Below, piece by piece: positions 1-54,909 of a stretch of 54,909 bases of DNA (position 1 is the first letter of the stretch; each line of letters starts with the position of its first letter). Below the pieces are notes generated by a model. It was not told where the DNA came from. It made no database searches and worked only from the letters and a program-made list of their open reading frames with translations. Location of the stretch: NCBI GenBank assembly GCA_023150295.1, contig JAKLLE010000018.1, positions 1 to 54,909 of the forward strand. The letters are read 5' to 3'. Origin of the DNA: Giesbergeria sp. GTDB lineage: Bacteria; Pseudomonadota; Gammaproteobacteria; Burkholderiales; Burkholderiaceae_C. The position numbers were made by a program, and so were the translations under genes.

Positions 1-1
1 C

Positions 2-88
2 GAGGGAGCACTGCGGGTCACCCACGGGGGAATCGATGCGATAGCGCTGCGCATTCTTCCTGACAACCGCAAAGTGCTCAAATATTGA
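2..88 (+). CDS. Possible 3' end of an unidentified gene (partial)
   Basis: An open frame enters from the left edge and stops at TGA 86-88 after 28 codons, giving a tail ending ...RILPDNRKVLKY. It has protein-like composition, but no family can be assigned from so short a piece, and the opposite strand is also open here. The tail overlaps the perfect inverted repeat at 74-92. Treat as tentative. Confidence 0.25.
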   Translation, partial: EGALRVTHGGIDAIALRILPDNRKVLKY

Positions 89-92
89 GCAC
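74..92. promoter_or_regulatory. Perfect 8-bp inverted repeat (possible operator or end-of-gene hairpin)
   Basis: GTGCTCAA, a 3-base ATA spacer, then TTGAGCAC. It overlaps the stop of the partial frame at the left edge. The rest of 93-291 is unusually AT-rich for this window in its first 100 bases and holds no gene I can support. Without a T-run the hairpin is not a typical terminator. An operator or a rho-independent-like hairpin are both possible. Confidence 0.35.
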
Positions 93-291
93 CGAAGTGT
101 TTCCGCCATGTTGCGGTTTTGAATTTTGCAAGTCCCTCGAATGGGAGGAGTGTTCCCGTTGGGCAGTGCTTAAAAAGCTACCAAATGCGAATGCCCGTAA
201 GCAAATGTTGCCTGGCTGGTTCAGTGGCAGCACATGGCAGACAAGCGGCAGCGCCGCCACCAAGCCTGTGGCCCGCAGGCCACAGGGTGTA

Positions 292-1602
292 TCAGGGATA
301 AAGCCCGCGCATTTCGCGCGCATGCAGTATGCGCTGGCAGGCCACGATGAAGGTGGCCGTGCGCAGGCTCACGCGGTGCTCCTGCGCCACCTGCCACACC
401 CCGGCAAAGGCCTCCTTCATCACGCGCACCAGGCGGGCGTTGATCTCGTCCTCGCTCCAGAAGAAGCTGGAGAAGTCCTGCACCCATTCGAAGTAACTCA
501 CCGTCACGCCGCCTGCGTTGGCAATCACGTCAGGCAGCACCAGCACGCCCTTGTCGTGCAGGATGTCGTCGGCCTCTGGCGTGGTGGGGCCGTTGGCGCC
601 CTCGATCACCATCCTGGCCTTGATCCTGCCCGCGTTGTCCCGGGTGATCTGGCCCTCGAGCGCGGCGGGGATCAGGATCTCGCAGTCCACGCCCCAGAAG
701 GCGTCTGCATCCAGCACCTCGGCGCCGGGGAAGCCGCCCACGCCGCCGTTCTCGGCCACATGGCGCAGCAGCTCGGGCACATCCAGGCCTGCTTCGCGGT
801 AGATGCCGCCCGTGTGGTCCTGCACGGCGACGATGCGCGCGCCTGCGTCGGCAAACAGCTTGCCCGCAATGCCGCCCACGTTGCCAAAGCCCTGTACGGC
901 CACGCGTGCGCCTTCGATCGTCAGGCCTATGTGGTGCGCGGCTTCCACGCCCACGGTGTACACGCCACGGCCCGTGGCTTCGCGGCGACCCAGCGAGCCG
1001 CCCAGATGGATGGGCTTGCCGGTCACCACGCCGGTGGCAGTCTCGCCCACGTTCATGGAGTAGGTGTCCATCATCCAGGCCATCACCTGCTCGTTGGTGT
1101 TCACGTCGGGCGCGGGAATGTCCTTGGTGGGGCCGATGATGATGCCGATCTCGCTGGTGTAGCGGCGCGTGAGGCGCTCCAGTTCCCCGCGCGAGAGCTT
1201 GCGCGGATCGACGCGGATACCGCCCTTGGCGCCACCGTAGGGCACGTTCACCGCGGCGTTCTTGATCGACATCCAGGCCGACAGGGCCATCACTTCGGAC
1301 AAGGTCACGTCCTGGTGAAAGCGCACGCCGCCCTTGCCGGGGCCGCGACTGGTGTTGTGTTGCACGCGGTAGCCCTCGAAGTGGGCCACGGTGCCGTTGT
1401 CCAGTTCAATGGGTACGTCCACGATCAGCGCCCTTTTGGGGCGCTTGAGCGTTTCCACCCAGCGTGCCAGGTTGCCCAGGTAGGGCGTGACACGATCCAC
1501 CTGCTGCAGGTAGATGCCCCAAGGGCCGAGTTTGTCGGCCTGCAGGTACGAGGGCAGGGGATGGGTGTTCAGGGAGCCGGAGGTTCCGGAGAGGTTCTGC
1601 AT
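292..1602 (-). CDS. gdhA: Glutamate dehydrogenase (Glu/Leu/Phe/Val dehydrogenase family)
   Basis: Catalyses reversible oxidative deamination of glutamate to 2-oxoglutarate and ammonia in the cytoplasm. 436 residues, the usual length of the hexameric bacterial enzymes. The N-terminal dimerisation/substrate domain has [11 protein letters not shown] (about 86-96) and the catalytic-lysine motif PYGGAKGGI (Lys126). The Rossmann domain has QGFGNVGG, and the C-terminal part has the conserved [13 protein letters not shown] segment. The ATG at 1602 is preferred over one 33 bases upstream because AAGGA sits 8 bases before it. NAD preference is likely but not read from sequence. It shares direction with the upstream ppk2, but a promoter-like sequence lies between them. 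A GC hairpin at 264-285 follows the gene without a T-run. Confidence 0.93.
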
Positions 1603-1637
1603 GCGTTGTTTCCTTGTGGGATAAGAGCAAGGCACGC

Positions 1638-1667
1638 AGCTTAGGCGCGGGGGTGGGGCTTGTCCAA
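1638..1667 (-). promoter_or_regulatory. Candidate sigma-70 promoter of gdhA
   Basis: On the minus strand TTGGAC (1667-1662), an 18-base spacer and TAAGCT (1643-1638) form a plausible -35/-10 pair, with a predicted start near 1631, about 30 bases before the gdhA ATG. Inferred by eye only. Confidence 0.4.
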
Positions 1668-1684
1668 GGCCAGTCTTTTCGGTG

Positions 1685-1705
1685 GTTATGCGTCAAATGC
1701 ATAAC
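1685..1705. promoter_or_regulatory. Inverted repeat with LysR-type (T-N11-A) appearance upstream of gdhA
   Basis: GTTATGC, seven bases, GCATAAC. Its centre (1695) is about 64 bases upstream of the predicted gdhA start, the usual position of a LysR-family recognition site. No lysR gene is present in the window, so the regulator is unknown. Confidence 0.35.
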
Positions 1706-1725
1706 AGTGACAAAGCGGGGATCGC

Positions 1726-2637
1726 TCACTCCACTTTGAAGTCGGCCAGTGCGGGGTCGCCCGGTGGGTAGCGCAGGTCCAGGTTGCGCAGCACCTCGCG
1801 CAGCACGGTGGCGATCATCAGGTTGCGGTGCGTCTTGGAGTCGGCCGGGACGATGGTCCAGGGTGCCCAGGGCGTGTGGGTGGCGGCCAGCAGTTGCTCG
1901 TAGGCGTGCTGGTACTGGCTCCACTGCTTGCGCGCGTCGATGTCGCTCATGGCGAACTTCCAGTGCTTGGTGGGGTCGTCCAGGCGCTCCTGCAGGCGCT
2001 GGCGCTGTTCCTCGTGGCTGATGTGCAGCATGAACTTGAGCACGATGGTGCCCGTCTGGCTCAGCATGCGCTCAAAGTCGTTGATGTGGCCGTAGCGCTG
2101 GTGCTGCTGCTCGGGCGTGATCCAGCCATTGACCACGGGCACCAGCACGTCTTCGTAGTGGCTGCGGTTGAAGATGGTGATGTCGCCCGCCTGCGGAACC
2201 TGCTGGTGGATGCGCCAGAGGTAGTCGTGCGCGCGCTCGGCCTCGTTGGGCGCCTTCCAGCCCACGGTGTGCACGCCCAGTGCACTCATGCGGCCAAACA
2301 CGCCGCGGATGGTGCCGTCCTTGCCCGAGGTGTCCGTGCCCTGCAGGATCACCAGCAGCTTGTGGCGCCGGTCAGCGTAGAACAGGTTCTGCAGTTCGTC
2401 CAGCTCCAGCGCGAGCGACTCCACCAGCGCCTTGTCCTGGTTCTTCTCGCCGGTGGAAAAGGGCTTGTCTGTGGGGTCAAAGTCCTGCAGCGAGACCTCG
2501 TCCCGGTGCTTGCCTGTCTTGCGCCGCTCGGGCTGGCCATCGTCGCGCAGGTCTGGCGCCCCGGTGCCCACACCGGGCTGCCAGCGGCTCCAGCGTTTGG
2601 CCAGGTCTTTGTTGCGGCTCGCAAAAGGGGCTTGCAT
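1726..2637 (-). CDS. ppk2: PPK2-family polyphosphate:nucleotide phosphotransferase
   Basis: Transfers phosphate from polyphosphate to nucleoside mono- or diphosphates in the cytoplasm. About 303 residues. Walker A GTDTSGKDG (residues 100-108) is followed by the PPK2 signature GVHTVGWKAPNEAERAHDYL and the Walker B-like segment DITIFNRSHYEDVLVP. This is a single-domain enzyme. Whether it favours AMP or ADP cannot be decided by eye. The ATG at 2637 is chosen over one 27 bases upstream because AAGGAG lies 6 bases before it. TTCACA-17-TAAGCT upstream on the minus strand is a possible promoter. A copy of the three-hairpin repeat lies in the intergenic region shared with the divergent PACE gene. Confidence 0.92.
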   Translation of the reverse strand: MQAPFASRNKDLAKRWSRWQPGVGTGAPDLRDDGQPERRKTGKHRDEVSLQDFDPTDKPFSTGEKNQDKALVESLALELDELQNLFYADRRHKLLVILQGTDTSGKDGTIRGVFGRMSALGVHTVGWKAPNEAERAHDYLWRIHQQVPQAGDITIFNRSHYEDVLVPVVNGWITPEQQHQRYGHINDFERMLSQTGTIVLKFMLHISHEEQRQRLQERLDDPTKHWKFAMSDIDARKQWSQYQHAYEQLLAATHTPWAPWTIVPADSKTHRNLMIATVLREVLRNLDLRYPPGDPALADFKVE

Positions 2638-2693
2638 GCAGGTCTCCTTGGTGGTTCTCCGCACAGCTTAACCGCGTGTGACAGGTTTGTGAA

Positions 2694-2760
2694 TGCTATC
2701 AAAATAATAGCTATTCGCGCTTGCTGTGATTGCCCTGGATGCCAATTTTGCTCGAAATCA
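2694..2760 (+). repeat. Three-hairpin dispersed repeat, copy 1
   Basis: First module GCTATCAAAATAATAGC (5-bp stem), then a CGCGCTTG segment, then a GCCAATTTTGC palindromic module. It lies between the divergent ppk2 and PACE-transporter genes. See the finding on this family. Confidence 0.85.
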
Positions 2761-2810
2761 CCATGCCCCTGGTCTTGGGTGCCCTGCCGAAAGCGCCGCT
2801 TGCGGCGCGG

Positions 2811-2816
2811 TACCAT
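2811..2816 (+). promoter_or_regulatory. Candidate -10 element for a leaderless PACE transcript
   Basis: TACCAT ends 9 bases before the ATG at 2826, so transcription would begin at or within a few bases of the start codon. No Shine-Dalgarno is present. The same arrangement is seen before glcE (14362). No good -35 was found. Confidence 0.35.
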
Positions 2817-2825
2817 GCGCGCCTG

Positions 2826-3302
2826 ATGTCTTCTCCTGCCCTGATTGCCGGGCTGCAGGGCGTGCGCCGCCGTGTGGTCTATGTCTCCATTTACGAACTC
2901 ATTGCCATTGCGGTGGTCACCGTGGGGCTGGCCCGCTACACCGGGCAGGACATGGGCCACTCGGGGATCATGGCCGTGGTCTCCTCGGCGGTGGCCGTGG
3001 CGTGGAACATCCTCTTCAACACCTTGTTCGAGCGCTGGGAAGCGCGCCAGGCCGTGCGCGGGCGCAGCCTGCGCCGGCGGGTGGCACATGCCATTGGCTT
3101 CGAGGGAGGGCTGGTGTTCACCCTGGTGCCGCTGTTTGCCTGGTGGTTCGAGATCAGTCTGTGGGAGGCGTTTCTCATGGACCTGGGCCTGATCGTGTTT
3201 TTCCTGTGCTACACCTTTGTGTTCAGTTGGGTGTTCGACAAGCTGTTCGGCTTGCCCGCATCGGCCCTGGGGTCTGCGGCGCTGGGCGCGGTGGAAAAGT
3301 AG
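2826..3302 (+). CDS. PACE (AceI-like) proton-coupled efflux protein
   Basis: Small inner-membrane multidrug efflux protein of 158 residues with four helices, arranged as two bacterial transmembrane pair repeats. Both repeats show the family signatures: RRVVYVSIYE followed by VAWNILFNTLFERWE in the first, and RVAHAIGFEGGL followed by CYTFVFSWVFDKLFG in the second. The Glu of the first repeat is the residue linked to proton coupling in AceI. Family members export chlorhexidine, other biocides or short diamines; the natural substrate here is unknown. The in-frame ATGs upstream of 2826 add a non-conserved extension without a ribosome site. The start rests on the family N-terminus. Confidence 0.88.
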   Translation: MSSPALIAGLQGVRRRVVYVSIYELIAIAVVTVGLARYTGQDMGHSGIMAVVSSAVAVAWNILFNTLFERWEARQAVRGRSLRRRVAHAIGFEGGLVFTLVPLFAWWFEISLWEAFLMDLGLIVFFLCYTFVFSWVFDKLFGLPASALGSAALGAVEK

Positions 3303-3321
3303 CCGGTAAAATCCCGCCCTG

Positions 3322-3400
3322 CCCCCAAGGAGCGTTGCAGCAGATCCCCTGCCGGATCTGTCAGGCTTGGGGAATCCAGTCACCCGCAACGACGCTCACC
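3322..3400 (+). promoter_or_regulatory. SAH (S-adenosylhomocysteine) riboswitch upstream of metH
   Basis: The layout of the SAH aptamer (Rfam RF01057) is visible. P1 pairs CCCCAAG (3323-3329) with CTTGGGG (3366-3372). The conserved GGAGCGTTGC follows P1. An inner stem pairs AGATCC (3342-3347) with GGATCT (3354-3359). CAGG precedes the P1 closing strand. The pseudoknot pairs GAGCG (3330-3334) with CGCTC (3393-3397). It ends about 30 bases before metH. In this class SAH binding turns expression on, which fits clearance of SAH through homocysteine remethylation. Confidence 0.9.
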
Positions 3401-3431
3401 TGTTCCGGGTTGTATTGCACAGGTGGGCCGC

Positions 3432-6167
<2,736 letters not shown>

Positions 6168-6246
6168 CCCGAGGTTGACCTTTCGGGCCCGAGGGGCGGG
6201 TTGGCTTTCTTGACGGCATGGGCAGAGCCCCCCAGACTTGCATGCC

Positions 6247-8289
6247 ATGAGCCCGTCCCTCCCACCGTCCGGCATGCCAGCGCATGCGCTGCAAGCGCTG
6301 GCGGCCTTGTGCGCTGCGCAAGACGAGCCCCAGTTTTCGGAGCGCGTTCTGGGCTATCTGCGCACGCTGCCGGGCGTCGCGCGCGCCGAGGTGGTGCCCG
6401 CCAACGGCCCGCCGCCAGCGGCCAGTGCGCGCGCCTATGCCTGGACGGACGACGCTGCGGGCACCAGGGTGCTGGCGCTGGAGCTGGAGGACGCAGCGGC
6501 CTTTGCCCCCTGCGAGCCCTGGCTGGCCTCGTTGTGCCAGGTGCTGGAGCGCCTGGGGCAGGCCCAGCGGCTGCAGGCCCTGGCGCAGCAGTTGCAGCGC
6601 AGCGAGCAGCGCTTTCGAGATCTGTTCAACAACTCCCCCGACCCGTGCTGGATCATCGAGAACGGCGTGTTCACCGACTGCAACCGGGCGGCGGTGCAGG
6701 CCTTGGGCTATGCGCAGCGTGAGGACATCCTGCAGCACCCCTCGCGGCTTTCGCCCGAATTCCAGCCCGATGGCCGCACCTCGTTCGAAAAGGCCGAGGA
6801 AATGATGCAACGCGCCATGCGCGACGGCCTGGCGCGTTTTGAATGGGAGCATTGCCGCGCCGATGGCCGCAGCCTTCCGGTGGAGGTGACGCTGGCGCGG
6901 CTGGAGCTGCAGGACCATGCCGTGCTGTACTGCGTCTGGCGCGACATCACCGACCGCAAGCAGGCCGAGGACGAGGCCTACCAGCTCGCATTTTTCGACC
7001 CACTGACCGGCCTGCCCAACCGGCGCCTGCTGCACGACCGGCTGCAGCAAAGCATGGCTGCCAGCGCGCGCAGCGGCAAGTACCGCGCCTTGCTGTACCT
7101 GGATCTGGACCACTTCAAGACCCTCAACGACACCCATGGCCACGGGCTGGGGGACCGCCTGCTGGTCGAGATGGCGCAGCGCCTGCGCACCTGCGTGCGC
7201 GAGGGGGACACCGTGGCGCGCCTGGGCGGAGACGAATTCGTGTTGCTGGTGCAGCAGCTCGACGAAGACCTGGAAACCGCCGTGGCCCAGGCGGACAAGA
7301 TTGGCGACAAGGTGGTGGCGCAGCTCTCCCGTCCCTGTGCACTCGGTACGGTGGAGTACCAGGGCAGCGCCAGCGTGGGGGTGTCCATGTTCCTGGGCCA
7401 TGCGCTGGGCACCGACGAACTTCTGAAGCGTGCCGACCTGGCCATGTACCAGGCCAAGGATGCCGGGCGCAACACGGTGCGGTTCTTCGATCCGGCCATC
7501 CAGGCGCGGCTCAACGCCCGCGCCTCGCTGGAGTCAGACCTGCGCCAGGCCGTGCCGCGCAACGAGCTGGTGTTGCACTACCAGCCGCAGGTGGACACCA
7601 GCGGCCGCTGCATGGGGGTAGAGGCCCTGGTGCGCTGGGAGCACCCGCAGCGCGGGCGGGTGCCGCCGCTGGACTTCATCCCGCTGGCCGAGGCGACGGG
7701 CCTGATCCTTCCCATCGGACAGTGGGTGCTGAGCGAAGCTTGCCGCACCATGGCTGCGTGGCAGACCGACCCGCGCCTGGCCGGGCTGGGCATGGCCGTG
7801 AATGTGAGCGCGCGCCAGTTCCACCAGCCCGATTTTGTGCACGCGGTGCGTGAGCAGTTGCGCCTGCATGCCATCGCCCCTGCGCTGCTCAAACTCGAAA
7901 TCACCGAAAGCATGCTGCTGGAGAACATCGAGCAGACCATAGAAACCATGCAGGCGCTCAGGGTGCTGGGGGTGCGCTTTTCGCTGGACGACTTTGGCAC
8001 GGGCTACTCATCGCTCAACTACGTCAAGCGCCTGCCGCTGGACCAGATCAAGATCGACCAGTCCTTTGTGCGCGACATCCTGAGCGACCCCAACGATGCG
8101 GCCATCTGCCGCACCGTGATTGCCATGGGGCGCAGCCTGGGTCTGTCCACGCTGGCCGAGGGGGTGGAGCAGCCCGCGCAGTGGGACTACCTGGCCCAGG
8201 AGGGGTGTGATGCGGCCCAGGGCTACCTGTACGCGCGGCCCATGCCGCTGCCGGAGCTGCTGGCCTGGATGGAGCGCCAGCCCCAGTGA
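6247..8289 (+). CDS. PAS-GGDEF-EAL cyclic-di-GMP signalling protein
   Basis: 680 residues, with no obvious transmembrane segment or signal peptide, so probably cytoplasmic. The N-terminal ~115 residues are unassigned, then comes a PAS domain (about 118-240, starting SEQRFRDLFNNSPDPCW). The GGDEF domain has an intact GGDEF (327-331) and an RxxD inhibitory site (REGD) five residues before it. The EAL domain has intact EAL (459-461), LEITES, DDFGTGYSSL and KIDQSFV. Both catalytic halves therefore look competent; which dominates cannot be told. Start is uncertain: ATG 6247 is used, with TTG 6238 and ATG 6274 as alternatives, and no strong ribosome site is visible. It is followed by the convergent aroK. 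Confidence 0.92.
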   Translation: MSPSLPPSGMPAHALQALAALCAAQDEPQFSERVLGYLRTLPGVARAEVVPANGPPPAASARAYAWTDDAAGTRVLALELEDAAAFAPCEPWLASLCQVLERLGQAQRLQALAQQLQRSEQRFRDLFNNSPDPCWIIENGVFTDCNRAAVQALGYAQREDILQHPSRLSPEFQPDGRTSFEKAEEMMQRAMRDGLARFEWEHCRADGRSLPVEVTLARLELQDHAVLYCVWRDITDRKQAEDEAYQLAFFDPLTGLPNRRLLHDRLQQSMAASARSGKYRALLYLDLDHFKTLNDTHGHGLGDRLLVEMAQRLRTCVREGDTVARLGGDEFVLLVQQLDEDLETAVAQADKIGDKVVAQLSRPCALGTVEYQGSASVGVSMFLGHALGTDELLKRADLAMYQAKDAGRNTVRFFDPAIQARLNARASLESDLRQAVPRNELVLHYQPQVDTSGRCMGVEALVRWEHPQRGRVPPLDFIPLAEATGLILPIGQWVLSEACRTMAAWQTDPRLAGLGMAVNVSARQFHQPDFVHAVREQLRLHAIAPALLKLEITESMLLENIEQTIETMQALRVLGVRFSLDDFGTGYSSLNYVKRLPLDQIKIDQSFVRDILSDPNDAAICRTVIAMGRSLGLSTLAEGVEQPAQWDYLAQEGCDAAQGYLYARPMPLPELLAWMERQPQ

Positions 8290-8865
8290 TCAGGAGGCCG
8301 CGTGCGGCGTGAGGCCCGCGAGATCCAACTGCATCACGATCATGTTCACCAGTGTGCCCACGGAGGGGCGGCCGGTTTCGATGACGAAATGCGCTGCCTG
8401 CCGGTACAGCGGGTCGCGCTGGGCGTACAGCTCGCGCAGGCGCTCCAGCGGCTGCGCCACCTGCAGCAGGGGGCGGGTTTTGTCGTGGCGGATGCGGCGG
8501 AAGATGTCGTCGGGCGAAGCGCGCAGGTACATCACGGCGCCAAAGCGGCGCAGGCAGTCGCGGTTCTCGGGGCGCAGCACGGCGCCGCCGCCGGTGGACA
8601 GCACCATGCCGCCGGGGCGCCGGGCAATGTCGGCCAGGGCCTCGGACTCCAGCGCGCGAAAGCGCTCCTCGCCCTCGGCCTCGAAGAACTGGCGAATGCT
8701 GCAGCCCAGTTGCTTTTCGAGGTGGTGGTCCAGATCGACAAAGGGCACGCCCATGCGCTGGGCCAGTTGCCGCCCCACGGTGGACTTGCCCGCACCCGGC
8801 ATGCCCACCAGTGCGCAGCGCAAGGGCGCCGGGCTGGCGGTGGGAGGCTGCGCAGAGGGCGTCAT
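8290..8865 (-). CDS. aroK: Shikimate kinase
   Basis: Phosphorylates shikimate at the 3-hydroxyl in the chorismate pathway. 191 residues. P-loop GMPGAGKSTVG near the N-terminus, the shikimate-binding segment VDLDHHLEKQLGCSI, STGGGAVLRPEN, and the lid region RPLL. The ATG (8865-8863) overlaps the TGA of fpr as ATGA, so translation is coupled to the upstream gene. The usual aroK-aroB pairing is not seen here, so a second copy near aroB is possible. The stop abuts that of the convergent PAS-GGDEF-EAL gene with no intergenic DNA. Confidence 0.93.
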   Translation of the reverse strand: MTPSAQPPTASPAPLRCALVGMPGAGKSTVGRQLAQRMGVPFVDLDHHLEKQLGCSIRQFFEAEGEERFRALESEALADIARRPGGMVLSTGGGAVLRPENRDCLRRFGAVMYLRASPDDIFRRIRHDKTRPLLQVAQPLERLRELYAQRDPLYRQAAHFVIETGRPSVGTLVNMIVMQLDLAGLTPHAAS

Positions 8866-9635
8866 TTTTCGACGAAGGCGCGCTCGATCACAAAGTCGCC
8901 GGGGCGCGTGGTGTTGCCTTCCTCGAAGTCGGCATGCTCCAGCATGTGCTTGAGGTCGGCCAGCATCTCGGGGCTGCCGCACAGCATCACGCGGTCGTTG
9001 ATCGGGTCCAGCGCGGGCAGGCCCAGGTCGGTGAACAGCTTGCCGGACTTGATGAGGTCGGTGATGCGGCCCTGGTTGCGGAAGGGCTCACGCGTAACCG
9101 TGGGGTAGTACTTGAGCTGCTGGCTCACCAGCTCGCCCAAAAATTCGTGCTGGGGCAGTTCCTGGGTGATGTAGTCGTGGTAGGCCAGCTCGTTGACCTG
9201 GCGCACGCCGTGTACCAGCACCACATGCTCGAAGCGTTCGTAGGTTTCCGGGTCGCGGATCACGCTCATGAACGGTGCCAGGCCCGTGCCGGTGGACAGC
9301 AGATACAGCCGCTTGCCCGGCAGCAGGTAGTCGATGAGCAGCGTGCCCGTGGGCTTCTTGCCCACGATGATGTTGTCACCCACCTGGATGTTCTGCAGGC
9401 GCGAGGTCAGTGGGCCGTCGGGCACCTTGATGGAGAGGAACTCCAGTGTTTCCTCGTAGTTGGCGCTGGCAATGCTGTAGGCGCGCAGCAGCGGCTTGTC
9501 GTTCACCTTCAGGCCGATCATGGTGAAGTGCCCGTTGGAGAACCGCAGCGCCGGGTCCCGCGTGGTGGTGAAGCTGAAAAGCCGATCCGTCCAGTGGTGC
9601 ACGGTCAGCACGCGTTCTTCGTGAAATGCGCTCAT
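8862..9635 (-). CDS. fpr: Ferredoxin/flavodoxin-NADP+ reductase
   Basis: FAD enzyme moving electrons between NADPH and ferredoxin or flavodoxin. 257 residues, matching the bacterial subclass. The FAD-binding segment RAYSIASANYEE (RxYS motif), the phosphate-binding region VGKKPTGTLLIDYL, the NADP motif GTGLAPFMSVIRDPE and the C-terminal VIERAFVEK are all present. First gene of an fpr-aroK pair on the minus strand. No Shine-Dalgarno is evident before the ATG; the upstream region 9636-9812 is AT-rich relative to its surroundings and probably holds the promoter. Confidence 0.92.
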   Translation of the reverse strand: MSAFHEERVLTVHHWTDRLFSFTTTRDPALRFSNGHFTMIGLKVNDKPLLRAYSIASANYEETLEFLSIKVPDGPLTSRLQNIQVGDNIIVGKKPTGTLLIDYLLPGKRLYLLSTGTGLAPFMSVIRDPETYERFEHVVLVHGVRQVNELAYHDYITQELPQHEFLGELVSQQLKYYPTVTREPFRNQGRITDLIKSGKLFTDLGLPALDPINDRVMLCGSPEMLADLKHMLEHADFEEGNTTRPGDFVIERAFVEK

Positions 9636-9812
9636 GGTGTGGTCAGTCAGGATAGAAAGAGAAAAGGAGGCGGAAGGTCTTATTGCGCCAATATCGCTAG
9701 TTTCTTCGATTTGTTATTGCTTTGGGGCATAAGACAAACGACGCATCCAAGCACCCCATGGCACGGGAAAACCCGCATATTGTCCGTCAAACCCGCAGTG
9801 CATGGCCAGGCT

Positions 9813-11357
9813 TCAATCGTGCAGCGTGCGCCGGTACTGCATGGCCTCGGCCACATGGGCCACTTGCGTGCCTTCGGCGCCCGCCAGATCGGCGATGGTG
9901 CGGGCCACCTTGAGCGCCCGGTGCGTGGCGCGGGCCGACCAGCCCAGCCGTGCCGCGGCGGTCTGCAGAAACTGCGCCGCTGCGGGCTCCAGCCGGGCCT
10001 GGGTGTCGATCTGCTGCCCGTGCAAAGCCTGGTTGGGCGCGCCCTGGCGCTGCAAGGCCCGTTGGCGGGCCAGGGCCACGCGCGAGCGCACCACGGCGCT
10101 GGCCTCGCCTGCGCTGGCCTGCAGCAGCTCTTGCGGTGCCAGGGCAGGCACTTCCACATGCAGGTCGATACGGTCCAGCAGCGGGCCGCTGAGCTTGGCC
10201 TGGTAGCGCGCCACCTGGTCGGGGGTGCAGCGGCAGGCGCGCCGTGCATCCCCCCGGTGCCCGCAGGGGCAGGGGTTCATGGCGGCAATGAGCTGAAAGC
10301 GCGCCGGGAACTCAGCGCTCTGCGCTGCGCGCGCAATGGTGATGCGTCCGGTCTCCAGCGGTTCGCGCAGCGCTTCGAGCGCGGCGCGCGGGAACTCGGG
10401 CAGCTCGTCCAGGAACAGCACCCCGTGGTGCGCCAGTGAAATCTCCCCCGGCCTGGGTGGCGAGCCCCCGCCCACCAGCGCCACGGCGCTGGCCGTGTGG
10501 TGTGGCTGGCGTGTGGGTCTGCGGGCCCAGTGCTCCAGCGCAAAGCTGCCCGCCAGACTGGCCACGGCGGCGCTCTCCAGCGCTTCGTCCACGGCCATGT
10601 CGGGCAGCAGGCCGGCAAAGCGCTGTGCCAGCATGGACTTGCCCGAACCCGGCGGCCCCGACATCAGCAGGCTGTGCCCGCCTGCGGCGGCAATCTCCAG
10701 CGCGCGCTTGGCGGCGGCCTGCCCCTTCACGTCTGCCAGGTCAGGGTAGGGGGTGGCCGCTCGCGCTGGCTGGGGCTGCATGCGCGCCCAGCCGCCGCCA
10801 TCGGTGGCGGCGTCTTCCAGGGGCAGGGCGGCAGCGCCGTCGGGCAGGAACGGCTGCACCACATCCAGCAGATGGCGCGCACGCCAGACCTGGGTGCCGG
10901 GCACCAGTGCGGCCTCCTCGGCGCTGCCCGGAGGCAGCACCAGGCGCACGCCGGCCTGCATGCCGTGCAGCGCCAGGCTGGTGGCCAGGGCGCCGCGCAC
11001 CGGGCGCAGTTCGCCCGAGAGCGAAAGTTCCCCCGCAAACTCCCAACCCGCCAGGCGTGCCGCGTCGATCTGGCCGCTGGCGGCCAGGATGCCCAGGGCA
11101 ATGGGCAGGTCGAAGCGGCCCGAGTCCTTGGGCAGGTCGGCAGGGGCCAGGTTCACGGTGATGCGCTTGTTGCTGGGGAACTCCAGGCCCGCGTTCATCA
11201 GTGCCGAGCGCACGCGCTCGCGGGCCTCCTTCACCTCGACCTCGGCCAAGCCCACCAGCGTGAAGCTGGGCAGGCCGTTGGCCAGGTGCACCTCCACGGT
11301 GACGGGCGCTGCGGCCAGGCCCAGCAGCGCGCGGCTTTGCACCAAAGCAAGACTCAT
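9813..11357 (-). CDS. comM: ComM/YifB-family AAA+ ATPase (Mg-chelatase-like)
   Basis: Members act as branch-migration helicases during natural transformation. 514 residues, the usual length. The N-terminal ChlI-type domain (SLALVQSRALLGLAAAPVTVEVHLA) precedes Walker A GPPGSGKS near residue 230 and Walker B HHGVLFLDELPEF. The cysteine cluster NPCPCGHRGDARRACRC and the C-terminal Mg_chelatase_C region (WSARATHRALKVARTIADLAG) follow. Start MSLALVQSR at 11357 agrees with the family N-terminus; an ATG 18 bases upstream is unlikely. It diverges from the porin-glnK-amtB operon, so the intergenic region carries control elements for both. Confidence 0.93.
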   Translation of the reverse strand: MSLALVQSRALLGLAAAPVTVEVHLANGLPSFTLVGLAEVEVKEARERVRSALMNAGLEFPSNKRITVNLAPADLPKDSGRFDLPIALGILAASGQIDAARLAGWEFAGELSLSGELRPVRGALATSLALHGMQAGVRLVLPPGSAEEAALVPGTQVWRARHLLDVVQPFLPDGAAALPLEDAATDGGGWARMQPQPARAATPYPDLADVKGQAAAKRALEIAAAGGHSLLMSGPPGSGKSMLAQRFAGLLPDMAVDEALESAAVASLAGSFALEHWARRPTRQPHHTASAVALVGGGSPPRPGEISLAHHGVLFLDELPEFPRAALEALREPLETGRITIARAAQSAEFPARFQLIAAMNPCPCGHRGDARRACRCTPDQVARYQAKLSGPLLDRIDLHVEVPALAPQELLQASAGEASAVVRSRVALARQRALQRQGAPNQALHGQQIDTQARLEPAAAQFLQTAAARLGWSARATHRALKVARTIADLAGAEGTQVAHVAEAMQYRRTLHD

Positions 11358-11403
11358 CGGCGGTGTTCTCCCCAATCAAGTGCAAGGCAGGGGCGGGGCC
11401 TGG

Positions 11404-11420
11404 TGCACCACGGCGGTGCG
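11404..11420. promoter_or_regulatory. NtrC-type enhancer site
   Basis: TGCACC, five bases, GGTGCG matches the NtrC consensus (TGCACC-N5-GGTGCA) with one mismatch. Its centre lies about 109 bases upstream of the start predicted from the sigma-54 promoter, a typical enhancer distance. Confidence 0.7.
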
Positions 11421-11494
11421 TGCTCCCGCGCACAAGCCCCCGCACTGTAGCCGGGAACGGCGCTGCAGCGCGCCAGCGCAGGGGCGCAAGGGTT

Positions 11495-11510
11495 TGGCAT
11501 GGTCTGTGCT
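11495..11510 (+). promoter_or_regulatory. Sigma-54 (RpoN) promoter of the porin-glnK-amtB operon
   Basis: TGGCAT-GGTCT-GTGCT places GG (11496-11497) and GC (11508-11509) with exactly 10 bases between them, the -24/-12 rule for sigma-54. Predicted transcription start is near 11521, giving a leader of about 28 bases before the porin ATG. Confidence 0.75.
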
Positions 11511-11548
11511 TTGAGGGCTTATCGCAACGAATCTTTACAGGAGTGACC

Positions 11549-12632
<1,084 letters not shown>

Positions 12633-12667
12633 CCCCACCCTCCCCATTCCGAACGCAAGGATCTGCC

Positions 12668-14095
12668 ATGAAAAAACTGCTTGCCTCCCTGGTGCTGGGG
12701 CTGGGCCTGTGGGCCGCCGGGCCGTTGGCCTGGGCCCAGGCGCCTGCGGCCACCGAGCCCGCGGCCGTGACCGCACCCGCCGACGCTGCGCCAGCCCCTG
12801 CTGCCGCAGCCCCCGCTGCCCCCGCCGTGGCCGAAGCGGCGCCTGCCGACGCTCCGGCCCCCGCGCCCAAGCTCGACTCGGGCGACACCGCCTGGATGCT
12901 GACCTCCACGCTGCTCGTCATTCTGATGACCATTCCGGGCCTGGCCCTGTTCTACGGCGGCCTGGCGCGTTCCAAGAACATGCTGTCCGTGCTGGTGCAG
13001 GTGTTCGTGGTGTTCGCACTCATCAGCGTGCTGTGGGCCCTGTACGGCTACAGCCTGACCTTCTCGGGGGAAGGGCAGTTCTTTGGCGGCACCGACAAGC
13101 TCTTCCTCAAGGGCATTGCGCCCGACACGCTCTCGGGCCTGCTGCCCACGATTCCCGAGTACGTGTTCGTGTCCTTCCAGTCCACCTTTGCCGCCATCAC
13201 CGTGGCGCTGATCGTGGGCGCGTTTGCCGAGCGCATCCGCTTCTCTGCCGTGCTGATCTTCGCCGTGCTGTGGTTCACCTTCAGCTACATCCCCATGGCG
13301 CACATGGTGTGGGGCGGCGGTCTGCTGGCCAAGGATGGCGCGCTCGACTTCGCGGGCGGCACCGTGGTGCACATCAACGCCGGTATCGCGGCCTTGGTGG
13401 GTGCCTACATGGTGGGCAAGCGCATCGGCTTCGGCCGCGAGGCCATGACGCCGCACAGCCTCACGCTGACCATGGTGGGTGCGTCGCTGCTGTGGGTGGG
13501 CTGGTTTGGCTTCAACGCCGGTTCGGCCGGTGCGGCCAACGGCGTGGCGGGCCTGGCCTTCGTCAACACCGTGCTGGCCACGGCGGCGGCCACCCTGTCC
13601 TGGCTGGCAGGCGAAACGCTGCACAAGGGCAAGGCCTCCATGCTGGGCGCCGCCTCGGGTGCCGTGGCAGGTCTGGTGGCTGTCACCCCCGCCGCGGGCT
13701 TCGTCGGCCCCATGGGCTCCATCGTCATGGGCCTGATCGCTGGCATCGTCTGCCTGTGGGGCGTGGGCGGGCTCAAGCGCATGCTGGGTGCCGACGACGC
13801 GTTCGACGTGTTCGGTGTGCACGGCGTGGGCGGCATTGTGGGCGCCATCCTGACGGGCGTGTTCGCCGCGCAAAGCCTGGGCGGCACGGGCGGCCTGACC
13901 CCCGACACCTACGCCATGGGCCACCAGGTCTGGGTGCAGATCAAGAGCGTGCTCATCACACTCGTGTGGTCGGGCGTGGTGGCTGTGGTGGCCTACAAGA
14001 TCGCCGATCTGCTGGTGGGCCTGCGCGTGAGCGAAGAGGCCGAGCGCGAAGGCCTGGACATCACCTCCCACGGCGAAACCGCCTACTCGCGGTAA
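12668..14095 (+). CDS. amtB: Ammonium transporter AmtB
   Basis: 475 residues. A signal peptide and an Ala/Pro-rich periplasmic stretch (about residues 25-75) precede eleven membrane helices, longer at the N-terminus than E. coli AmtB. Family motifs seen: TAWMLTSTLLVILMTIPGLALFYGG, DFAGGTVVHINAG (first of the twin pore histidines) and VFGVHGVGGIVGAILTG (second). The cytoplasmic tail that meets GlnK is present. Follows glnK by 35 bases and ends at a strong intrinsic terminator. Confidence 0.95.
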   Translation: MKKLLASLVLGLGLWAAGPLAWAQAPAATEPAAVTAPADAAPAPAAAAPAAPAVAEAAPADAPAPAPKLDSGDTAWMLTSTLLVILMTIPGLALFYGGLARSKNMLSVLVQVFVVFALISVLWALYGYSLTFSGEGQFFGGTDKLFLKGIAPDTLSGLLPTIPEYVFVSFQSTFAAITVALIVGAFAERIRFSAVLIFAVLWFTFSYIPMAHMVWGGGLLAKDGALDFAGGTVVHINAGIAALVGAYMVGKRIGFGREAMTPHSLTLTMVGASLLWVGWFGFNAGSAGAANGVAGLAFVNTVLATAAATLSWLAGETLHKGKASMLGAASGAVAGLVAVTPAAGFVGPMGSIVMGLIAGIVCLWGVGGLKRMLGADDAFDVFGVHGVGGIVGAILTGVFAAQSLGGTGGLTPDTYAMGHQVWVQIKSVLITLVWSGVVAVVAYKIADLLVGLRVSEEAEREGLDITSHGETAYSR

Positions 14096-14159
14096 GCAGC
14101 CCCGCTCTGCACCGGTGTCTGGTGGCGCCGGTGCAGGGCCTGCGAGACCCTCCGAGCTT

Positions 14160-14187
14160 GCCCGCCCCCTCCAAGGGCGGGCTTTTT
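14160..14187 (+). terminator. Intrinsic terminator of porin-glnK-amtB
   Basis: GCCCGCCC (14160-14167), seven-base loop, GGGCGGGC (14175-14182), followed at once by TTTTT (14183-14187). Confidence 0.9.
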
Positions 14188-14227
14188 GCCATTTTGGCCT
14201 CCAGCGCCCGTACTTTCAGCGCAGGCA

Positions 14228-14244
14228 GCTATCAAAAGCATAGC
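14228..14244 (+). repeat. Degenerate copy of the three-hairpin repeat, copy 2
   Basis: GCTATCAAAAGCATAGC keeps the first stem of the family but the later modules are not recognisable. It lies between the amtB terminator and glcE. Confidence 0.55.
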
Positions 14245-14361
14245 AATCGAGTGACCATTGGCATCATGCCAGGCGCTGCGGCCGAAATCGCTCATCGCCT
14301 CTGTGCAGAAAATTCATGCCCCGGCGCGCGCGCAGGCCATGCACGGCGCGGCCCTGGCGCG

Positions 14362-14367
14362 TACCAT
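14362..14367 (+). promoter_or_regulatory. Candidate -10 element for a leaderless glcE transcript
   Basis: TACCAT ends 8 bases before the glcE ATG (14376). No Shine-Dalgarno is visible, so a leaderless or near-leaderless mRNA is suggested. Confidence 0.4.
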
Positions 14368-14375
14368 TCCCCGCC

Positions 14376-15482
14376 ATGGACCAGGCCCTGCAAACCCTCA
14401 TCGACCAGGTGCGCGCCGCCCACGCGCGCCAGGCCCCGCTGCGCATTGGTGGCGGGGGCACCAAACAAGGCATGGGCAGCCTGCCGCTGGGCGAGCTGCT
14501 GGACACGCGCCCCTACCACGGCATCGTCAACCACGAACCCACCGAGCTGGTGGTGACCGTGCGCGCGGGCACGCCGCTGACCGAGCTGGAGCACGTGCTT
14601 GCGCAGCAGCGCCAGTACCTGCCCTTCGAGCCCCCACGCTTTGCCAGCGGCGGCACCGTGGGCGGCATGGTGGCCGCCGGCCTGGCCGGCCCGGCGCGCG
14701 CCAGTGCGGGCGGTGTGCGCGACTACGTGCTGGGCGTGCGCATGATCAACGGCCTGGGCCAGGACCTGCGCTTTGGCGGCCAGGTGATGAAGAACGTGGC
14801 CGGGTACGACGTCTCGCGCCTCATGGCGGGCAGTTGGGGGCAGCTCGGGGTGCTCACCGAAGTCAGCCTCAAAGTGCTGCCCGTGCCCCCGGCCGAGGCC
14901 ACGCTGCGCTTTGAATGCAGCCAGTCCGACGCGCTGGGTCGCCTGCAGGCCTGGTGCGGCCAGCCGCTGCCGCTCAACGCCAGTTGCTGGGTGCACGATG
15001 CCGGGGCCGACACCCTGTACCTGCGCCTGCGCGGCGCCAGCGCTGCGGTCGAGTCCGCCTGCCGCAGCCTTGGAGGCGAGCGCATGGACGCCAGCGCCGC
15101 TGCTGCCGATTGGGAGGCCTGCCGTGACCAGCGCCTGCCCTGGTTTGCCGCAGGCGCACCCGATACCGGGCTGGATCTGTGGCGCCTGTCCGTGCCCACC
15201 GCGGCGCCCGCGCTGGACCTACCCGCAGACCTGATGCCGCCGCTCATCGAATGGCATGGCGCGTTGCGCTGGGTGTGGGCCCCCGCAGCCCATGCCAACG
15301 CGCTGCGCGAAGCCGCGCGCGCTGTGGGTGGCCATGCGCGGCGGTTCAGACCGTCCGATGCCGCCGCCGCCGCGCCCGAAGGCGGCCTGCCCCCCGCACT
15401 GCGCGCCCTGCACGAGCGCGTGCGCCAGAGCTTTGACCCGGCCGGGATCTTCAACCCCGGCGCATCGGTCGGCATGGATTGA
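14376..15482 (+). CDS. glcE: Glycolate oxidase FAD-binding subunit GlcE
   Basis: 368 residues, FAD_binding_4 fold. The N-terminal RIGGGGTKQGMG, then TELVVTVRAGTPLTELE and FASGGTVGGMVAAGLAGP form the FAD site. YVLGVRMINGLGQDLRFGG and KNVAGYDVSRLMAGS are typical of GlcE. The partner subunits are GlcD (flavin catalytic subunit) and GlcF (iron-sulfur). GlcF is encoded 0.85 kb downstream, but no glcD lies upstream: the preceding gene is amtB with its terminator. The stop is one base from the start of the next gene. Confidence 0.9.
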   Translation: MDQALQTLIDQVRAAHARQAPLRIGGGGTKQGMGSLPLGELLDTRPYHGIVNHEPTELVVTVRAGTPLTELEHVLAQQRQYLPFEPPRFASGGTVGGMVAAGLAGPARASAGGVRDYVLGVRMINGLGQDLRFGGQVMKNVAGYDVSRLMAGSWGQLGVLTEVSLKVLPVPPAEATLRFECSQSDALGRLQAWCGQPLPLNASCWVHDAGADTLYLRLRGASAAVESACRSLGGERMDASAAAADWEACRDQRLPWFAAGAPDTGLDLWRLSVPTAAPALDLPADLMPPLIEWHGALRWVWAPAAHANALREAARAVGGHARRFRPSDAAAAAPEGGLPPALRALHERVRQSFDPAGIFNPGASVGMD

Positions 15483-15483
15483 C

Positions 15484-16299
15484 ATGCGCCGCTTTCGCCA
15501 CCTGACCGGACAGCACCGCACCAGCGACAGCAACCGCCGCCTGGGCCTGCTGCTGGCGTTCAATGCCGGTGCGATCAATGCGGGCGGCTTTCTGGTGGTC
15601 AAGCTCTACACCTCGCACATGACGGGCTTCCTGTCCATGCTGGCCGACCACCTGGTGCTGGGCAATACCGTGCTGGTACTCAGCGCGCTGGGGGCTTTGC
15701 TGGCGTTCGTGTCCGGGGCTGCGGTCACCACCATCCTCATCCACTGGGCCAAGAAGCGCAAACTGCACAGCACCTACGCGCTGCCGCTGCTGATCGAGGC
15801 GATGCTCATGCTGGTGTTCGGCCTGCTGGGGGCTGCCACGCTGCACTGGCGCACACCCTTTGCTGTGCCCGCCACGGTCTTGCTGCTGTCCTTCATCATG
15901 GGCCTGCAGAACGCCACCGTCACCAAGATGTCGGCAGCCCAGATCCGCACCACCCACATGACCGGCACCATCACCGACCTGGGCATCGAGCTGGGCAAAC
16001 TGCTGTACTGGAACCACAGCGCCGAGCGGCCCGAGCTGCGCGTGCGCGCCAACCACCAGCGCCTGGCCCTGTTTGCCGGGCTCACGGCCATGTTCCTGGT
16101 GGGCGGCATTGCCGGGGCGGCGGGCTTCAAGCACGTGGGCTTCGTCTTTGTGGTGCCGCTGGCGCTGGTGCTGTGCGCCCTGGCCGTGCCCCCGCTGTGG
16201 ATCGACCGTGCCCGCTTGTGGCCACGGACACGGCGCAACGCCCCGGCAGCCCCTGGCGCCGAAGCGCCCGCTGCGCCGGATGCGCACGACCACCCCTGA
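15484..16299 (+). CDS. YoaK/DUF1275-family membrane protein
   Basis: 271 residues, about six predicted membrane helices. The family motif near the N-terminus (LLLAFNAGAINAGGFLVVKLYTSHMTGFLS) and SFIMGLQNATVTKMSAAQIRTTHMTGT are clear. Function of the family is unknown. It starts one base after the glcE stop and ends 34 bases before glcF, so it is co-transcribed with glycolate oxidase subunits; a transport role for glycolate or a product is possible but unproven. The C-terminal ~30 residues are Ala/Pro-rich and cytoplasmic. Confidence 0.88.
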   Translation: MRRFRHLTGQHRTSDSNRRLGLLLAFNAGAINAGGFLVVKLYTSHMTGFLSMLADHLVLGNTVLVLSALGALLAFVSGAAVTTILIHWAKKRKLHSTYALPLLIEAMLMLVFGLLGAATLHWRTPFAVPATVLLLSFIMGLQNATVTKMSAAQIRTTHMTGTITDLGIELGKLLYWNHSAERPELRVRANHQRLALFAGLTAMFLVGGIAGAAGFKHVGFVFVVPLALVLCALAVPPLWIDRARLWPRTRRNAPAAPGAEAPAAPDAHDHP

Positions 16300-16333
16300 A
16301 CCCCTGTCCGCACCCCATCCCCCGAGAGCCGCC

Positions 16334-17569
16334 ATGCAAACCCAACTGGCCCCCGAATTCCAAGGCACCCCCGAAGGCACCGAGGCCGAAGCCATCCTGC
16401 GCAAATGCGTGCACTGCGGCTTTTGCACCGCCACCTGCCCCACTTTCCAGTTGCTGGGCGACGAACTCGACGGCCCGCGCGGCCGCATCTACCTCATCAA
16501 ACAGGTGCTCGAAGGCGCACAGCCCACGCGCAGCACGCAGTTGCACCTGGACCGCTGCCTGACCTGTCGCAACTGCGAAAGCACCTGCCCCAGCGGCGTG
16601 CAGTACGGCCACCTGGTGGACATTGGCCGCAAGATCGTGGATGCCAAGGTGCCGCGCCCGGCGGGCGAGCGCGCTGTGCGCTGGGCGCTCAAGGAAGGCC
16701 TGCCCTCGCCCCTGTTCGGCCCGGCCATGAAGATGGGCCAGGCCGTGCGCGGCCTCATGCCCCAGGCGCTGCGCGCCAAGGTGCCCGCACGCGAGGACGC
16801 AGGCGCGCTGCCCACACGCCAGCACGCGCGCAAGGTGCTCATGCTCGAAGGCTGCGTGCAACCTTCCATGATGCCGGGCATCAATACGGCCACCGCGCGC
16901 GTTCTCGACGCCGCAGGCATACAGACCGTGGTGGCGCGTGAGGCGGGCTGCTGCGGCGCCGTCAAGTTCCACCTCAACGACCAGGACGGCGGCCTGGCGC
17001 AGATGCGCGCCAACATTGACGCCTGGTGGCCCTGGGTGGAAAAGGGCGAGGTCGAGGCCATCGTGATGAACGCCTCGGGCTGCGGTGTCACCGTCAAGGA
17101 ATACGGCCACCTGCTGCAGCACGACGCGCATTACGCCGACAAGGCCGCCCGCATCAGCGCGCTCACGCGGGACCTGTCCGAACTGCTGCCCGACATCACC
17201 CCGCGGCTGCAAGAGCGCCTGCGCAGCAAGCCGCAGGGCGCCTTGCCCGGCGTGCTGGCCTACCACCCGCCCTGCACGCTGCAGCACGGCCAACAGCTGC
17301 GCGGCACCGTCGAAGAACACCTGCGCGCGCTGGGCTTTGACGTGCGCCTGCCCCAGGAGTCGCACCTGTGCTGCGGCTCGGCGGGCACCTATTCGGTGCT
17401 GCAGGCCGCGCTGTCGCAGCAACTGCGCGAGCGCAAGCTCGGCCACTTGGGCCAGCTCGCGCCGCAGGTCATCATCTCGGCCAACATCGGCTGCATCACC
17501 CACCTGCAAAGCGGCACCGATACGCCCGTGCGCCACTGGATTCAGGTGCTGGACGATGCGCTTGCATGA
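16334..17569 (+). CDS. glcF: Glycolate oxidase iron-sulfur subunit GlcF
   Basis: 411 residues. Two 4Fe-4S ferredoxin motifs lie near the N-terminus: KCVHCGFCTATCPT and RCLTCRNCESTCPSG. Two CCG-type domains follow, with EAGCCGAVKFH and SHLCCGSAGTYSVLQ. Passes electrons from the GlcDE flavins to the membrane quinone pool. Third gene of glcE-DUF1275-glcF. The terminal region QVIISANIGCITHLQSGTDTPVRHW is characteristic of GlcF. Confidence 0.93.
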   Translation: MQTQLAPEFQGTPEGTEAEAILRKCVHCGFCTATCPTFQLLGDELDGPRGRIYLIKQVLEGAQPTRSTQLHLDRCLTCRNCESTCPSGVQYGHLVDIGRKIVDAKVPRPAGERAVRWALKEGLPSPLFGPAMKMGQAVRGLMPQALRAKVPAREDAGALPTRQHARKVLMLEGCVQPSMMPGINTATARVLDAAGIQTVVAREAGCCGAVKFHLNDQDGGLAQMRANIDAWWPWVEKGEVEAIVMNASGCGVTVKEYGHLLQHDAHYADKAARISALTRDLSELLPDITPRLQERLRSKPQGALPGVLAYHPPCTLQHGQQLRGTVEEHLRALGFDVRLPQESHLCCGSAGTYSVLQAALSQQLRERKLGHLGQLAPQVIISANIGCITHLQSGTDTPVRHWIQVLDDALA

Positions 17570-17628
17570 GCCGCGCAGCCGATTTCTGAGATGATCGCGG
17601 GCTTGTTTTCCTGCAAACCCTGCCTCCC

Positions 17629-18423
17629 ATGACCGATTCCGTGCCGGCGACCGACGCCCCCTCTCCCGCCACAGCCGCCGCCCCTGCCGCCGCCAGCGAA
17701 GCGGCTCCTGCTTCTGAGCAGGCTGCGCAGCGCCCCGAAGGCGGGCGCCGCCAGGGCCAGGGCCGTGGCCGCCCGGGTCGCCGTGCGCCGGGGGGCAATG
17801 CAGCCCCCAACGCCGCCGCGCCCCGGCCCAGCCGCCCCCAGCCGCCTGCGCTGCTGGAGCTGGCGGCGCTGTACCCGCGCCTGTTTGGCGAGGCGCCGCT
17901 GCCGCTCAAGCGCGGCATCTTCGACGACCTGATGGCCGCCCACCCCGAACAGTTCGAGCGCGAAGCCCTCAAGCTCGCGCTGGGCGTGCACACCCGCTCC
18001 ACCCGCTACCTGCAGGCCGTGGCCGCAGGCCAGCCCCGGCACGACCTGCAGGGCCAGAGCGTGGAGCCCATGGCCCCCGAGCATGTGCACCACGCCCTGT
18101 GGGAGCTGTACCGCCGCCGCCAGGAGCGCGGTGGTGACGAATGGCGCGCCAAGATCCGCACCCGCATGGCCCGCGCCATCGACGCCAGCGGTCTCACGCG
18201 CGACGACTACTGCGCCCGCGTGCACATCCGCGACGCCCAGGCCCAGGCGCTGCTCGACGAAGCCCTGGCCGAACTGGCTGCACAGCACGCCCGCGAAGAA
18301 GCGCTGCTGCACGCCTTCGAGGCCAGCGGCCAGACCGTGGAAGCCTTTGCCGACATGTACGGCATGGACCCGCGCACCGCAGAGCGCAACCTGCAGCGTG
18401 CACGCCAGCGCAAGGCGGGTTGA
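17629..18423 (+). CDS. ProQ/FinO-domain RNA-binding protein
   Basis: 264 residues. The N-terminal ~70 residues are Ala/Pro-rich and then Arg/Gly-rich (QGQGRGRPGRRAPGG), probably disordered and RNA-contacting. A ProQ/FinO domain spans roughly 75-190: LYPRLFGEAPLPLKRGIFDDL, LGVHTRSTRYLQAVAAGQPR and HDLQGQSVEPM. The C-terminal third is helical and ends basic. ProQ proteins act as chaperones for small RNAs and mRNA 3' ends. No Shine-Dalgarno is visible. The stop is followed at once by a repeat copy and a 56-bp palindrome. Confidence 0.85.
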   Translation: MTDSVPATDAPSPATAAAPAAASEAAPASEQAAQRPEGGRRQGQGRGRPGRRAPGGNAAPNAAAPRPSRPQPPALLELAALYPRLFGEAPLPLKRGIFDDLMAAHPEQFEREALKLALGVHTRSTRYLQAVAAGQPRHDLQGQSVEPMAPEHVHHALWELYRRRQERGGDEWRAKIRTRMARAIDASGLTRDDYCARVHIRDAQAQALLDEALAELAAQHAREEALLHAFEASGQTVEAFADMYGMDPRTAERNLQRARQRKAG

Positions 18424-18424
18424 T

Positions 18425-18484
18425 TTGCTATTAAAAATATAGCTGCTTGCGCCCATGAACAGAGCGCTGTAGCCATATTTCATC
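18425..18484 (+). repeat. Three-hairpin dispersed repeat, copy 3
   Basis: TTGCTATTAAAAATATAGC starts the element 2 bases after the ProQ-like stop codon. The third module is eroded to AGCCATATTTC and is followed directly by the 56-bp palindrome. Confidence 0.8.
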
Positions 18485-18540
18485 TAGGGCCTGTTCACAC
18501 TATTTTTGCCATCTGGTAAAAATAGTGTGAACAGGCCCTA
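18485..18540. repeat. 56-bp near-perfect palindrome between convergent genes
   Basis: Left arm 18485-18512 and right arm 18513-18540 pair throughout except one G.T position (18508/18517) and the central pair. The outer bases are TA, then GGGCC...GGCCC, then TA. It could be a MITE-like element with a TA target duplication, or a bidirectional terminator for the convergent ProQ-like and diguanylate cyclase genes. Confidence 0.9.
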
Positions 18541-18563
18541 AACCGACTTGCCCTGGGGCGGCT

Positions 18564-19697
18564 TCACACGCCCGGCGTGGCCTCGTCCTGCAGCACCACG
18601 CGGTTGCGCCCCTGCGACTTGGCCTCGTACAGCGCGACGTCGGCGCGCTCCAGGAGTCGCTCCAGCGGCTCGCCCGGCCGAGACAGCGCCACGCCCATCG
18701 ACACCGTCACCCGTACGCTGCGCCCGTCGAACGGCAGCTCCATGGCCTGCACCTTGGCCCGCACGCGCTCCAGCAGGCCCAGTGCACTGGCGGCGTCGCT
18801 GTCGTACAGCATGAGCACGAACTCCTCGCCGCCCCAGCGCGCGAGCATGTCCGTGTTGCGCACGGTGGCCTGCACCGTCCGGGCAAATGCCTGCAGCACC
18901 TGGTCACCCACGGCATGGCCCTCGCTGTCGTTGATGCTCTTGAAATGGTCCAGGTCCAGAATCGCCAGCACCAGCGGCCGCCCGGCGCGTTCGCAGCGCT
19001 GCAGCTCCATGCGGATGAGTTCGGCCATGTGCCGGCGGTTCACCAGCCCGGTGAGCTCGTCGTGCGTGGCCAGGTGGCTGATGCGTTCCAGCGCCTGCGA
19101 GAGCTGGTGCTTTTGCTGCATCAGCCGCCGCCGGATGCGCTGCAGCCGGATGGCAATGAAGGTGCTGCCCATCAGCACCAGCACGATCATGGCGCCATGC
19201 GCCGCTTCCAGCGCGGGCGAGCGCCCCGGCTCATCGAGCATGGCCACCGTGGCCAGCGCCGCCGCGAACACCAGCAGGGCGTACGCCATGTTGGCGGCCA
19301 ACTGCCGCGCCGTCATGCCGAAGATGCCGAACATCAGCACCAGCGACAGGATCACCGGCGTGACCCCGCGCGCCTGCCCCAGGAGCACGTAGGCGGCGGC
19401 GTTGCAGGCCAGTGCGTAGCGGATCTGCCATTGCGTCATGGACGGGTCCTGCAGGCGGAGCGACCAGCCGCTGCGGATCAGCACCAGCACGGAAATCAGC
19501 CCACCCGCGGTGCACAGCGCCCACCACCAGGCCCAGTCCTTGTGGCCAAAGCCCGCGTGCACCAGCATCAGCACCACCACGATGCACAGCGCCATCATCA
19601 GCGCCGCAAACGAGGCCATCGCCATGCGGATGCGCATGGCCGGTTCGGTGCCCAGCAGCCAGTCCGTCAGCCGTTGCATGCGTGCTTGCAGGTCCAT
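18564..19697 (-). CDS. Membrane-anchored diguanylate cyclase
   Basis: 377 residues. About six membrane helices occupy residues 20-190 (for example FAALMMALCIVVVLMLVHAGF), forming an unclassified membrane sensor. A short coiled linker follows (QQKHQLSQALERISHLATHDELTGLVNRR). The GGDEF domain has an intact GGEEF (289-293) and an RxxD inhibitory site (RNTD) five residues before it. It should make c-di-GMP with product inhibition. The ATG at 19697 has AGGAA close upstream on the minus strand. Confidence 0.92.
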   Translation of the reverse strand: MDLQARMQRLTDWLLGTEPAMRIRMAMASFAALMMALCIVVVLMLVHAGFGHKDWAWWWALCTAGGLISVLVLIRSGWSLRLQDPSMTQWQIRYALACNAAAYVLLGQARGVTPVILSLVLMFGIFGMTARQLAANMAYALLVFAAALATVAMLDEPGRSPALEAAHGAMIVLVLMGSTFIAIRLQRIRRRLMQQKHQLSQALERISHLATHDELTGLVNRRHMAELIRMELQRCERAGRPLVLAILDLDHFKSINDSEGHAVGDQVLQAFARTVQATVRNTDMLARWGGEEFVLMLYDSDAASALGLLERVRAKVQAMELPFDGRSVRVTVSMGVALSRPGEPLERLLERADVALYEAKSQGRNRVVLQDEATPGV

Positions 19698-19853
19698 GAT
19701 TCCTTTGCTCCGGGGTGCCCCAGCCCGTGGGCCGAAGCGGCGACTCTATGATGGCCCGTGCCGCTGCCACCGGGTAGCCTCTGCGGCAAGCCGGGTGGTG
19801 CAAACACAACAGTATCTGGCCCGTGCAGGGCTCTTTCCGGCAGGAGATCTCGC

Positions 19854-19985
19854 ATGCCCTCTGGCAACCCCACCCCCCGTGCCCCAGGAACCCTGGCCCT
19901 GCGCGCCACGGTCTGGGCCGTGCTGGCCTGGCTGGCCTTCAGGCACCTGGGCCGCCAACATAGCCCAGATTTGCTATCAAAATAA
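19854..19985 (+). CDS. Possible small membrane peptide (43 residues), truncated by a repeat
   Basis: ATG 19854 has AGGAG 7 bases upstream (19842-19846). The frame encodes a 43-residue peptide with one likely membrane span (LRATVWAVLAWLAF). The last residues LLSK and the TAA stop come from the first module of the adjoining repeat, so the reading frame may have been cut or extended by repeat insertion. No homologue is recognised. The rest of 19698-19853 shows no gene and probably holds promoters for this frame and the divergent cyclase. Confidence 0.4.
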   Translation: MPSGNPTPRAPGTLALRATVWAVLAWLAFRHLGRQHSPDLLSK

Positions 19986-20037
19986 TAGCTGTTTGCGCTT
20001 GATGGATAGGCGCTAGAAGCCAATTTGGCTTGCAATC
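19971..20037 (+). repeat. Three-hairpin dispersed repeat, copy 4 (best-preserved)
   Basis: All three modules are clear: GCTATCAAAATAATAGC; GCGCTTGATGGATAGGCGC; and the perfect palindrome AAGCCAATTTGGCTT. It overlaps the stop of the small plus-strand frame and the last codons of corA on the minus strand. Confidence 0.9.
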
Positions 20038-21001
20038 ACAGCCAGCCCGCCTTGCGGAAACGCCAGTACAGCAAGGCACCGGCGCTGACGATCGCGCCCA
20101 GCGCCATGGGGTAGCCAAAGGCCCACTTCAGTTCGGGCATGTGCTCAAAGTTCATGCCCCAGATGCCTGCCATGGCCGTGGACACCGCAAAAATCGCGGC
20201 CCAGGCCGCCAGGCGCTTGGTGGTTTCCGACTCCTCGATGGTCACCATTGACAGGTTCACCTGGATGGCCGTGCCGATGGTGTCGCGCATGGTGTCGATC
20301 GCGTTCTGGATGCGCGCCAGGTGGTCGTGCACATCGCGGAAATACTCCTGCGCGCCGGTGCACACCTCGGGCACGCGCCCGCCGTGCAGCTTGCCCGCCA
20401 CCTCCATCAGCGGCGCCACCGCATGGCGCAGCACCGTGGTGCGGCGCTTGAGCGCGTACAGCCGCTCGATCGAGCCGCGTGCCGTGCCGTGCTCGAAAAT
20501 GTCCTGCTCGATTTGCTCCAGCTCCGACTCGAAATCGTCGATCAGCGGGAAGTAGCGGTCCACCACCGCATCCATCAGTGCATAGAACACAAAGCCCGCG
20601 CCCAGGCGCAGCAACAGCGGCTCGCGCTCGCAACGGGCGCGCACGCCCAGAAAGTTCTGCTTGCTGCGGCTGCGCACCGACAACACAAAGTTGTGCCCCA
20701 CAAACACCGCCAGATCGCCCACGTTGAGCTCCCCGTCGTCCGGCTCCACCAGGCGCATCACCGCAAACAAGGTCTTGCCGTACTCCTCCAGCTTGGGGCG
20801 CTGCAGGCCCTTGAGCGCATCCTCCACCGCTAGGTCGTGCAGGTCGAACTCCTCCTGCATGGTGCGCAGCTCCTCGTGCGTGGGGTCACGCAGCGCCACC
20901 CACACAAAGGCATCGGGCCGCTGCAGCCAGTCGCTGATGGCTTCGACGTCAATATCGGCCAGCTTGCGGCCGTTTTCGTAGGCAACACAGTTGAGGATCA
21001 T
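20036..21001 (-). CDS. corA: CorA-family magnesium/cobalt transporter
   Basis: 321 residues. A long N-terminal cytoplasmic domain (FVWVALRDPTHEEL near residue 32) and helical stalk are followed by two C-terminal membrane helices. The signature GMNFEHMPELKW lies after the first helix; the Y/F-GMN filter is kept as WGMN. Forms pentameric Mg2+ uptake channels in the inner membrane. The gene is apparently single, downstream of and in the same direction as the ArsR gene. Its stop lies within the end of repeat copy 4. Confidence 0.93.
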   Translation of the reverse strand: MILNCVAYENGRKLADIDVEAISDWLQRPDAFVWVALRDPTHEELRTMQEEFDLHDLAVEDALKGLQRPKLEEYGKTLFAVMRLVEPDDGELNVGDLAVFVGHNFVLSVRSRSKQNFLGVRARCEREPLLLRLGAGFVFYALMDAVVDRYFPLIDDFESELEQIEQDIFEHGTARGSIERLYALKRRTTVLRHAVAPLMEVAGKLHGGRVPEVCTGAQEYFRDVHDHLARIQNAIDTMRDTIGTAIQVNLSMVTIEESETTKRLAAWAAIFAVSTAMAGIWGMNFEHMPELKWAFGYPMALGAIVSAGALLYWRFRKAGWL

Positions 21002-21067
21002 GGTGAGTGGGCGCGGCCAAGTGCGGGGCGCCTATCTTGGCACGGGAGTGAAAGCGCGTAGTGTGCG

Positions 21068-21427
21068 TCAGTTCGGGCCGAATACCCGCTGGCGCTGCGC
21101 CAGCCGCGCCAGGTGGCTGCACACGCCGTCGCACAGCGCACCGACCGAGGCATCGGCGCAGCGGTACCAGGCGCTGTGGCCGCGCTGTTCGCGCTGCACC
21201 AGGCCGTGGCGCATGAGCAGCGCCAGGTGGCGCGAGACATTGGCCGGGCTGCAGCCGCAGCGCCGGGCCAGGCCGCCCACCGTGTGCTCGCCCTCGGCCA
21301 GCCATTGCAGCAGGGCCAGGCGCGTGGGTTCGCCCAGGGCGTGGAAATGCGCTGCCACGGCTTCCAGCACGTCGTCCGGAATGGTGGGCCCGCCGGGAGG
21401 GCAGGGGGTGGCGGGAGGCGGTTGCAT
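21068..21427 (-). CDS. ArsR-family transcriptional repressor, cysteine-rich
   Basis: 119 residues with a winged-helix domain: HALGEPTRLALLQWLAEGEHTVGGLARRCGCSPANVSRHLALLMRHGLV. It lacks the classic ELCVCDL metal site. Cysteines are at 9, 57, 59, 90, 99 and 103; the pair C99/C103 in the last helix (LCDGVCSHL) recalls thiol/persulfide-sensing relatives such as BigR and SqrR, though ligand identity is inference. It diverges from the RND/SQR operon across a 118-base region holding two palindromes and overlapping promoters, so it most likely represses both directions. Weak ribosome site. Confidence 0.85.
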   Translation of the reverse strand: MQPPPATPCPPGGPTIPDDVLEAVAAHFHALGEPTRLALLQWLAEGEHTVGGLARRCGCSPANVSRHLALLMRHGLVQREQRGHSAWYRCADASVGALCDGVCSHLARLAQRQRVFGPN

Positions 21428-21438
21428 GGCGTTCTTTT

Positions 21439-21474
21439 CAACTAGTTGACTATTTAACTAGTTACGCAAATAAT
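21439..21474. promoter_or_regulatory. Tandem palindromic operator with overlapping promoter of the RND/SQR operon
   Basis: CAACTAGTTG (21439-21448) and TAACTAGTTA (21455-21464) are two palindromes sharing the core AACTAGTT, 16 bases centre to centre. On the plus strand TTGACT (21446-21451), 17 bases and AATAAT (21469-21474) form a good promoter, so a repressor bound at the palindromes would cover the -35 and spacer. On the minus strand TTAAAT/TAAATA in the same area is a possible -10 for the ArsR gene. Confidence 0.7.
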
Positions 21475-21545
21475 AGCGCAACACGCATCCCATGAACAGC
21501 CCTGTCCGCACGCCGGAGCAGGGCAGAACAGGCAGGAACCACCCC

Positions 21546-22580
21546 ATGTTCAAGAACCTTTCCTCACAGGCGGCCCTGGCGCTGGCACTGGCGACCGCCC
21601 CGGTTGCGGTACTGGCGGCACCGTGGGCCACCGAGCCCGCCCAGGCCGCCAGCCAGGCGGGCCGCAGCAGCTACGACGGCGTGGTCGAGGCGCTGCGCCA
21701 GACCGTGGTGGCCGCGCAGGTGCCCGGCGCCGTGGTGGAGCTGGCCGTCAAGGCGGGCGACACGGTGCAGGCGGGCCAGTTGCTGCTGCGCATCGATGCG
21801 CGCAGTGCAGACCAAAGCGCCGCTGCCGTCGATGCCCAGGTGCAGGCCGCACGTGCGCAGCTCGACGTGGCCACGCGCGAATACGAGCGGCAGAAGCAGC
21901 TCTTTGCCAAGAAGTACATCAGCCAGGCCGCGCTGGACCGTGCCGAGGCCGAGGTGCGTGCCGCCCGCGCCCAGGCCAGCGCGCAAACCGCCCAGGCGGG
22001 CGCCGCGCGCACGCAAACCGGCCTGCACGTGGTGCGGGCGCCCTATGCCGGCGTGGTGGCCGAGGTGCCTGTGGCCCTGGGCGACATGGCCATGCCCGGA
22101 CGCCCCTTGCTCACGCTCTACGACCCGGGGCAACTGCGGGTGACGGCCGCCGTGCCCCAGTCGGCCCTGCCCGCAGGCGTCAAGCCGGAGGACGTGCGTG
22201 TGGAGCTGGGGGGCCAGGGCACGCAGACCACGCCGCAGCGCGTTCAGGTGCTGCCCACCGTGGACCCCGCCACGCACACGGTGCAGGTGCGCGCCGACCT
22301 GCCCCCAGGCCTGGCCGGTGCCCGCCCAGGGCTGTTTGCACGCCTGTGGCTGCCCGGTGCGCCGGGCGCGGGTGAGGGTGCGCGCATCACCGTGCCGCAA
22401 AGCGCCGTGGTGCGCCGCGCCGAGCTCACCGGCCTGTACGTGCTGGGCGCGGGCGGCCAGCCCCAGCTGCGCCAGGTGCGCCTGGGCCGGGCCGAAGGCG
22501 GGCGGGTGGAAGTGCTCAGCGGCGTTGCCGCAGGCGAAGCCGTGCTGACCGAGCCGCAGACCGCGGCCCGCGCACGCTGA
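21546..22580 (+). CDS. RND efflux periplasmic adaptor (membrane fusion protein)
   Basis: 344 residues, HlyD/AcrA type. A signal peptide (to ...VAVLAA) precedes the lipoyl half (VVAAQVPGAVVELAVKAGDTVQAGQLLLRID), an alpha-hairpin (about 75-145) and the second lipoyl half (HVVRAPYAGVVAEVPVALGDMAMPG). A beta-barrel and membrane-proximal domain follow. Start ATG 21546 is chosen over 21492 because AGGA lies 8 bases upstream and the signal peptide begins there. First gene of the operon; 13 bases before the pump gene. Confidence 0.92.
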   Translation: MFKNLSSQAALALALATAPVAVLAAPWATEPAQAASQAGRSSYDGVVEALRQTVVAAQVPGAVVELAVKAGDTVQAGQLLLRIDARSADQSAAAVDAQVQAARAQLDVATREYERQKQLFAKKYISQAALDRAEAEVRAARAQASAQTAQAGAARTQTGLHVVRAPYAGVVAEVPVALGDMAMPGRPLLTLYDPGQLRVTAAVPQSALPAGVKPEDVRVELGGQGTQTTPQRVQVLPTVDPATHTVQVRADLPPGLAGARPGLFARLWLPGAPGAGEGARITVPQSAVVRRAELTGLYVLGAGGQPQLRQVRLGRAEGGRVEVLSGVAAGEAVLTEPQTAARAR

Positions 22581-22593
22581 AAGGATCGCCACC

Positions 22594-25500
22594 ATGACGC
22601 AGGAACACCAGACGCCCGCGCTGGGCATCTCGGGCCGCATCGCAAGCTTCTTCCAGTCTGCGCAGATCACGCCGCTGCTGGCGCTGGTGGCGCTGCTGCT
22701 GGGCATCTTTGCCGTGCTGGTCACGCCGCGCGAAGAGGAGCCGCAGATCAACGTCACCATGGCCAATGTGCTGATCCCGTTCCCCGGCGCCAGCGTGCGC
22801 GACGTGGAGCAGATGGTCGCCATCCCCGCCGAGCAGGTGCTGTCGCAGATCAGCGGTTCCGAGCATGTGATGTCGGTCTCGCAGCCCGGCATGGCGGTCA
22901 TCACCGTGCAGTTCAAGGTCGGCGTGCCGCGCACCGAGGCGCTGGTGCGCCTGTACGACACCGTGCACTCCAACGCCGACTGGCTGCCGCGCCACCTGGG
23001 CGTGATGGAGCCGCTCATCAAGCCCAAGGGCATTGACGACGTGCCCATCCTGAGCCTCACGCTGCACAGCACGCGCGCCGATGCCGGCCCGTTCGACCTG
23101 GAGCGCGTGGCGCACAGCCTGGAGGCCGACCTCAAGCGCGTGCCCGGCACGCGCGAGGTACGCACCCACGGCGGCCCCGGCCGCGCGGTGATGGTGGAGA
23201 TGGACCCCACGCGCATGGCGGGCATGGGCGTGACCGTGGCCGACCTGCGCCAGGCCCTGCAGTCGGCCAACCAGGGCCTGCCCGTGGGCGAGCTGCTGCG
23301 CGGCAACCAGGCGCTGGCGCTGGAGGCCGGGCCGTTCCTGCGCGACGCGCAAGAGGTGGGCGAGCTGGTGGTGGGCGTGCGCGAAGGCAAGCCCGTGTTC
23401 CTGCGCGAAGTGGCCCAGGTGCGCGACGGTGCGCCGCCCAGCACGCAGTACGTGTGGCACGGCACCGCAGGGCAGGACGCCGCCGAACATCCGGCCGTCA
23501 CCATCGCCGTGACCAAGAAGCCGGGCGAAAACGCCATCGACGTGGCCAATGCCGTGCAATCGCGCGTGGCGCAACTGCAGGGCACCGTGATCCCGGCCGA
23601 TGTGCAGGTGGTCACCACGCGCAACTACGGCGCAACAGCCGACGAGAAGGCGCGCCAGCTCATCAGCAAGCTGCTGTTCGCCACGGCGTCGGTGGTGGCG
23701 CTGGTGTTCATTGCGCTGGGGCGGCGCGAGGCGGCCATTGTGGGCACGGCCGTGGTGCTCACGCTCACGGCCACGCTGTTTGCGTCCTGGGTGTGGGGCT
23801 TCACGCTCAACCGGGTGTCGCTGTTTGCGCTGATCTTCTCCATCGGCATCCTGGTGGACGACGCCATCGTGGTGGTCGAGAACATCCACCGCCACCAGCA
23901 CCTGCACCCCGGCAAGCCGCTGTGGCAAATCATCCCCGGTGCCGTGGACGAAGTGGGCGGCCCCACCATCCTGGCCACGCTCACCGTCATTGCGGCGCTG
24001 CTGCCCATGGCCTTTGTGTCGGGCCTGATGGGGCCGTACATGAGCCCCATCCCCATCAACGCCAGCATGGGCATGCTGCTGTCGCTGGCCATTGCCTTTG
24101 CCGTCACCCCATGGCTCGCGCGCCTGTGGATGAAGGCCGTGCCCGCCGGCAGCGGCCACGGCAGCGCCGAGGGCGCCGCCCACGCTGCGCCGCAGGGCCT
24201 GGCCGGGCGCATTGCGCCGGTGTTCGAGCGCATCTTCCGCCCGCTGCTCGACGCCCAGGCTGGCGCGCGCAACCGCCGCCTGCTGGGGCTGGGCGTGGCG
24301 GCGCTGATCGCGCTGTCGGTGGCGCTGCCCGTCATCGGCTGGGTGCAGCTCAAGATGCTGCCGTTCGACAACAAGTCCGAATTCCAGGTGGTGGTGGACC
24401 TGCCCGCAGGCACCCCGCTGGAGCACACCGCCGCCACGCTGCACGCGCTGGGCGCGCACCTGGCCACGGTGCCCGAGGTCACGCACTACCAGGCCTATGC
24501 GGGCACGGCTGCGCCCATCAACTTCAACGGCCTGGTGCGCCAGTACTACCTGCGCAGCGGCGGCAATGTGGGCGACATCCAGGTCAACCTCGTGGCCAAG
24601 GGCGAGCGCAAGCAGCAAAGCCACGCCATCGCCATGCGCGAGCGCGCCACGCTGCAGGCCATTGGCCAGCGCTTTGGTGCCAACGTCAAGGTGGTGGAGG
24701 TGCCGCCCGGCCCGCCGGTGCTCGCCCCCATCGTGGCCGAAATCTACGGCCCCGACGCCCAAGGCCGCCGCCAGGTGGCCCAGGCCGTGCGCAAGGCGTT
24801 GGCCCAGACCGACGGGCTGGTGGACATTGACGACAGCAGCATTGCCGACGCTCCGCGCACCCTGCTGCTGGTGGACCGGCGCAAGGCCGCGCTGCTGGGC
24901 GTGCCGCAGCAGGCCATCGTGACCACGCTGCGCGCGGGCCTGGCCGGTGAGCAGGCGGCCTATCTGCACGACCAGAGCAAGTACCCCGCCGCCGCCACGC
25001 TGCAACTGCCGCCCACGCTGCACGGCGACCTGCAGGCGCTGTTGCAGCTCGGTGTGCGCAGCGCCACTGGTGCGCTGGTGCCGCTGCGCGAGCTGGTCAC
25101 CGTGAGCGACAGCCTGCGCGAGCAGCCCGTGTTCCACAAAGACCTGCTGCCCGTGAACTATGTCGTGGCCGACATGGCCGGCCGCGTGGACAGCCCGCTG
25201 TACGGCATGTTCCAGGCGCGCAGCGCCATTGCGCAGATCACCGCGCCCGACGGCGGCCAGGTCGAGGAGTTCTTCATCCGCCAGCCCAGCGACGCCTGGC
25301 GCGGCTACGCCCTCAAGTGGGACGGCGAATGGCAGATCACCTACGAGACCTTCCGCGACATGGGCGCCGCCTATGCCGTGGGCCTCATCCTGATTTACCT
25401 GTTGGTGGTGGCGCAGTTCGGCAGCTACCTCACGCCGCTCATCATCATGGCGCCCATCCCGCTGACCATCATCGGCGTGATGCCGGGCCACGCCCTGCTG

Positions 25501-25860
25501 GGTGCGCAGTACACGGCCACCAGCATGATCGGGATGATCGCGCTGGCGGGCATCATCGTGCGCAACTCCATCCTGCTGGTGGACTTCATCAACCTGCAGG
25601 TGCGGGGCGGCGTGCCGTTCGAGCGCGCCATCGTGCACTCGGCCATCACGCGCGCCCAGCCCATCGTGCTGACCGGTCTGGCCGCCATGGTGGGTGCGTT
25701 CTTCATCCTGGACGACCCCATCTTCAACGGCCTGGCGATCTCGCTGATCTTCGGCATCGCCGTGTCCACCGTGCTCACGCTGGTGGTCATCCCCACGCTG
25801 TACTACATGGCCTACCGCCACCGGCTGGATCGCCTGCGCCCGGCCAGCATCGCCCAATAG
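22594..25860 (+). CDS. RND efflux pump permease (HAE1-type)
   Basis: 1,088 residues with the standard 12-helix, two-porter-loop layout. TM1 is ALVALLLGIFAVLV, followed by PREEEPQINVTMANVLIPFPG, which is typical of RND pumps. The proton-relay aspartates are in TM4 (SIGILVDDAIVVVENI). TM10-12 include GMIALAGIIVRNSILLVDF. The C-terminus is short. AAGGA precedes the ATG. The association with an SQR and thiol-type proteins suggests an unusual substrate rather than generic drugs; this is inference. A repeat copy begins at the stop codon. Confidence 0.92.
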   Translation: MTQEHQTPALGISGRIASFFQSAQITPLLALVALLLGIFAVLVTPREEEPQINVTMANVLIPFPGASVRDVEQMVAIPAEQVLSQISGSEHVMSVSQPGMAVITVQFKVGVPRTEALVRLYDTVHSNADWLPRHLGVMEPLIKPKGIDDVPILSLTLHSTRADAGPFDLERVAHSLEADLKRVPGTREVRTHGGPGRAVMVEMDPTRMAGMGVTVADLRQALQSANQGLPVGELLRGNQALALEAGPFLRDAQEVGELVVGVREGKPVFLREVAQVRDGAPPSTQYVWHGTAGQDAAEHPAVTIAVTKKPGENAIDVANAVQSRVAQLQGTVIPADVQVVTTRNYGATADEKARQLISKLLFATASVVALVFIALGRREAAIVGTAVVLTLTATLFASWVWGFTLNRVSLFALIFSIGILVDDAIVVVENIHRHQHLHPGKPLWQIIPGAVDEVGGPTILATLTVIAALLPMAFVSGLMGPYMSPIPINASMGMLLSLAIAFAVTPWLARLWMKAVPAGSGHGSAEGAAHAAPQGLAGRIAPVFERIFRPLLDAQAGARNRRLLGLGVAALIALSVALPVIGWVQLKMLPFDNKSEFQVVVDLPAGTPLEHTAATLHALGAHLATVPEVTHYQAYAGTAAPINFNGLVRQYYLRSGGNVGDIQVNLVAKGERKQQSHAIAMRERATLQAIGQRFGANVKVVEVPPGPPVLAPIVAEIYGPDAQGRRQVAQAVRKALAQTDGLVDIDDSSIADAPRTLLLVDRRKAALLGVPQQAIVTTLRAGLAGEQAAYLHDQSKYPAAATLQLPPTLHGDLQALLQLGVRSATGALVPLRELVTVSDSLREQPVFHKDLLPVNYVVADMAGRVDSPLYGMFQARSAIAQITAPDGGQVEEFFIRQPSDAWRGYALKWDGEWQITYETFRDMGAAYAVGLILIYLLVVAQFGSYLTPLIIMAPIPLTIIGVMPGHALLGAQYTATSMIGMIALAGIIVRNSILLVDFINLQVRGGVPFERAIVHSAITRAQPIVLTGLAAMVGAFFILDDPIFNGLAISLIFGIAVSTVLTLVVIPTLYYMAYRHRLDRLRPASIAQ

Positions 25861-25915
25861 CTATCAAAACAATAGCTGTTTGCGCACTACCCATAAGCCT
25901 TAAAAGCCAAAAATA
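25860..25915 (+). repeat. Three-hairpin dispersed repeat, copy 5
   Basis: GCTATCAAAACAATAGC and TGTTTGCGC are kept; the third module is degenerate (AAAAGCCAAAAATA). It fills the whole gap between the RND pump and the AhpD-like gene, inside the operon. Confidence 0.85.
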
Positions 25916-25917
25916 CC

Positions 25918-26277
25918 ATGACCAGCTACCAGGACATCACCCGCACCACCTCGGCCCAGCTTGCCAGCCTGCGTGCCGACATCCCCGACACGATGCGCGG
26001 CTTCTCCGCCATGGCCCAGGCCGCCACCAAGGACGGCGCGCTCGACAAGACCACCAAGGAGCTGATTGCCATGGCGCTGTCCGTGGCCGCGCGCTGCGAC
26101 CCCTGCGTCGGCTACCACGCCAAGGCGCTGGTGGAACTGGGCGCCTCGCGCGCGCAGGTCGCCGAGGCGCTGGGCATGGCCGTGTACATGGGCGGTGGCC
26201 CCTCGCTCATGTACGCCGCCAAGGCCTCCGCCGCGTTCGACGAATTCAGCCAACTCAGCGCCCAGGCCACCGCCTGA
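25918..26277 (+). CDS. Carboxymuconolactone decarboxylase / AhpD-like family protein
   Basis: 119 residues, all-helical. The AhpD-type redox centre is present: Glu48 (TTKELIAMALS), Cys60 and Cys63 in CDPC, and His67 (VGYHAKAL). Members with this ExnCxxCxxxH arrangement act as disulfide reductases or peroxidases rather than decarboxylases. Lies between the pump and the TolC-type channel gene of the same operon, so it probably handles a thiol or persulfide linked to that system (inference). No strong ribosome site; the repeat lies directly upstream. Confidence 0.88.
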   Translation: MTSYQDITRTTSAQLASLRADIPDTMRGFSAMAQAATKDGALDKTTKELIAMALSVAARCDPCVGYHAKALVELGASRAQVAEALGMAVYMGGGPSLMYAAKASAAFDEFSQLSAQATA

Positions 26278-26308
26278 GCCCGTGGACAGAAAGACAGAAA
26301 GGCTCCCG

Positions 26309-27694
26309 ATGCAAGCCCTCTGGCGCACCTCCCTGCTGGCCCTGGCACTGGCCGCCCCCACGGCCCGGGCCACCGACCTGCTGCAGGCCTGGCAGGCCGC
26401 GCAGCAAAACGACCGTGAACTGGCCGTGGCCCGCGCGGCCCAGGCCACCGCGCAACCCCTGCGCGACCAGGCACGCTCCCTGTGGCGCCCCGGCGTGGCG
26501 CTCACCGCATCCGCAGGCGTGGCCACGGGCGAGAGCGACATGCGCGGCGCGCAGTTCTCGGCGCCCGGCATGGGCACGTCGAGCGGCGTGAACTTCAGCA
26601 CCTCGGTCACCGGCGGTACGGCCACGCGCTGGGCGTTGCAGGCGCGCCAGCCCCTGCTCAACGCCGAGCGCCGCGCCCAGCAGCAGCAACTGGGCCTGCA
26701 GGCCGACAGCACCGAGCTGCAATGGCAGGCCGCACAACAGGCGCTGATGCTGCGCACCGCGCAGCGCTACTTCGAGCTGGCCGTGGCGCAGGAGTCGCTC
26801 CAGGTGCTGCAGCGCCAATACGAGGCCGTGCAGCAGGCCGCCGCCGAAGCGCAGGACCGCTTCGCGCTGGGCGCCGCCCCCATCACCGCCACGCACGAGG
26901 CCCGCGCGCGCCAGGGCGCACTGCGCGCCCAGGTGCTCGCCGCCCAGGTGGCGCTGGACCTGCGCCGCCGCGAGCTGGCCGACAGCACCGGCCTGCCCAT
27001 GGACGGCTTGCAGGCGCACCTGCCCGCAGCGCTGGTGCCCGAGCCCGCGCGCACCCAGGCCGCGCTGGCGCACGGGCAGGCCCAGGCGCAGGACGGCAAC
27101 CCCCAGATCCGCCTGCAGCAACTGGCCGCCGACATCGCGCAGGCCGAGGCCGACAAGCACCGCCGCAGCGCCGCCCCCACGGTGGACCTCGTGGCGCAGG
27201 CGGGCGATGAGCGCCTGCGCGGCAGTGGCGACCACGGCAGTGCGCGCAACCGCAGCGTCAACGCCATGGTGGGCGTGCAGCTCACCGTGCCGCTGTACAC
27301 CGGCGGCTGGCGCGGCGCCAAGGAGACCGAAAGCCTGCGCCGCTGGGACCAGGCCCGTGCCCAGGTCGAGGCCACGCGCAGCCAGGTGGACCGCGATGTG
27401 CACGCCGCCTGGCTGGGCCTGCAGGTGGGCGCCGAGCGCGTGCAGGCGCTGGGCCAGGCATTGCAGGCCAGCGAGGCGCGCCTGGACGCCACCCGCACCG
27501 GCCTGGAGGTCGGTCACCGCACCGTGCTCGACCTGCTGAACGCCGAAAACGACACCGCCGCCACGCGCCTGTCGCTGGCCCAGGCGCGCGCCAGCCTGGT
27601 GCTGGAACAACTGCGCCTGGCCGCGCTGGCGGGCCAGCTCGACGAGGCCACGCTGCGCAGCGTGCAGCCGCCAACCCCAGGAGCGGCGCAATGA
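26309..27694 (+). CDS. TolC-family outer-membrane efflux channel
   Basis: 461 residues. A signal peptide (to ...APTARA) precedes two internal outer-membrane-efflux repeats rich in Gln/Ala coiled coil (EARARQGALRAQVLAAQVALDLRRRELA; TVLDLLNAENDTAATRLSLAQARASLVLEQLRLA). Trimeric channel partner of the adaptor and RND pump. ATG 26309 has AAAGG upstream. The gene starts 31 bases after the AhpD-like gene. Confidence 0.92.
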   Translation: MQALWRTSLLALALAAPTARATDLLQAWQAAQQNDRELAVARAAQATAQPLRDQARSLWRPGVALTASAGVATGESDMRGAQFSAPGMGTSSGVNFSTSVTGGTATRWALQARQPLLNAERRAQQQQLGLQADSTELQWQAAQQALMLRTAQRYFELAVAQESLQVLQRQYEAVQQAAAEAQDRFALGAAPITATHEARARQGALRAQVLAAQVALDLRRRELADSTGLPMDGLQAHLPAALVPEPARTQAALAHGQAQAQDGNPQIRLQQLAADIAQAEADKHRRSAAPTVDLVAQAGDERLRGSGDHGSARNRSVNAMVGVQLTVPLYTGGWRGAKETESLRRWDQARAQVEATRSQVDRDVHAAWLGLQVGAERVQALGQALQASEARLDATRTGLEVGHRTVLDLLNAENDTAATRLSLAQARASLVLEQLRLAALAGQLDEATLRSVQPPTPGAAQ

Positions 27695-27706
27695 AATTGC
27701 TATTAA

Positions 27707-27763
27707 AACAATAGCTACTTGCGCTTGATGTTATTGCCCTGCAGCCCAATTTGACCCCAAATT
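27707..27763 (+). repeat. Three-hairpin dispersed repeat, copy 6
   Basis: TTGCTATTAAAACAATAGC, TTGCGCTTGATG and GCAGCCCAATTTG. It sits inside the operon between the TolC-type gene and the DUF302 gene. Confidence 0.85.
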
Positions 27764-27785
27764 TCTTTGAGAGGAATCCCTTGCC

Positions 27786-28205
27786 ATGACCACCCCCGCC
27801 TACGCCTTCACCGCCGAGCTGGCCCAGCCGCTGCCCCAGGCCCTGGAAACCCTGCGCGCCGCCTTGGCCGCCGAGCAAATGGGCATCGTCAGCGAGGTGG
27901 ACATGCAGGCCACGCTCAAGGCCAAGCTCGGGCTGGACAGCCCGCCCCAGCGCCTGCTGGGCCTGTGCTCGCCGCGCATTGCCCATGCCCTGGTGAGCGC
28001 CGAGCCCGACATCGCCGCGCTGCTGCCCTGCGGCGGCAGCATTGCCGAGCCCACGCCGGGGCGCACGCGCATCGTGCTGCAGGACCCGCGCGTCATCCTG
28101 CAGGCCAGCGGCAGCACCCAGGCCGAAGTGCGCGATGCGCTGGAGCAGGCCCGCGCCGCCGTGCAGCGCGTGGCGCAGCGTCTGGGCGCAGGCCAGGAGG
28201 CCTGA
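27786..28205 (+). CDS. DUF302-domain protein
   Basis: 139 residues, cytoplasmic. The DUF302 core is visible: an N-terminal strand-helix unit ending VDMQATLKAKLGLDS, then RLLGLCSPRIAHALVSAEPDIAALLPC and TRIVLQDPRVIL. Function of the family is unknown; members often occur beside sulfur-oxidation or SQR genes. The conserved Cys in GLCSPRIAH may be functional. AGAGGA lies upstream of the ATG. The coding end supplies AGGAGG for the next gene. Confidence 0.88.
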   Translation: MTTPAYAFTAELAQPLPQALETLRAALAAEQMGIVSEVDMQATLKAKLGLDSPPQRLLGLCSPRIAHALVSAEPDIAALLPCGGSIAEPTPGRTRIVLQDPRVILQASGSTQAEVRDALEQARAAVQRVAQRLGAGQEA

Positions 28206-28206
28206 C

Positions 28207-29337
28207 GTGGCCGCGCGCATCACCATCCTGGGGGCGGGCTTTGGCGCGCTGTCTGCGGTGCGCGCGCTGCGCCACCGCGATCCGCGCGCCGAGATCACCC
28301 TGGTGTCCCCGCGTGCCGAGCTGCACTACCTGCCCGGCATCATCTGGATCCCCAGCGGCCTGCGCTCGCGCGAGCAGCTCATCGTGCCGCTGGGGCCATT
28401 CTTCCAGCGCATGCGCGTGCGCCATGTGGCGGCGGAAGTCACCGGCCTGCAGGACGGCGGGCGAACCGTGCTCACCACCGGCGGTGAAGTCACCAACGAC
28501 GCGCTCGTGATTGCCACGGGCGGGCGCTTCATCAAAAAGCTGCCCGGCATCGAGCACGCCATCACCCCCTGCGAGGGCATTGCCGCCGCAGAAGCCATCC
28601 GCGACCGCCTGCGTGCCTTGCAAGGCGGCACCATTGCCGTGGGCTTTGCCGCCAACCCGCAGGAGCCCCAGGCCGTGCGTGGCGGGCCGATGTTCGAATT
28701 TTTGTTCGGCATCGACACCCAGTTGCGCCGCGAAGGGCGGCGCAGCAGCTTTGAGCTGGTGTTCTTCAACCCCAGCCAGGAGCCCGGCAACCGCCTGGGC
28801 CCGGCCACCGTGCAGCACCTGCTGGCCGAGATGGCGCGCCGGGGCATCCGCACCCACCTGGGGCACAAGATGCAGCGTTTCGAGGCCGACAAGGTGGTCA
28901 CCGAGGGCGGGGAGTTTGCGGCCGACCTCATCCTCTTCATGCCCGGCATGACGGGTAGCGCCTGGTTCGACCAGACCGACCTGCCGCGTTCCCCTGGCGG
29001 CCTGCTGCAGGCCGACGCACACTGCCGCGTGCCCGGCACCGAGCACGTGTGGGTGGTGGGCGACTCGGGCAGCTTCCCCGGCCCCGACTGGATGCCCAAA
29101 CAAGCCCACATGGCCGACCTTCAGGCCCGGGCCGCAGCAGCCAACCTGCTGGCGGCCCTCGCCGGGCGCCCAGCCACGGCGCGTTTCAAGGTGGAGCTGG
29201 CCTGCATCATCGACAGCCTGGACCAGGGCACCCTGGTCTGGCGCACCCCCACGCGCCAGCGCCTGCTGCCGCCCCTGCGCGCCATGCACTGGGCCAAGCG
29301 CGCCTTTGAATGGAATTACCTGCGACCTTACCGCTAG
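28207..29337 (+). CDS. SQR-like FAD/NAD(P)-binding flavoprotein
   Basis: 376 residues, two-dinucleotide-binding-domain fold: ITILGAGFGALSAVRAL at the N-terminus, the second ATG motif ALVIATGGRF, and VWVVGDSGSFPGPDWMPKQA near the FAD ribityl site. Resembles sulfide:quinone reductases but lacks a signal peptide. Cysteines lie at 122 (ITPCEGI), 273 and 333 (ELACIID); the last two-thirds keep an SQR-like C-terminal cysteine, but the Cys around 160 of classical type I enzymes is not seen. Start is GTG 28207, one base after the DUF302 stop, chosen because AGGAGG lies 6 bases upstream. Confidence 0.82.
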   Translation: MAARITILGAGFGALSAVRALRHRDPRAEITLVSPRAELHYLPGIIWIPSGLRSREQLIVPLGPFFQRMRVRHVAAEVTGLQDGGRTVLTTGGEVTNDALVIATGGRFIKKLPGIEHAITPCEGIAAAEAIRDRLRALQGGTIAVGFAANPQEPQAVRGGPMFEFLFGIDTQLRREGRRSSFELVFFNPSQEPGNRLGPATVQHLLAEMARRGIRTHLGHKMQRFEADKVVTEGGEFAADLILFMPGMTGSAWFDQTDLPRSPGGLLQADAHCRVPGTEHVWVVGDSGSFPGPDWMPKQAHMADLQARAAAANLLAALAGRPATARFKVELACIIDSLDQGTLVWRTPTRQRLLPPLRAMHWAKRAFEWNYLRPYR

Positions 29338-29427
29338 CCCCGCCACCCTGCGGTGCGCCCCAGGCCCGCGCACCGCAGTCATTCCCCCGGCCCAGCCCAT
29401 GCCACACATCAACGACAGGAGACAAGC

Positions 29428-30777
29428 ATGAAGCGAGACAAAACCACCACCCACCGCGCACCCCAAGGGGCGCCCACACGCCGTGCCTGGCTGGCCGGCG
29501 CAGCCAGCGCCAGCGCCGCTGCGGGCCTGGGCCTGCAGCCCACCGCAGCGCAGGCGACACGCCAGGCCACGCAGGCCCACATCGTCATTGCGGGCAGCGG
29601 CCTGGCAGGCATTGCCGTAGCGCACCGGCTGCAGGGCCTGCTCGACGGCGCCAAGATCACGATCATCGACGCCAAGGAAGTGCACAACTACCAGCCCGGC
29701 TACACCCTGGTGGCCAGCGGCGTGTGGCCGGTGGACAAGGTGATCGACAGCAACGCCAGCCTGCAACCAGCAGGCGTGCAGTGGGTGCGCGAGATGGTGG
29801 CCGAGTTCGACCCCGCCGCCAACACCGTGGTCACCGCAGGCGGCCAGCGCATCCGCTACGACTACCTGGTGGTGGCCGTGGGCACGCACCAGGACTGGGC
29901 GCAGATCGAAGGCATGGACACCAAGGCCATTGGCCGGGACGGCCTGGCCAGCGTGTACCCCAGCTCCGACGCCGCCGTGGCCACCTGGGCCGCCATGGAC
30001 CGTTTCCGCCAAAAGGGAGGCCAGGCCGTGATGAAGCTGCCCTCCACGCCGCTCAAGTGCGCGGGCGCGCCGCTCAAGATGACCTTCATGGTGCGCGACC
30101 GCCTGGCCCAGGCGGGCACGCTGGGCAAGTCGCAGGTCACGTTCTACTCGGCATTGCCCAATGTGTTCAGCGTCAAGACCGTGAACGACAACGTGCTGGA
30201 GCGCTGGAAGGCCCTGGGCGTGCAGGTGCAGTTCACGCAAAAGCTCAAGGCCATCGACATCGGCGCGCGCCGCGCTACCTTTGTGAACCCCGAAGGCGCA
30301 GCCACCGAGGTGCCCTATGACTTCATCCACGTGGTGCCGCCCATGCGCGCGCCCGACGCGGTGAAGAACTCCGACCTCGCCTGGAAGGAAGGCCCCATGG
30401 CCGCAGGCGGCTGGCTGGAGGTGGACAAGGACACGCTGCAGCACCGCCGCTACAAAAACGTGTTCGGCCTGGGCGACATCAACGGCACGCCGCGCGGCAA
30501 GACGGCGGCCACGGTCAAGAAAAGCGCCCCCATCGTCGCGCAGCACCTGGCCGATGTGATCGCCGGGCGCGCGCCGGGCGAAAAGTTCGACGGCTACACC
30601 TCCTGCCCGCTCATCGTGCGCGAAGGCTCGGCCATGCTGATCGAGTTTGACTACGAAGGCCGACTCACCCCCTCGCTGCCCATGATCGAGCCGCTGCAGG
30701 AAAGCTACTTCGCCTGGCTCATGAAGGTGCGCATGCTCAAGCCCGCCTACATGGCGGTGCTCAAGGGCAGGGTTTGA
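29428..30777 (+). CDS. sqr: Type II sulfide:quinone oxidoreductase, Tat-exported
   Basis: 449 residues. A Tat signal (TRRAWLAG, residues 17-24, then an Ala-rich core) directs it to the periplasm. The FAD fold follows: HIVIAGSGLAGIAVAHRL, YDYLVVAVGTH and NVFGLGDINGTPRGKTAATV. It matches the mitochondrial SQOR type, with catalytic Cys211 in LKCAGAPLK and Cys393 in DGYTSCPL. The HVVPPMRAPD and DTLQHRRYKNVFG segments are also shared. Oxidises sulfide to sulfane sulfur with quinone as acceptor. Has AGGAG before the ATG. A periplasmic site is notable, as bacterial type II enzymes are often cytoplasmic-face proteins. Confidence 0.88.
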   Translation: MKRDKTTTHRAPQGAPTRRAWLAGAASASAAAGLGLQPTAAQATRQATQAHIVIAGSGLAGIAVAHRLQGLLDGAKITIIDAKEVHNYQPGYTLVASGVWPVDKVIDSNASLQPAGVQWVREMVAEFDPAANTVVTAGGQRIRYDYLVVAVGTHQDWAQIEGMDTKAIGRDGLASVYPSSDAAVATWAAMDRFRQKGGQAVMKLPSTPLKCAGAPLKMTFMVRDRLAQAGTLGKSQVTFYSALPNVFSVKTVNDNVLERWKALGVQVQFTQKLKAIDIGARRATFVNPEGAATEVPYDFIHVVPPMRAPDAVKNSDLAWKEGPMAAGGWLEVDKDTLQHRRYKNVFGLGDINGTPRGKTAATVKKSAPIVAQHLADVIAGRAPGEKFDGYTSCPLIVREGSAMLIEFDYEGRLTPSLPMIEPLQESYFAWLMKVRMLKPAYMAVLKGRV

Positions 30778-30804
30778 CCACCACGCAAGCAAAGGAGACA
30801 CACC

Positions 30805-31134
30805 ATGTACGAAATCTGGCTGGTAATGAACATCGTCTATGAAATCGCCTTAGGGGTCTGGCCCCTGCTGGCGCTGCTGCTCGCCGTGTGGCTGGGTCTG
30901 CTGGTGGCCGCGCGTGGCCGCCTGGGGGCGCGCCAGGTGCGCCAGGCGGCGCTGCTGGGCGCGCTGGTGGCTGTGGCGCTGTTCTTCAGCGTGCCCACGC
31001 TCACCCAGTCGTCCCTGGCCAACATGGGCTACTGGGTGGACTGGGCCAACCTGCTGGCCGTGGCGTTGGGGTTGGGCGCGCTGGCGGCGGTGTTCAGCCT
31101 GCCGCTGCTGGGGCTGGCAGGCGGGCGCAGATAG
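30805..31134 (+). CDS. Small inner-membrane protein, unknown function
   Basis: 109 residues with three predicted membrane helices (VYEIALGVWPLLALLLAVWLG; AALLGALVAVALFFSVPTL; WANLLAVALGLGALAAVFSL). AAGGAG precedes the ATG. It starts 27 bases after the SQR stop and ends the RND/SQR operon. I recognise no family. It might anchor or pass electrons for the periplasmic SQR, but that is only a guess from position. Confidence 0.75.
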   Translation: MYEIWLVMNIVYEIALGVWPLLALLLAVWLGLLVAARGRLGARQVRQAALLGALVAVALFFSVPTLTQSSLANMGYWVDWANLLAVALGLGALAAVFSLPLLGLAGGRR

Positions 31135-31289
31135 GCAAGCGAAAACCGCAGGCCCCCGTGCACCCCGTCACGCCGGCGCCAGGTGCCTGCGCCGGGCGGG
31201 CCTTGCCGAGCCGGGCCTGTCGTGCGATGCTGCGCGCCTGTCGCCGCGCTGCAGTGTGCGGCCCCTTCCCCACGAAAGGACAACCACCC

Positions 31290-31859
31290 ATGCGCATCGC
31301 ACCCTGGATCCTGGCCCTGGCGGCCGCAAGCGTTTTTGCCACCGCAGCCACCGCACAAACCACCAAGCTGCGCCCCGGCCTATGGGAGCACAGCGGCACC
31401 ATGAAGAGCCAGAGCGGCCAGATGGAAGCCGCCATGGCCGAAATGCAGAAATCCCTGGCCAGCATGCCGCCCGAGCAGCGCAAGCAGATGGAGCAGATGA
31501 TGGCCCAGCAGGGCGTGGGCATGACGCCCGGCGGTGGGCATGTGGTGCGCATCTGCATGACGCAGCAGGACGTGGACATGGACCAACTCCCCGCCCAGGA
31601 AGGATGCACGCAAAAGGTGGATCGCGTGGGCGCCAACACTGTCAAGGTGGCGTTCCAGTGCAAGGGCGGCAAGGGCCAGCCGCCGTCCTCGGGCGAGGGC
31701 ACGGTCACCATCGAAAGCCCCACGGCCTACAGCGGCAAGCACCGCTTCAAGACCACGCAGGAAAACGGTCGCCCCGAGCAGATCGACATGGTGCAGAAGG
31801 GCCGCTGGCTGGGGGCAGACTGCGGGCAGGTCAAGCCCTTCAATCAGCCCCGGCGCTGA
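31290..31859 (+). CDS. DUF3617-family periplasmic protein
   Basis: 189 residues. A signal peptide (to ...ATAATA) precedes the family opening KLRPGLWEHSGTMKS, and later VRICMTQQDVDM and GCTQKVDRVG. The middle is Met/Gln-rich (PPEQRKQMEQMMAQQG). Function unknown. AAGGA precedes the ATG. A 155-base gap separates it from the SQR operon, so it may be transcribed separately. Confidence 0.85.
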   Translation: MRIAPWILALAAASVFATAATAQTTKLRPGLWEHSGTMKSQSGQMEAAMAEMQKSLASMPPEQRKQMEQMMAQQGVGMTPGGGHVVRICMTQQDVDMDQLPAQEGCTQKVDRVGANTVKVAFQCKGGKGQPPSSGEGTVTIESPTAYSGKHRFKTTQENGRPEQIDMVQKGRWLGADCGQVKPFNQPRR

Positions 31860-31926
31860 GATGAAACACCCCCCTGTGGCGCTGCGCGCCTTCCCCCCGC
31901 TCTCGCAACGCTGCGCGCTGCGGGCA

Positions 31927-32031
31927 GGGGGACGCTCCCAGCGCGGCGGGGCGGCCCTTGCGCGGGAGCTCTGGCCTGGGGTGCGCCGGTTGCATGCGTC
32001 GCGGATGCCGCGTTCGCGGAATGGATCACTG
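31927..32031 (-). repeat. Second dispersed repeat family, copy A
   Basis: Read on the minus strand from 32031, it shares the string CAGTGATCCATTCCGCGAAC, then CGCGCAAGGGCCGCCCCGCC and GGGAGCGTCCCC, with copy B at 51654. Similarity over about 100 bases is roughly 85 percent by eye. It fills the gap between the convergent DUF3617 and rsmE genes. Confidence 0.75.
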
Positions 32032-32038
32032 AGGCGTT

Positions 32039-32761
32039 TCAGACCAGCAGCGCCGCCAGCGCGGCCAGCGGCGCGGTTTCGGCGCGCAGCACGCGCGGGC
32101 CCAGGGTCACGGGGGCAAAGCCGTGGGCCAGGGCCAGGTCTTCCTCGGTGCTGCTGAGGCCGCCTTCGGGGCCGGACAGGAACACCAGGTCTGCGTGGCC
32201 CGGCGCCGCACTGCGCAGCGGCTGTGTGCTGGGGCGCAGCGACAGCAGCAGGCGCTGGCCGTCCTGCGGCGGGGCCTGCAGCCAGTCGGCCAGTGTTTGG
32301 GCCGGGTGCAGGGTGGGCACGCGGTTGCGTCCGCACTGTTCGCAAGCAGCCACGGCCACGGCCTGCCAGTGGGTCAGCTTTTTGTCGGCGCGCTCGCCCT
32401 TGAGCTTGAGCACGCTGCGCTCGGCCAGCAGCGGGGTGATGCTGGCCACGCCCAGTTCGGTGGCTTTTTCCACCAGCCAGTCCATGCGTTCGTTGGCGGT
32501 GATGCCGGCCAGCAGGTGCACGGCGCGCGGCGCCTCGCGCTCCACGGCGTGGTGCGCACCGATGCGCGCCAGCACCTCGCTGCGGCCCATGTGGGTGACG
32601 GTGGCCTCGAACTCGCCGCCGGGGCCGTCAGCGCCGCCGTGGAACAGCGTGATCGCCTCGCCCGGCTGCATGCGCAGCACCTGCACATGGCGCGCGGCGC
32701 CGGGGGGGAGGGCGATTTCTTCGCCGGGGATCAGCGTGGCTGGGCAGTGAAAGCGGGGCAT
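32039..32761 (-). CDS. rsmE: 16S rRNA (uracil-1498-N3)-methyltransferase
   Basis: 240 residues. An N-terminal PUA-like region (GEEIALPPGAARHVQVLRMQPGE) precedes a SPOUT trefoil-knot methyltransferase domain with KATELGVASITPLLAERS, EQCGRNRVPTL, FLSGPEGGLSSTEEDLA and VLRAETAPLAALAALL. The ATG (32761) abuts repeat copy 7, whose minus strand offers TATCAT 11 bases before the start as a -10; no Shine-Dalgarno is visible. Confidence 0.93.
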   Translation of the reverse strand: MPRFHCPATLIPGEEIALPPGAARHVQVLRMQPGEAITLFHGGADGPGGEFEATVTHMGRSEVLARIGAHHAVEREAPRAVHLLAGITANERMDWLVEKATELGVASITPLLAERSVLKLKGERADKKLTHWQAVAVAACEQCGRNRVPTLHPAQTLADWLQAPPQDGQRLLLSLRPSTQPLRSAAPGHADLVFLSGPEGGLSSTEEDLALAHGFAPVTLGPRVLRAETAPLAALAALLV

Positions 32762-32827
32762 TTGCTATTAAAATGATAGCTATTGGCGCTCGTATTCATT
32801 GCGCTGGAAGCCAATTTTGCTCAAATT
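32761..32827 (+). repeat. Three-hairpin dispersed repeat, copy 7
   Basis: TTTGCTATTAAAATGATAGC, GGCGCTCGTATTCATTGCGC and GAAGCCAATTTTGCTC. It fills the whole gap between rsmE and amgK and overlaps the probable rsmE promoter. Confidence 0.88.
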
Positions 32828-32831
32828 ATTG

Positions 32832-33959
32832 CTAGACCCGGCCATAGGCGAAGCCGACGGTTTCCTGGATCTGCTCCACCTCGTTGACCAGCCGCAGCAG
32901 CGGCGCCAGCTCGCGGTAGCGGCTGGCCGTGGAACGGATGTAAGCGATGAAACGGGGCGTGTCGGCGAGGTACTGCGGCTTGCCGTCGCGCAGCGTGAGG
33001 CGCGCAAAGATGCCGGCCACCTTCAGGTGGCGTTGCAGGCCCATCCATTCCACGCTGCGGTAGAAGTCGCCGAAGTCTGCGCCCCAGCCGCTGGCGCTGT
33101 TGGCGCCCAGCAGGCCGGCCTTGCGCGCCTTTTCCCAGTAGCGCACGGTGATGTCGATGACGAAATCCTCGTCCCAGCTCAGGAAGGCGTCGCGCATCAG
33201 GCTGGCGATGTCGTAGGTGATGGGGCCGTACACGGCGTCCTGGAAGTCGAGCACGCCCAGCGGGCCGCCTTCCTGCACGGGTTGCATCAGGTTGCGCGGC
33301 ATGAAGTCGCGGTGCACGAAGACCTGCGGGGCCTCCAGGTTGTTGGCCACGATGGCGGCAAAGCTGCGCGCCAGTGTTTGCTGCTGGGCATCGGTCAGCG
33401 TGACCTTGCGGTGCTGGGCCAGGTACCAGTCGGGGAACAGCGCCAGCTCGCGCTGCAGCAGGGCTTCGTCGTAGGCGGGCAGCACGCCGGGGCGTGAGGC
33501 CTTTTGCCAGTCGATCAGCAGGTCGGTGGCCTGCTGGTACCAGCGGTGGGCGTCTTGCGGCGCTTCGGGGTTCAGCGCCTGCATCAGCGTGTGCGGCCCC
33601 AGGTCGGACAGCAGCATGAAGCCGTGTGGGGCGTCGAAAGCCAGAATGCGCGGCACGTTCAGCCCGGCCTGTTGCATCAGCGCCTGCACTTGCACGAAGG
33701 GGGTGCAGTTTTCCTTGTCGGGCGGCGCGTCCATCACGATGCAGCTTTGGCCCGGCGTGGCGGTGTCGATGCGCAGGTAGCGGCGGAAGCTCGCGTCGGC
33801 CGACGCGGGGCGCAGGCTGGCGGGCAGCAGGCCGTGCGCGGCCACCAGGGGGGCCAGCCAGGCGTCGAAGGCGGCGTGGCGGGCGGGATCCGCCCAGGTG
33901 ACGGAAGCGGCCGGGGTGCCCGTGGGGGCAGAGGGTGCGGTGGGGGCAGGGTGGCTCAT
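32832..33959 (-). CDS. amgK: AmgK-like anomeric sugar kinase (phosphotransferase, APH fold)
   Basis: 375 residues. Kinase fold of the aminoglycoside phosphotransferase type: SFRRYLRID and CIVMDAPPDKENC in the N-lobe, catalytic loop VHRDFMPRNLM, and metal site LGVLDFQDAVYGP. AmgK phosphorylates MurNAc/GlcNAc at C1 for cell-wall recycling. The position divergent from lptD-surA matches the amgK-murU locus of pseudomonads and other betaproteobacteria. The usual partner murU is not adjacent here; rsmE is in its place. The N-terminal ~20 residues are a Pro/Ala/Thr tail. ATG 33959 has TAGAAT 10 bases upstream, suggesting a leaderless mRNA. Confidence 0.88.
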   Translation of the reverse strand: MSHPAPTAPSAPTGTPAASVTWADPARHAAFDAWLAPLVAAHGLLPASLRPASADASFRRYLRIDTATPGQSCIVMDAPPDKENCTPFVQVQALMQQAGLNVPRILAFDAPHGFMLLSDLGPHTLMQALNPEAPQDAHRWYQQATDLLIDWQKASRPGVLPAYDEALLQRELALFPDWYLAQHRKVTLTDAQQQTLARSFAAIVANNLEAPQVFVHRDFMPRNLMQPVQEGGPLGVLDFQDAVYGPITYDIASLMRDAFLSWDEDFVIDITVRYWEKARKAGLLGANSASGWGADFGDFYRSVEWMGLQRHLKVAGIFARLTLRDGKPQYLADTPRFIAYIRSTASRYRELAPLLRLVNEVEQIQETVGFAYGRV

Positions 33960-33960
33960 G

Positions 33961-33975
33961 GATAATCGGATTCTA
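33961..33975. promoter_or_regulatory. Divergent promoter elements between amgK and lptD
   Basis: GATAAT (33961-33966, plus) and TAGAAT (complement of 33970-33975, minus) are back-to-back -10 candidates. The minus one places the amgK transcript start within a few bases of its ATG. The plus one would give lptD a leader of about 65 bases. Confidence 0.4.
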
Positions 33976-34038
33976 CAAACCCGGTCTTGTCGGCCTGGGG
34001 GATTCGGGGCGCGCTCCGGAACACCCGGCCACCCACCC

Positions 34039-36435
34039 ATGACGCCTTTGCATCCCTTGCCCTACCGCCCTTCGTTGCCCTGCGCGCTGCCGCCAGCGCA
34101 ACCGCTGGTGCTGGCCTGTCTGGTAGCCGCCATGGGGAGCACGGCGCACGCACAGACCAGCGCGTGGGATGCGCCCCCGGCGCTGCGCTCCTCCTCGCAA
34201 CTGATGGAGGCCCTGACACCCCAGGTGCGCTCGCAGTCCCCGGTGTTTGTGTCGGGCGAGCGCATCACCGGCCAGCCCGATGTGCGCGCCGAGATCGAAG
34301 GCAACGCCGAGTTGCGCCGTGCCGACACCGTGATCCGTGCCGACCGCATGGAATACACCGCCGCCCAGGACCTGGCCCATGCCAAGGGCAAGGTGCGCAT
34401 CAACCGCGCGGGCAACGTGTACGAGGGCGATGAGCTGGAACTGCGCGTCAACGCCTTCGAGGGGTTTTTCACCGAAGCGCGTTACCGGTTCCTGGCCAAC
34501 GGCGCGCATGGTGATGCGCTGCGTGTGGATTTCATCGACCGCGACCGGGCCCAGATCCACAAGGCCACCTACACCACCTGCACCCGAGAAGAAAGTGCCC
34601 AATGGCGGCCCGACTGGGTGCTGCGCGCGGACCGCATCCACATCGACCAGCAGGACGAAGTCGGCAGCGCCGAAGGGGCGGTGCTGGAGTTTCAAGGCGT
34701 GCCGCTGCTGCCCCTGCCGGCCATCAGCTTTCCCTTGTCGGACAAGCGCAAGAGCGGCTTGCTGCCCCCCACGCTGGGCGTGGACAGCACCAACGGCTTT
34801 GAATATGCCCAGCCCTACTACTGGAACATCGCACCCCACCGTGACGCCACGCTGCAGGCCGCCCTGTTGGCCAAGCGCGGTGTGCAGATGGGGGGCGAGT
34901 TCCGCTACCTGGAGCCCAGCTACCAGGGCCAGGTGCGCGCCGATGTGCTGCCCTCGGATCGGCTGCGCCAGCGCACGCGCTGGAGCTATGCCCTGGAGCA
35001 CAACAGCGCCATTGGCGTGCCGGTGGGTGCGCTGGGCCTGCAGGTCAACCTGCGCCGCGTGAGCGACGATGACTTCTGGCGCGATTTCTCGCGCGATGTG
35101 TCATCGGATGCGCAGGTGGTGCGCCAGCGCCTGTTGCCGGGCGACGCCTTGTTCACCTGGGGCCTGGGCGACATGAGCATGCGCCTGCGCACCCTCAAAT
35201 GGCAGACGCTGCAGGATGCCTCGGCCCCCATCGTGCCCCCATACGACCGCCTGCCGCAGTGGCAGTGGCGCTATGCGCCGCAGCATTTGGCGGGCGGCCT
35301 GGATGCGAGCGTGGAGCTTGATGCCACGCGGTTTCGGGCCGACACGGCGCTCACCGGGCAGCCCAATGCGCAGCGCAGTTACCTGCTGGCGCAGGTCAGC
35401 CGCCCGTTCCTGGCGCCGTCGGGCTTTGTCACGCCGCGCCTGCAATGGCATGCCAGCAACTACCAGTTCGACGGCCTGCTGCCCAGTGGCGTGCGCTCGG
35501 TCCATCGCGCCTTGCCCACCTTCAGCGTGGACAGTGGCCTGTTCTTCGAGCGCGACGCACAGTACTTCGGCCGGGCCTTTGTGCAAACGCTGGAGCCGCG
35601 CGCCTTCTATACCTACACGCCGTACCGCGACCAGAGCATGCTGCCCTTGTACGACACGGCGGCCAACGATTTCAACTTCGCCACCATCTACACCGAGAAC
35701 GCCTACGGTGGCCAGGACCGCATTGCCGACAACAACCTGCTGACCCTGGGCGTGACCACGCGCCTGCTCAACCCGACCACAGGTGCCGAGGCCGCGCGCT
35801 TCGGCATTGCCCAGCGGCTGCGTTTTTCGGACCAGAACGTCACCCTGCCCAGTGAAACGCCGGTGAGCGAGCGCCTGTCCGACGTGATGCTGGGTGCGGC
35901 CGTCAACTGGACGACGCAGTGGGGCATGGATTCCACCGTGCAGTTCAACCCCAAGACCCGGCGCTCGATCCGCTCCACCCTCAGCGCCCGCTACCAGCCC
36001 GGTGCCTACCGCGTGGTGAGCGCTGCCTACCGCCTGCAGCGCGGCACCAGCGAGCAGGTGGACCTGGGCTGGCAGTGGCCGCTCGACAGCCTGTGGGGCG
36101 TGGCGGACAAGGCCTCCGTGGCGTCCAGCCCCAAGCAGGCGCGCTGGTACAGCGTGGGCCGCCTGAACTACAGCCTGCAGGACCGCAAGCTGGTCGATAC
36201 GGTGGTTGGCTTCGAATACGACAGTTGCTGCTGGATTGGCCGCGTGGTGCTGGAGCGCCTGCAGAACGGCCGCAGCACTTCCAACACGCGCCTGTTGTTC
36301 CAGATCGAGTTCGTCGGCTTCTCGCGCCTGAGCCTGGGCTCCAACCCCTTGTCCAGCCTCAAGCAGAACATTCCCGGCTACCGCTACCTGCGTGACCAGG
36401 TCAGCACCCCCAGCCGTTTCAGCAACTACGACTAA
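34039..36435 (+). CDS. lptD: LPS-assembly outer-membrane protein LptD
   Basis: 798 residues. A signal peptide (to ...STAHA) precedes a periplasmic OstA/LptA-like jellyroll (about 70-220: ITGQPDVRAEIEGNAELRRADTVIRADR) and a large 26-strand barrel. Cysteines needed for the disulfide switch are present: one in TTCTREE and the adjacent pair in DSCCWIG (about 729-730). With LptE it inserts lipopolysaccharide into the outer leaflet. ATG 34039 is chosen from the signal peptide; in-frame starts further upstream overlap amgK. Followed 17 bases later by surA. Confidence 0.93.
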   Translation: MTPLHPLPYRPSLPCALPPAQPLVLACLVAAMGSTAHAQTSAWDAPPALRSSSQLMEALTPQVRSQSPVFVSGERITGQPDVRAEIEGNAELRRADTVIRADRMEYTAAQDLAHAKGKVRINRAGNVYEGDELELRVNAFEGFFTEARYRFLANGAHGDALRVDFIDRDRAQIHKATYTTCTREESAQWRPDWVLRADRIHIDQQDEVGSAEGAVLEFQGVPLLPLPAISFPLSDKRKSGLLPPTLGVDSTNGFEYAQPYYWNIAPHRDATLQAALLAKRGVQMGGEFRYLEPSYQGQVRADVLPSDRLRQRTRWSYALEHNSAIGVPVGALGLQVNLRRVSDDDFWRDFSRDVSSDAQVVRQRLLPGDALFTWGLGDMSMRLRTLKWQTLQDASAPIVPPYDRLPQWQWRYAPQHLAGGLDASVELDATRFRADTALTGQPNAQRSYLLAQVSRPFLAPSGFVTPRLQWHASNYQFDGLLPSGVRSVHRALPTFSVDSGLFFERDAQYFGRAFVQTLEPRAFYTYTPYRDQSMLPLYDTAANDFNFATIYTENAYGGQDRIADNNLLTLGVTTRLLNPTTGAEAARFGIAQRLRFSDQNVTLPSETPVSERLSDVMLGAAVNWTTQWGMDSTVQFNPKTRRSIRSTLSARYQPGAYRVVSAAYRLQRGTSEQVDLGWQWPLDSLWGVADKASVASSPKQARWYSVGRLNYSLQDRKLVDTVVGFEYDSCCWIGRVVLERLQNGRSTSNTRLLFQIEFVGFSRLSLGSNPLSSLKQNIPGYRYLRDQVSTPSRFSNYD

Positions 36436-36452
36436 CGCACCGCATGCTCACC

Positions 36453-37826
36453 ATGAAACCTCGTGCCATTGCTGTGGGCCTCATGGGCCTGGCCTCCCTC
36501 GTGCCGCTGGGCGCCGCAGCGCAGGGCGTGCGCCTGCCAGGGGCGCAACGTCCCCAGTTGTCGGCCCCTGTGGCAGCGCCATCCAACACCCAGCGCCAGG
36601 CCGACTTCATCGTGGCCGTCGTCAATGCCGAGCCTGTGACCAACAACGAGGTGCGCGCCCGCATGGCCCGCGTGCTGCGCCAGATCCAGCAATCCGGTGG
36701 CGCGCAGCCGCCCCTGGACCTGCTGGCGGCGGAGGTCATGGAGCAGCTCATCGTGGAAAAGGCGCAAATGCAGTTGGCCAAGGAAGGTGGCATCACGGTG
36801 GATGAGCTGGCCATTGACCAGGCTGCGCAGACCATCGCGCGGCGCAACGAGGTCAGCATGGAAGAGATGCTGCGTCGGTTGTCGGCGGAGGGTGTCTCGC
36901 GCGAGCAGTTCCGCCTGGAATTGCGCCGCCAGCTCACGCTGCAGCGCCTGCGCGAGCGCGAGGTGGACGCCCGCGTGCGCGTGAGCGAACCCGAGATCGA
37001 TCAGTTTCTGCGCGAACAGTCCCCGCAGGGCGCCGACCTGGCCCGCACTGAGCTGAACATCGCCCAGGTGCTCATCGCCGTGCCCGAGGATGCGAGCGAG
37101 GCTCAGGTGGCAGCAGCCCAGGCGCGTGCCCAGGGCGTGGCCGACAAGGCGCGCGCCAATGGGGACTTCGCCGCCCTGGCGCGCGAGTTTTCCGATGCGC
37201 CTGGCGCCACCAACTCGGGCGGCCAAATGGGCCTGCGCGCTGCGGACCGTTACCCCGAGCTGTTTGTCTCGGCGGTGGCCAGTCTGCCGGTGGGTGGCGT
37301 GGTCGGACCGGTGCGCTCCGGCGCGGGTTTCCATGTGCTCAAGCTGATCGAGAAAAGCCGCGCCAGCCTGCCCGCCACCGTGGTGCAAAGCCGCGCACGC
37401 CACATCCTTCTGCGTACCAGCGCCCAGCTCAGCGAAACCGCCGCGGTGGAGCGGCTGGCCGACTACCGCCGCCGCATTCTTGCGGGCCAGGCCGACTTTG
37501 CCCAACTGGCGCGTGAGCATTCGCAGGACGCCAGCGCCAAGCAGGGCGGTGACCTGGGCTGGGTCAATCCGGGCACCTTTGTGCCCGAGTTCGAAGAAGT
37601 CATGGACGCCCTCAAGCCCGGCGACCTGAGCCAGCCGCTGATTTCGCGCTTTGGCGTGCACCTGATCCAGTTGCAGGAGCGGCGCGAGCAACGCCTGTCC
37701 GCGCGCGAGCAGCGTGAGGTGGCGCGCCAGGCCGTGCGCATGAAGAAGACCGAAGACGCCTACGCCACCTGGATGCAGGAAGTGCGCGGCCGCGCTTACG
37801 TTGAGTACCGCGACCCTCCCCAATGA
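36453..37826 (+). CDS. surA: Periplasmic chaperone / peptidyl-prolyl isomerase SurA
   Basis: 457 residues. A signal peptide (to ...PLGAAA) precedes the SurA N-domain ([25 protein letters not shown]) and two parvulin PpiC domains at about 190-290 ([19 protein letters not shown]) and 300-410 ([22 protein letters not shown]). Assists folding of outer-membrane proteins including LptD. ATG 36444 (9 bases upstream) is an alternative start; neither has a strong ribosome site. The TGA overlaps the rsmA ATG (ATGA), and no pdxA intervenes as it does in enterobacteria. Confidence 0.95.
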
Positions 37827-38581
37827 AGCACGTTCCAAAAAAGCGCTTCGGCCAGCATTTCCTGTCCGATCCGGCCATCATCGATGGGATCGTGCGCGCC
37901 ATTGCGCCGCAGGCGGGCGAGCCCATGGTTGAAATCGGGCCGGGGCTGGCGGCGCTGACGCAGCCGCTGGTCGAGCGGCTGGGGCGGCTCACCGTGGTCG
38001 AGCTGGACCGCGACCTGGCGCAGCGCCTGCGCCAGCATGCGCAGTTGCAGGTCATCGAATCCGATGTGCTGAAGGTCGATTTTGCGCAGGTGACACAAGC
38101 GCTGGGTGCTACCAAATTGAGAGTGGTTGGCAACCTTCCGTACAACATCTCCACGCCCATCCTGTTCCATCTGTTGCAGTATGTGGATGTGATTGCCGAC
38201 CAGCACTTCATGCTGCAAAAGGAAGTGATCGACCGCATGGTGGCAGCGCCCGCCACGGCCGACTATGGGCGGCTGTCCGTCATGCTGCAGTGGCGCTACG
38301 CCATGGAGAACGTGCTGTTCGTGCCGCCCGAGAGCTTTGATCCGCCTCCGCGCGTGGACAGCGCCGTGGTGCGCATGGTGCCGCACGAGGAGCCTGTGGC
38401 ACTGGACGTGGCTGTGCTGGAGGAACTGGTGCAGGTGGCCTTCAGCCAGCGCCGCAAGCTGTTGCGCCACACCCTGGGCCGCTGGCTGGAGGCGCGTGGT
38501 TTTGCGGGCAACTTCGATGTGCAGCGCCGCGCCGAGGAAGTGCCGGTGCAGGAATACACGGCGCTCGCTGCGAGCCTGTAA
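37823..38581 (+). CDS. rsmA: 16S rRNA (A1518/A1519-N6)-dimethyltransferase
   Basis: 252 residues. N-terminal [14 protein letters not shown] motif [23 protein letters not shown], and the catalytic [25 protein letters not shown] and [11 protein letters not shown] follow in the C-terminal part. Late ribosome maturation enzyme (KsgA). Translation is coupled to surA through ATGA. Its stop codon lies inside the A-run that forms the T-tract of the apbE terminator on the other strand. Confidence 0.95.
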
Positions 38582-38611
38582 AAAAAGGCCCTGTCGCTCA
38601 AACAGGGCCTT
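38580..38611 (-). terminator. Intrinsic terminator of cytochrome c-apbE
   Basis: AAGGCCCTGT (38585-38594) pairs with ACAGGGCCTT (38602-38611). On the minus strand the hairpin is followed by seven Ts (A-run 38580-38586). The plus side lacks a T-run, so it mainly serves the minus-strand transcript. Confidence 0.88.
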
Positions 38612-38632
38612 GGTGCCAAGGACGGCAGAGGC

Positions 38633-39670
38633 TCAGGCGGTGCGCAGCACGGCCGCCATGCCAGGTGTTTGCCAGATGCTGTGGTCGCGCTCGACCACCA
38701 AGGCCTGCACGCCAGGGCGCTGCTGCAGCAGCGCGGGCGCGGCAGCGCTGCCCATCACCATCAGGGCGGTGCCCAGGCCGTTCACGCTGGCCGCATCGCG
38801 TGCCAGCAGGCTCACGCCGCGGGGGCCCTGCGTGGGACGCCCAGTGGCCGGGTTCAGGATGTGGTGCTGGCGCTCGCCCTGGGCCATGAAGAAGCGCTCG
38901 TAGTCGCCCGAAGACGCCACGATGGCCTGGCCTTCCAGCGCGAGCACGCCCAGCAGGCGCTCGGGCGCACGCGGGTCGCGCAGGCCCACACGCCAGGGGC
39001 GGCCTTGCAGGCGCCCCGCCACCAGCACATCGCCGCCGCCGTTGAGCATGGCATGTTCCACGCCTTGGGCGCGCAGCGTGCGCATGCCTGCTTCGAGGAT
39101 GGGGAGCTTGGCGATGCCGCCCAGGTCCAGTGCCATCCCGCGCTGTTGCAGGAAGGCGGTGCCGGCCTTGGCGTCGATCACCAAGCCCCGGTAGCCCACC
39201 AGGCGGCGCTGGGCTTCGATGTCCTGGGCGCTGGGCAGGTGCTGCTCGGCGGTACCGAACTGCCAGGGCAGTGCGCCCACGGTGGCATCAAAGGCCCCAT
39301 GGGTTTGCACTGCAATCGCCTGCGCGGCCTGGAGCACGGCCAACACCTCAGCGGGTACGGGCACAGGATGCCGGCCCGCTGCGCGGTGCAGGGCGCTGAC
39401 GGTGCTGTCCGGGTGGTAGCGCGTCATCAGCGCGGCAAGGCGCTCCATCTCGCTCCATGCACGGTCCATGGCACTGCGCAGAGCGCCAGCGTCAAGACCC
39501 TGGGCCACCATGTCCACCTGCGTGCCCATGAGCGTGCGCTGGCTGCGCTCCACCACGGCAGGCGTTGCCGCCTGCAGTGCGGCGGGCGCCAGGGCAGCGG
39601 CGCCCAGCAGGGGCAGTGCCATGGCCAGGCGGCGCCGGGTCAGGCCCTGGGGTGCAAGTGGCTCGTGCAT
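38633..39670 (-). CDS. apbE: FAD:protein FMN transferase (ApbE family, NosX role)
   Basis: 345 residues with a Tat-type signal (TRRRLAMALPLLGAAAL). ApbE motifs: FDATVGALPWQFG, GMALDLGGIAKLPILEAG, MLNGGGDVLVAG and HHILNPATGRPTQGP. The C-terminal DAASVNGLGTALMVMG replaces the usual DALSTA. Attaches FMN covalently to a threonine of a periplasmic target; NosR, encoded about 3 kb away with an SGATVT site, is the clear candidate. This is the NosX function of nos clusters. AGGAGA precedes the ATG. Co-transcribed with the cytochrome gene upstream and closed by a strong terminator. Confidence 0.9.
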   Translation of the reverse strand: MHEPLAPQGLTRRRLAMALPLLGAAALAPAALQAATPAVVERSQRTLMGTQVDMVAQGLDAGALRSAMDRAWSEMERLAALMTRYHPDSTVSALHRAAGRHPVPVPAEVLAVLQAAQAIAVQTHGAFDATVGALPWQFGTAEQHLPSAQDIEAQRRLVGYRGLVIDAKAGTAFLQQRGMALDLGGIAKLPILEAGMRTLRAQGVEHAMLNGGGDVLVAGRLQGRPWRVGLRDPRAPERLLGVLALEGQAIVASSGDYERFFMAQGERQHHILNPATGRPTQGPRGVSLLARDAASVNGLGTALMVMGSAAAPALLQQRPGVQALVVERDHSIWQTPGMAAVLRTA

Positions 39671-39686
39671 GGAACTCTCCTATAAA

Positions 39687-40184
39687 TCAGCTCGAGAGGC
39701 CGACCATGTAATCGACAGCGGCCTTCACGTCCTCGTCGGACATCTTGGCATTGCCGCCGCGTGCAGGCATCGAGCCCTTGGCGCCGTTGAAGCCTTCGAT
39801 GGCGTGCTTGTACAGCGTGTCCTTGCCCTGGGCGATGCGTGGGCCCCAATCGGCCTTGTCGCCGGGCTTGGGTGCGCCAGCCACGCCAGCGGCATGGCAC
39901 ATGGCGCAGGTCTTGTTGTAGGCCGACTTGCCCGCTTCGGGGTTGGCTGCAGGTGCTGCAGGAGCGGCCGGGGCGGCGGCGACTTCAGAGGCTGCGGGCG
40001 CGGCAGGTGCTTCCGAGGCCGCAGGTGCTGCGGCGGGGGCGGGTTCTGCAGGGGCTGGTGCGGGTGCGGGGGCTGCTGCGGGAGCAGGCGCTGCGGCAGG
40101 GGCTTCGGCGGGCTTCTTGTCACCGCAGGCGGTCAGGAACAGCGCCAGAGCGCTCAGTGCGATGACGGAAGAGGTCTTTTTCAT
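39687..40184 (-). CDS. Cytochrome c5-type lipoprotein
   Basis: 165 residues. Lipobox LTAC (Cys20) anchors it in a membrane on the periplasmic side. A long Ala/Pro linker (about 25-82) is followed by one haem domain: CAMCH (93-97), distal Met in KGSMPARGG, and terminal VKAAVDYMVGLSS. Layout matches cytochrome c5/c551-like carriers. Adjacent to nosZ, it is a probable electron donor to nitrous oxide reductase. Same operon as apbE (16-base gap). No FNR site of correct spacing was found on its own side. Confidence 0.88.
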   Translation of the reverse strand: MKKTSSVIALSALALFLTACGDKKPAEAPAAAPAPAAAPAPAPAPAEPAPAAAPAASEAPAAPAASEVAAAPAAPAAPAANPEAGKSAYNKTCAMCHAAGVAGAPKPGDKADWGPRIAQGKDTLYKHAIEGFNGAKGSMPARGGNAKMSDEDVKAAVDYMVGLSS

Positions 40185-40412
40185 GGTCGTGGATAGGAAG
40201 TGGAGAATGAAAGAATCAAGGGGCTACGCGCCTTGGATGCAGCCGCTCCCCAGCCCGAAACAGAAGATCTGCTCCTCGCATGGCGGCAGTCGGGGTGGGC
40301 GGACCACAAATCATAGCGCCCTGGTCAAGCGTATGCTGTCTTACCCACACTGCGTGTCCCATAATGTAATCGGCATGGCTGGATTGCCAAGCCGTCAGTG
40401 CAGCGATAGAGC

Positions 40413-40426
40413 ATGACCGAAATCAA
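40413..40426. promoter_or_regulatory. FNR/DNR-type binding site upstream of the nos operon
   Basis: ATGACCGAAATCAA keeps the essential TGA-N6-TCA core of the Crp/Fnr consensus TTGAT-N4-ATCAA. Its centre (40419.5) is about 41.5 bases upstream of the start predicted from the -10 at 40448, the class II activator position. Confidence 0.6.
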
Positions 40427-40447
40427 CCTCGGTTCACTTTGGCTCCC

Positions 40448-40453
40448 TATACT
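40448..40453 (+). promoter_or_regulatory. -10 element of the nos operon, leaderless start predicted
   Basis: TATACT ends 8 bases before ATG 40462, with no Shine-Dalgarno and no good -35, as expected for an FNR-dependent promoter. Confidence 0.55.
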
Positions 40454-40461
40454 TGCCGTCC

Positions 40462-40845
40462 ATGAAAACCCTCAGATCCATTCCATGGCTTCGGCGCTTG
40501 GTCGCAGCATGGTTCATTGTGAGCATGGGGGTGGCGATGGCATCGCCACTGGTTCAGCCCCGGGCGATGGAGTTGGTGTGCTCCGCGTCGGGCTTGACAA
40601 AAATCATCATCCATTCAGCACAAGGCAATGCGGTCGATGCGTCCGACATGGGCATGGACTGCACCCTGTGTTTGTTGGCCAACACGCCTCCAGATCCCCA
40701 GCAAGCACGGTTGCCGGCCCTGTCGCCGGCGGCCCAGTTGCGTGCCACCCAATCCCTTGATCACATTCCAGCCGCAATGGGGGCTCCGCCACCAGCGCGA
40801 GCCCCTCCGTTTTTCACACGCCTTAACCAAGAGAGGTCAACATGA
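40462..40845 (+). CDS. DUF2946-family protein at the head of the nos operon
   Basis: 127 residues. An N-terminal membrane/signal segment (LRRLVAAWFIVSMGVAMASPL) precedes ELVCSASG and a CTLCL motif near the middle, then a Pro-rich tail. DUF2946 members are periplasmic, cysteine/histidine-containing and often near copper genes; a copper-related role is possible but unproven. The end of the gene overlaps the nosZ start by 4 bases (ATGA), so the two are translationally coupled. Confidence 0.75.
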   Translation: MKTLRSIPWLRRLVAAWFIVSMGVAMASPLVQPRAMELVCSASGLTKIIIHSAQGNAVDASDMGMDCTLCLLANTPPDPQQARLPALSPAAQLRATQSLDHIPAAMGAPPPARAPPFFTRLNQERST

Positions 40846-42773
40846 GCGACAAGAAACTGGATACACCCAATGAAACCGTAGGCCTCGGCCGTCGACGTTT
40901 CATCAACACCGCTGCGCTGGCGGGCTTGACGGTAGGCGTTGCAGCCTGCAATGACAAGCCGGCGGCAGCTCCTGCAGCGGCCCCTGCGGCACCTGCACCC
41001 GCACCTGCACCGACAGCCCACGCCGGCGCCAATGTCCACCTGAAACCCGGCGAACTCGACACCTACTACGGCCTCTGGAGCGGTGGCCACACCGGTGACA
41101 TGCGCGTTCTGGGCCTGCCTTCGGGTCGCGAACTCCTGCGCATCCCCTGCTTCGTGCCCGACGCACTGGTCGGCTGGGGCATCACCAACGAATCCAAGGC
41201 CGTCATGGGCACCAAGCCCGATGGCCACCTGCGTTACACCGTGGGCGATACCCACCACACGCACGCCTCCTACAAGGACGGCAACTACGACGGCCGCTAC
41301 GCCTGGATCAACGACAAGATCAACAGCCGTATCGCCCGTATCCGCCTCGACTATTTTGTCTGCGACAAGATCACCCAACTGCCCAACGTGCAGGGCTTCC
41401 ACGGCATCTTCCCGGACAAGCGCGACCCCGTGGATCAGGCCATCAACTACACCACCCGCGTGTTCTGCGGCGGTGAGTTCTCCATTCCCCTGCCCAACGC
41501 CGGTATCGAAGACTCCAGCAAGTACCGCTCGCTGTTCTCGTGCGTGGATGCCGAGACCATGGAAGTGCGCTGGCAGGTGCTGATCGACGGCAACTGCGAT
41601 CTGGTGGCCACCTCGTTCGACGGCAAGCTCGCCGCCACGAACCAGTACAACACCGAAATGGGCGCCAAGTACGAAGACATGATGTCCGCCGAGCGCGACG
41701 CCTGCCTGTTCTTCAACATCGCCCGCATCGAAGAAGCCGTCAAGGCTGGCAAGTTCAAGACCATCGGCAGCTCCAAGGTGCCCGTGGTGGACGGCACGCA
41801 CGAAGCCAACAAGGACCCCAAGACCGCTCTGACGGCCTACGTGTCCGTGCCCAAGAACCCCCACGGCGTGAACGCCAGCCCCGACCAGAAGTACTTCATC
41901 TGCGCCGGCAAGCTCTCGCCGACCGTCACCGTGATCGAGCTGGCCAAGGTGCTTGACTGGTTCGACGGCAAGTCGGAAAAGCTCGACGACGCCATCGTTG
42001 CCGAGGTCGAAGTGGGTCTGGGCCCGCTGCACACTGCTTTCGACGGTCGCGGCAATGCTTTCACCACGCTGTTCCTGGACAGCCAGGTGGTCAAGTGGAA
42101 CATCGACAAGGCGATTGCCTTCCACAAGGGTGACAAGAACGCCAAGTATGTGGTGGACCGTCTGGACGTGCACTACCAGCCCGGCCACATCAACGCCTCG
42201 CAATCGGAAACGATTGCCGCCGATGGCAAGTACCTGGCCGTGGGTTGCAAGTTCTCCAAGGACCGCTTCCTGCCCGTGGGCCCGCTGCACGCCGAGAACG
42301 AGCAGCTGATCGACATCTCTGGCGAGAAGATGGTGCTCCTGGCCGACCACCCGGTGCGTGGCGAGCCGCACGACTTCATCATCTTCAAGCGCGATCTGGT
42401 CAAGCCCAAGCAGGTTTATGATCTGGATCACCACCCGCTGGCCATCAAGGATCCCAAGGAATCTGGCGTGTTCCGCAGTGGCAAGAAGGTGACGGTCAAG
42501 CTGACCTCGCAAGCGCCGGCCTTCAGCATGCGCGAGTTCAAGGTGAAGAAGGGCGACGAAGTCACCCTGATCCTGACCAACCTGGACAAGATCGAAGATT
42601 TGACGCACGGTTTCGCCATTCCGAACTACAACGTCAACTTCATCGTCAATCCGCAGGAAACGGCCTCGGTGACCTTCGTTGCCGACCAACCCGGCGTGTT
42701 CTGGTGCTATTGCACCCACTTCTGCCACGCGCTTCACCTGGAAATGCGTACGCGCATGATCGTTGAGGCCTGA
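40842..42773 (+). CDS. nosZ: Nitrous oxide reductase NosZ (clade I, Tat-dependent)
   Basis: 643 residues. The Tat signal GRRRFINTAALAGLTVGVAAC marks it as clade I. The beta-propeller provides the seven CuZ histidines: H138 and H139 (DTHHTH), H187 (GFHG), H341 (NPHGVNASPD), H397 (GPLHTAF), H449 (GHINASQ) and H510 (EPHDF). The cupredoxin domain gives the CuA ligands H589, C624, C628, H632 and M635. Between the CuA cysteines the sequence is CTHFC, where a Trp is usual at the middle position. Reduces N2O to N2 in the periplasm. Coupled to the DUF2946 gene. Confidence 0.97.
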   Translation: MSDKKLDTPNETVGLGRRRFINTAALAGLTVGVAACNDKPAAAPAAAPAAPAPAPAPTAHAGANVHLKPGELDTYYGLWSGGHTGDMRVLGLPSGRELLRIPCFVPDALVGWGITNESKAVMGTKPDGHLRYTVGDTHHTHASYKDGNYDGRYAWINDKINSRIARIRLDYFVCDKITQLPNVQGFHGIFPDKRDPVDQAINYTTRVFCGGEFSIPLPNAGIEDSSKYRSLFSCVDAETMEVRWQVLIDGNCDLVATSFDGKLAATNQYNTEMGAKYEDMMSAERDACLFFNIARIEEAVKAGKFKTIGSSKVPVVDGTHEANKDPKTALTAYVSVPKNPHGVNASPDQKYFICAGKLSPTVTVIELAKVLDWFDGKSEKLDDAIVAEVEVGLGPLHTAFDGRGNAFTTLFLDSQVVKWNIDKAIAFHKGDKNAKYVVDRLDVHYQPGHINASQSETIAADGKYLAVGCKFSKDRFLPVGPLHAENEQLIDISGEKMVLLADHPVRGEPHDFIIFKRDLVKPKQVYDLDHHPLAIKDPKESGVFRSGKKVTVKLTSQAPAFSMREFKVKKGDEVTLILTNLDKIEDLTHGFAIPNYNVNFIVNPQETASVTFVADQPGVFWCYCTHFCHALHLEMRTRMIVEA

Positions 42774-42833
42774 TAGGCAGCCAACCGGAGGCGCTCGCAC
42801 AGGGGTGCGGCGCCTCCTTGATAGGAAAGTGTG

Positions 42834-45458
42834 ATGTTTCTGCTCGGTCATCGGTTCGCGATCCTCGGGGTCGCTTTTTTTCTGGCGCTGTCGCTTTTTG
42901 CTCCGCAAGTCCATGCGGGCGCTTACGAGGCCGAGCTACCGGAGGGTGCCAACACGGCGCCCGACATGTGTGCATTGCTGCCCTGCGCCGAGGTGTTTCC
43001 GGGCGCAGGGCATTTTTCGCAGCGCAAGGGGCAGCCACCGTATGTGGAGGCCTATGACAATGATTCGGCCCAGAAGAAGTTGCTGGGCTATGTGATGCTC
43101 TCGACCGACATCACCGACACGCCCGCCTACTCGGGCAAGCCGGTGGTCACATTGATCGGGATGGACACCCAGGGGCGCTTCGTGGGCGTCAAGGTGCTCA
43201 AGCATTCCGAGCCCATTTTGTTGCTGGGCATCCCGGAGTCGGCGCTGGTGAATTTCAACAACCAGTACCTGGGCAAGTCCGTCACCGACAAACTGGAGGT
43301 CGGTCCCTCGCGCCCCGATGAAGAAGTGATCGGTGTGGACGCCATCTCCGGCGCCACCGTGACCGTGATCGCGCAAAACCAGGTGATGATGCTTTCGGGC
43401 TCCGCCGTGGCACGCCAGACCGGCATCATCGCGCCCACGGTGCGTGATCCCGCGCGTTTTGCGACCAATGGCCAGCGTTACGACTGGGCGCAGCTCGTCG
43501 AAATGGGCGCGGTGCAGCGATTGCTCGTCAAGCCCGAACAGGTGGGGCTGGAGCGCAACCCCGAACCGTTCATCGAACTGTGGTTTGGCGATCTCAACCA
43601 CCCCGACGTGGGTCGCAGCCTGCTGGGCAACCACGGCTTCGACAACCTGCGCTCGCGCCTCAAGCCCGAGGAGAGCGCGTTTTTCATCGTCCGCACGGGA
43701 GGGGCCGAGTCCTTCAAGGGCTCGGGCTTTGTGCGCGGCGGTATCTACGACCGCGTGCAGGTCAAGCAAGGCGCGGATTCGTTCACCTTCCGCGATCTGG
43801 ATTCCTACAACCTCTACGGTCTGGAGGCTGCAGGTGCGCCGCGCTACACCGAGTCGGCCATCTTCGTGATCCGCTCCCAGTCGTTCTCGGCGGCCTACCC
43901 CTGGAAGCTGGCCTTCCTGGGTAACCGCGTGGACCGTGCCACCGGGCATCGCAGCTTTGCCGTCTTTGAATCCAAGTACTGGTTGCCCGCTGCCATGCTG
44001 GAGGGCGGACGGCCCAAGGTGGACGAGCCGGATGCGCCTTGGGTGCGCGTGTGGAAGTCCCAGGCTGTCTCGATTGCCCTGTTCGCGCTGGTCCTTGTGG
44101 CAGTCACGGTGGTGTATGCCTACCGCGAGAAGCTCACGCGACTGTCCACCCACAAGAACAAGTGGCCGGTCAACGGCTTCAAGTACAGCTTCTGGGCCAT
44201 CAGCATGGCCTGGGTGGGCTTTGGCCTGATGGCGCAGCCCTCCATCACGCAGGTGCTGACCTGGTTCCATTCGATCCTGTTCCAGTGGACCTGGTCGCTC
44301 TTCCTGTCTGATCCGTTCATCTTCCTGTTCTGGATCTTCATCATCGTCACCGTGTTCCTGTTTGGGCGCGGCCTGTTCTGCGGCTGGATGTGCCCGTTTG
44401 GCTCGCTGCAGGAATCCATTTACAAGATCGCGCGTCTGGTGGGCCTGGGGCGCTTCCAGACCAAGCTGCCGCAAAAGTGGCACGACCGTCTCAAGTGGCT
44501 CAAGTACGCTGTCTTCTTTGCCTTGCTCGCGGTGTCGATGTTCTCCATGGGCATGGCCGAGAAGCTGGCCGAGGTGGAGCCGTTCAAGACCACCTTCCTG
44601 GTCGGTGTGATGAACCGCGCATGGCCCTACGGCCTGTTCGTGGCCGCCATCCTGGGTGTGTCGATCTTCATCGAGCGGCCGTACTGCAAGTACATATGCC
44701 CGCTGGGCGCGTCGCTGGCCATGCCCAGTACCTTCCGCTGGTTCGGCCTCAAGCGCAAGCAGGACTGCAATAGCTGCAAGGCCTGCGCTGTGGGCTGCGG
44801 TGCGCAGGCCATCGATGCCGATGGTCGTATCGACCACCGCGAATGCCTGCACTGCCTGGACTGCATGGTGCTGTACACCGATGTGAAGGGTTGCCCGCCC
44901 CTGGCCAAGGAGCGCAAGCGCCGCGAAAAAGACGGTCTGGAGATCACGCCCATCGGGGCCAACGGCTATTTCATCCCGATCCATCCGGACACCAGCTTTG
45001 AGGCGCAGATCAGCGCCAAGGCCGCGAATGGCCCCGACCCACGCATGCCTACCGAACCTGTGGCACCCTTCCACAAGGCGGGTGAATCCCGCCTCAGGTG
45101 GATCATGCTGGAGGTACGCGATCACCTCTGGCCCTGGAGCACGGAAGGCTGGCACAGCCAGCGCGCGCTGCAGGTGGCGGGCTTCTCGCTGGCGGTGGCT
45201 GCCACTGTGGCCTGGGTCATGGCGGCCCTGGGGCATTTGTCCTCGGGCGCCATCATCGGCTGGTGGTTCGGCTGGAGCGTCTATGAAGTGCTGATCCGGT
45301 TGTCAGGTCGCCGCTATGTGAAGGACGGTGTCTGGTGGCGCGGCAACTACCGTGCAGCCAGCGTGATGGACATGATGAGCTACGTCGGATTCAAGAATCT
45401 GCTGATCGGTGCAGCACTGTTCCTGGCGCTCAAGACGCTGGGTCTGCTGATCCTATGA
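42834..45458 (+). CDS. nosR: NosR, membrane flavo-iron-sulfur protein for N2O respiration
   Basis: 874 residues. Signal/TM start, then a periplasmic FMN-binding domain with the flavinylation motif SGATVT (172-177, probably Thr177). About six membrane helices follow, with two CxxxCP motifs on the inner side (CGWMCP and CKYICP). The C-terminal polyferredoxin has CNSCKACAVGCG and CLHCLDCMVLY. Needed for electron supply to and expression of NosZ. ATG 42834 is used, with AGGAAA upstream; GTG 42831 adjoins it. The TGA overlaps the nosD ATG. Confidence 0.96.
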   Translation: MFLLGHRFAILGVAFFLALSLFAPQVHAGAYEAELPEGANTAPDMCALLPCAEVFPGAGHFSQRKGQPPYVEAYDNDSAQKKLLGYVMLSTDITDTPAYSGKPVVTLIGMDTQGRFVGVKVLKHSEPILLLGIPESALVNFNNQYLGKSVTDKLEVGPSRPDEEVIGVDAISGATVTVIAQNQVMMLSGSAVARQTGIIAPTVRDPARFATNGQRYDWAQLVEMGAVQRLLVKPEQVGLERNPEPFIELWFGDLNHPDVGRSLLGNHGFDNLRSRLKPEESAFFIVRTGGAESFKGSGFVRGGIYDRVQVKQGADSFTFRDLDSYNLYGLEAAGAPRYTESAIFVIRSQSFSAAYPWKLAFLGNRVDRATGHRSFAVFESKYWLPAAMLEGGRPKVDEPDAPWVRVWKSQAVSIALFALVLVAVTVVYAYREKLTRLSTHKNKWPVNGFKYSFWAISMAWVGFGLMAQPSITQVLTWFHSILFQWTWSLFLSDPFIFLFWIFIIVTVFLFGRGLFCGWMCPFGSLQESIYKIARLVGLGRFQTKLPQKWHDRLKWLKYAVFFALLAVSMFSMGMAEKLAEVEPFKTTFLVGVMNRAWPYGLFVAAILGVSIFIERPYCKYICPLGASLAMPSTFRWFGLKRKQDCNSCKACAVGCGAQAIDADGRIDHRECLHCLDCMVLYTDVKGCPPLAKERKRREKDGLEITPIGANGYFIPIHPDTSFEAQISAKAANGPDPRMPTEPVAPFHKAGESRLRWIMLEVRDHLWPWSTEGWHSQRALQVAGFSLAVAATVAWVMAALGHLSSGAIIGWWFGWSVYEVLIRLSGRRYVKDGVWWRGNYRAASVMDMMSYVGFKNLLIGAALFLALKTLGLLIL

Positions 45459-46732
45459 CAGGTGTCCTACTGCGCACGGCCTGTGCCGTGCTGCTGGGCT
45501 GGTGGGGTGCGGGCATCGCTTGGGCGGCCACCGTATCGGTGCAACCGGGCCAGGACCTCGCGGCTGCCGTCAAGGCCGCCGCGCCGGGCGACGTGATCGA
45601 GGTGGCGCGGGGCATGTACCACGTCAACCTGCTGATCGACAAGCCACTCACGCTGCGCGGCATTGACCGGCCCACCCTCAGCGGGGGCAACCAGGGCGAC
45701 ACCATCCGGGTCACGGCACCCGACGTGGTGATTGAAGGCCTGATCGTGCGCGATTCCGGCGACAGCCTGAAAGACCAGAACGCAGGCATCTATCTCTACC
45801 CCGGCGCCCACCGGGCGGTGGTGCGGCGTTGCGATTTGACCTACAACCTGTTCGGCCTGTGGATCGAAAAGGCCGATGACGTGCTGATCGAAGAGAACCT
45901 CATCACGGGCAAGCGGGAGTACGCATCGTCCCAGCGCGGCAACGGCATCCAGCTCTACAACACCAAAGGTGCGCGCATTTACCGCAACAACATCAGCTTC
46001 GTGCGCGATGCCTTGTATGTGGACGTGTCGCACCATGCCGTCTTCAAGGGCAACAAGCTGCACCGCAGCCGCTATGGCACGCACTACATGAACTCCTACT
46101 ACAACCTGTGGGAGGACAACGATACTTTCTACAACCGCGGTGGCCTGGCCCTCATGGAAGTGCGTGAGCAGGTGGTGCGCAACAACCGCGCTTGGGGCAA
46201 CTCCGACCACGGGATCATGCTGCGCACCCTCCAGGATGCGGTGATTGAGAGCAACATCGTGGCCGGCAACAACCGGGGCTTCTTCATCTACGACGTGGAG
46301 TACATCAAGCTCAACGGCAACCTGGTGGTGGACAACGTGGTGGGCGTGCACCTGTCGGCGGGTTCCACGCGCAATGAGGTCGAGGGCAACGACTTCATCG
46401 GTAACCGCGAGCAGGTGCGCTATGTGGGCTCGCGGGACGAGCGCTGGGGCGTGAAAGGCGGCAACCACTGGAGCAACTACCTGGGCTGGGACCGAGACGG
46501 CGACAGCCGGGGCGATGTGCCCTATGAGGCCAACGACATGGTGGACCGCCTCACCTGGAAGCACCCGAGCATGAAGCTGCTGCTGGCCAGCCCAGCGGTG
46601 CAGGCGCTGCGCCTGGTGGGCCAGCAGTTTCCCGTGCTGCGTGTGCCCTCGGTCGTGGACCCCAAACCCCGCATGCAACCAACCCACCAACAATGGAGCG
46701 AATGGCGTGGCAAGCATTTCCCCAGCCAGTGA
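45455..46732 (+). CDS. nosD: NosD, periplasmic copper-maturation protein
   Basis: 425 residues. A signal peptide (to ...GIAWA) precedes a right-handed beta-helix of CASH repeats (for example DVLIEENLITGKREY, HHAVFKGNKLHRSRYGTHYMNSYYNL). Works with the NosFY ABC transporter to assemble the CuZ site. The typical NosD block HWSNYLGWDRDGDSRGDVPY is present near residue 340. Starts by ATGA overlap with nosR and overlaps nosF by 26 bases. Confidence 0.95.
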   Translation: MTGVLLRTACAVLLGWWGAGIAWAATVSVQPGQDLAAAVKAAAPGDVIEVARGMYHVNLLIDKPLTLRGIDRPTLSGGNQGDTIRVTAPDVVIEGLIVRDSGDSLKDQNAGIYLYPGAHRAVVRRCDLTYNLFGLWIEKADDVLIEENLITGKREYASSQRGNGIQLYNTKGARIYRNNISFVRDALYVDVSHHAVFKGNKLHRSRYGTHYMNSYYNLWEDNDTFYNRGGLALMEVREQVVRNNRAWGNSDHGIMLRTLQDAVIESNIVAGNNRGFFIYDVEYIKLNGNLVVDNVVGVHLSAGSTRNEVEGNDFIGNREQVRYVGSRDERWGVKGGNHWSNYLGWDRDGDSRGDVPYEANDMVDRLTWKHPSMKLLLASPAVQALRLVGQQFPVLRVPSVVDPKPRMQPTHQQWSEWRGKHFPSQ

Positions 46733-47651
46733 CACTGCAGCGCAGGACGCCGCAGTTGCACTGCGTGGCGTGAGCAAACATTACGGCGCACTGCACGCCG
46801 TCGATGGCGTGGACCTCGACATCCCGCGTGGCGAGATTTTTGGCCTCATCGGCCACAACGGTGCAGGCAAGAGCACGCTGTTCAAGATGATGCTGGGCCT
46901 CGTCCCCGCCACGCAGGGCAGCATTGTGGTGGGTGGTGCCCAGGTGGGTGGGCGCGACTTTCGCGCAGCCCGGCGCCACCTGGGCTACCTGCCCGAGAAC
47001 GTGGTGCTGTACGACAACCTCAGCGGCCTGGAGACGCTGCGCTTTTTCGCGCGCCTCAAACATGCGCCCCAGACGCAATGCCAGGCCGTGCTTGAGCGCG
47101 TGGGCCTGCAGCATGCAGGGCAGCGGCCCGTGCGTGAATACTCCAAGGGCATGCGCCAGCGCCTGGGTTTTGCCCAGGCCCTGCTGGGCCAGCCGCGCGT
47201 GTTGTTCCTGGACGAGCCCACCAACGGCCTGGATCCCCAGGCCATCCGCGACTTCTACGCCACGCTGCGCGGCCTGCAGGCCGATGGCGTGACGGTCATC
47301 ATCACCTCACACATCCTGGCCGAACTGCAGGAGCGTGTGGACCGCCTGGCCATCATGGCCGCGGGCAAGGTTCAGGCCGTGGGCAGCGTGCAGGCGCTGC
47401 GCGAACAGACCCAAATGCCGCTGTGCTTCACCATCGACCTGGCGCCACAGGACGCCACCGAGGCCTGCCGCCTGCTGGCGCAGGCCACGGGGATCACGCC
47501 CGAAGTGCTGCCCACCGGCCTGCGCCTGCGCTGCCCGCGCACGCACAAGATGGCGGTGCTGGCGGCCCTGGCGCCACTGGGTGCGCGCGTGCAGGACCTG
47601 AAGATGCTCGAGCCCTCGCTCGAAGACGTGTTCTTCGGCTTTGCAGATTGA
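46707..47651 (+). CDS. nosF: NosF, ABC transporter ATP-binding protein
   Basis: 314 residues. Walker [11 protein letters not shown]-loop [12 protein letters not shown], signature [17 protein letters not shown], Walker [13 protein letters not shown], and H-loop TSHILAEL. Energises NosDY. Start is taken as GTG 46707 because GGAG lies 8 to 9 bases upstream and the ABC domain begins soon after; it lies inside the end of nosD. Confidence 0.94.
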
Positions 47652-47661
47652 AAGACGGCCC

Positions 47662-48477
47662 ATGGAACTGACGCAGATCTTCACCATTGCCGCCAAGGAA
47701 TTCCGCGACCGCATGCGCAACCGCTGGGTGCTGGCGGTGGCGCTGGTGTTCACCGTGTTCTCGCTCGTCATCGCCTATTTCGGCGGCGCGCAGCAGGGCG
47801 CCGTGGGCTTTCGCTCCATCGAATTCACCATCGCCAGCCTGGTCAGCCTGGTCATTTACCTGATTCCACTGATCGCGCTGCTGCTGGGCTTTGACGCCAT
47901 CGTGGGCGAGCGCGAGCGCGGTTCGCTCGACCTGCTGCTGTCCCTGCCCATCACCCGCCTGGAGCTGCTGCTGGGCAAGTACCTGGGCCTGGCGGCGGCG
48001 CTGGCGCTGTCCACCCTGGCGGGCTTCGGCATGGTGGCGGTGCTGCTGTCCCGGCAGATGAGCTGGGCCTCGATGTACCACTACTTCGGCTTCATGCTCA
48101 GCTCGGTGCTGCTGGGCCTGGCCTTTCTGAGCCTGGCGGTGCTGCTGTCGGTACTCGCGCGCGACCGCACGCGTGCCTCGGGCCTGGCCATCGCCACCTG
48201 GTTCTTCTTTGTGCTGGTGTTCGACCTGTTGCTGCTGGGCGTGCTGGTGGGCAGCGGCGGGCGCTTTGGCGGCGAATCCTTTGCGCTGCTGCTGCTGCTC
48301 AACCCGGCTGATGTGTTCCGCATCCTGAATGTGTTTTCGCTGGAAGACGTGCGCACGCTGTACGGACTGGCCACCGTGGTGCCCCCTGCCATGGGCAGCC
48401 CCCTGAAGATGGGCGGCGCCATGCTGGTCTGGATTGCAGTGCCACTGGCTCTGGCGCATTGGAGGTTCAAGCCATGA
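47662..48477 (+). CDS. nosY: NosY, ABC transporter permease
   Basis: 271 residues with six membrane helices. The ABC-2 family opening TIAAKEFRDRMRNRWVLAVALVF and the GERERGSLDLLLSLPITRLELLLGKYLG segment are characteristic of NosY. Partner of NosF and NosD. Starts 10 bases after nosF; its TGA overlaps the nosL ATG. Confidence 0.95.
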   Translation: MELTQIFTIAAKEFRDRMRNRWVLAVALVFTVFSLVIAYFGGAQQGAVGFRSIEFTIASLVSLVIYLIPLIALLLGFDAIVGERERGSLDLLLSLPITRLELLLGKYLGLAAALALSTLAGFGMVAVLLSRQMSWASMYHYFGFMLSSVLLGLAFLSLAVLLSVLARDRTRASGLAIATWFFFVLVFDLLLLGVLVGSGGRFGGESFALLLLLNPADVFRILNVFSLEDVRTLYGLATVVPPAMGSPLKMGGAMLVWIAVPLALAHWRFKP

Positions 48478-49031
48478 CATACCACTGTTCCTGCCGCCGC
48501 CGCCTGCTGGGCTGGGCGGCCATTTCCGCTGCATCTGCCATCGCCCCGCTGGGCTTGCTGTCCGGCTGCAGCGAGCAGGCCGCGCAGCAGCGCTCGCTGG
48601 CGCCGGTCGAAATCGACCGCTCCACCAGTTGCGAACTCGACGGCATGCTGCTGGCCGACTACCCCGGCCCCAAGGCGCAGATCCATTTCGCGGGCCAGGA
48701 CAAGCCCAGCTTCTTCTGCGACACGGTGGAGCTGTTCAGCACCCTGCTGGCGGGCGAGCAGGTGCGTGCCGTGCAGGCCGTGTACGTGCAGGACATGGGC
48801 AAGGCCGACTGGAACCAGCCGCAAGGCCACTGGATCGACGCCAAGACCGCCTTCTACGTGCTGGGCAGCAAGCGCCACGGCTCCATGGGGCCGACCATCG
48901 GCAGCTTTGCGCAAGAGGCCGACGCCACCAAGTTCGCCGCCGAGCATGGCGGCAAGGTGCTGCGCTTTGGCGACATCAAGGCCGACATGGTGGACCTGAG
49001 CGGCGGCGCGCTGCACGACACCCGGATGTAG
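48474..49031 (+). CDS. nosL: NosL, copper chaperone lipoprotein
   Basis: 185 residues. Lipobox LLSGC (Cys32) after a basic RRRLLG start. The NosL core has CELDGM (Cys53, Met58), YPGPKAQIHF, DTVELFSTLL and GSMGPTIGSFAQ. NosL delivers Cu(I) for NosZ assembly in the periplasm. Coupled to nosY by ATGA. Confidence 0.94.
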   Translation: MTYHCSCRRRLLGWAAISAASAIAPLGLLSGCSEQAAQQRSLAPVEIDRSTSCELDGMLLADYPGPKAQIHFAGQDKPSFFCDTVELFSTLLAGEQVRAVQAVYVQDMGKADWNQPQGHWIDAKTAFYVLGSKRHGSMGPTIGSFAQEADATKFAAEHGGKVLRFGDIKADMVDLSGGALHDTRM

Positions 49032-49052
49032 GACTTCCCCGCCATTCCCACC

Positions 49053-49727
49053 ATGCCCGCTCGCATCGCCAGCCCTGCCTTGTCTGCCAGCACGCTCCGC
49101 GTGGTGGCGGGCGCCGCCGTGCTGGCGCTGCTGCTGGGCTGGGGCGGCTGGCAGGTGGGCGTGTGGCAGGGGCTGGGCGGTGGCAATCCCGAAGCGGCGC
49201 TGGAGCCCGATGTCTGCATCGTTGCGCCGCCCACGCCGTATGACCGCGCCTCGGGCCTGCCCAAGCACGCCGCGCGACCGGTGCCTGCCGATGTGCGCTG
49301 CCCGGTCTGCGGCATGTTCCCCGCACGCGCGCCCGACTGGGCGGCACAGGTCATCTTCGACAACGGCGACGCACAGTTTTTTGACTCGCCGCTCTCGCTC
49401 TTCATGTACCTGCAGGACGTGGAGCGCTACAGCCCAGGGCGCAGCGCCGCCCAGATCATTGCGCGCTACGTCACCGACGTGCCCAGCCGTCAGTGGGTGG
49501 ACGCTGGCAGCGCCTGGTTTGTGCACGGCTCCACGGCCAAAGGCCCCATGCGCGCGGGCAACCTGCCGGCCTTTGCCACGCGCGAAGATGCCCAGGCCTT
49601 CGCCCAGCGCCGGGGCGGCAGCGTGCTGCCCTTTGGCGCCATCGACGCCGCCCTCATTGCGCCGCTGGCCGGGCAGGGCGGGCACGACCATGCAGCCCAC
49701 GGAACGGCGCAAACGCTATCAAAATAA
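49053..49727 (+). CDS. Second NosL-like protein, N-terminally membrane-anchored
   Basis: 224 residues. It has an uncleaved-looking helix (VVAGAAVLALLLGWGGWQVGVW) and no lipobox. The NosL core has RCPVCGM (Cys83, Cys86, Met88) and QFFDSPLSLFMYL. The C-terminus is His-rich (GGHDHAAHG). Likely a second copper donor or thiol partner of NosL. Its last three codons and TAA stop lie in repeat copy 8. It follows nosL by 21 bases and ends the nos operon. Confidence 0.87.
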   Translation: MPARIASPALSASTLRVVAGAAVLALLLGWGGWQVGVWQGLGGGNPEAALEPDVCIVAPPTPYDRASGLPKHAARPVPADVRCPVCGMFPARAPDWAAQVIFDNGDAQFFDSPLSLFMYLQDVERYSPGRSAAQIIARYVTDVPSRQWVDAGSAWFVHGSTAKGPMRAGNLPAFATREDAQAFAQRRGGSVLPFGAIDAALIAPLAGQGGHDHAAHGTAQTLSK

Positions 49728-49776
49728 TAGCTATTTGCGCTTGCCTGGTGGGCGCTAGAGTCCTGTTTCATATAAA
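49714..49776 (+). repeat. Three-hairpin dispersed repeat, copy 8
   Basis: CGCTATCAAAATAATAGC, TATTTGCGCTTG and GGGCGCTAGAG. It supplies the stop codon of the NosL-like gene on the plus strand and, by CTA 49755-49757, the TAG of the convergent minus-strand gene. Confidence 0.88.
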
Positions 49777-50057
49777 TCTTGGCGCAGCGGCAAGCAGGCC
49801 GCCATGTGCCACACCAGCAACCGCAAGGCCTGGCGCAAGGCCGGGGGCGTCTTGGCTGCATAGGCGCTGCGCAGCACCTCCTGCTGCGTGGCGCGCAGCG
49901 CGCAGCGGTCGCGCGTTTGCAGGGCTGCGAGCATGCGTTCCTGGTAGCGCTGCACGCGCAGCGCTTCCTGGGGGCTGAGGCGGGTGGGCGTGGCGGGGGC
50001 CGCCGCCAGGTGCTGCGCCCAGGCGGTGGCCGCCATGGCAGGGGCGTGGGTGTTCAT
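49755..50057 (-). CDS. Small hypothetical protein coupled to creD
   Basis: 100 residues, predicted mostly helical and soluble, with no signal peptide: a middle segment LSPQEALRVQRYQERMLAALQ and a C-terminal helix LRQALRLLVWHMAACL. The ATG (50057-50055) overlaps the creD TGA, a good sign of a real, coupled gene. I recognise no family. The stop codon lies within repeat copy 8, so the C-terminus may have been altered by the repeat. Confidence 0.7.
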   Translation of the reverse strand: MNTHAPAMAATAWAQHLAAAPATPTRLSPQEALRVQRYQERMLAALQTRDRCALRATQQEVLRSAYAAKTPPALRQALRLLVWHMAACLPLRQDLYETGL

Positions 50058-51550
50058 GCGGCCTCCGTGCGGGCGGTGGGGCGTTCGGTGGGCCGGGTGG
50101 CCGTCAGCCCGTACCAGTTGACGCGGCGTGTCAGCACCATCACCGTGGCCAGCACTGCAAACAAGGCCACCGCTCCCACAGCCAGGGCGGTCTGCTCCAA
50201 CTGCAGCAGCACGTACAGCATGCCGTACAGCACCCCAATGCCCGCACCGAACGGCAGGCCCCGGCGCACACTCCCCAGCATGTGCGTGGCGTAGTAGCCC
50301 AGCAGCAGCACGCAGGCCATGGCCGCGATGCCATAGGCCGCGCCAAAGGGCAGGTGCTCCGACAGGCTCACCAGCAGCAGGAAGAAGCTGCACAGCGCGC
50401 TGCCCACCAGCAGGTATTGCACGGGGTGCACGCGCAGGGTTGTCATCGCCGGGCCGCCCCCAGATGAAAACGCGGCCCCCTCGGGGGGCAGCGACCCGCG
50501 CAGCGGCGGAGCGTGGGGGCCATTTCCCATGAGTTCGAACAGGCCCACGGCCACAAAGGTCAGCGCGATGAACAGCACGCCGTACTTGGTCGCCCGGTCC
50601 GAGAGCGAATACGGGTTCACCGGGTCGATGAAGGCAACGCTGAAGCTGTCCACGCAGCCCGCATCCCGTGGCGCCGCCGACGCGTAGCGCAAGGCGTCTT
50701 CCCCCACGGGGCCCGTGCACACGGGCTTGGACTCGGCAATGTCCTGCGCCGCCGTGGTGGCCAGCGAGGACAGGCGCCACTGCGCCTCGAAGCCATCGGC
50801 GCGCACCGTGCGCTCGGTGGGCAGAAAACGCCCCGAGAACGAGGGATGCGGCCAGGGGCTTTGCATCTGCACCTCGGTGCGCCCGCCCAGCGGCACGATA
50901 GAGACCTGCTGCGTGCCCACCAGCTCCAGGTTCAGCGTGGCCTGCAGGCCCTCGGCCCCGCCGCGTACCGATTCGGGCAGGCTGGCGTGCAGCCCCCGGG
51001 CGTAGGTGGGGTGGAAGGTGCCTGGTTTGAGGTGCAAGTCCTGCCCGTTGAGCTCCAGTTGCGCGGTGCGAATGCCGCGCGCATCGGCCACGGCCAGCAT
51101 CAGGATGGGCGCGCCGCACTGCATGCGCGAGCCCTGGATGCTGGCCTGCGGCTGCAGCGCCGTCAGCGGCCCCCACTGTGCCTGGATGCGCGTCTGCAGG
51201 CTGAAGGCATTGACCTTGTGCACGCCCCGGGCGCGCTCCTGCATGGCGGCGTCGGTGTTCAGGCGCAGCGTTTCGGGCATGGCTGTGAGGCGGAACTCGC
51301 GGCGCTGCTCCACCATGCGCCGCTCGTCGCCCTTGCCGGTTTCCACGTCCCAGCTCTCCACGCAGGCGCTGTGGATCACAGGGCCGATCAGCGTCTGCGC
51401 CCCTGCCAGGCTGTCGGCCACGCTCTGCTCGGTCAGGTGGCGGTAGTGCTGCCGGTCGCGCACCACGGCTTCGATCATGCCCAGGCCGATGACGAGCACC
51501 AGCACGATAGCCGCCAGCGCGACCAGTTTTCCAATCCAGATGTTTTTCAA
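50054..51550 (-). CDS. creD: CreD-family inner-membrane protein with an in-frame repeat insertion
   Basis: 498 residues against about 450 for E. coli CreD. An N-terminal helix, a large periplasmic domain and a C-terminal group of helices follow the family: FLPTERTVRADGFEAQWRLSSL, RATKYGVLFIALTFVAVGLFEL, LRVHPVQYLLVGSAL and SLSEHLPFG. About 28 residues (roughly 343-371) between FEL and LRVHPVQY are encoded by a GC-rich repeat. Start TTG 51550 is preferred over GTG 51562 because GGAGG lies 5 bases before it. Target of the CreBC system; cellular role poorly known. Confidence 0.88.
   Translation of the reverse strand: MKNIWIGKLVALAAIVLVLVIGLGMIEAVVRDRQHYRHLTEQSVADSLAGAQTLIGPVIHSACVESWDVETGKGDERRMVEQRREFRLTAMPETLRLNTDAAMQERARGVHKVNAFSLQTRIQAQWGPLTALQPQASIQGSRMQCGAPILMLAVADARGIRTAQLELNGQDLHLKPGTFHPTYARGLHASLPESVRGGAEGLQATLNLELVGTQQVSIVPLGGRTEVQMQSPWPHPSFSGRFLPTERTVRADGFEAQWRLSSLATTAAQDIAESKPVCTGPVGEDALRYASAAPRDAGCVDSFSVAFIDPVNPYSLSDRATKYGVLFIALTFVAVGLFELMGNGPHAPPLRGSLPPEGAAFSSGGGPAMTTLRVHPVQYLLVGSALCSFFLLLVSLSEHLPFGAAYGIAAMACVLLLGYYATHMLGSVRRGLPFGAGIGVLYGMLYVLLQLEQTALAVGAVALFAVLATVMVLTRRVNWYGLTATRPTERPTARTEAA
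50449..50523 (-). repeat. GC-rich dispersed repeat lying inside creD
   Basis: Read on the minus strand it runs GGCCCCCACGCTCCGCCGCT, then CTGCCCCCCGAGGGGG and a GGGGGCGGCCCGGCG end. I know this string type as a frequent intergenic repeat of Comamonadaceae. Here its length preserves the creD reading frame. Confidence 0.65.
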
Positions 51551-51653
51551 GATGTCCTCCACGGTGAAAAGTGCAGGGCAGTCTCCCGCTGCACCGTGTG
51601 GGCTGCATGAAGTTTGTGAGGCGTGTGTGAAGTGCGCCGCTGTCGTTCACTTC

Positions 51654-51755
51654 AGTGATCCATTCCGCGAACCCGGCACCCGCGACCTATGACACTGGCG
51701 CGACCCAGGCCAGGGCCACCGCGCAAGGGCCGCCCCGCCGCGCCGGGAGCGTCCC
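51654..51755 (+). repeat. Second dispersed repeat family, copy B
   Basis: Partner of copy A (31927-32031, opposite orientation), starting CAGTGATCCATTCCGCGAAC and ending GGGAGCGTCCCC. It occupies part of the 318-base gap 51551-51868 between creC and creD, which holds no gene. The rest of the gap is the creD leader (51551-51653) and the hairpin/G-rich tract downstream. Confidence 0.75.
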
Positions 51756-51849
51756 CTCTCCCCCGACCCCTCCCCCGCAAGGGGGGAGGGGAGGTGTGAC
51801 CCCTCTCCCCTGGTGGGAGAGGGGCAGGGGGAGAGGGGGCGCCGCAGGG
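51756..51849. other. Hairpin-rich polypurine/polypyrimidine tract with a G-quadruplex motif
   Basis: Two strong hairpins: CCCCTCCCCC paired with GGGGGGAGGGG, and CCCCTCTCCC paired with GGGAGAGGGG. On the plus strand 51815-51839 has four G-runs (3, 4, 5 and 5) with loops of 2 to 3 bases. It lies directly after copy B, between creC and creD. Confidence 0.7.
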
Positions 51850-51868
51850 GACAAGGGGGTGCTTCGCT

Positions 51869-53314
51869 TCAGCGGCTGAAGTCGAGCGTCACCCGCAGTC
51901 CGGGCTGGGTATTGGCAATGTGCATGCGCCCGCCGTGCAGCGCCATCACGCGCCGCACGATGGCCAGGCCCAGGCCCGAGCCGCTGCGCTCGCCACCGGG
52001 CCGGGCGGTGGTGAAGAAGCGCTCGCCCAGCCGGGGCAGCGCAAAGTCGGGCACGCCGGGGCCTGCGTCCTGCACGGCCACGCGGGCGCCGTCCAGCTCC
52101 ACGCGCACCGTGCTGCCCGGCGGGGCAAAGTCCATGGCGTTGTCCAGCAGGTTGGTCAGCGCGAGGGTCACCAGTTCGGCCTCCCAGGGGCCGCTGTCGC
52201 CCTCGCCCTGCAGCACCAGGGCCATGCCGCGCTGCGCCGCGCGCGCCTGGCAGTGCGCCAGGGCGGCCTGCGCGCAGTCGCGCAGCGCCACCGGGCCGGG
52301 GCTGTCGGCGTGGTGGCGCTGGTCGAGCTTGCTCAGCTCCAGCAGCCGGTCGATCAGGCGCTGCAGGCGCTCGCTCTGCTGCACCACTTGCGTGGCAAAC
52401 ACGCTGCGGTCGGCGGCGGGCAGCTCGTCCTGCAGCAGCTCGCCCGCGCCCCGGATGGCGGCCACTGGGCTTTTCAGTTCGTGCGTGAGCGCGCGCACAT
52501 AGGCCTGCACGTAGTCGTGCCCCTCCAGCCGTTCGCGCATGCGGTCCATGGCGCGGGCCAGGTCGCCCAGCTCGCCCGGTACGGTGGGCACGGCCAGGGG
52601 CTGCGGGGTGGCGCTGGCCGCTTCGCCCAGGGCCGGGCCCTGCACGCTCAGGGCGTAGTCGCGCAGGCGGCGCACGTTCCACACCATCCACAGCGTCACG
52701 CCCACGCCGACGGCGGCCGACAGCAGCAACAGCAGCACGCCGCCCATCAGCACCTTGTGCTCGGCGCGGTCGATAAAGCGCTGCACCGCGCGCACGGGCT
52801 TGGCCACGGTGAGCACGCCAATGGTGCGGCCCTGCGCCACCACGGGTGCGGCCACATGCATCACGCCGCTGCCATCGTCCTGCGGCACCTCGCGCGTCAT
52901 GCGGGCGCCGTACTCGCCGCGCAGCGTGCGCGCCACGTCACGCCACTGCGAAAAGTCCTGCCCTTCGGCCTCGTGCCGCGAATCGAACACCACCTTGCCC
53001 TTGGCGTCGGTCACATAGACGCGGTAGTCCAGCGACTGCTTGGTGAAGCCCCAGATCGGCGCCTGCACCGGGCGCTGGGCGTAGCGCTCCACCTGGCGCG
53101 CAAACGCGCTGCGCTCGCCACCTTGCTGCAGGCGCCCGGCGGCCAGATCCTCGCTGGCCAGTTCGGCCAGCAGGTAGGCGGTGTCCACCATCATGTCCTC
53201 CATCACCTCGCGCACGCTGGGCTTGATCTCGGCGGTGAACACCCGCAGCACAAAAAAGGCCGCAATGCCGTTGATGAGGAAGAACGCAAACAGCAGGCGG
53301 ATACCGAGGCGCAT
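51869..53314 (-). CDS. creC: CreC sensor histidine kinase
   Basis: 481 residues. TM1 (LLFAFFLINGIAAFFVLRVF), a periplasmic sensor domain of the CreC type (SVREVMEDMMVDTAYLLAELA), TM2 (about 185-210), HAMP, then the H-box ALTHELKSPVAAIRG with the phospho-accepting His. N-box LLDNAMDF, G1 DAGPGVP and G2 GSGLGLAIV complete the ATPase domain. Pairs with CreB. The ATG has no Shine-Dalgarno; TATCTT, part of repeat copy 9 on the minus strand, ends 9 bases before it. Confidence 0.93.
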   Translation of the reverse strand: MRLGIRLLFAFFLINGIAAFFVLRVFTAEIKPSVREVMEDMMVDTAYLLAELASEDLAAGRLQQGGERSAFARQVERYAQRPVQAPIWGFTKQSLDYRVYVTDAKGKVVFDSRHEAEGQDFSQWRDVARTLRGEYGARMTREVPQDDGSGVMHVAAPVVAQGRTIGVLTVAKPVRAVQRFIDRAEHKVLMGGVLLLLLSAAVGVGVTLWMVWNVRRLRDYALSVQGPALGEAASATPQPLAVPTVPGELGDLARAMDRMRERLEGHDYVQAYVRALTHELKSPVAAIRGAGELLQDELPAADRSVFATQVVQQSERLQRLIDRLLELSKLDQRHHADSPGPVALRDCAQAALAHCQARAAQRGMALVLQGEGDSGPWEAELVTLALTNLLDNAMDFAPPGSTVRVELDGARVAVQDAGPGVPDFALPRLGERFFTTARPGGERSGSGLGLAIVRRVMALHGGRMHIANTQPGLRVTLDFSR

Positions 53315-53378
53315 GATTTAAAAAAGATAGCTGCTTGCGCTTGCCAGATAAGCGCTGGAGGCCAATTTGGCTTCAAAC
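53315..53378 (+). repeat. Three-hairpin dispersed repeat, copy 9
   Basis: First stem eroded (ATTTAAAAAAGATAGC); GCTTGCGCTTGCCAGATAAGCGC and GGCCAATTTGGCTTC are clear. It fills the gap between creB and creC and contains the creB stop codon. Confidence 0.85.
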
Positions 53379-54074
53379 ATCCAGGCTGTACCCCATGCCC
53401 CGGTGGGTGCGGATGTAGTCGCGTGTGGGGTCGAGTTCGCGCAGTTTGGCGCGCAGGGTTTTGATATGGGTGTCCACGGTGCGGTCCTGGCTGTCGCTGT
53501 CGTCGCCCCAGGCGGCGGCGAACAGGGCTTCGCGGGTGTGGATGCGCCCGGCGCCAGCCAGCAGTTGGGCCAGCAGCAGGTATTCGCGGCGCGTCAGTGC
53601 CAGTGCCTGCCCGTGCAGCAGGATGCGTTGCCCGGCTTCGTCGTGCTCCAGCCCCTGGCCCGTGGGGGCGCTGTGGGCCGTGCGCGGCAACTGGCTGCGG
53701 CGCAGCAAGGCCTTGGCGCGGGCGGCCAGTTCGCGTGGGCTGAAGGGTTTGGGCAGGTAGTCGTCGGCGCCCAGTTCCAGGCCCAGCACGCGGTCGATTT
53801 CTTCGCCCTGGGCGCTGAGCATGAGCACGGGCGTTTGCGCTGCGGTGCGCAGGCCCACCGGCGCATGGCGAAGTTCGCGCAGCAGGTCCAGGCCGCTGCC
53901 GTCGGGCAGGCCGACGTCGAGCACCAGCAGGTCAAAGGCCTGCAATTGCAGTTGGCGCCGCGCGTCCTGCAGCAGCAGGCTGTGCAGCACCTGCAGGCCC
54001 TCGCGCTCCAGGCAGTAGGCCACGGTGCGGGCGATGGCGGGGTCGTCTTCCAGCAAAAGCAGGCGGTGTGCCAT
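53373..54074 (-). CDS. creB: CreB response regulator (OmpR family)
   Basis: 233 residues. Receiver domain with acidic pair Asp10/Asp11 (LLEDDPA), phospho-acceptor Asp53 (LVLDVGLPDG) and conserved Lys in DDYLPKPFSP. A C-terminal winged-helix DNA-binding domain follows (LTRREYLLLAQLLAGAGRIHTREAL; RTVDTHIKTLRAKL; YIRTHRGMGYSL). First gene of creB-creC-creD on the minus strand. The CreB target motif was not found convincingly in the window. Confidence 0.93.
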   Translation of the reverse strand: MAHRLLLLEDDPAIARTVAYCLEREGLQVLHSLLLQDARRQLQLQAFDLLVLDVGLPDGSGLDLLRELRHAPVGLRTAAQTPVLMLSAQGEEIDRVLGLELGADDYLPKPFSPRELAARAKALLRRSQLPRTAHSAPTGQGLEHDEAGQRILLHGQALALTRREYLLLAQLLAGAGRIHTREALFAAAWGDDSDSQDRTVDTHIKTLRAKLRELDPTRDYIRTHRGMGYSLDV

Positions 54075-54099
54075 GGCAGGGTGGTTTGGCGCCAGCCTT

Positions 54100-54735
54100 T
54101 CAGCCGGGGTGGAGTACAGGGAAGAGCTTGCCCAGGCCCTCGGCCATGACTTCCACCGCCAGGGCTGCGAGGATCAGGCCCATGAGCCGTGTCATGACGT
54201 TGATGCCGGTCTTGCCCAGCACGCGCGCAATCGGTTCGGCCAGCGAGAAGCACACCGCTGTGGCGGCGGCAATCACCACGCCGTAGCCCACCAGTGCGGC
54301 GTGCTGCCAGAAGGTCTGTGCGCGGTCGGCGTAGATCACCACGGTGGACATGGTGGCCGGGCCGGTGAGCAGCGGAATGGTCAGTGGCACCACCGCAATG
54401 CTGGAGCCCGTGGCGGCCTTCTCGACGCCTTCCTCCAGGTCGTGCGTGTTGGCCTTGGCCTCTGCGGGCTGGGCGTTGAGCATGTTCATGGCGCTGATGA
54501 GCAGCAGCATGCCGCCGCCCACCTGAAAGCTCTGCAGCGAGATGCTGAAGAAGTCCAGGATCTGCAGGCCCAGCAATGCGCAGGCAGCGATCACGCAGAA
54601 CGCGCTGAACGAGGCGGTGCGGATGGTGCGCAGGCGCTGCTCCTGTGAGAACCCCTGCGTGTAGTGGATGAAGAAGGGCACGATCGCCAGCGGGTTGACG
54701 ATGGCCAGCAAGGTGATCAGGGGTTTGAGATCCAT
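54100..54735 (-). CDS. MarC-family integral membrane protein
   Basis: 211 residues, six predicted helices. Family motifs: LLAIVNPLAIVPFFIHYT near the N-terminus, FQVGGGMLLLISAMNML, and AVVPLTIPLLTGPATMSTVVI. The function of MarC proteins is unknown despite the name. Ends 25 bases before the creB start and may be transcribed ahead of the cre genes. The final 174 bases of the window (54736-54909) hold no gene I can support and probably include its promoter. Confidence 0.9.
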   Translation of the reverse strand: MDLKPLITLLAIVNPLAIVPFFIHYTQGFSQEQRLRTIRTASFSAFCVIAACALLGLQILDFFSISLQSFQVGGGMLLLISAMNMLNAQPAEAKANTHDLEEGVEKAATGSSIAVVPLTIPLLTGPATMSTVVIYADRAQTFWQHAALVGYGVVIAAATAVCFSLAEPIARVLGKTGINVMTRLMGLILAALAVEVMAEGLGKLFPVLHPG

Positions 54736-54909
54736 CGGTGGGGGCTTTCGGGTGCGTGGGGTTCGATGCTAGCGGCAATACTGTTCAGATACGAAGCACC
54801 GGTGTTGGGTGGTGCTTTCGATGAAGGTTTTCCCCACGATGGCGTACGTTGAAGTTACTCATTTTGCGCTTGACGCCACGAGGGTTGCTGTGGCCGCGAC
54901 TGCTGACGC

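What the first reader, a model, noticed from the sequence alone, without database searches (positions are those of the whole stretch)
21068..31134. ArsR-controlled RND pump operon fused to sulfide-oxidising flavoproteins: a candidate sulfane-sulfur response and export system
Seen: a cysteine-rich ArsR repressor diverges, across a tandem palindromic operator, from eight same-direction genes: RND adaptor, RND pump, AhpD-like CxxC protein, TolC-type channel, DUF302, an SQR-like flavoprotein, a Tat-exported type II SQR (Cys211 and Cys393 kept) and a 3-helix membrane protein. Known: type II SQR makes sulfane sulfur; AhpD-like CxxC proteins handle disulfides; BigR/SqrR-type ArsR proteins sense persulfide. 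Inference: the operon detects sulfide or polysulfide, oxidises it in the periplasm and cytoplasm, and expels a reactive sulfur species or sulfur-bearing compound through a dedicated tripartite pump. I know of no described system with this full set, though my recall is not exhaustive.
Basis: partly seen in the sequence, partly recalled or inferred. Interest (0 to 1): 0.8.

Follow-up and report, generated by a model that had tools for sequence, protein, structure and literature searches.

The report
Sulfide-linked RND efflux pump operon
A bacterial operon couples an unusual cysteine-free export pump to sulfide-oxidising enzymes; related operons are common in Beta- and Gammaproteobacteria, which suggests a dedicated way of expelling reactive sulfur, though what the pump carries is unproven.

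Summary
The nine genes are present as described, behind one promoter at 21446-21474. The sulfur link is not a quirk of one strain: the pump belongs to a distinct RND clade. Of 97 clade loci (57 genera), 30 have a sulfide:quinone oxidoreductase (SQR) within 6 kb and 90 a small YgaP-like membrane protein, against 0 and 0 of 40 control RND loci. The clade's pumps are nearly all cysteine-free (153 of 169; controls 8 of 45) and have none of nine aromatic residues that I recall as lining AcrB's drug pockets. SQRb is a Tat-motif type II SQR by sequence. Two parts of the first interpretation fail: the ArsR lacks the BigR/SqrR cysteine pair and carries a conserved CxxxC instead, and SQRa lacks a cysteine expected of an SQR. 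The kind is partly described: an SQR-RND operon of matching gene order in Azospira suillum was H2S-induced and flagged by Bar-seq, yet its deletion left the H2S oxidation rate unchanged (PMC5358917); RND pumps near sulfane-sulfur-type ArsR regulators were noted in 2025 (PMC12423496). Best reading: a sulfide/sulfane-sulfur defence operon whose pump removes a reactive sulfur product from the periplasm. Substrate and signal are unproven.

The parts
21068..21427 (-). ArsR-type repressor with CxxxC (C99, C103); not BigR/SqrR type
21440..21474 (+). promoter TTGACT-17-AATAAT (21446-21474) with overlapping near-palindromic putative ArsR operator
   Evidence: binding not tested
21546..22580 (+). RND periplasmic adaptor (MFP), no cysteine; start could also be 21492
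22594..25860 (+). RND pump, cysteine-free, own clade; proton-relay D422, D423, R990, R1020, T1027
25918..26277 (+). AhpD/CMD-domain protein with C60xxC63; stands where most relatives have a YgaP-like TM protein
26309..27694 (+). TolC-type outer-membrane channel, no cysteine
27786..28205 (+). DUF302 protein, two cysteines (C61, C82)
28207..29337 (+). SQRa: SQR-like flavoprotein, no signal seen, lacks the GASCFGP cysteine; three other cysteines kept in 14 of 14 homologues aligned
29428..30777 (+). SQRb: type II SQR with RR (Tat-like) motif, C211 and C393
30805..31134 (+). TM3: small membrane protein, next to SQRb in 8 of 12 other SQRb loci

Best explanation
A sulfide / sulfane-sulfur stress operon. 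Proposed working: the ArsR protein sits on a near-palindrome inside the spacer of the promoter and lets go when thiols such as C99/C103 are modified, or when a sulfur-related signal appears (inferred). SQRb, sent to the periplasm by the Tat route (motif shown, export inferred) and probably held at the membrane by TM3 (inferred from pairing), oxidises sulfide to persulfide or polysulfide on the periplasmic side (activity inferred from kept residues). AhpD-like, DUF302 and SQRa deal with thiol or persulfide chemistry in the cytoplasm (inferred; weakest part). Adaptor, RND pump and TolC channel take a reactive sulfur product from the periplasm and drive it out of the cell by proton flow (relay residues shown; substrate inferred). 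The pump's lack of cysteine and of aromatic pocket residues fits a thiol-reactive, polar cargo.
For: Gene neighbourhood: any SQR in 30 of 97 clade loci (21 genera), YgaP-like TM in 90, thioredoxin in 30, ArsR in 58; in 40 control RND loci 0, 0, 3 and 0. Type I SQR in 71 of 103 genomes with the clade pump and 27 of 197 without (p 6e-22, kinship not corrected). 58 of 84 YgaV-like ArsR matches near clade pumps have both YgaV cysteines. The pump clade is Cys-free in 153 of 169 against 8 of 45 controls; changes to or from Cys 1 over tree length 11.23 against 61 over 31.57. Aromatic pocket positions 0 of 9 in all 170 clade rows. SQRb keeps both redox Cys (12 of 12 other homologues) and RR (11 of 11 with an N-terminus). 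Conserved operator. A second CxxxC ArsR in the own genome faces YgaP-TM, rhodanese and OsmC genes behind a similar element. In PMC5358917 (passages) an operon of order MFP-SQR-RND-unknown was H2S-induced and was the single operon pointed to by Bar-seq; 14 of the 97 clade loci have the order MFP-SQR-RND-YgaP-TM.
Against: 67 of 97 clade loci have no SQR within 6 kb. Deleting the Azospira operon or its SQR did not change the H2S oxidation rate, and other RND systems rose too; that its pump is in this clade is inferred from gene order only. SQRb shows no genome-level association with the pump (6 of 103 and 7 of 197, p 0.38). The window ArsR lacks the known sulfane-sulfur cysteine pair. SQRa lacks an expected SQR cysteine. 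8 of 45 control pumps are Cys-free too, and 3 of 45 also have no aromatic at the nine positions. No transport, binding or expression data for the window.
Confidence: 0.5

Rival explanations
1. The pump exports metal-thiolate or metal-sulfide species (or metals freed during sulfide stress); the SQRs merely lower free sulfide.
For: Azospira authors suggest export of metal sulfides (PMC5358917, passages). The ArsR is nearest in PDB to metal sensors SmtB and CzrA, and CxxxC could bind a metal.
Against: The pump has DD (D422/D423, 169 of 169 clade rows) and is apart from CusA in the tree. It has no Cys at all. YgaP-TM, thioredoxin and SQR neighbours point to sulfur chemistry.
Confidence: 0.2
2. The pump exports organic polysulfanes, thiosulfinates or mixed disulfides (plant or microbial organosulfur toxins), and the flavoproteins and AhpD-like protein repair thiol damage.
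For: AhpD-like and, in relatives, thioredoxin neighbours; OsmC in the second ArsR operon. Allicin-tolerance clusters with similar small genes are recalled, not tested. SQRb-like genes occur on onion-associated Pantoea plasmids at about 40% identity.
Against: Type I SQR, which acts on sulfide, is the commonest SQR partner (28 of 97); AhpD-like within 6 kb in only 1 of 97, though seen in four named loci (L039, L048, L066, L070).
Confidence: 0.15
3. An ordinary multidrug or stress RND pump that happens to share a promoter with sulfur genes.
For: RND pumps are many (9 in this genome), and several RND systems rose with H2S in Azospira.
Against: 0 SQR and 0 YgaP-like genes beside 40 control pumps against 30 and 90 of 97; separate clade with 141 positions conserved at 97% or more and at most 10% in 48 controls, three of which were wrong frames.
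Confidence: 0.1

Closest known systems
Azospira suillum PS operon Dsui_3440-3443 (PMC5358917; outline, passages and one methods section seen)
   Same: Unknown protein, RND pump, SQR and MFP in one operon; highly expressed with H2S; singled out by Bar-seq. Same order as 14 clade loci.
   Different: Window has type II SQR, SQRa, DUF302, AhpD-like, TolC and TM3, and lacks YgaP-TM. Homology of Dsui_3441 with the window pump could not be tested here.
Sulfane-sulfur-responsive ArsR regulons with RND pumps (noted in PMC12423496 section 2.1)
   Same: ArsR repressor gene beside RND pump and sulfur genes.
   Different: Those regulators were picked for two conserved cysteines; the window ArsR lacks them.
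Human SQOR / type II SQR
   Same: SQRb aligns over residues 51-441 with both redox cysteines, E about 1e-68.
   Different: Tat-like motif in SQRb and in 11 of 11 homologues with an N-terminus; TM3 partner.
E. coli ygaV-ygaP
   Same: YgaV-like regulators (58 of 84 with both Cys) and YgaP-like TM proteins (90 of 97) near the clade pumps.
   Different: No RND pump in the E. coli stretch viewed; the window has neither YgaP-TM nor a YgaV-type regulator at this operon.
AcrB-type HAE1 multidrug pumps
   Same: Fold family (ACR_tran), tripartite gene set, proton-relay residues with K940 replaced by R.
   Different: Separate clade, Cys-free, none of the nine aromatic pocket positions.

Membership tests
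BigR/SqrR/YgaV sulfane-sulfur ArsR repressors | ArsR winged helix fold | tested here: met
   HTH_5 and HTH_metalloreg over cut-off
BigR/SqrR/YgaV sulfane-sulfur ArsR repressors | Two diagnostic cysteines (YgaV columns) | tested here: not met
   Q41 and A107 in the window ArsR; BigR model 34.3 against 155
BigR/SqrR/YgaV sulfane-sulfur ArsR repressors | Response to persulfide | not testable with these tools
   needs protein
Type II SQR (SQRb) | Closest solved relative is a type II SQR | tested here: met
   human SQOR, 236 bits; next best 3hyv 74 bits
Type II SQR (SQRb) | Both redox cysteines | tested here: met
   C211, C393; 12 of 12 other homologues
Type II SQR (SQRb) | Sulfide oxidation and quinone reduction | not testable with these tools
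   needs enzyme assay
SQR (SQRa) | Cysteine of the GASCFGP motif | tested here: not met
   R in its place in the alignment
SQR (SQRa) | Pyr_redox_2 flavoprotein fold | tested here: met
   66.9 bits, cut-off 26.1
HAE1-type RND pump | ACR_tran and proton-relay residues | tested here: met
   480.1 bits; D422, D423, R990 (for K), R1020, T1027
HAE1-type RND pump | NCBIfam multidrug RND subfamily cut-offs | tested here: not met
   RND_permease_2 443 against 1250; 2A0602 260 against 940
HAE1-type RND pump | Aromatic drug pocket of AcrB | tested here: not met
   0 of 9 aromatic positions; distant alignment, pocket list recalled
SQR-RND-YgaP-TM sulfide operon (clade defined here) | Pump within the clade | tested here: met
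   SH-aLRT 100 in two quick trees
SQR-RND-YgaP-TM sulfide operon (clade defined here) | SQR gene in the operon | tested here: met
   SQRb, type II in place of type I
SQR-RND-YgaP-TM sulfide operon (clade defined here) | YgaP-TM gene near the pump | tested here: not met
   no match in the window at E 1 or better; two on contig C94 of the genome
SQR-RND-YgaP-TM sulfide operon (clade defined here) | Induction by H2S | not testable with these tools
   needs RNA or reporter assay

The most novel reading that the evidence does not exclude
A family of RND tripartite pumps has specialised in exporting sulfane sulfur (polysulfide or low-molecular-weight persulfide) made by SQR on the periplasmic side. 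It has shed its cysteines and the aromatic drug pocket, and different lineages control it by two different kinds of ArsR repressor (BigR-type cysteine pair, or CxxxC).
Probability: 0.4. Interest if true: 0.82.

Novelty: new variant of a known kind. Interest (0 to 1): 0.6.

Why it matters
How sulfide-oxidising cells get rid of reactive sulfane sulfur without harming their own thiols is, to my knowledge, poorly understood. A widespread pump family tied to SQR, free of cysteine and with an altered pocket, is a concrete candidate exporter with simple genetic tests. It would also show RND pumps serving sulfur metabolism, and not only drugs and metals.

Tried and rejected
Rejected: BigR/SqrR membership of the window ArsR; strain-specific accident; membership in the sampled multidrug clades; plasmid-borne pump (no plasmid record matched the pump at E 1e-150; SQRb matches 147 plasmid records, all under 60% identity).

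Paper searches (10 of 10 used): SQR + DUF302 + RND, 0 papers; RND efflux + sulfide quinone + ArsR + carboxymuconolactone decarboxylase, 0; 6 papers; 3; 1; 4; 46 holding two of three terms, 15 listed; 6; 4; 4. led to PMC5358917 and PMC12423496.

Weak points. In the first pump tree three 'controls' (L262, L263, L278) were wrong reading frames and two own-genome pumps were in the pool twice; re-derived the controls (45 of 46 recovered). One search used the older 48 controls; searches used these less the three wrong ones (45, the two duplicates still in). One search warns that a long-branch control (L008) joins near the clade, and only quick trees were built. The 40 control loci come from 23 genomes and were picked by hand at steps down a list that was capped and favours high scores. 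The neighbourhood queries for adaptor, TolC and ArsR come from this clade, so their low control counts overstate the contrast. A script failed and was rerun; one paper search had an invalid term. Of the window outside the operon only eight further genes were put to Pfam. No structure was predicted.
Full report
OBSERVATION. The nine genes stand at the stated places and fall in the stated families. SQRb is a type II SQR by sequence: human SQOR is the best PDB match (E about 1e-68) and both redox cysteines align. The promoter TTGACT-17-AATAAT (21446-21474) is the only promoter-like site in 21000-31400 and lies in the ArsR-adaptor gap.

CONSERVATION. The pump matched 127 of 300 evenly drawn genomes of the order (own genome included) at E 1e-200: 103 with a match at 59% identity or more, 24 only at about 39-45% (counted). 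I fetched the surroundings of all 97 full-length loci at 59% or more outside the own genome, and 3 of the distant group; six genomes with fragments only were left out. Within 6 kb of the pump, of 97: adaptor 95, YgaP-like TM 90, ArsR 58, thioredoxin 30, type I SQR 28, SQRb 2, any SQR 30, TolC-like 18, DUF302 4, TM3 2, AhpD-like 1, SQRa 0. The flavoprotein of related loci is a type I SQR (At. ferrooxidans structure, E about 1e-191; the type name is recalled). The 69-aa protein is PF11127 YgaP-like_TM. Named relatives of the pump include Giesbergeria, Polaromonas, Undibacterium, Thiobacillus, Gallionella, Sulfurimicrobium, Thiohalophilus and Neptunomonas (the best 80 of at least 591).

GENOME LEVEL. 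Type I SQR is in 71 of 103 genomes with the clade pump and 27 of 197 without (Fisher p 6e-22, kinship not corrected); SQRb 6 of 103 and 7 of 197 (p 0.38); SQRa 13 of 103 and 5 of 197 (p 0.001).

WINDOW VARIANT. The window lacks a YgaP-like gene and has the AhpD-like gene right after the pump, as has its nearest relative L039, Giesbergeria. Closest in content are L152 and L154 (one genus): ArsR, adaptor, pump, YgaP-TM, thioredoxin, (TolC in L152), SQRb, TM3, DUF302. SQRb and TM3 pair: TM3 adjoins in 8 of 12 other SQRb loci. The RR motif is in 11 of 11 homologues with an N-terminus and both Cys in 12 of 12.

REGULATOR. Of 46 related ArsRs, 42 have Cys at the C99 column and 42 at the C103 column; four others (L080, L087, L163, L164) have the YgaV cysteines. 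One of the 46 (L044) is a mis-read frame. A search with YgaV found an ArsR near 84 clade pumps: 59 have the first YgaV Cys, one of them (L170) not the second; 25 lack the first, one of them (L045) a cut fragment. Some of these lie several kb from the pump, and some organisms may be in both locus sets. Operator: 30 of 47 gaps, the window included, score 15 or more of 20; shuffles 1 of 94; spacing 9 in 22 of the 30. The motif was read off this same set. In the own genome the pattern with up to 3 mismatches occurs once, here. A looser site (16 of 20, same spacing) lies upstream of YgaP-TM, rhodanese and OsmC genes that face a second CxxxC ArsR.

PUMP. One clade in two quick trees. No Cys in 153 of 169 clade pumps, nor in the window's, against 8 of 45 controls. 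Parsimony changes to or from Cys: 1 over tree length 11.23 (41 clade rows), 61 over 31.57 (49 control and E. coli rows). At the control rate about 22 would be expected, though a Cys-free clade can show gains only. Adaptor and TolC of the window are Cys-free too, which is common for periplasmic proteins (recalled). Proton-relay residues are kept, with R for K940. None of nine AcrB aromatic pocket positions is aromatic in 170 clade rows; the 45 controls range from 0 (3 of them) to 9. The clade has, for example, R343 (169 of 169), Q598 (166), Q633 (148) and Q663 (166) at such places. The pocket list is recalled and the alignment is distant.

LITERATURE. PMC5358917 (outline, passages, one methods section): Dsui_3440-3443 was the single operon from Bar-seq with H2S and was highly expressed; deleting SQR or the operon left the H2S oxidation rate unchanged; a DUF2892 (YgaP-like) gene elsewhere rose about 10-fold. 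The fitness sign is in a supplement that I could not read. PMC12423496 (section 2.1 and passages): two-cysteine ArsR regulators lie near RND pumps among other sulfur genes. Passages only: PMC11267869, PMC6504805, PMC10128140, PMC5037610, PMC7315123. PMC5037610 reports DUF302 genes in sox clusters, function unknown.

VERDICT. The sulfur link is well supported by comparison of genomes. The exported substance, the signal sensed and the work of SQRa are not. The core kind is partly described; the window is a new variant. That the pump clade is Cys-free with an altered pocket I did not find in print, within the searches, none of which asked for cysteine or pocket directly.

Noticed in passing
L291, L292 (own genome, contig C94, near 1-3 kb): A second ArsR of the same CxxxC kind faces an operon of YgaP-like TM, rhodanese and OsmC genes, with a similar promoter/operator element between them: a possible second member of the regulon.
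   Followed up: partly
L245, L246: More distant RND pumps (42-43% identity) also have type I SQR and YgaP-TM genes close by; 21 of the 24 genomes with only such distant pumps have a type I SQR.
   Followed up: partly
L120-L133: SQRa homologues (18 of 300 genomes, own included) lie away from the pump; three have DUF302 close by (L130-L132) and one a type I SQR (L127), so SQRa may belong to a separate sulfur module.
   Followed up: partly
plasmid hits H25-H29: SQRb-like genes at about 40% identity on onion-associated Pantoea agglomerans plasmids.
   Followed up: no
31290-31859: DUF3617 protein gene follows the operon on the same strand; whether it is part of it is unclear.
   Followed up: no
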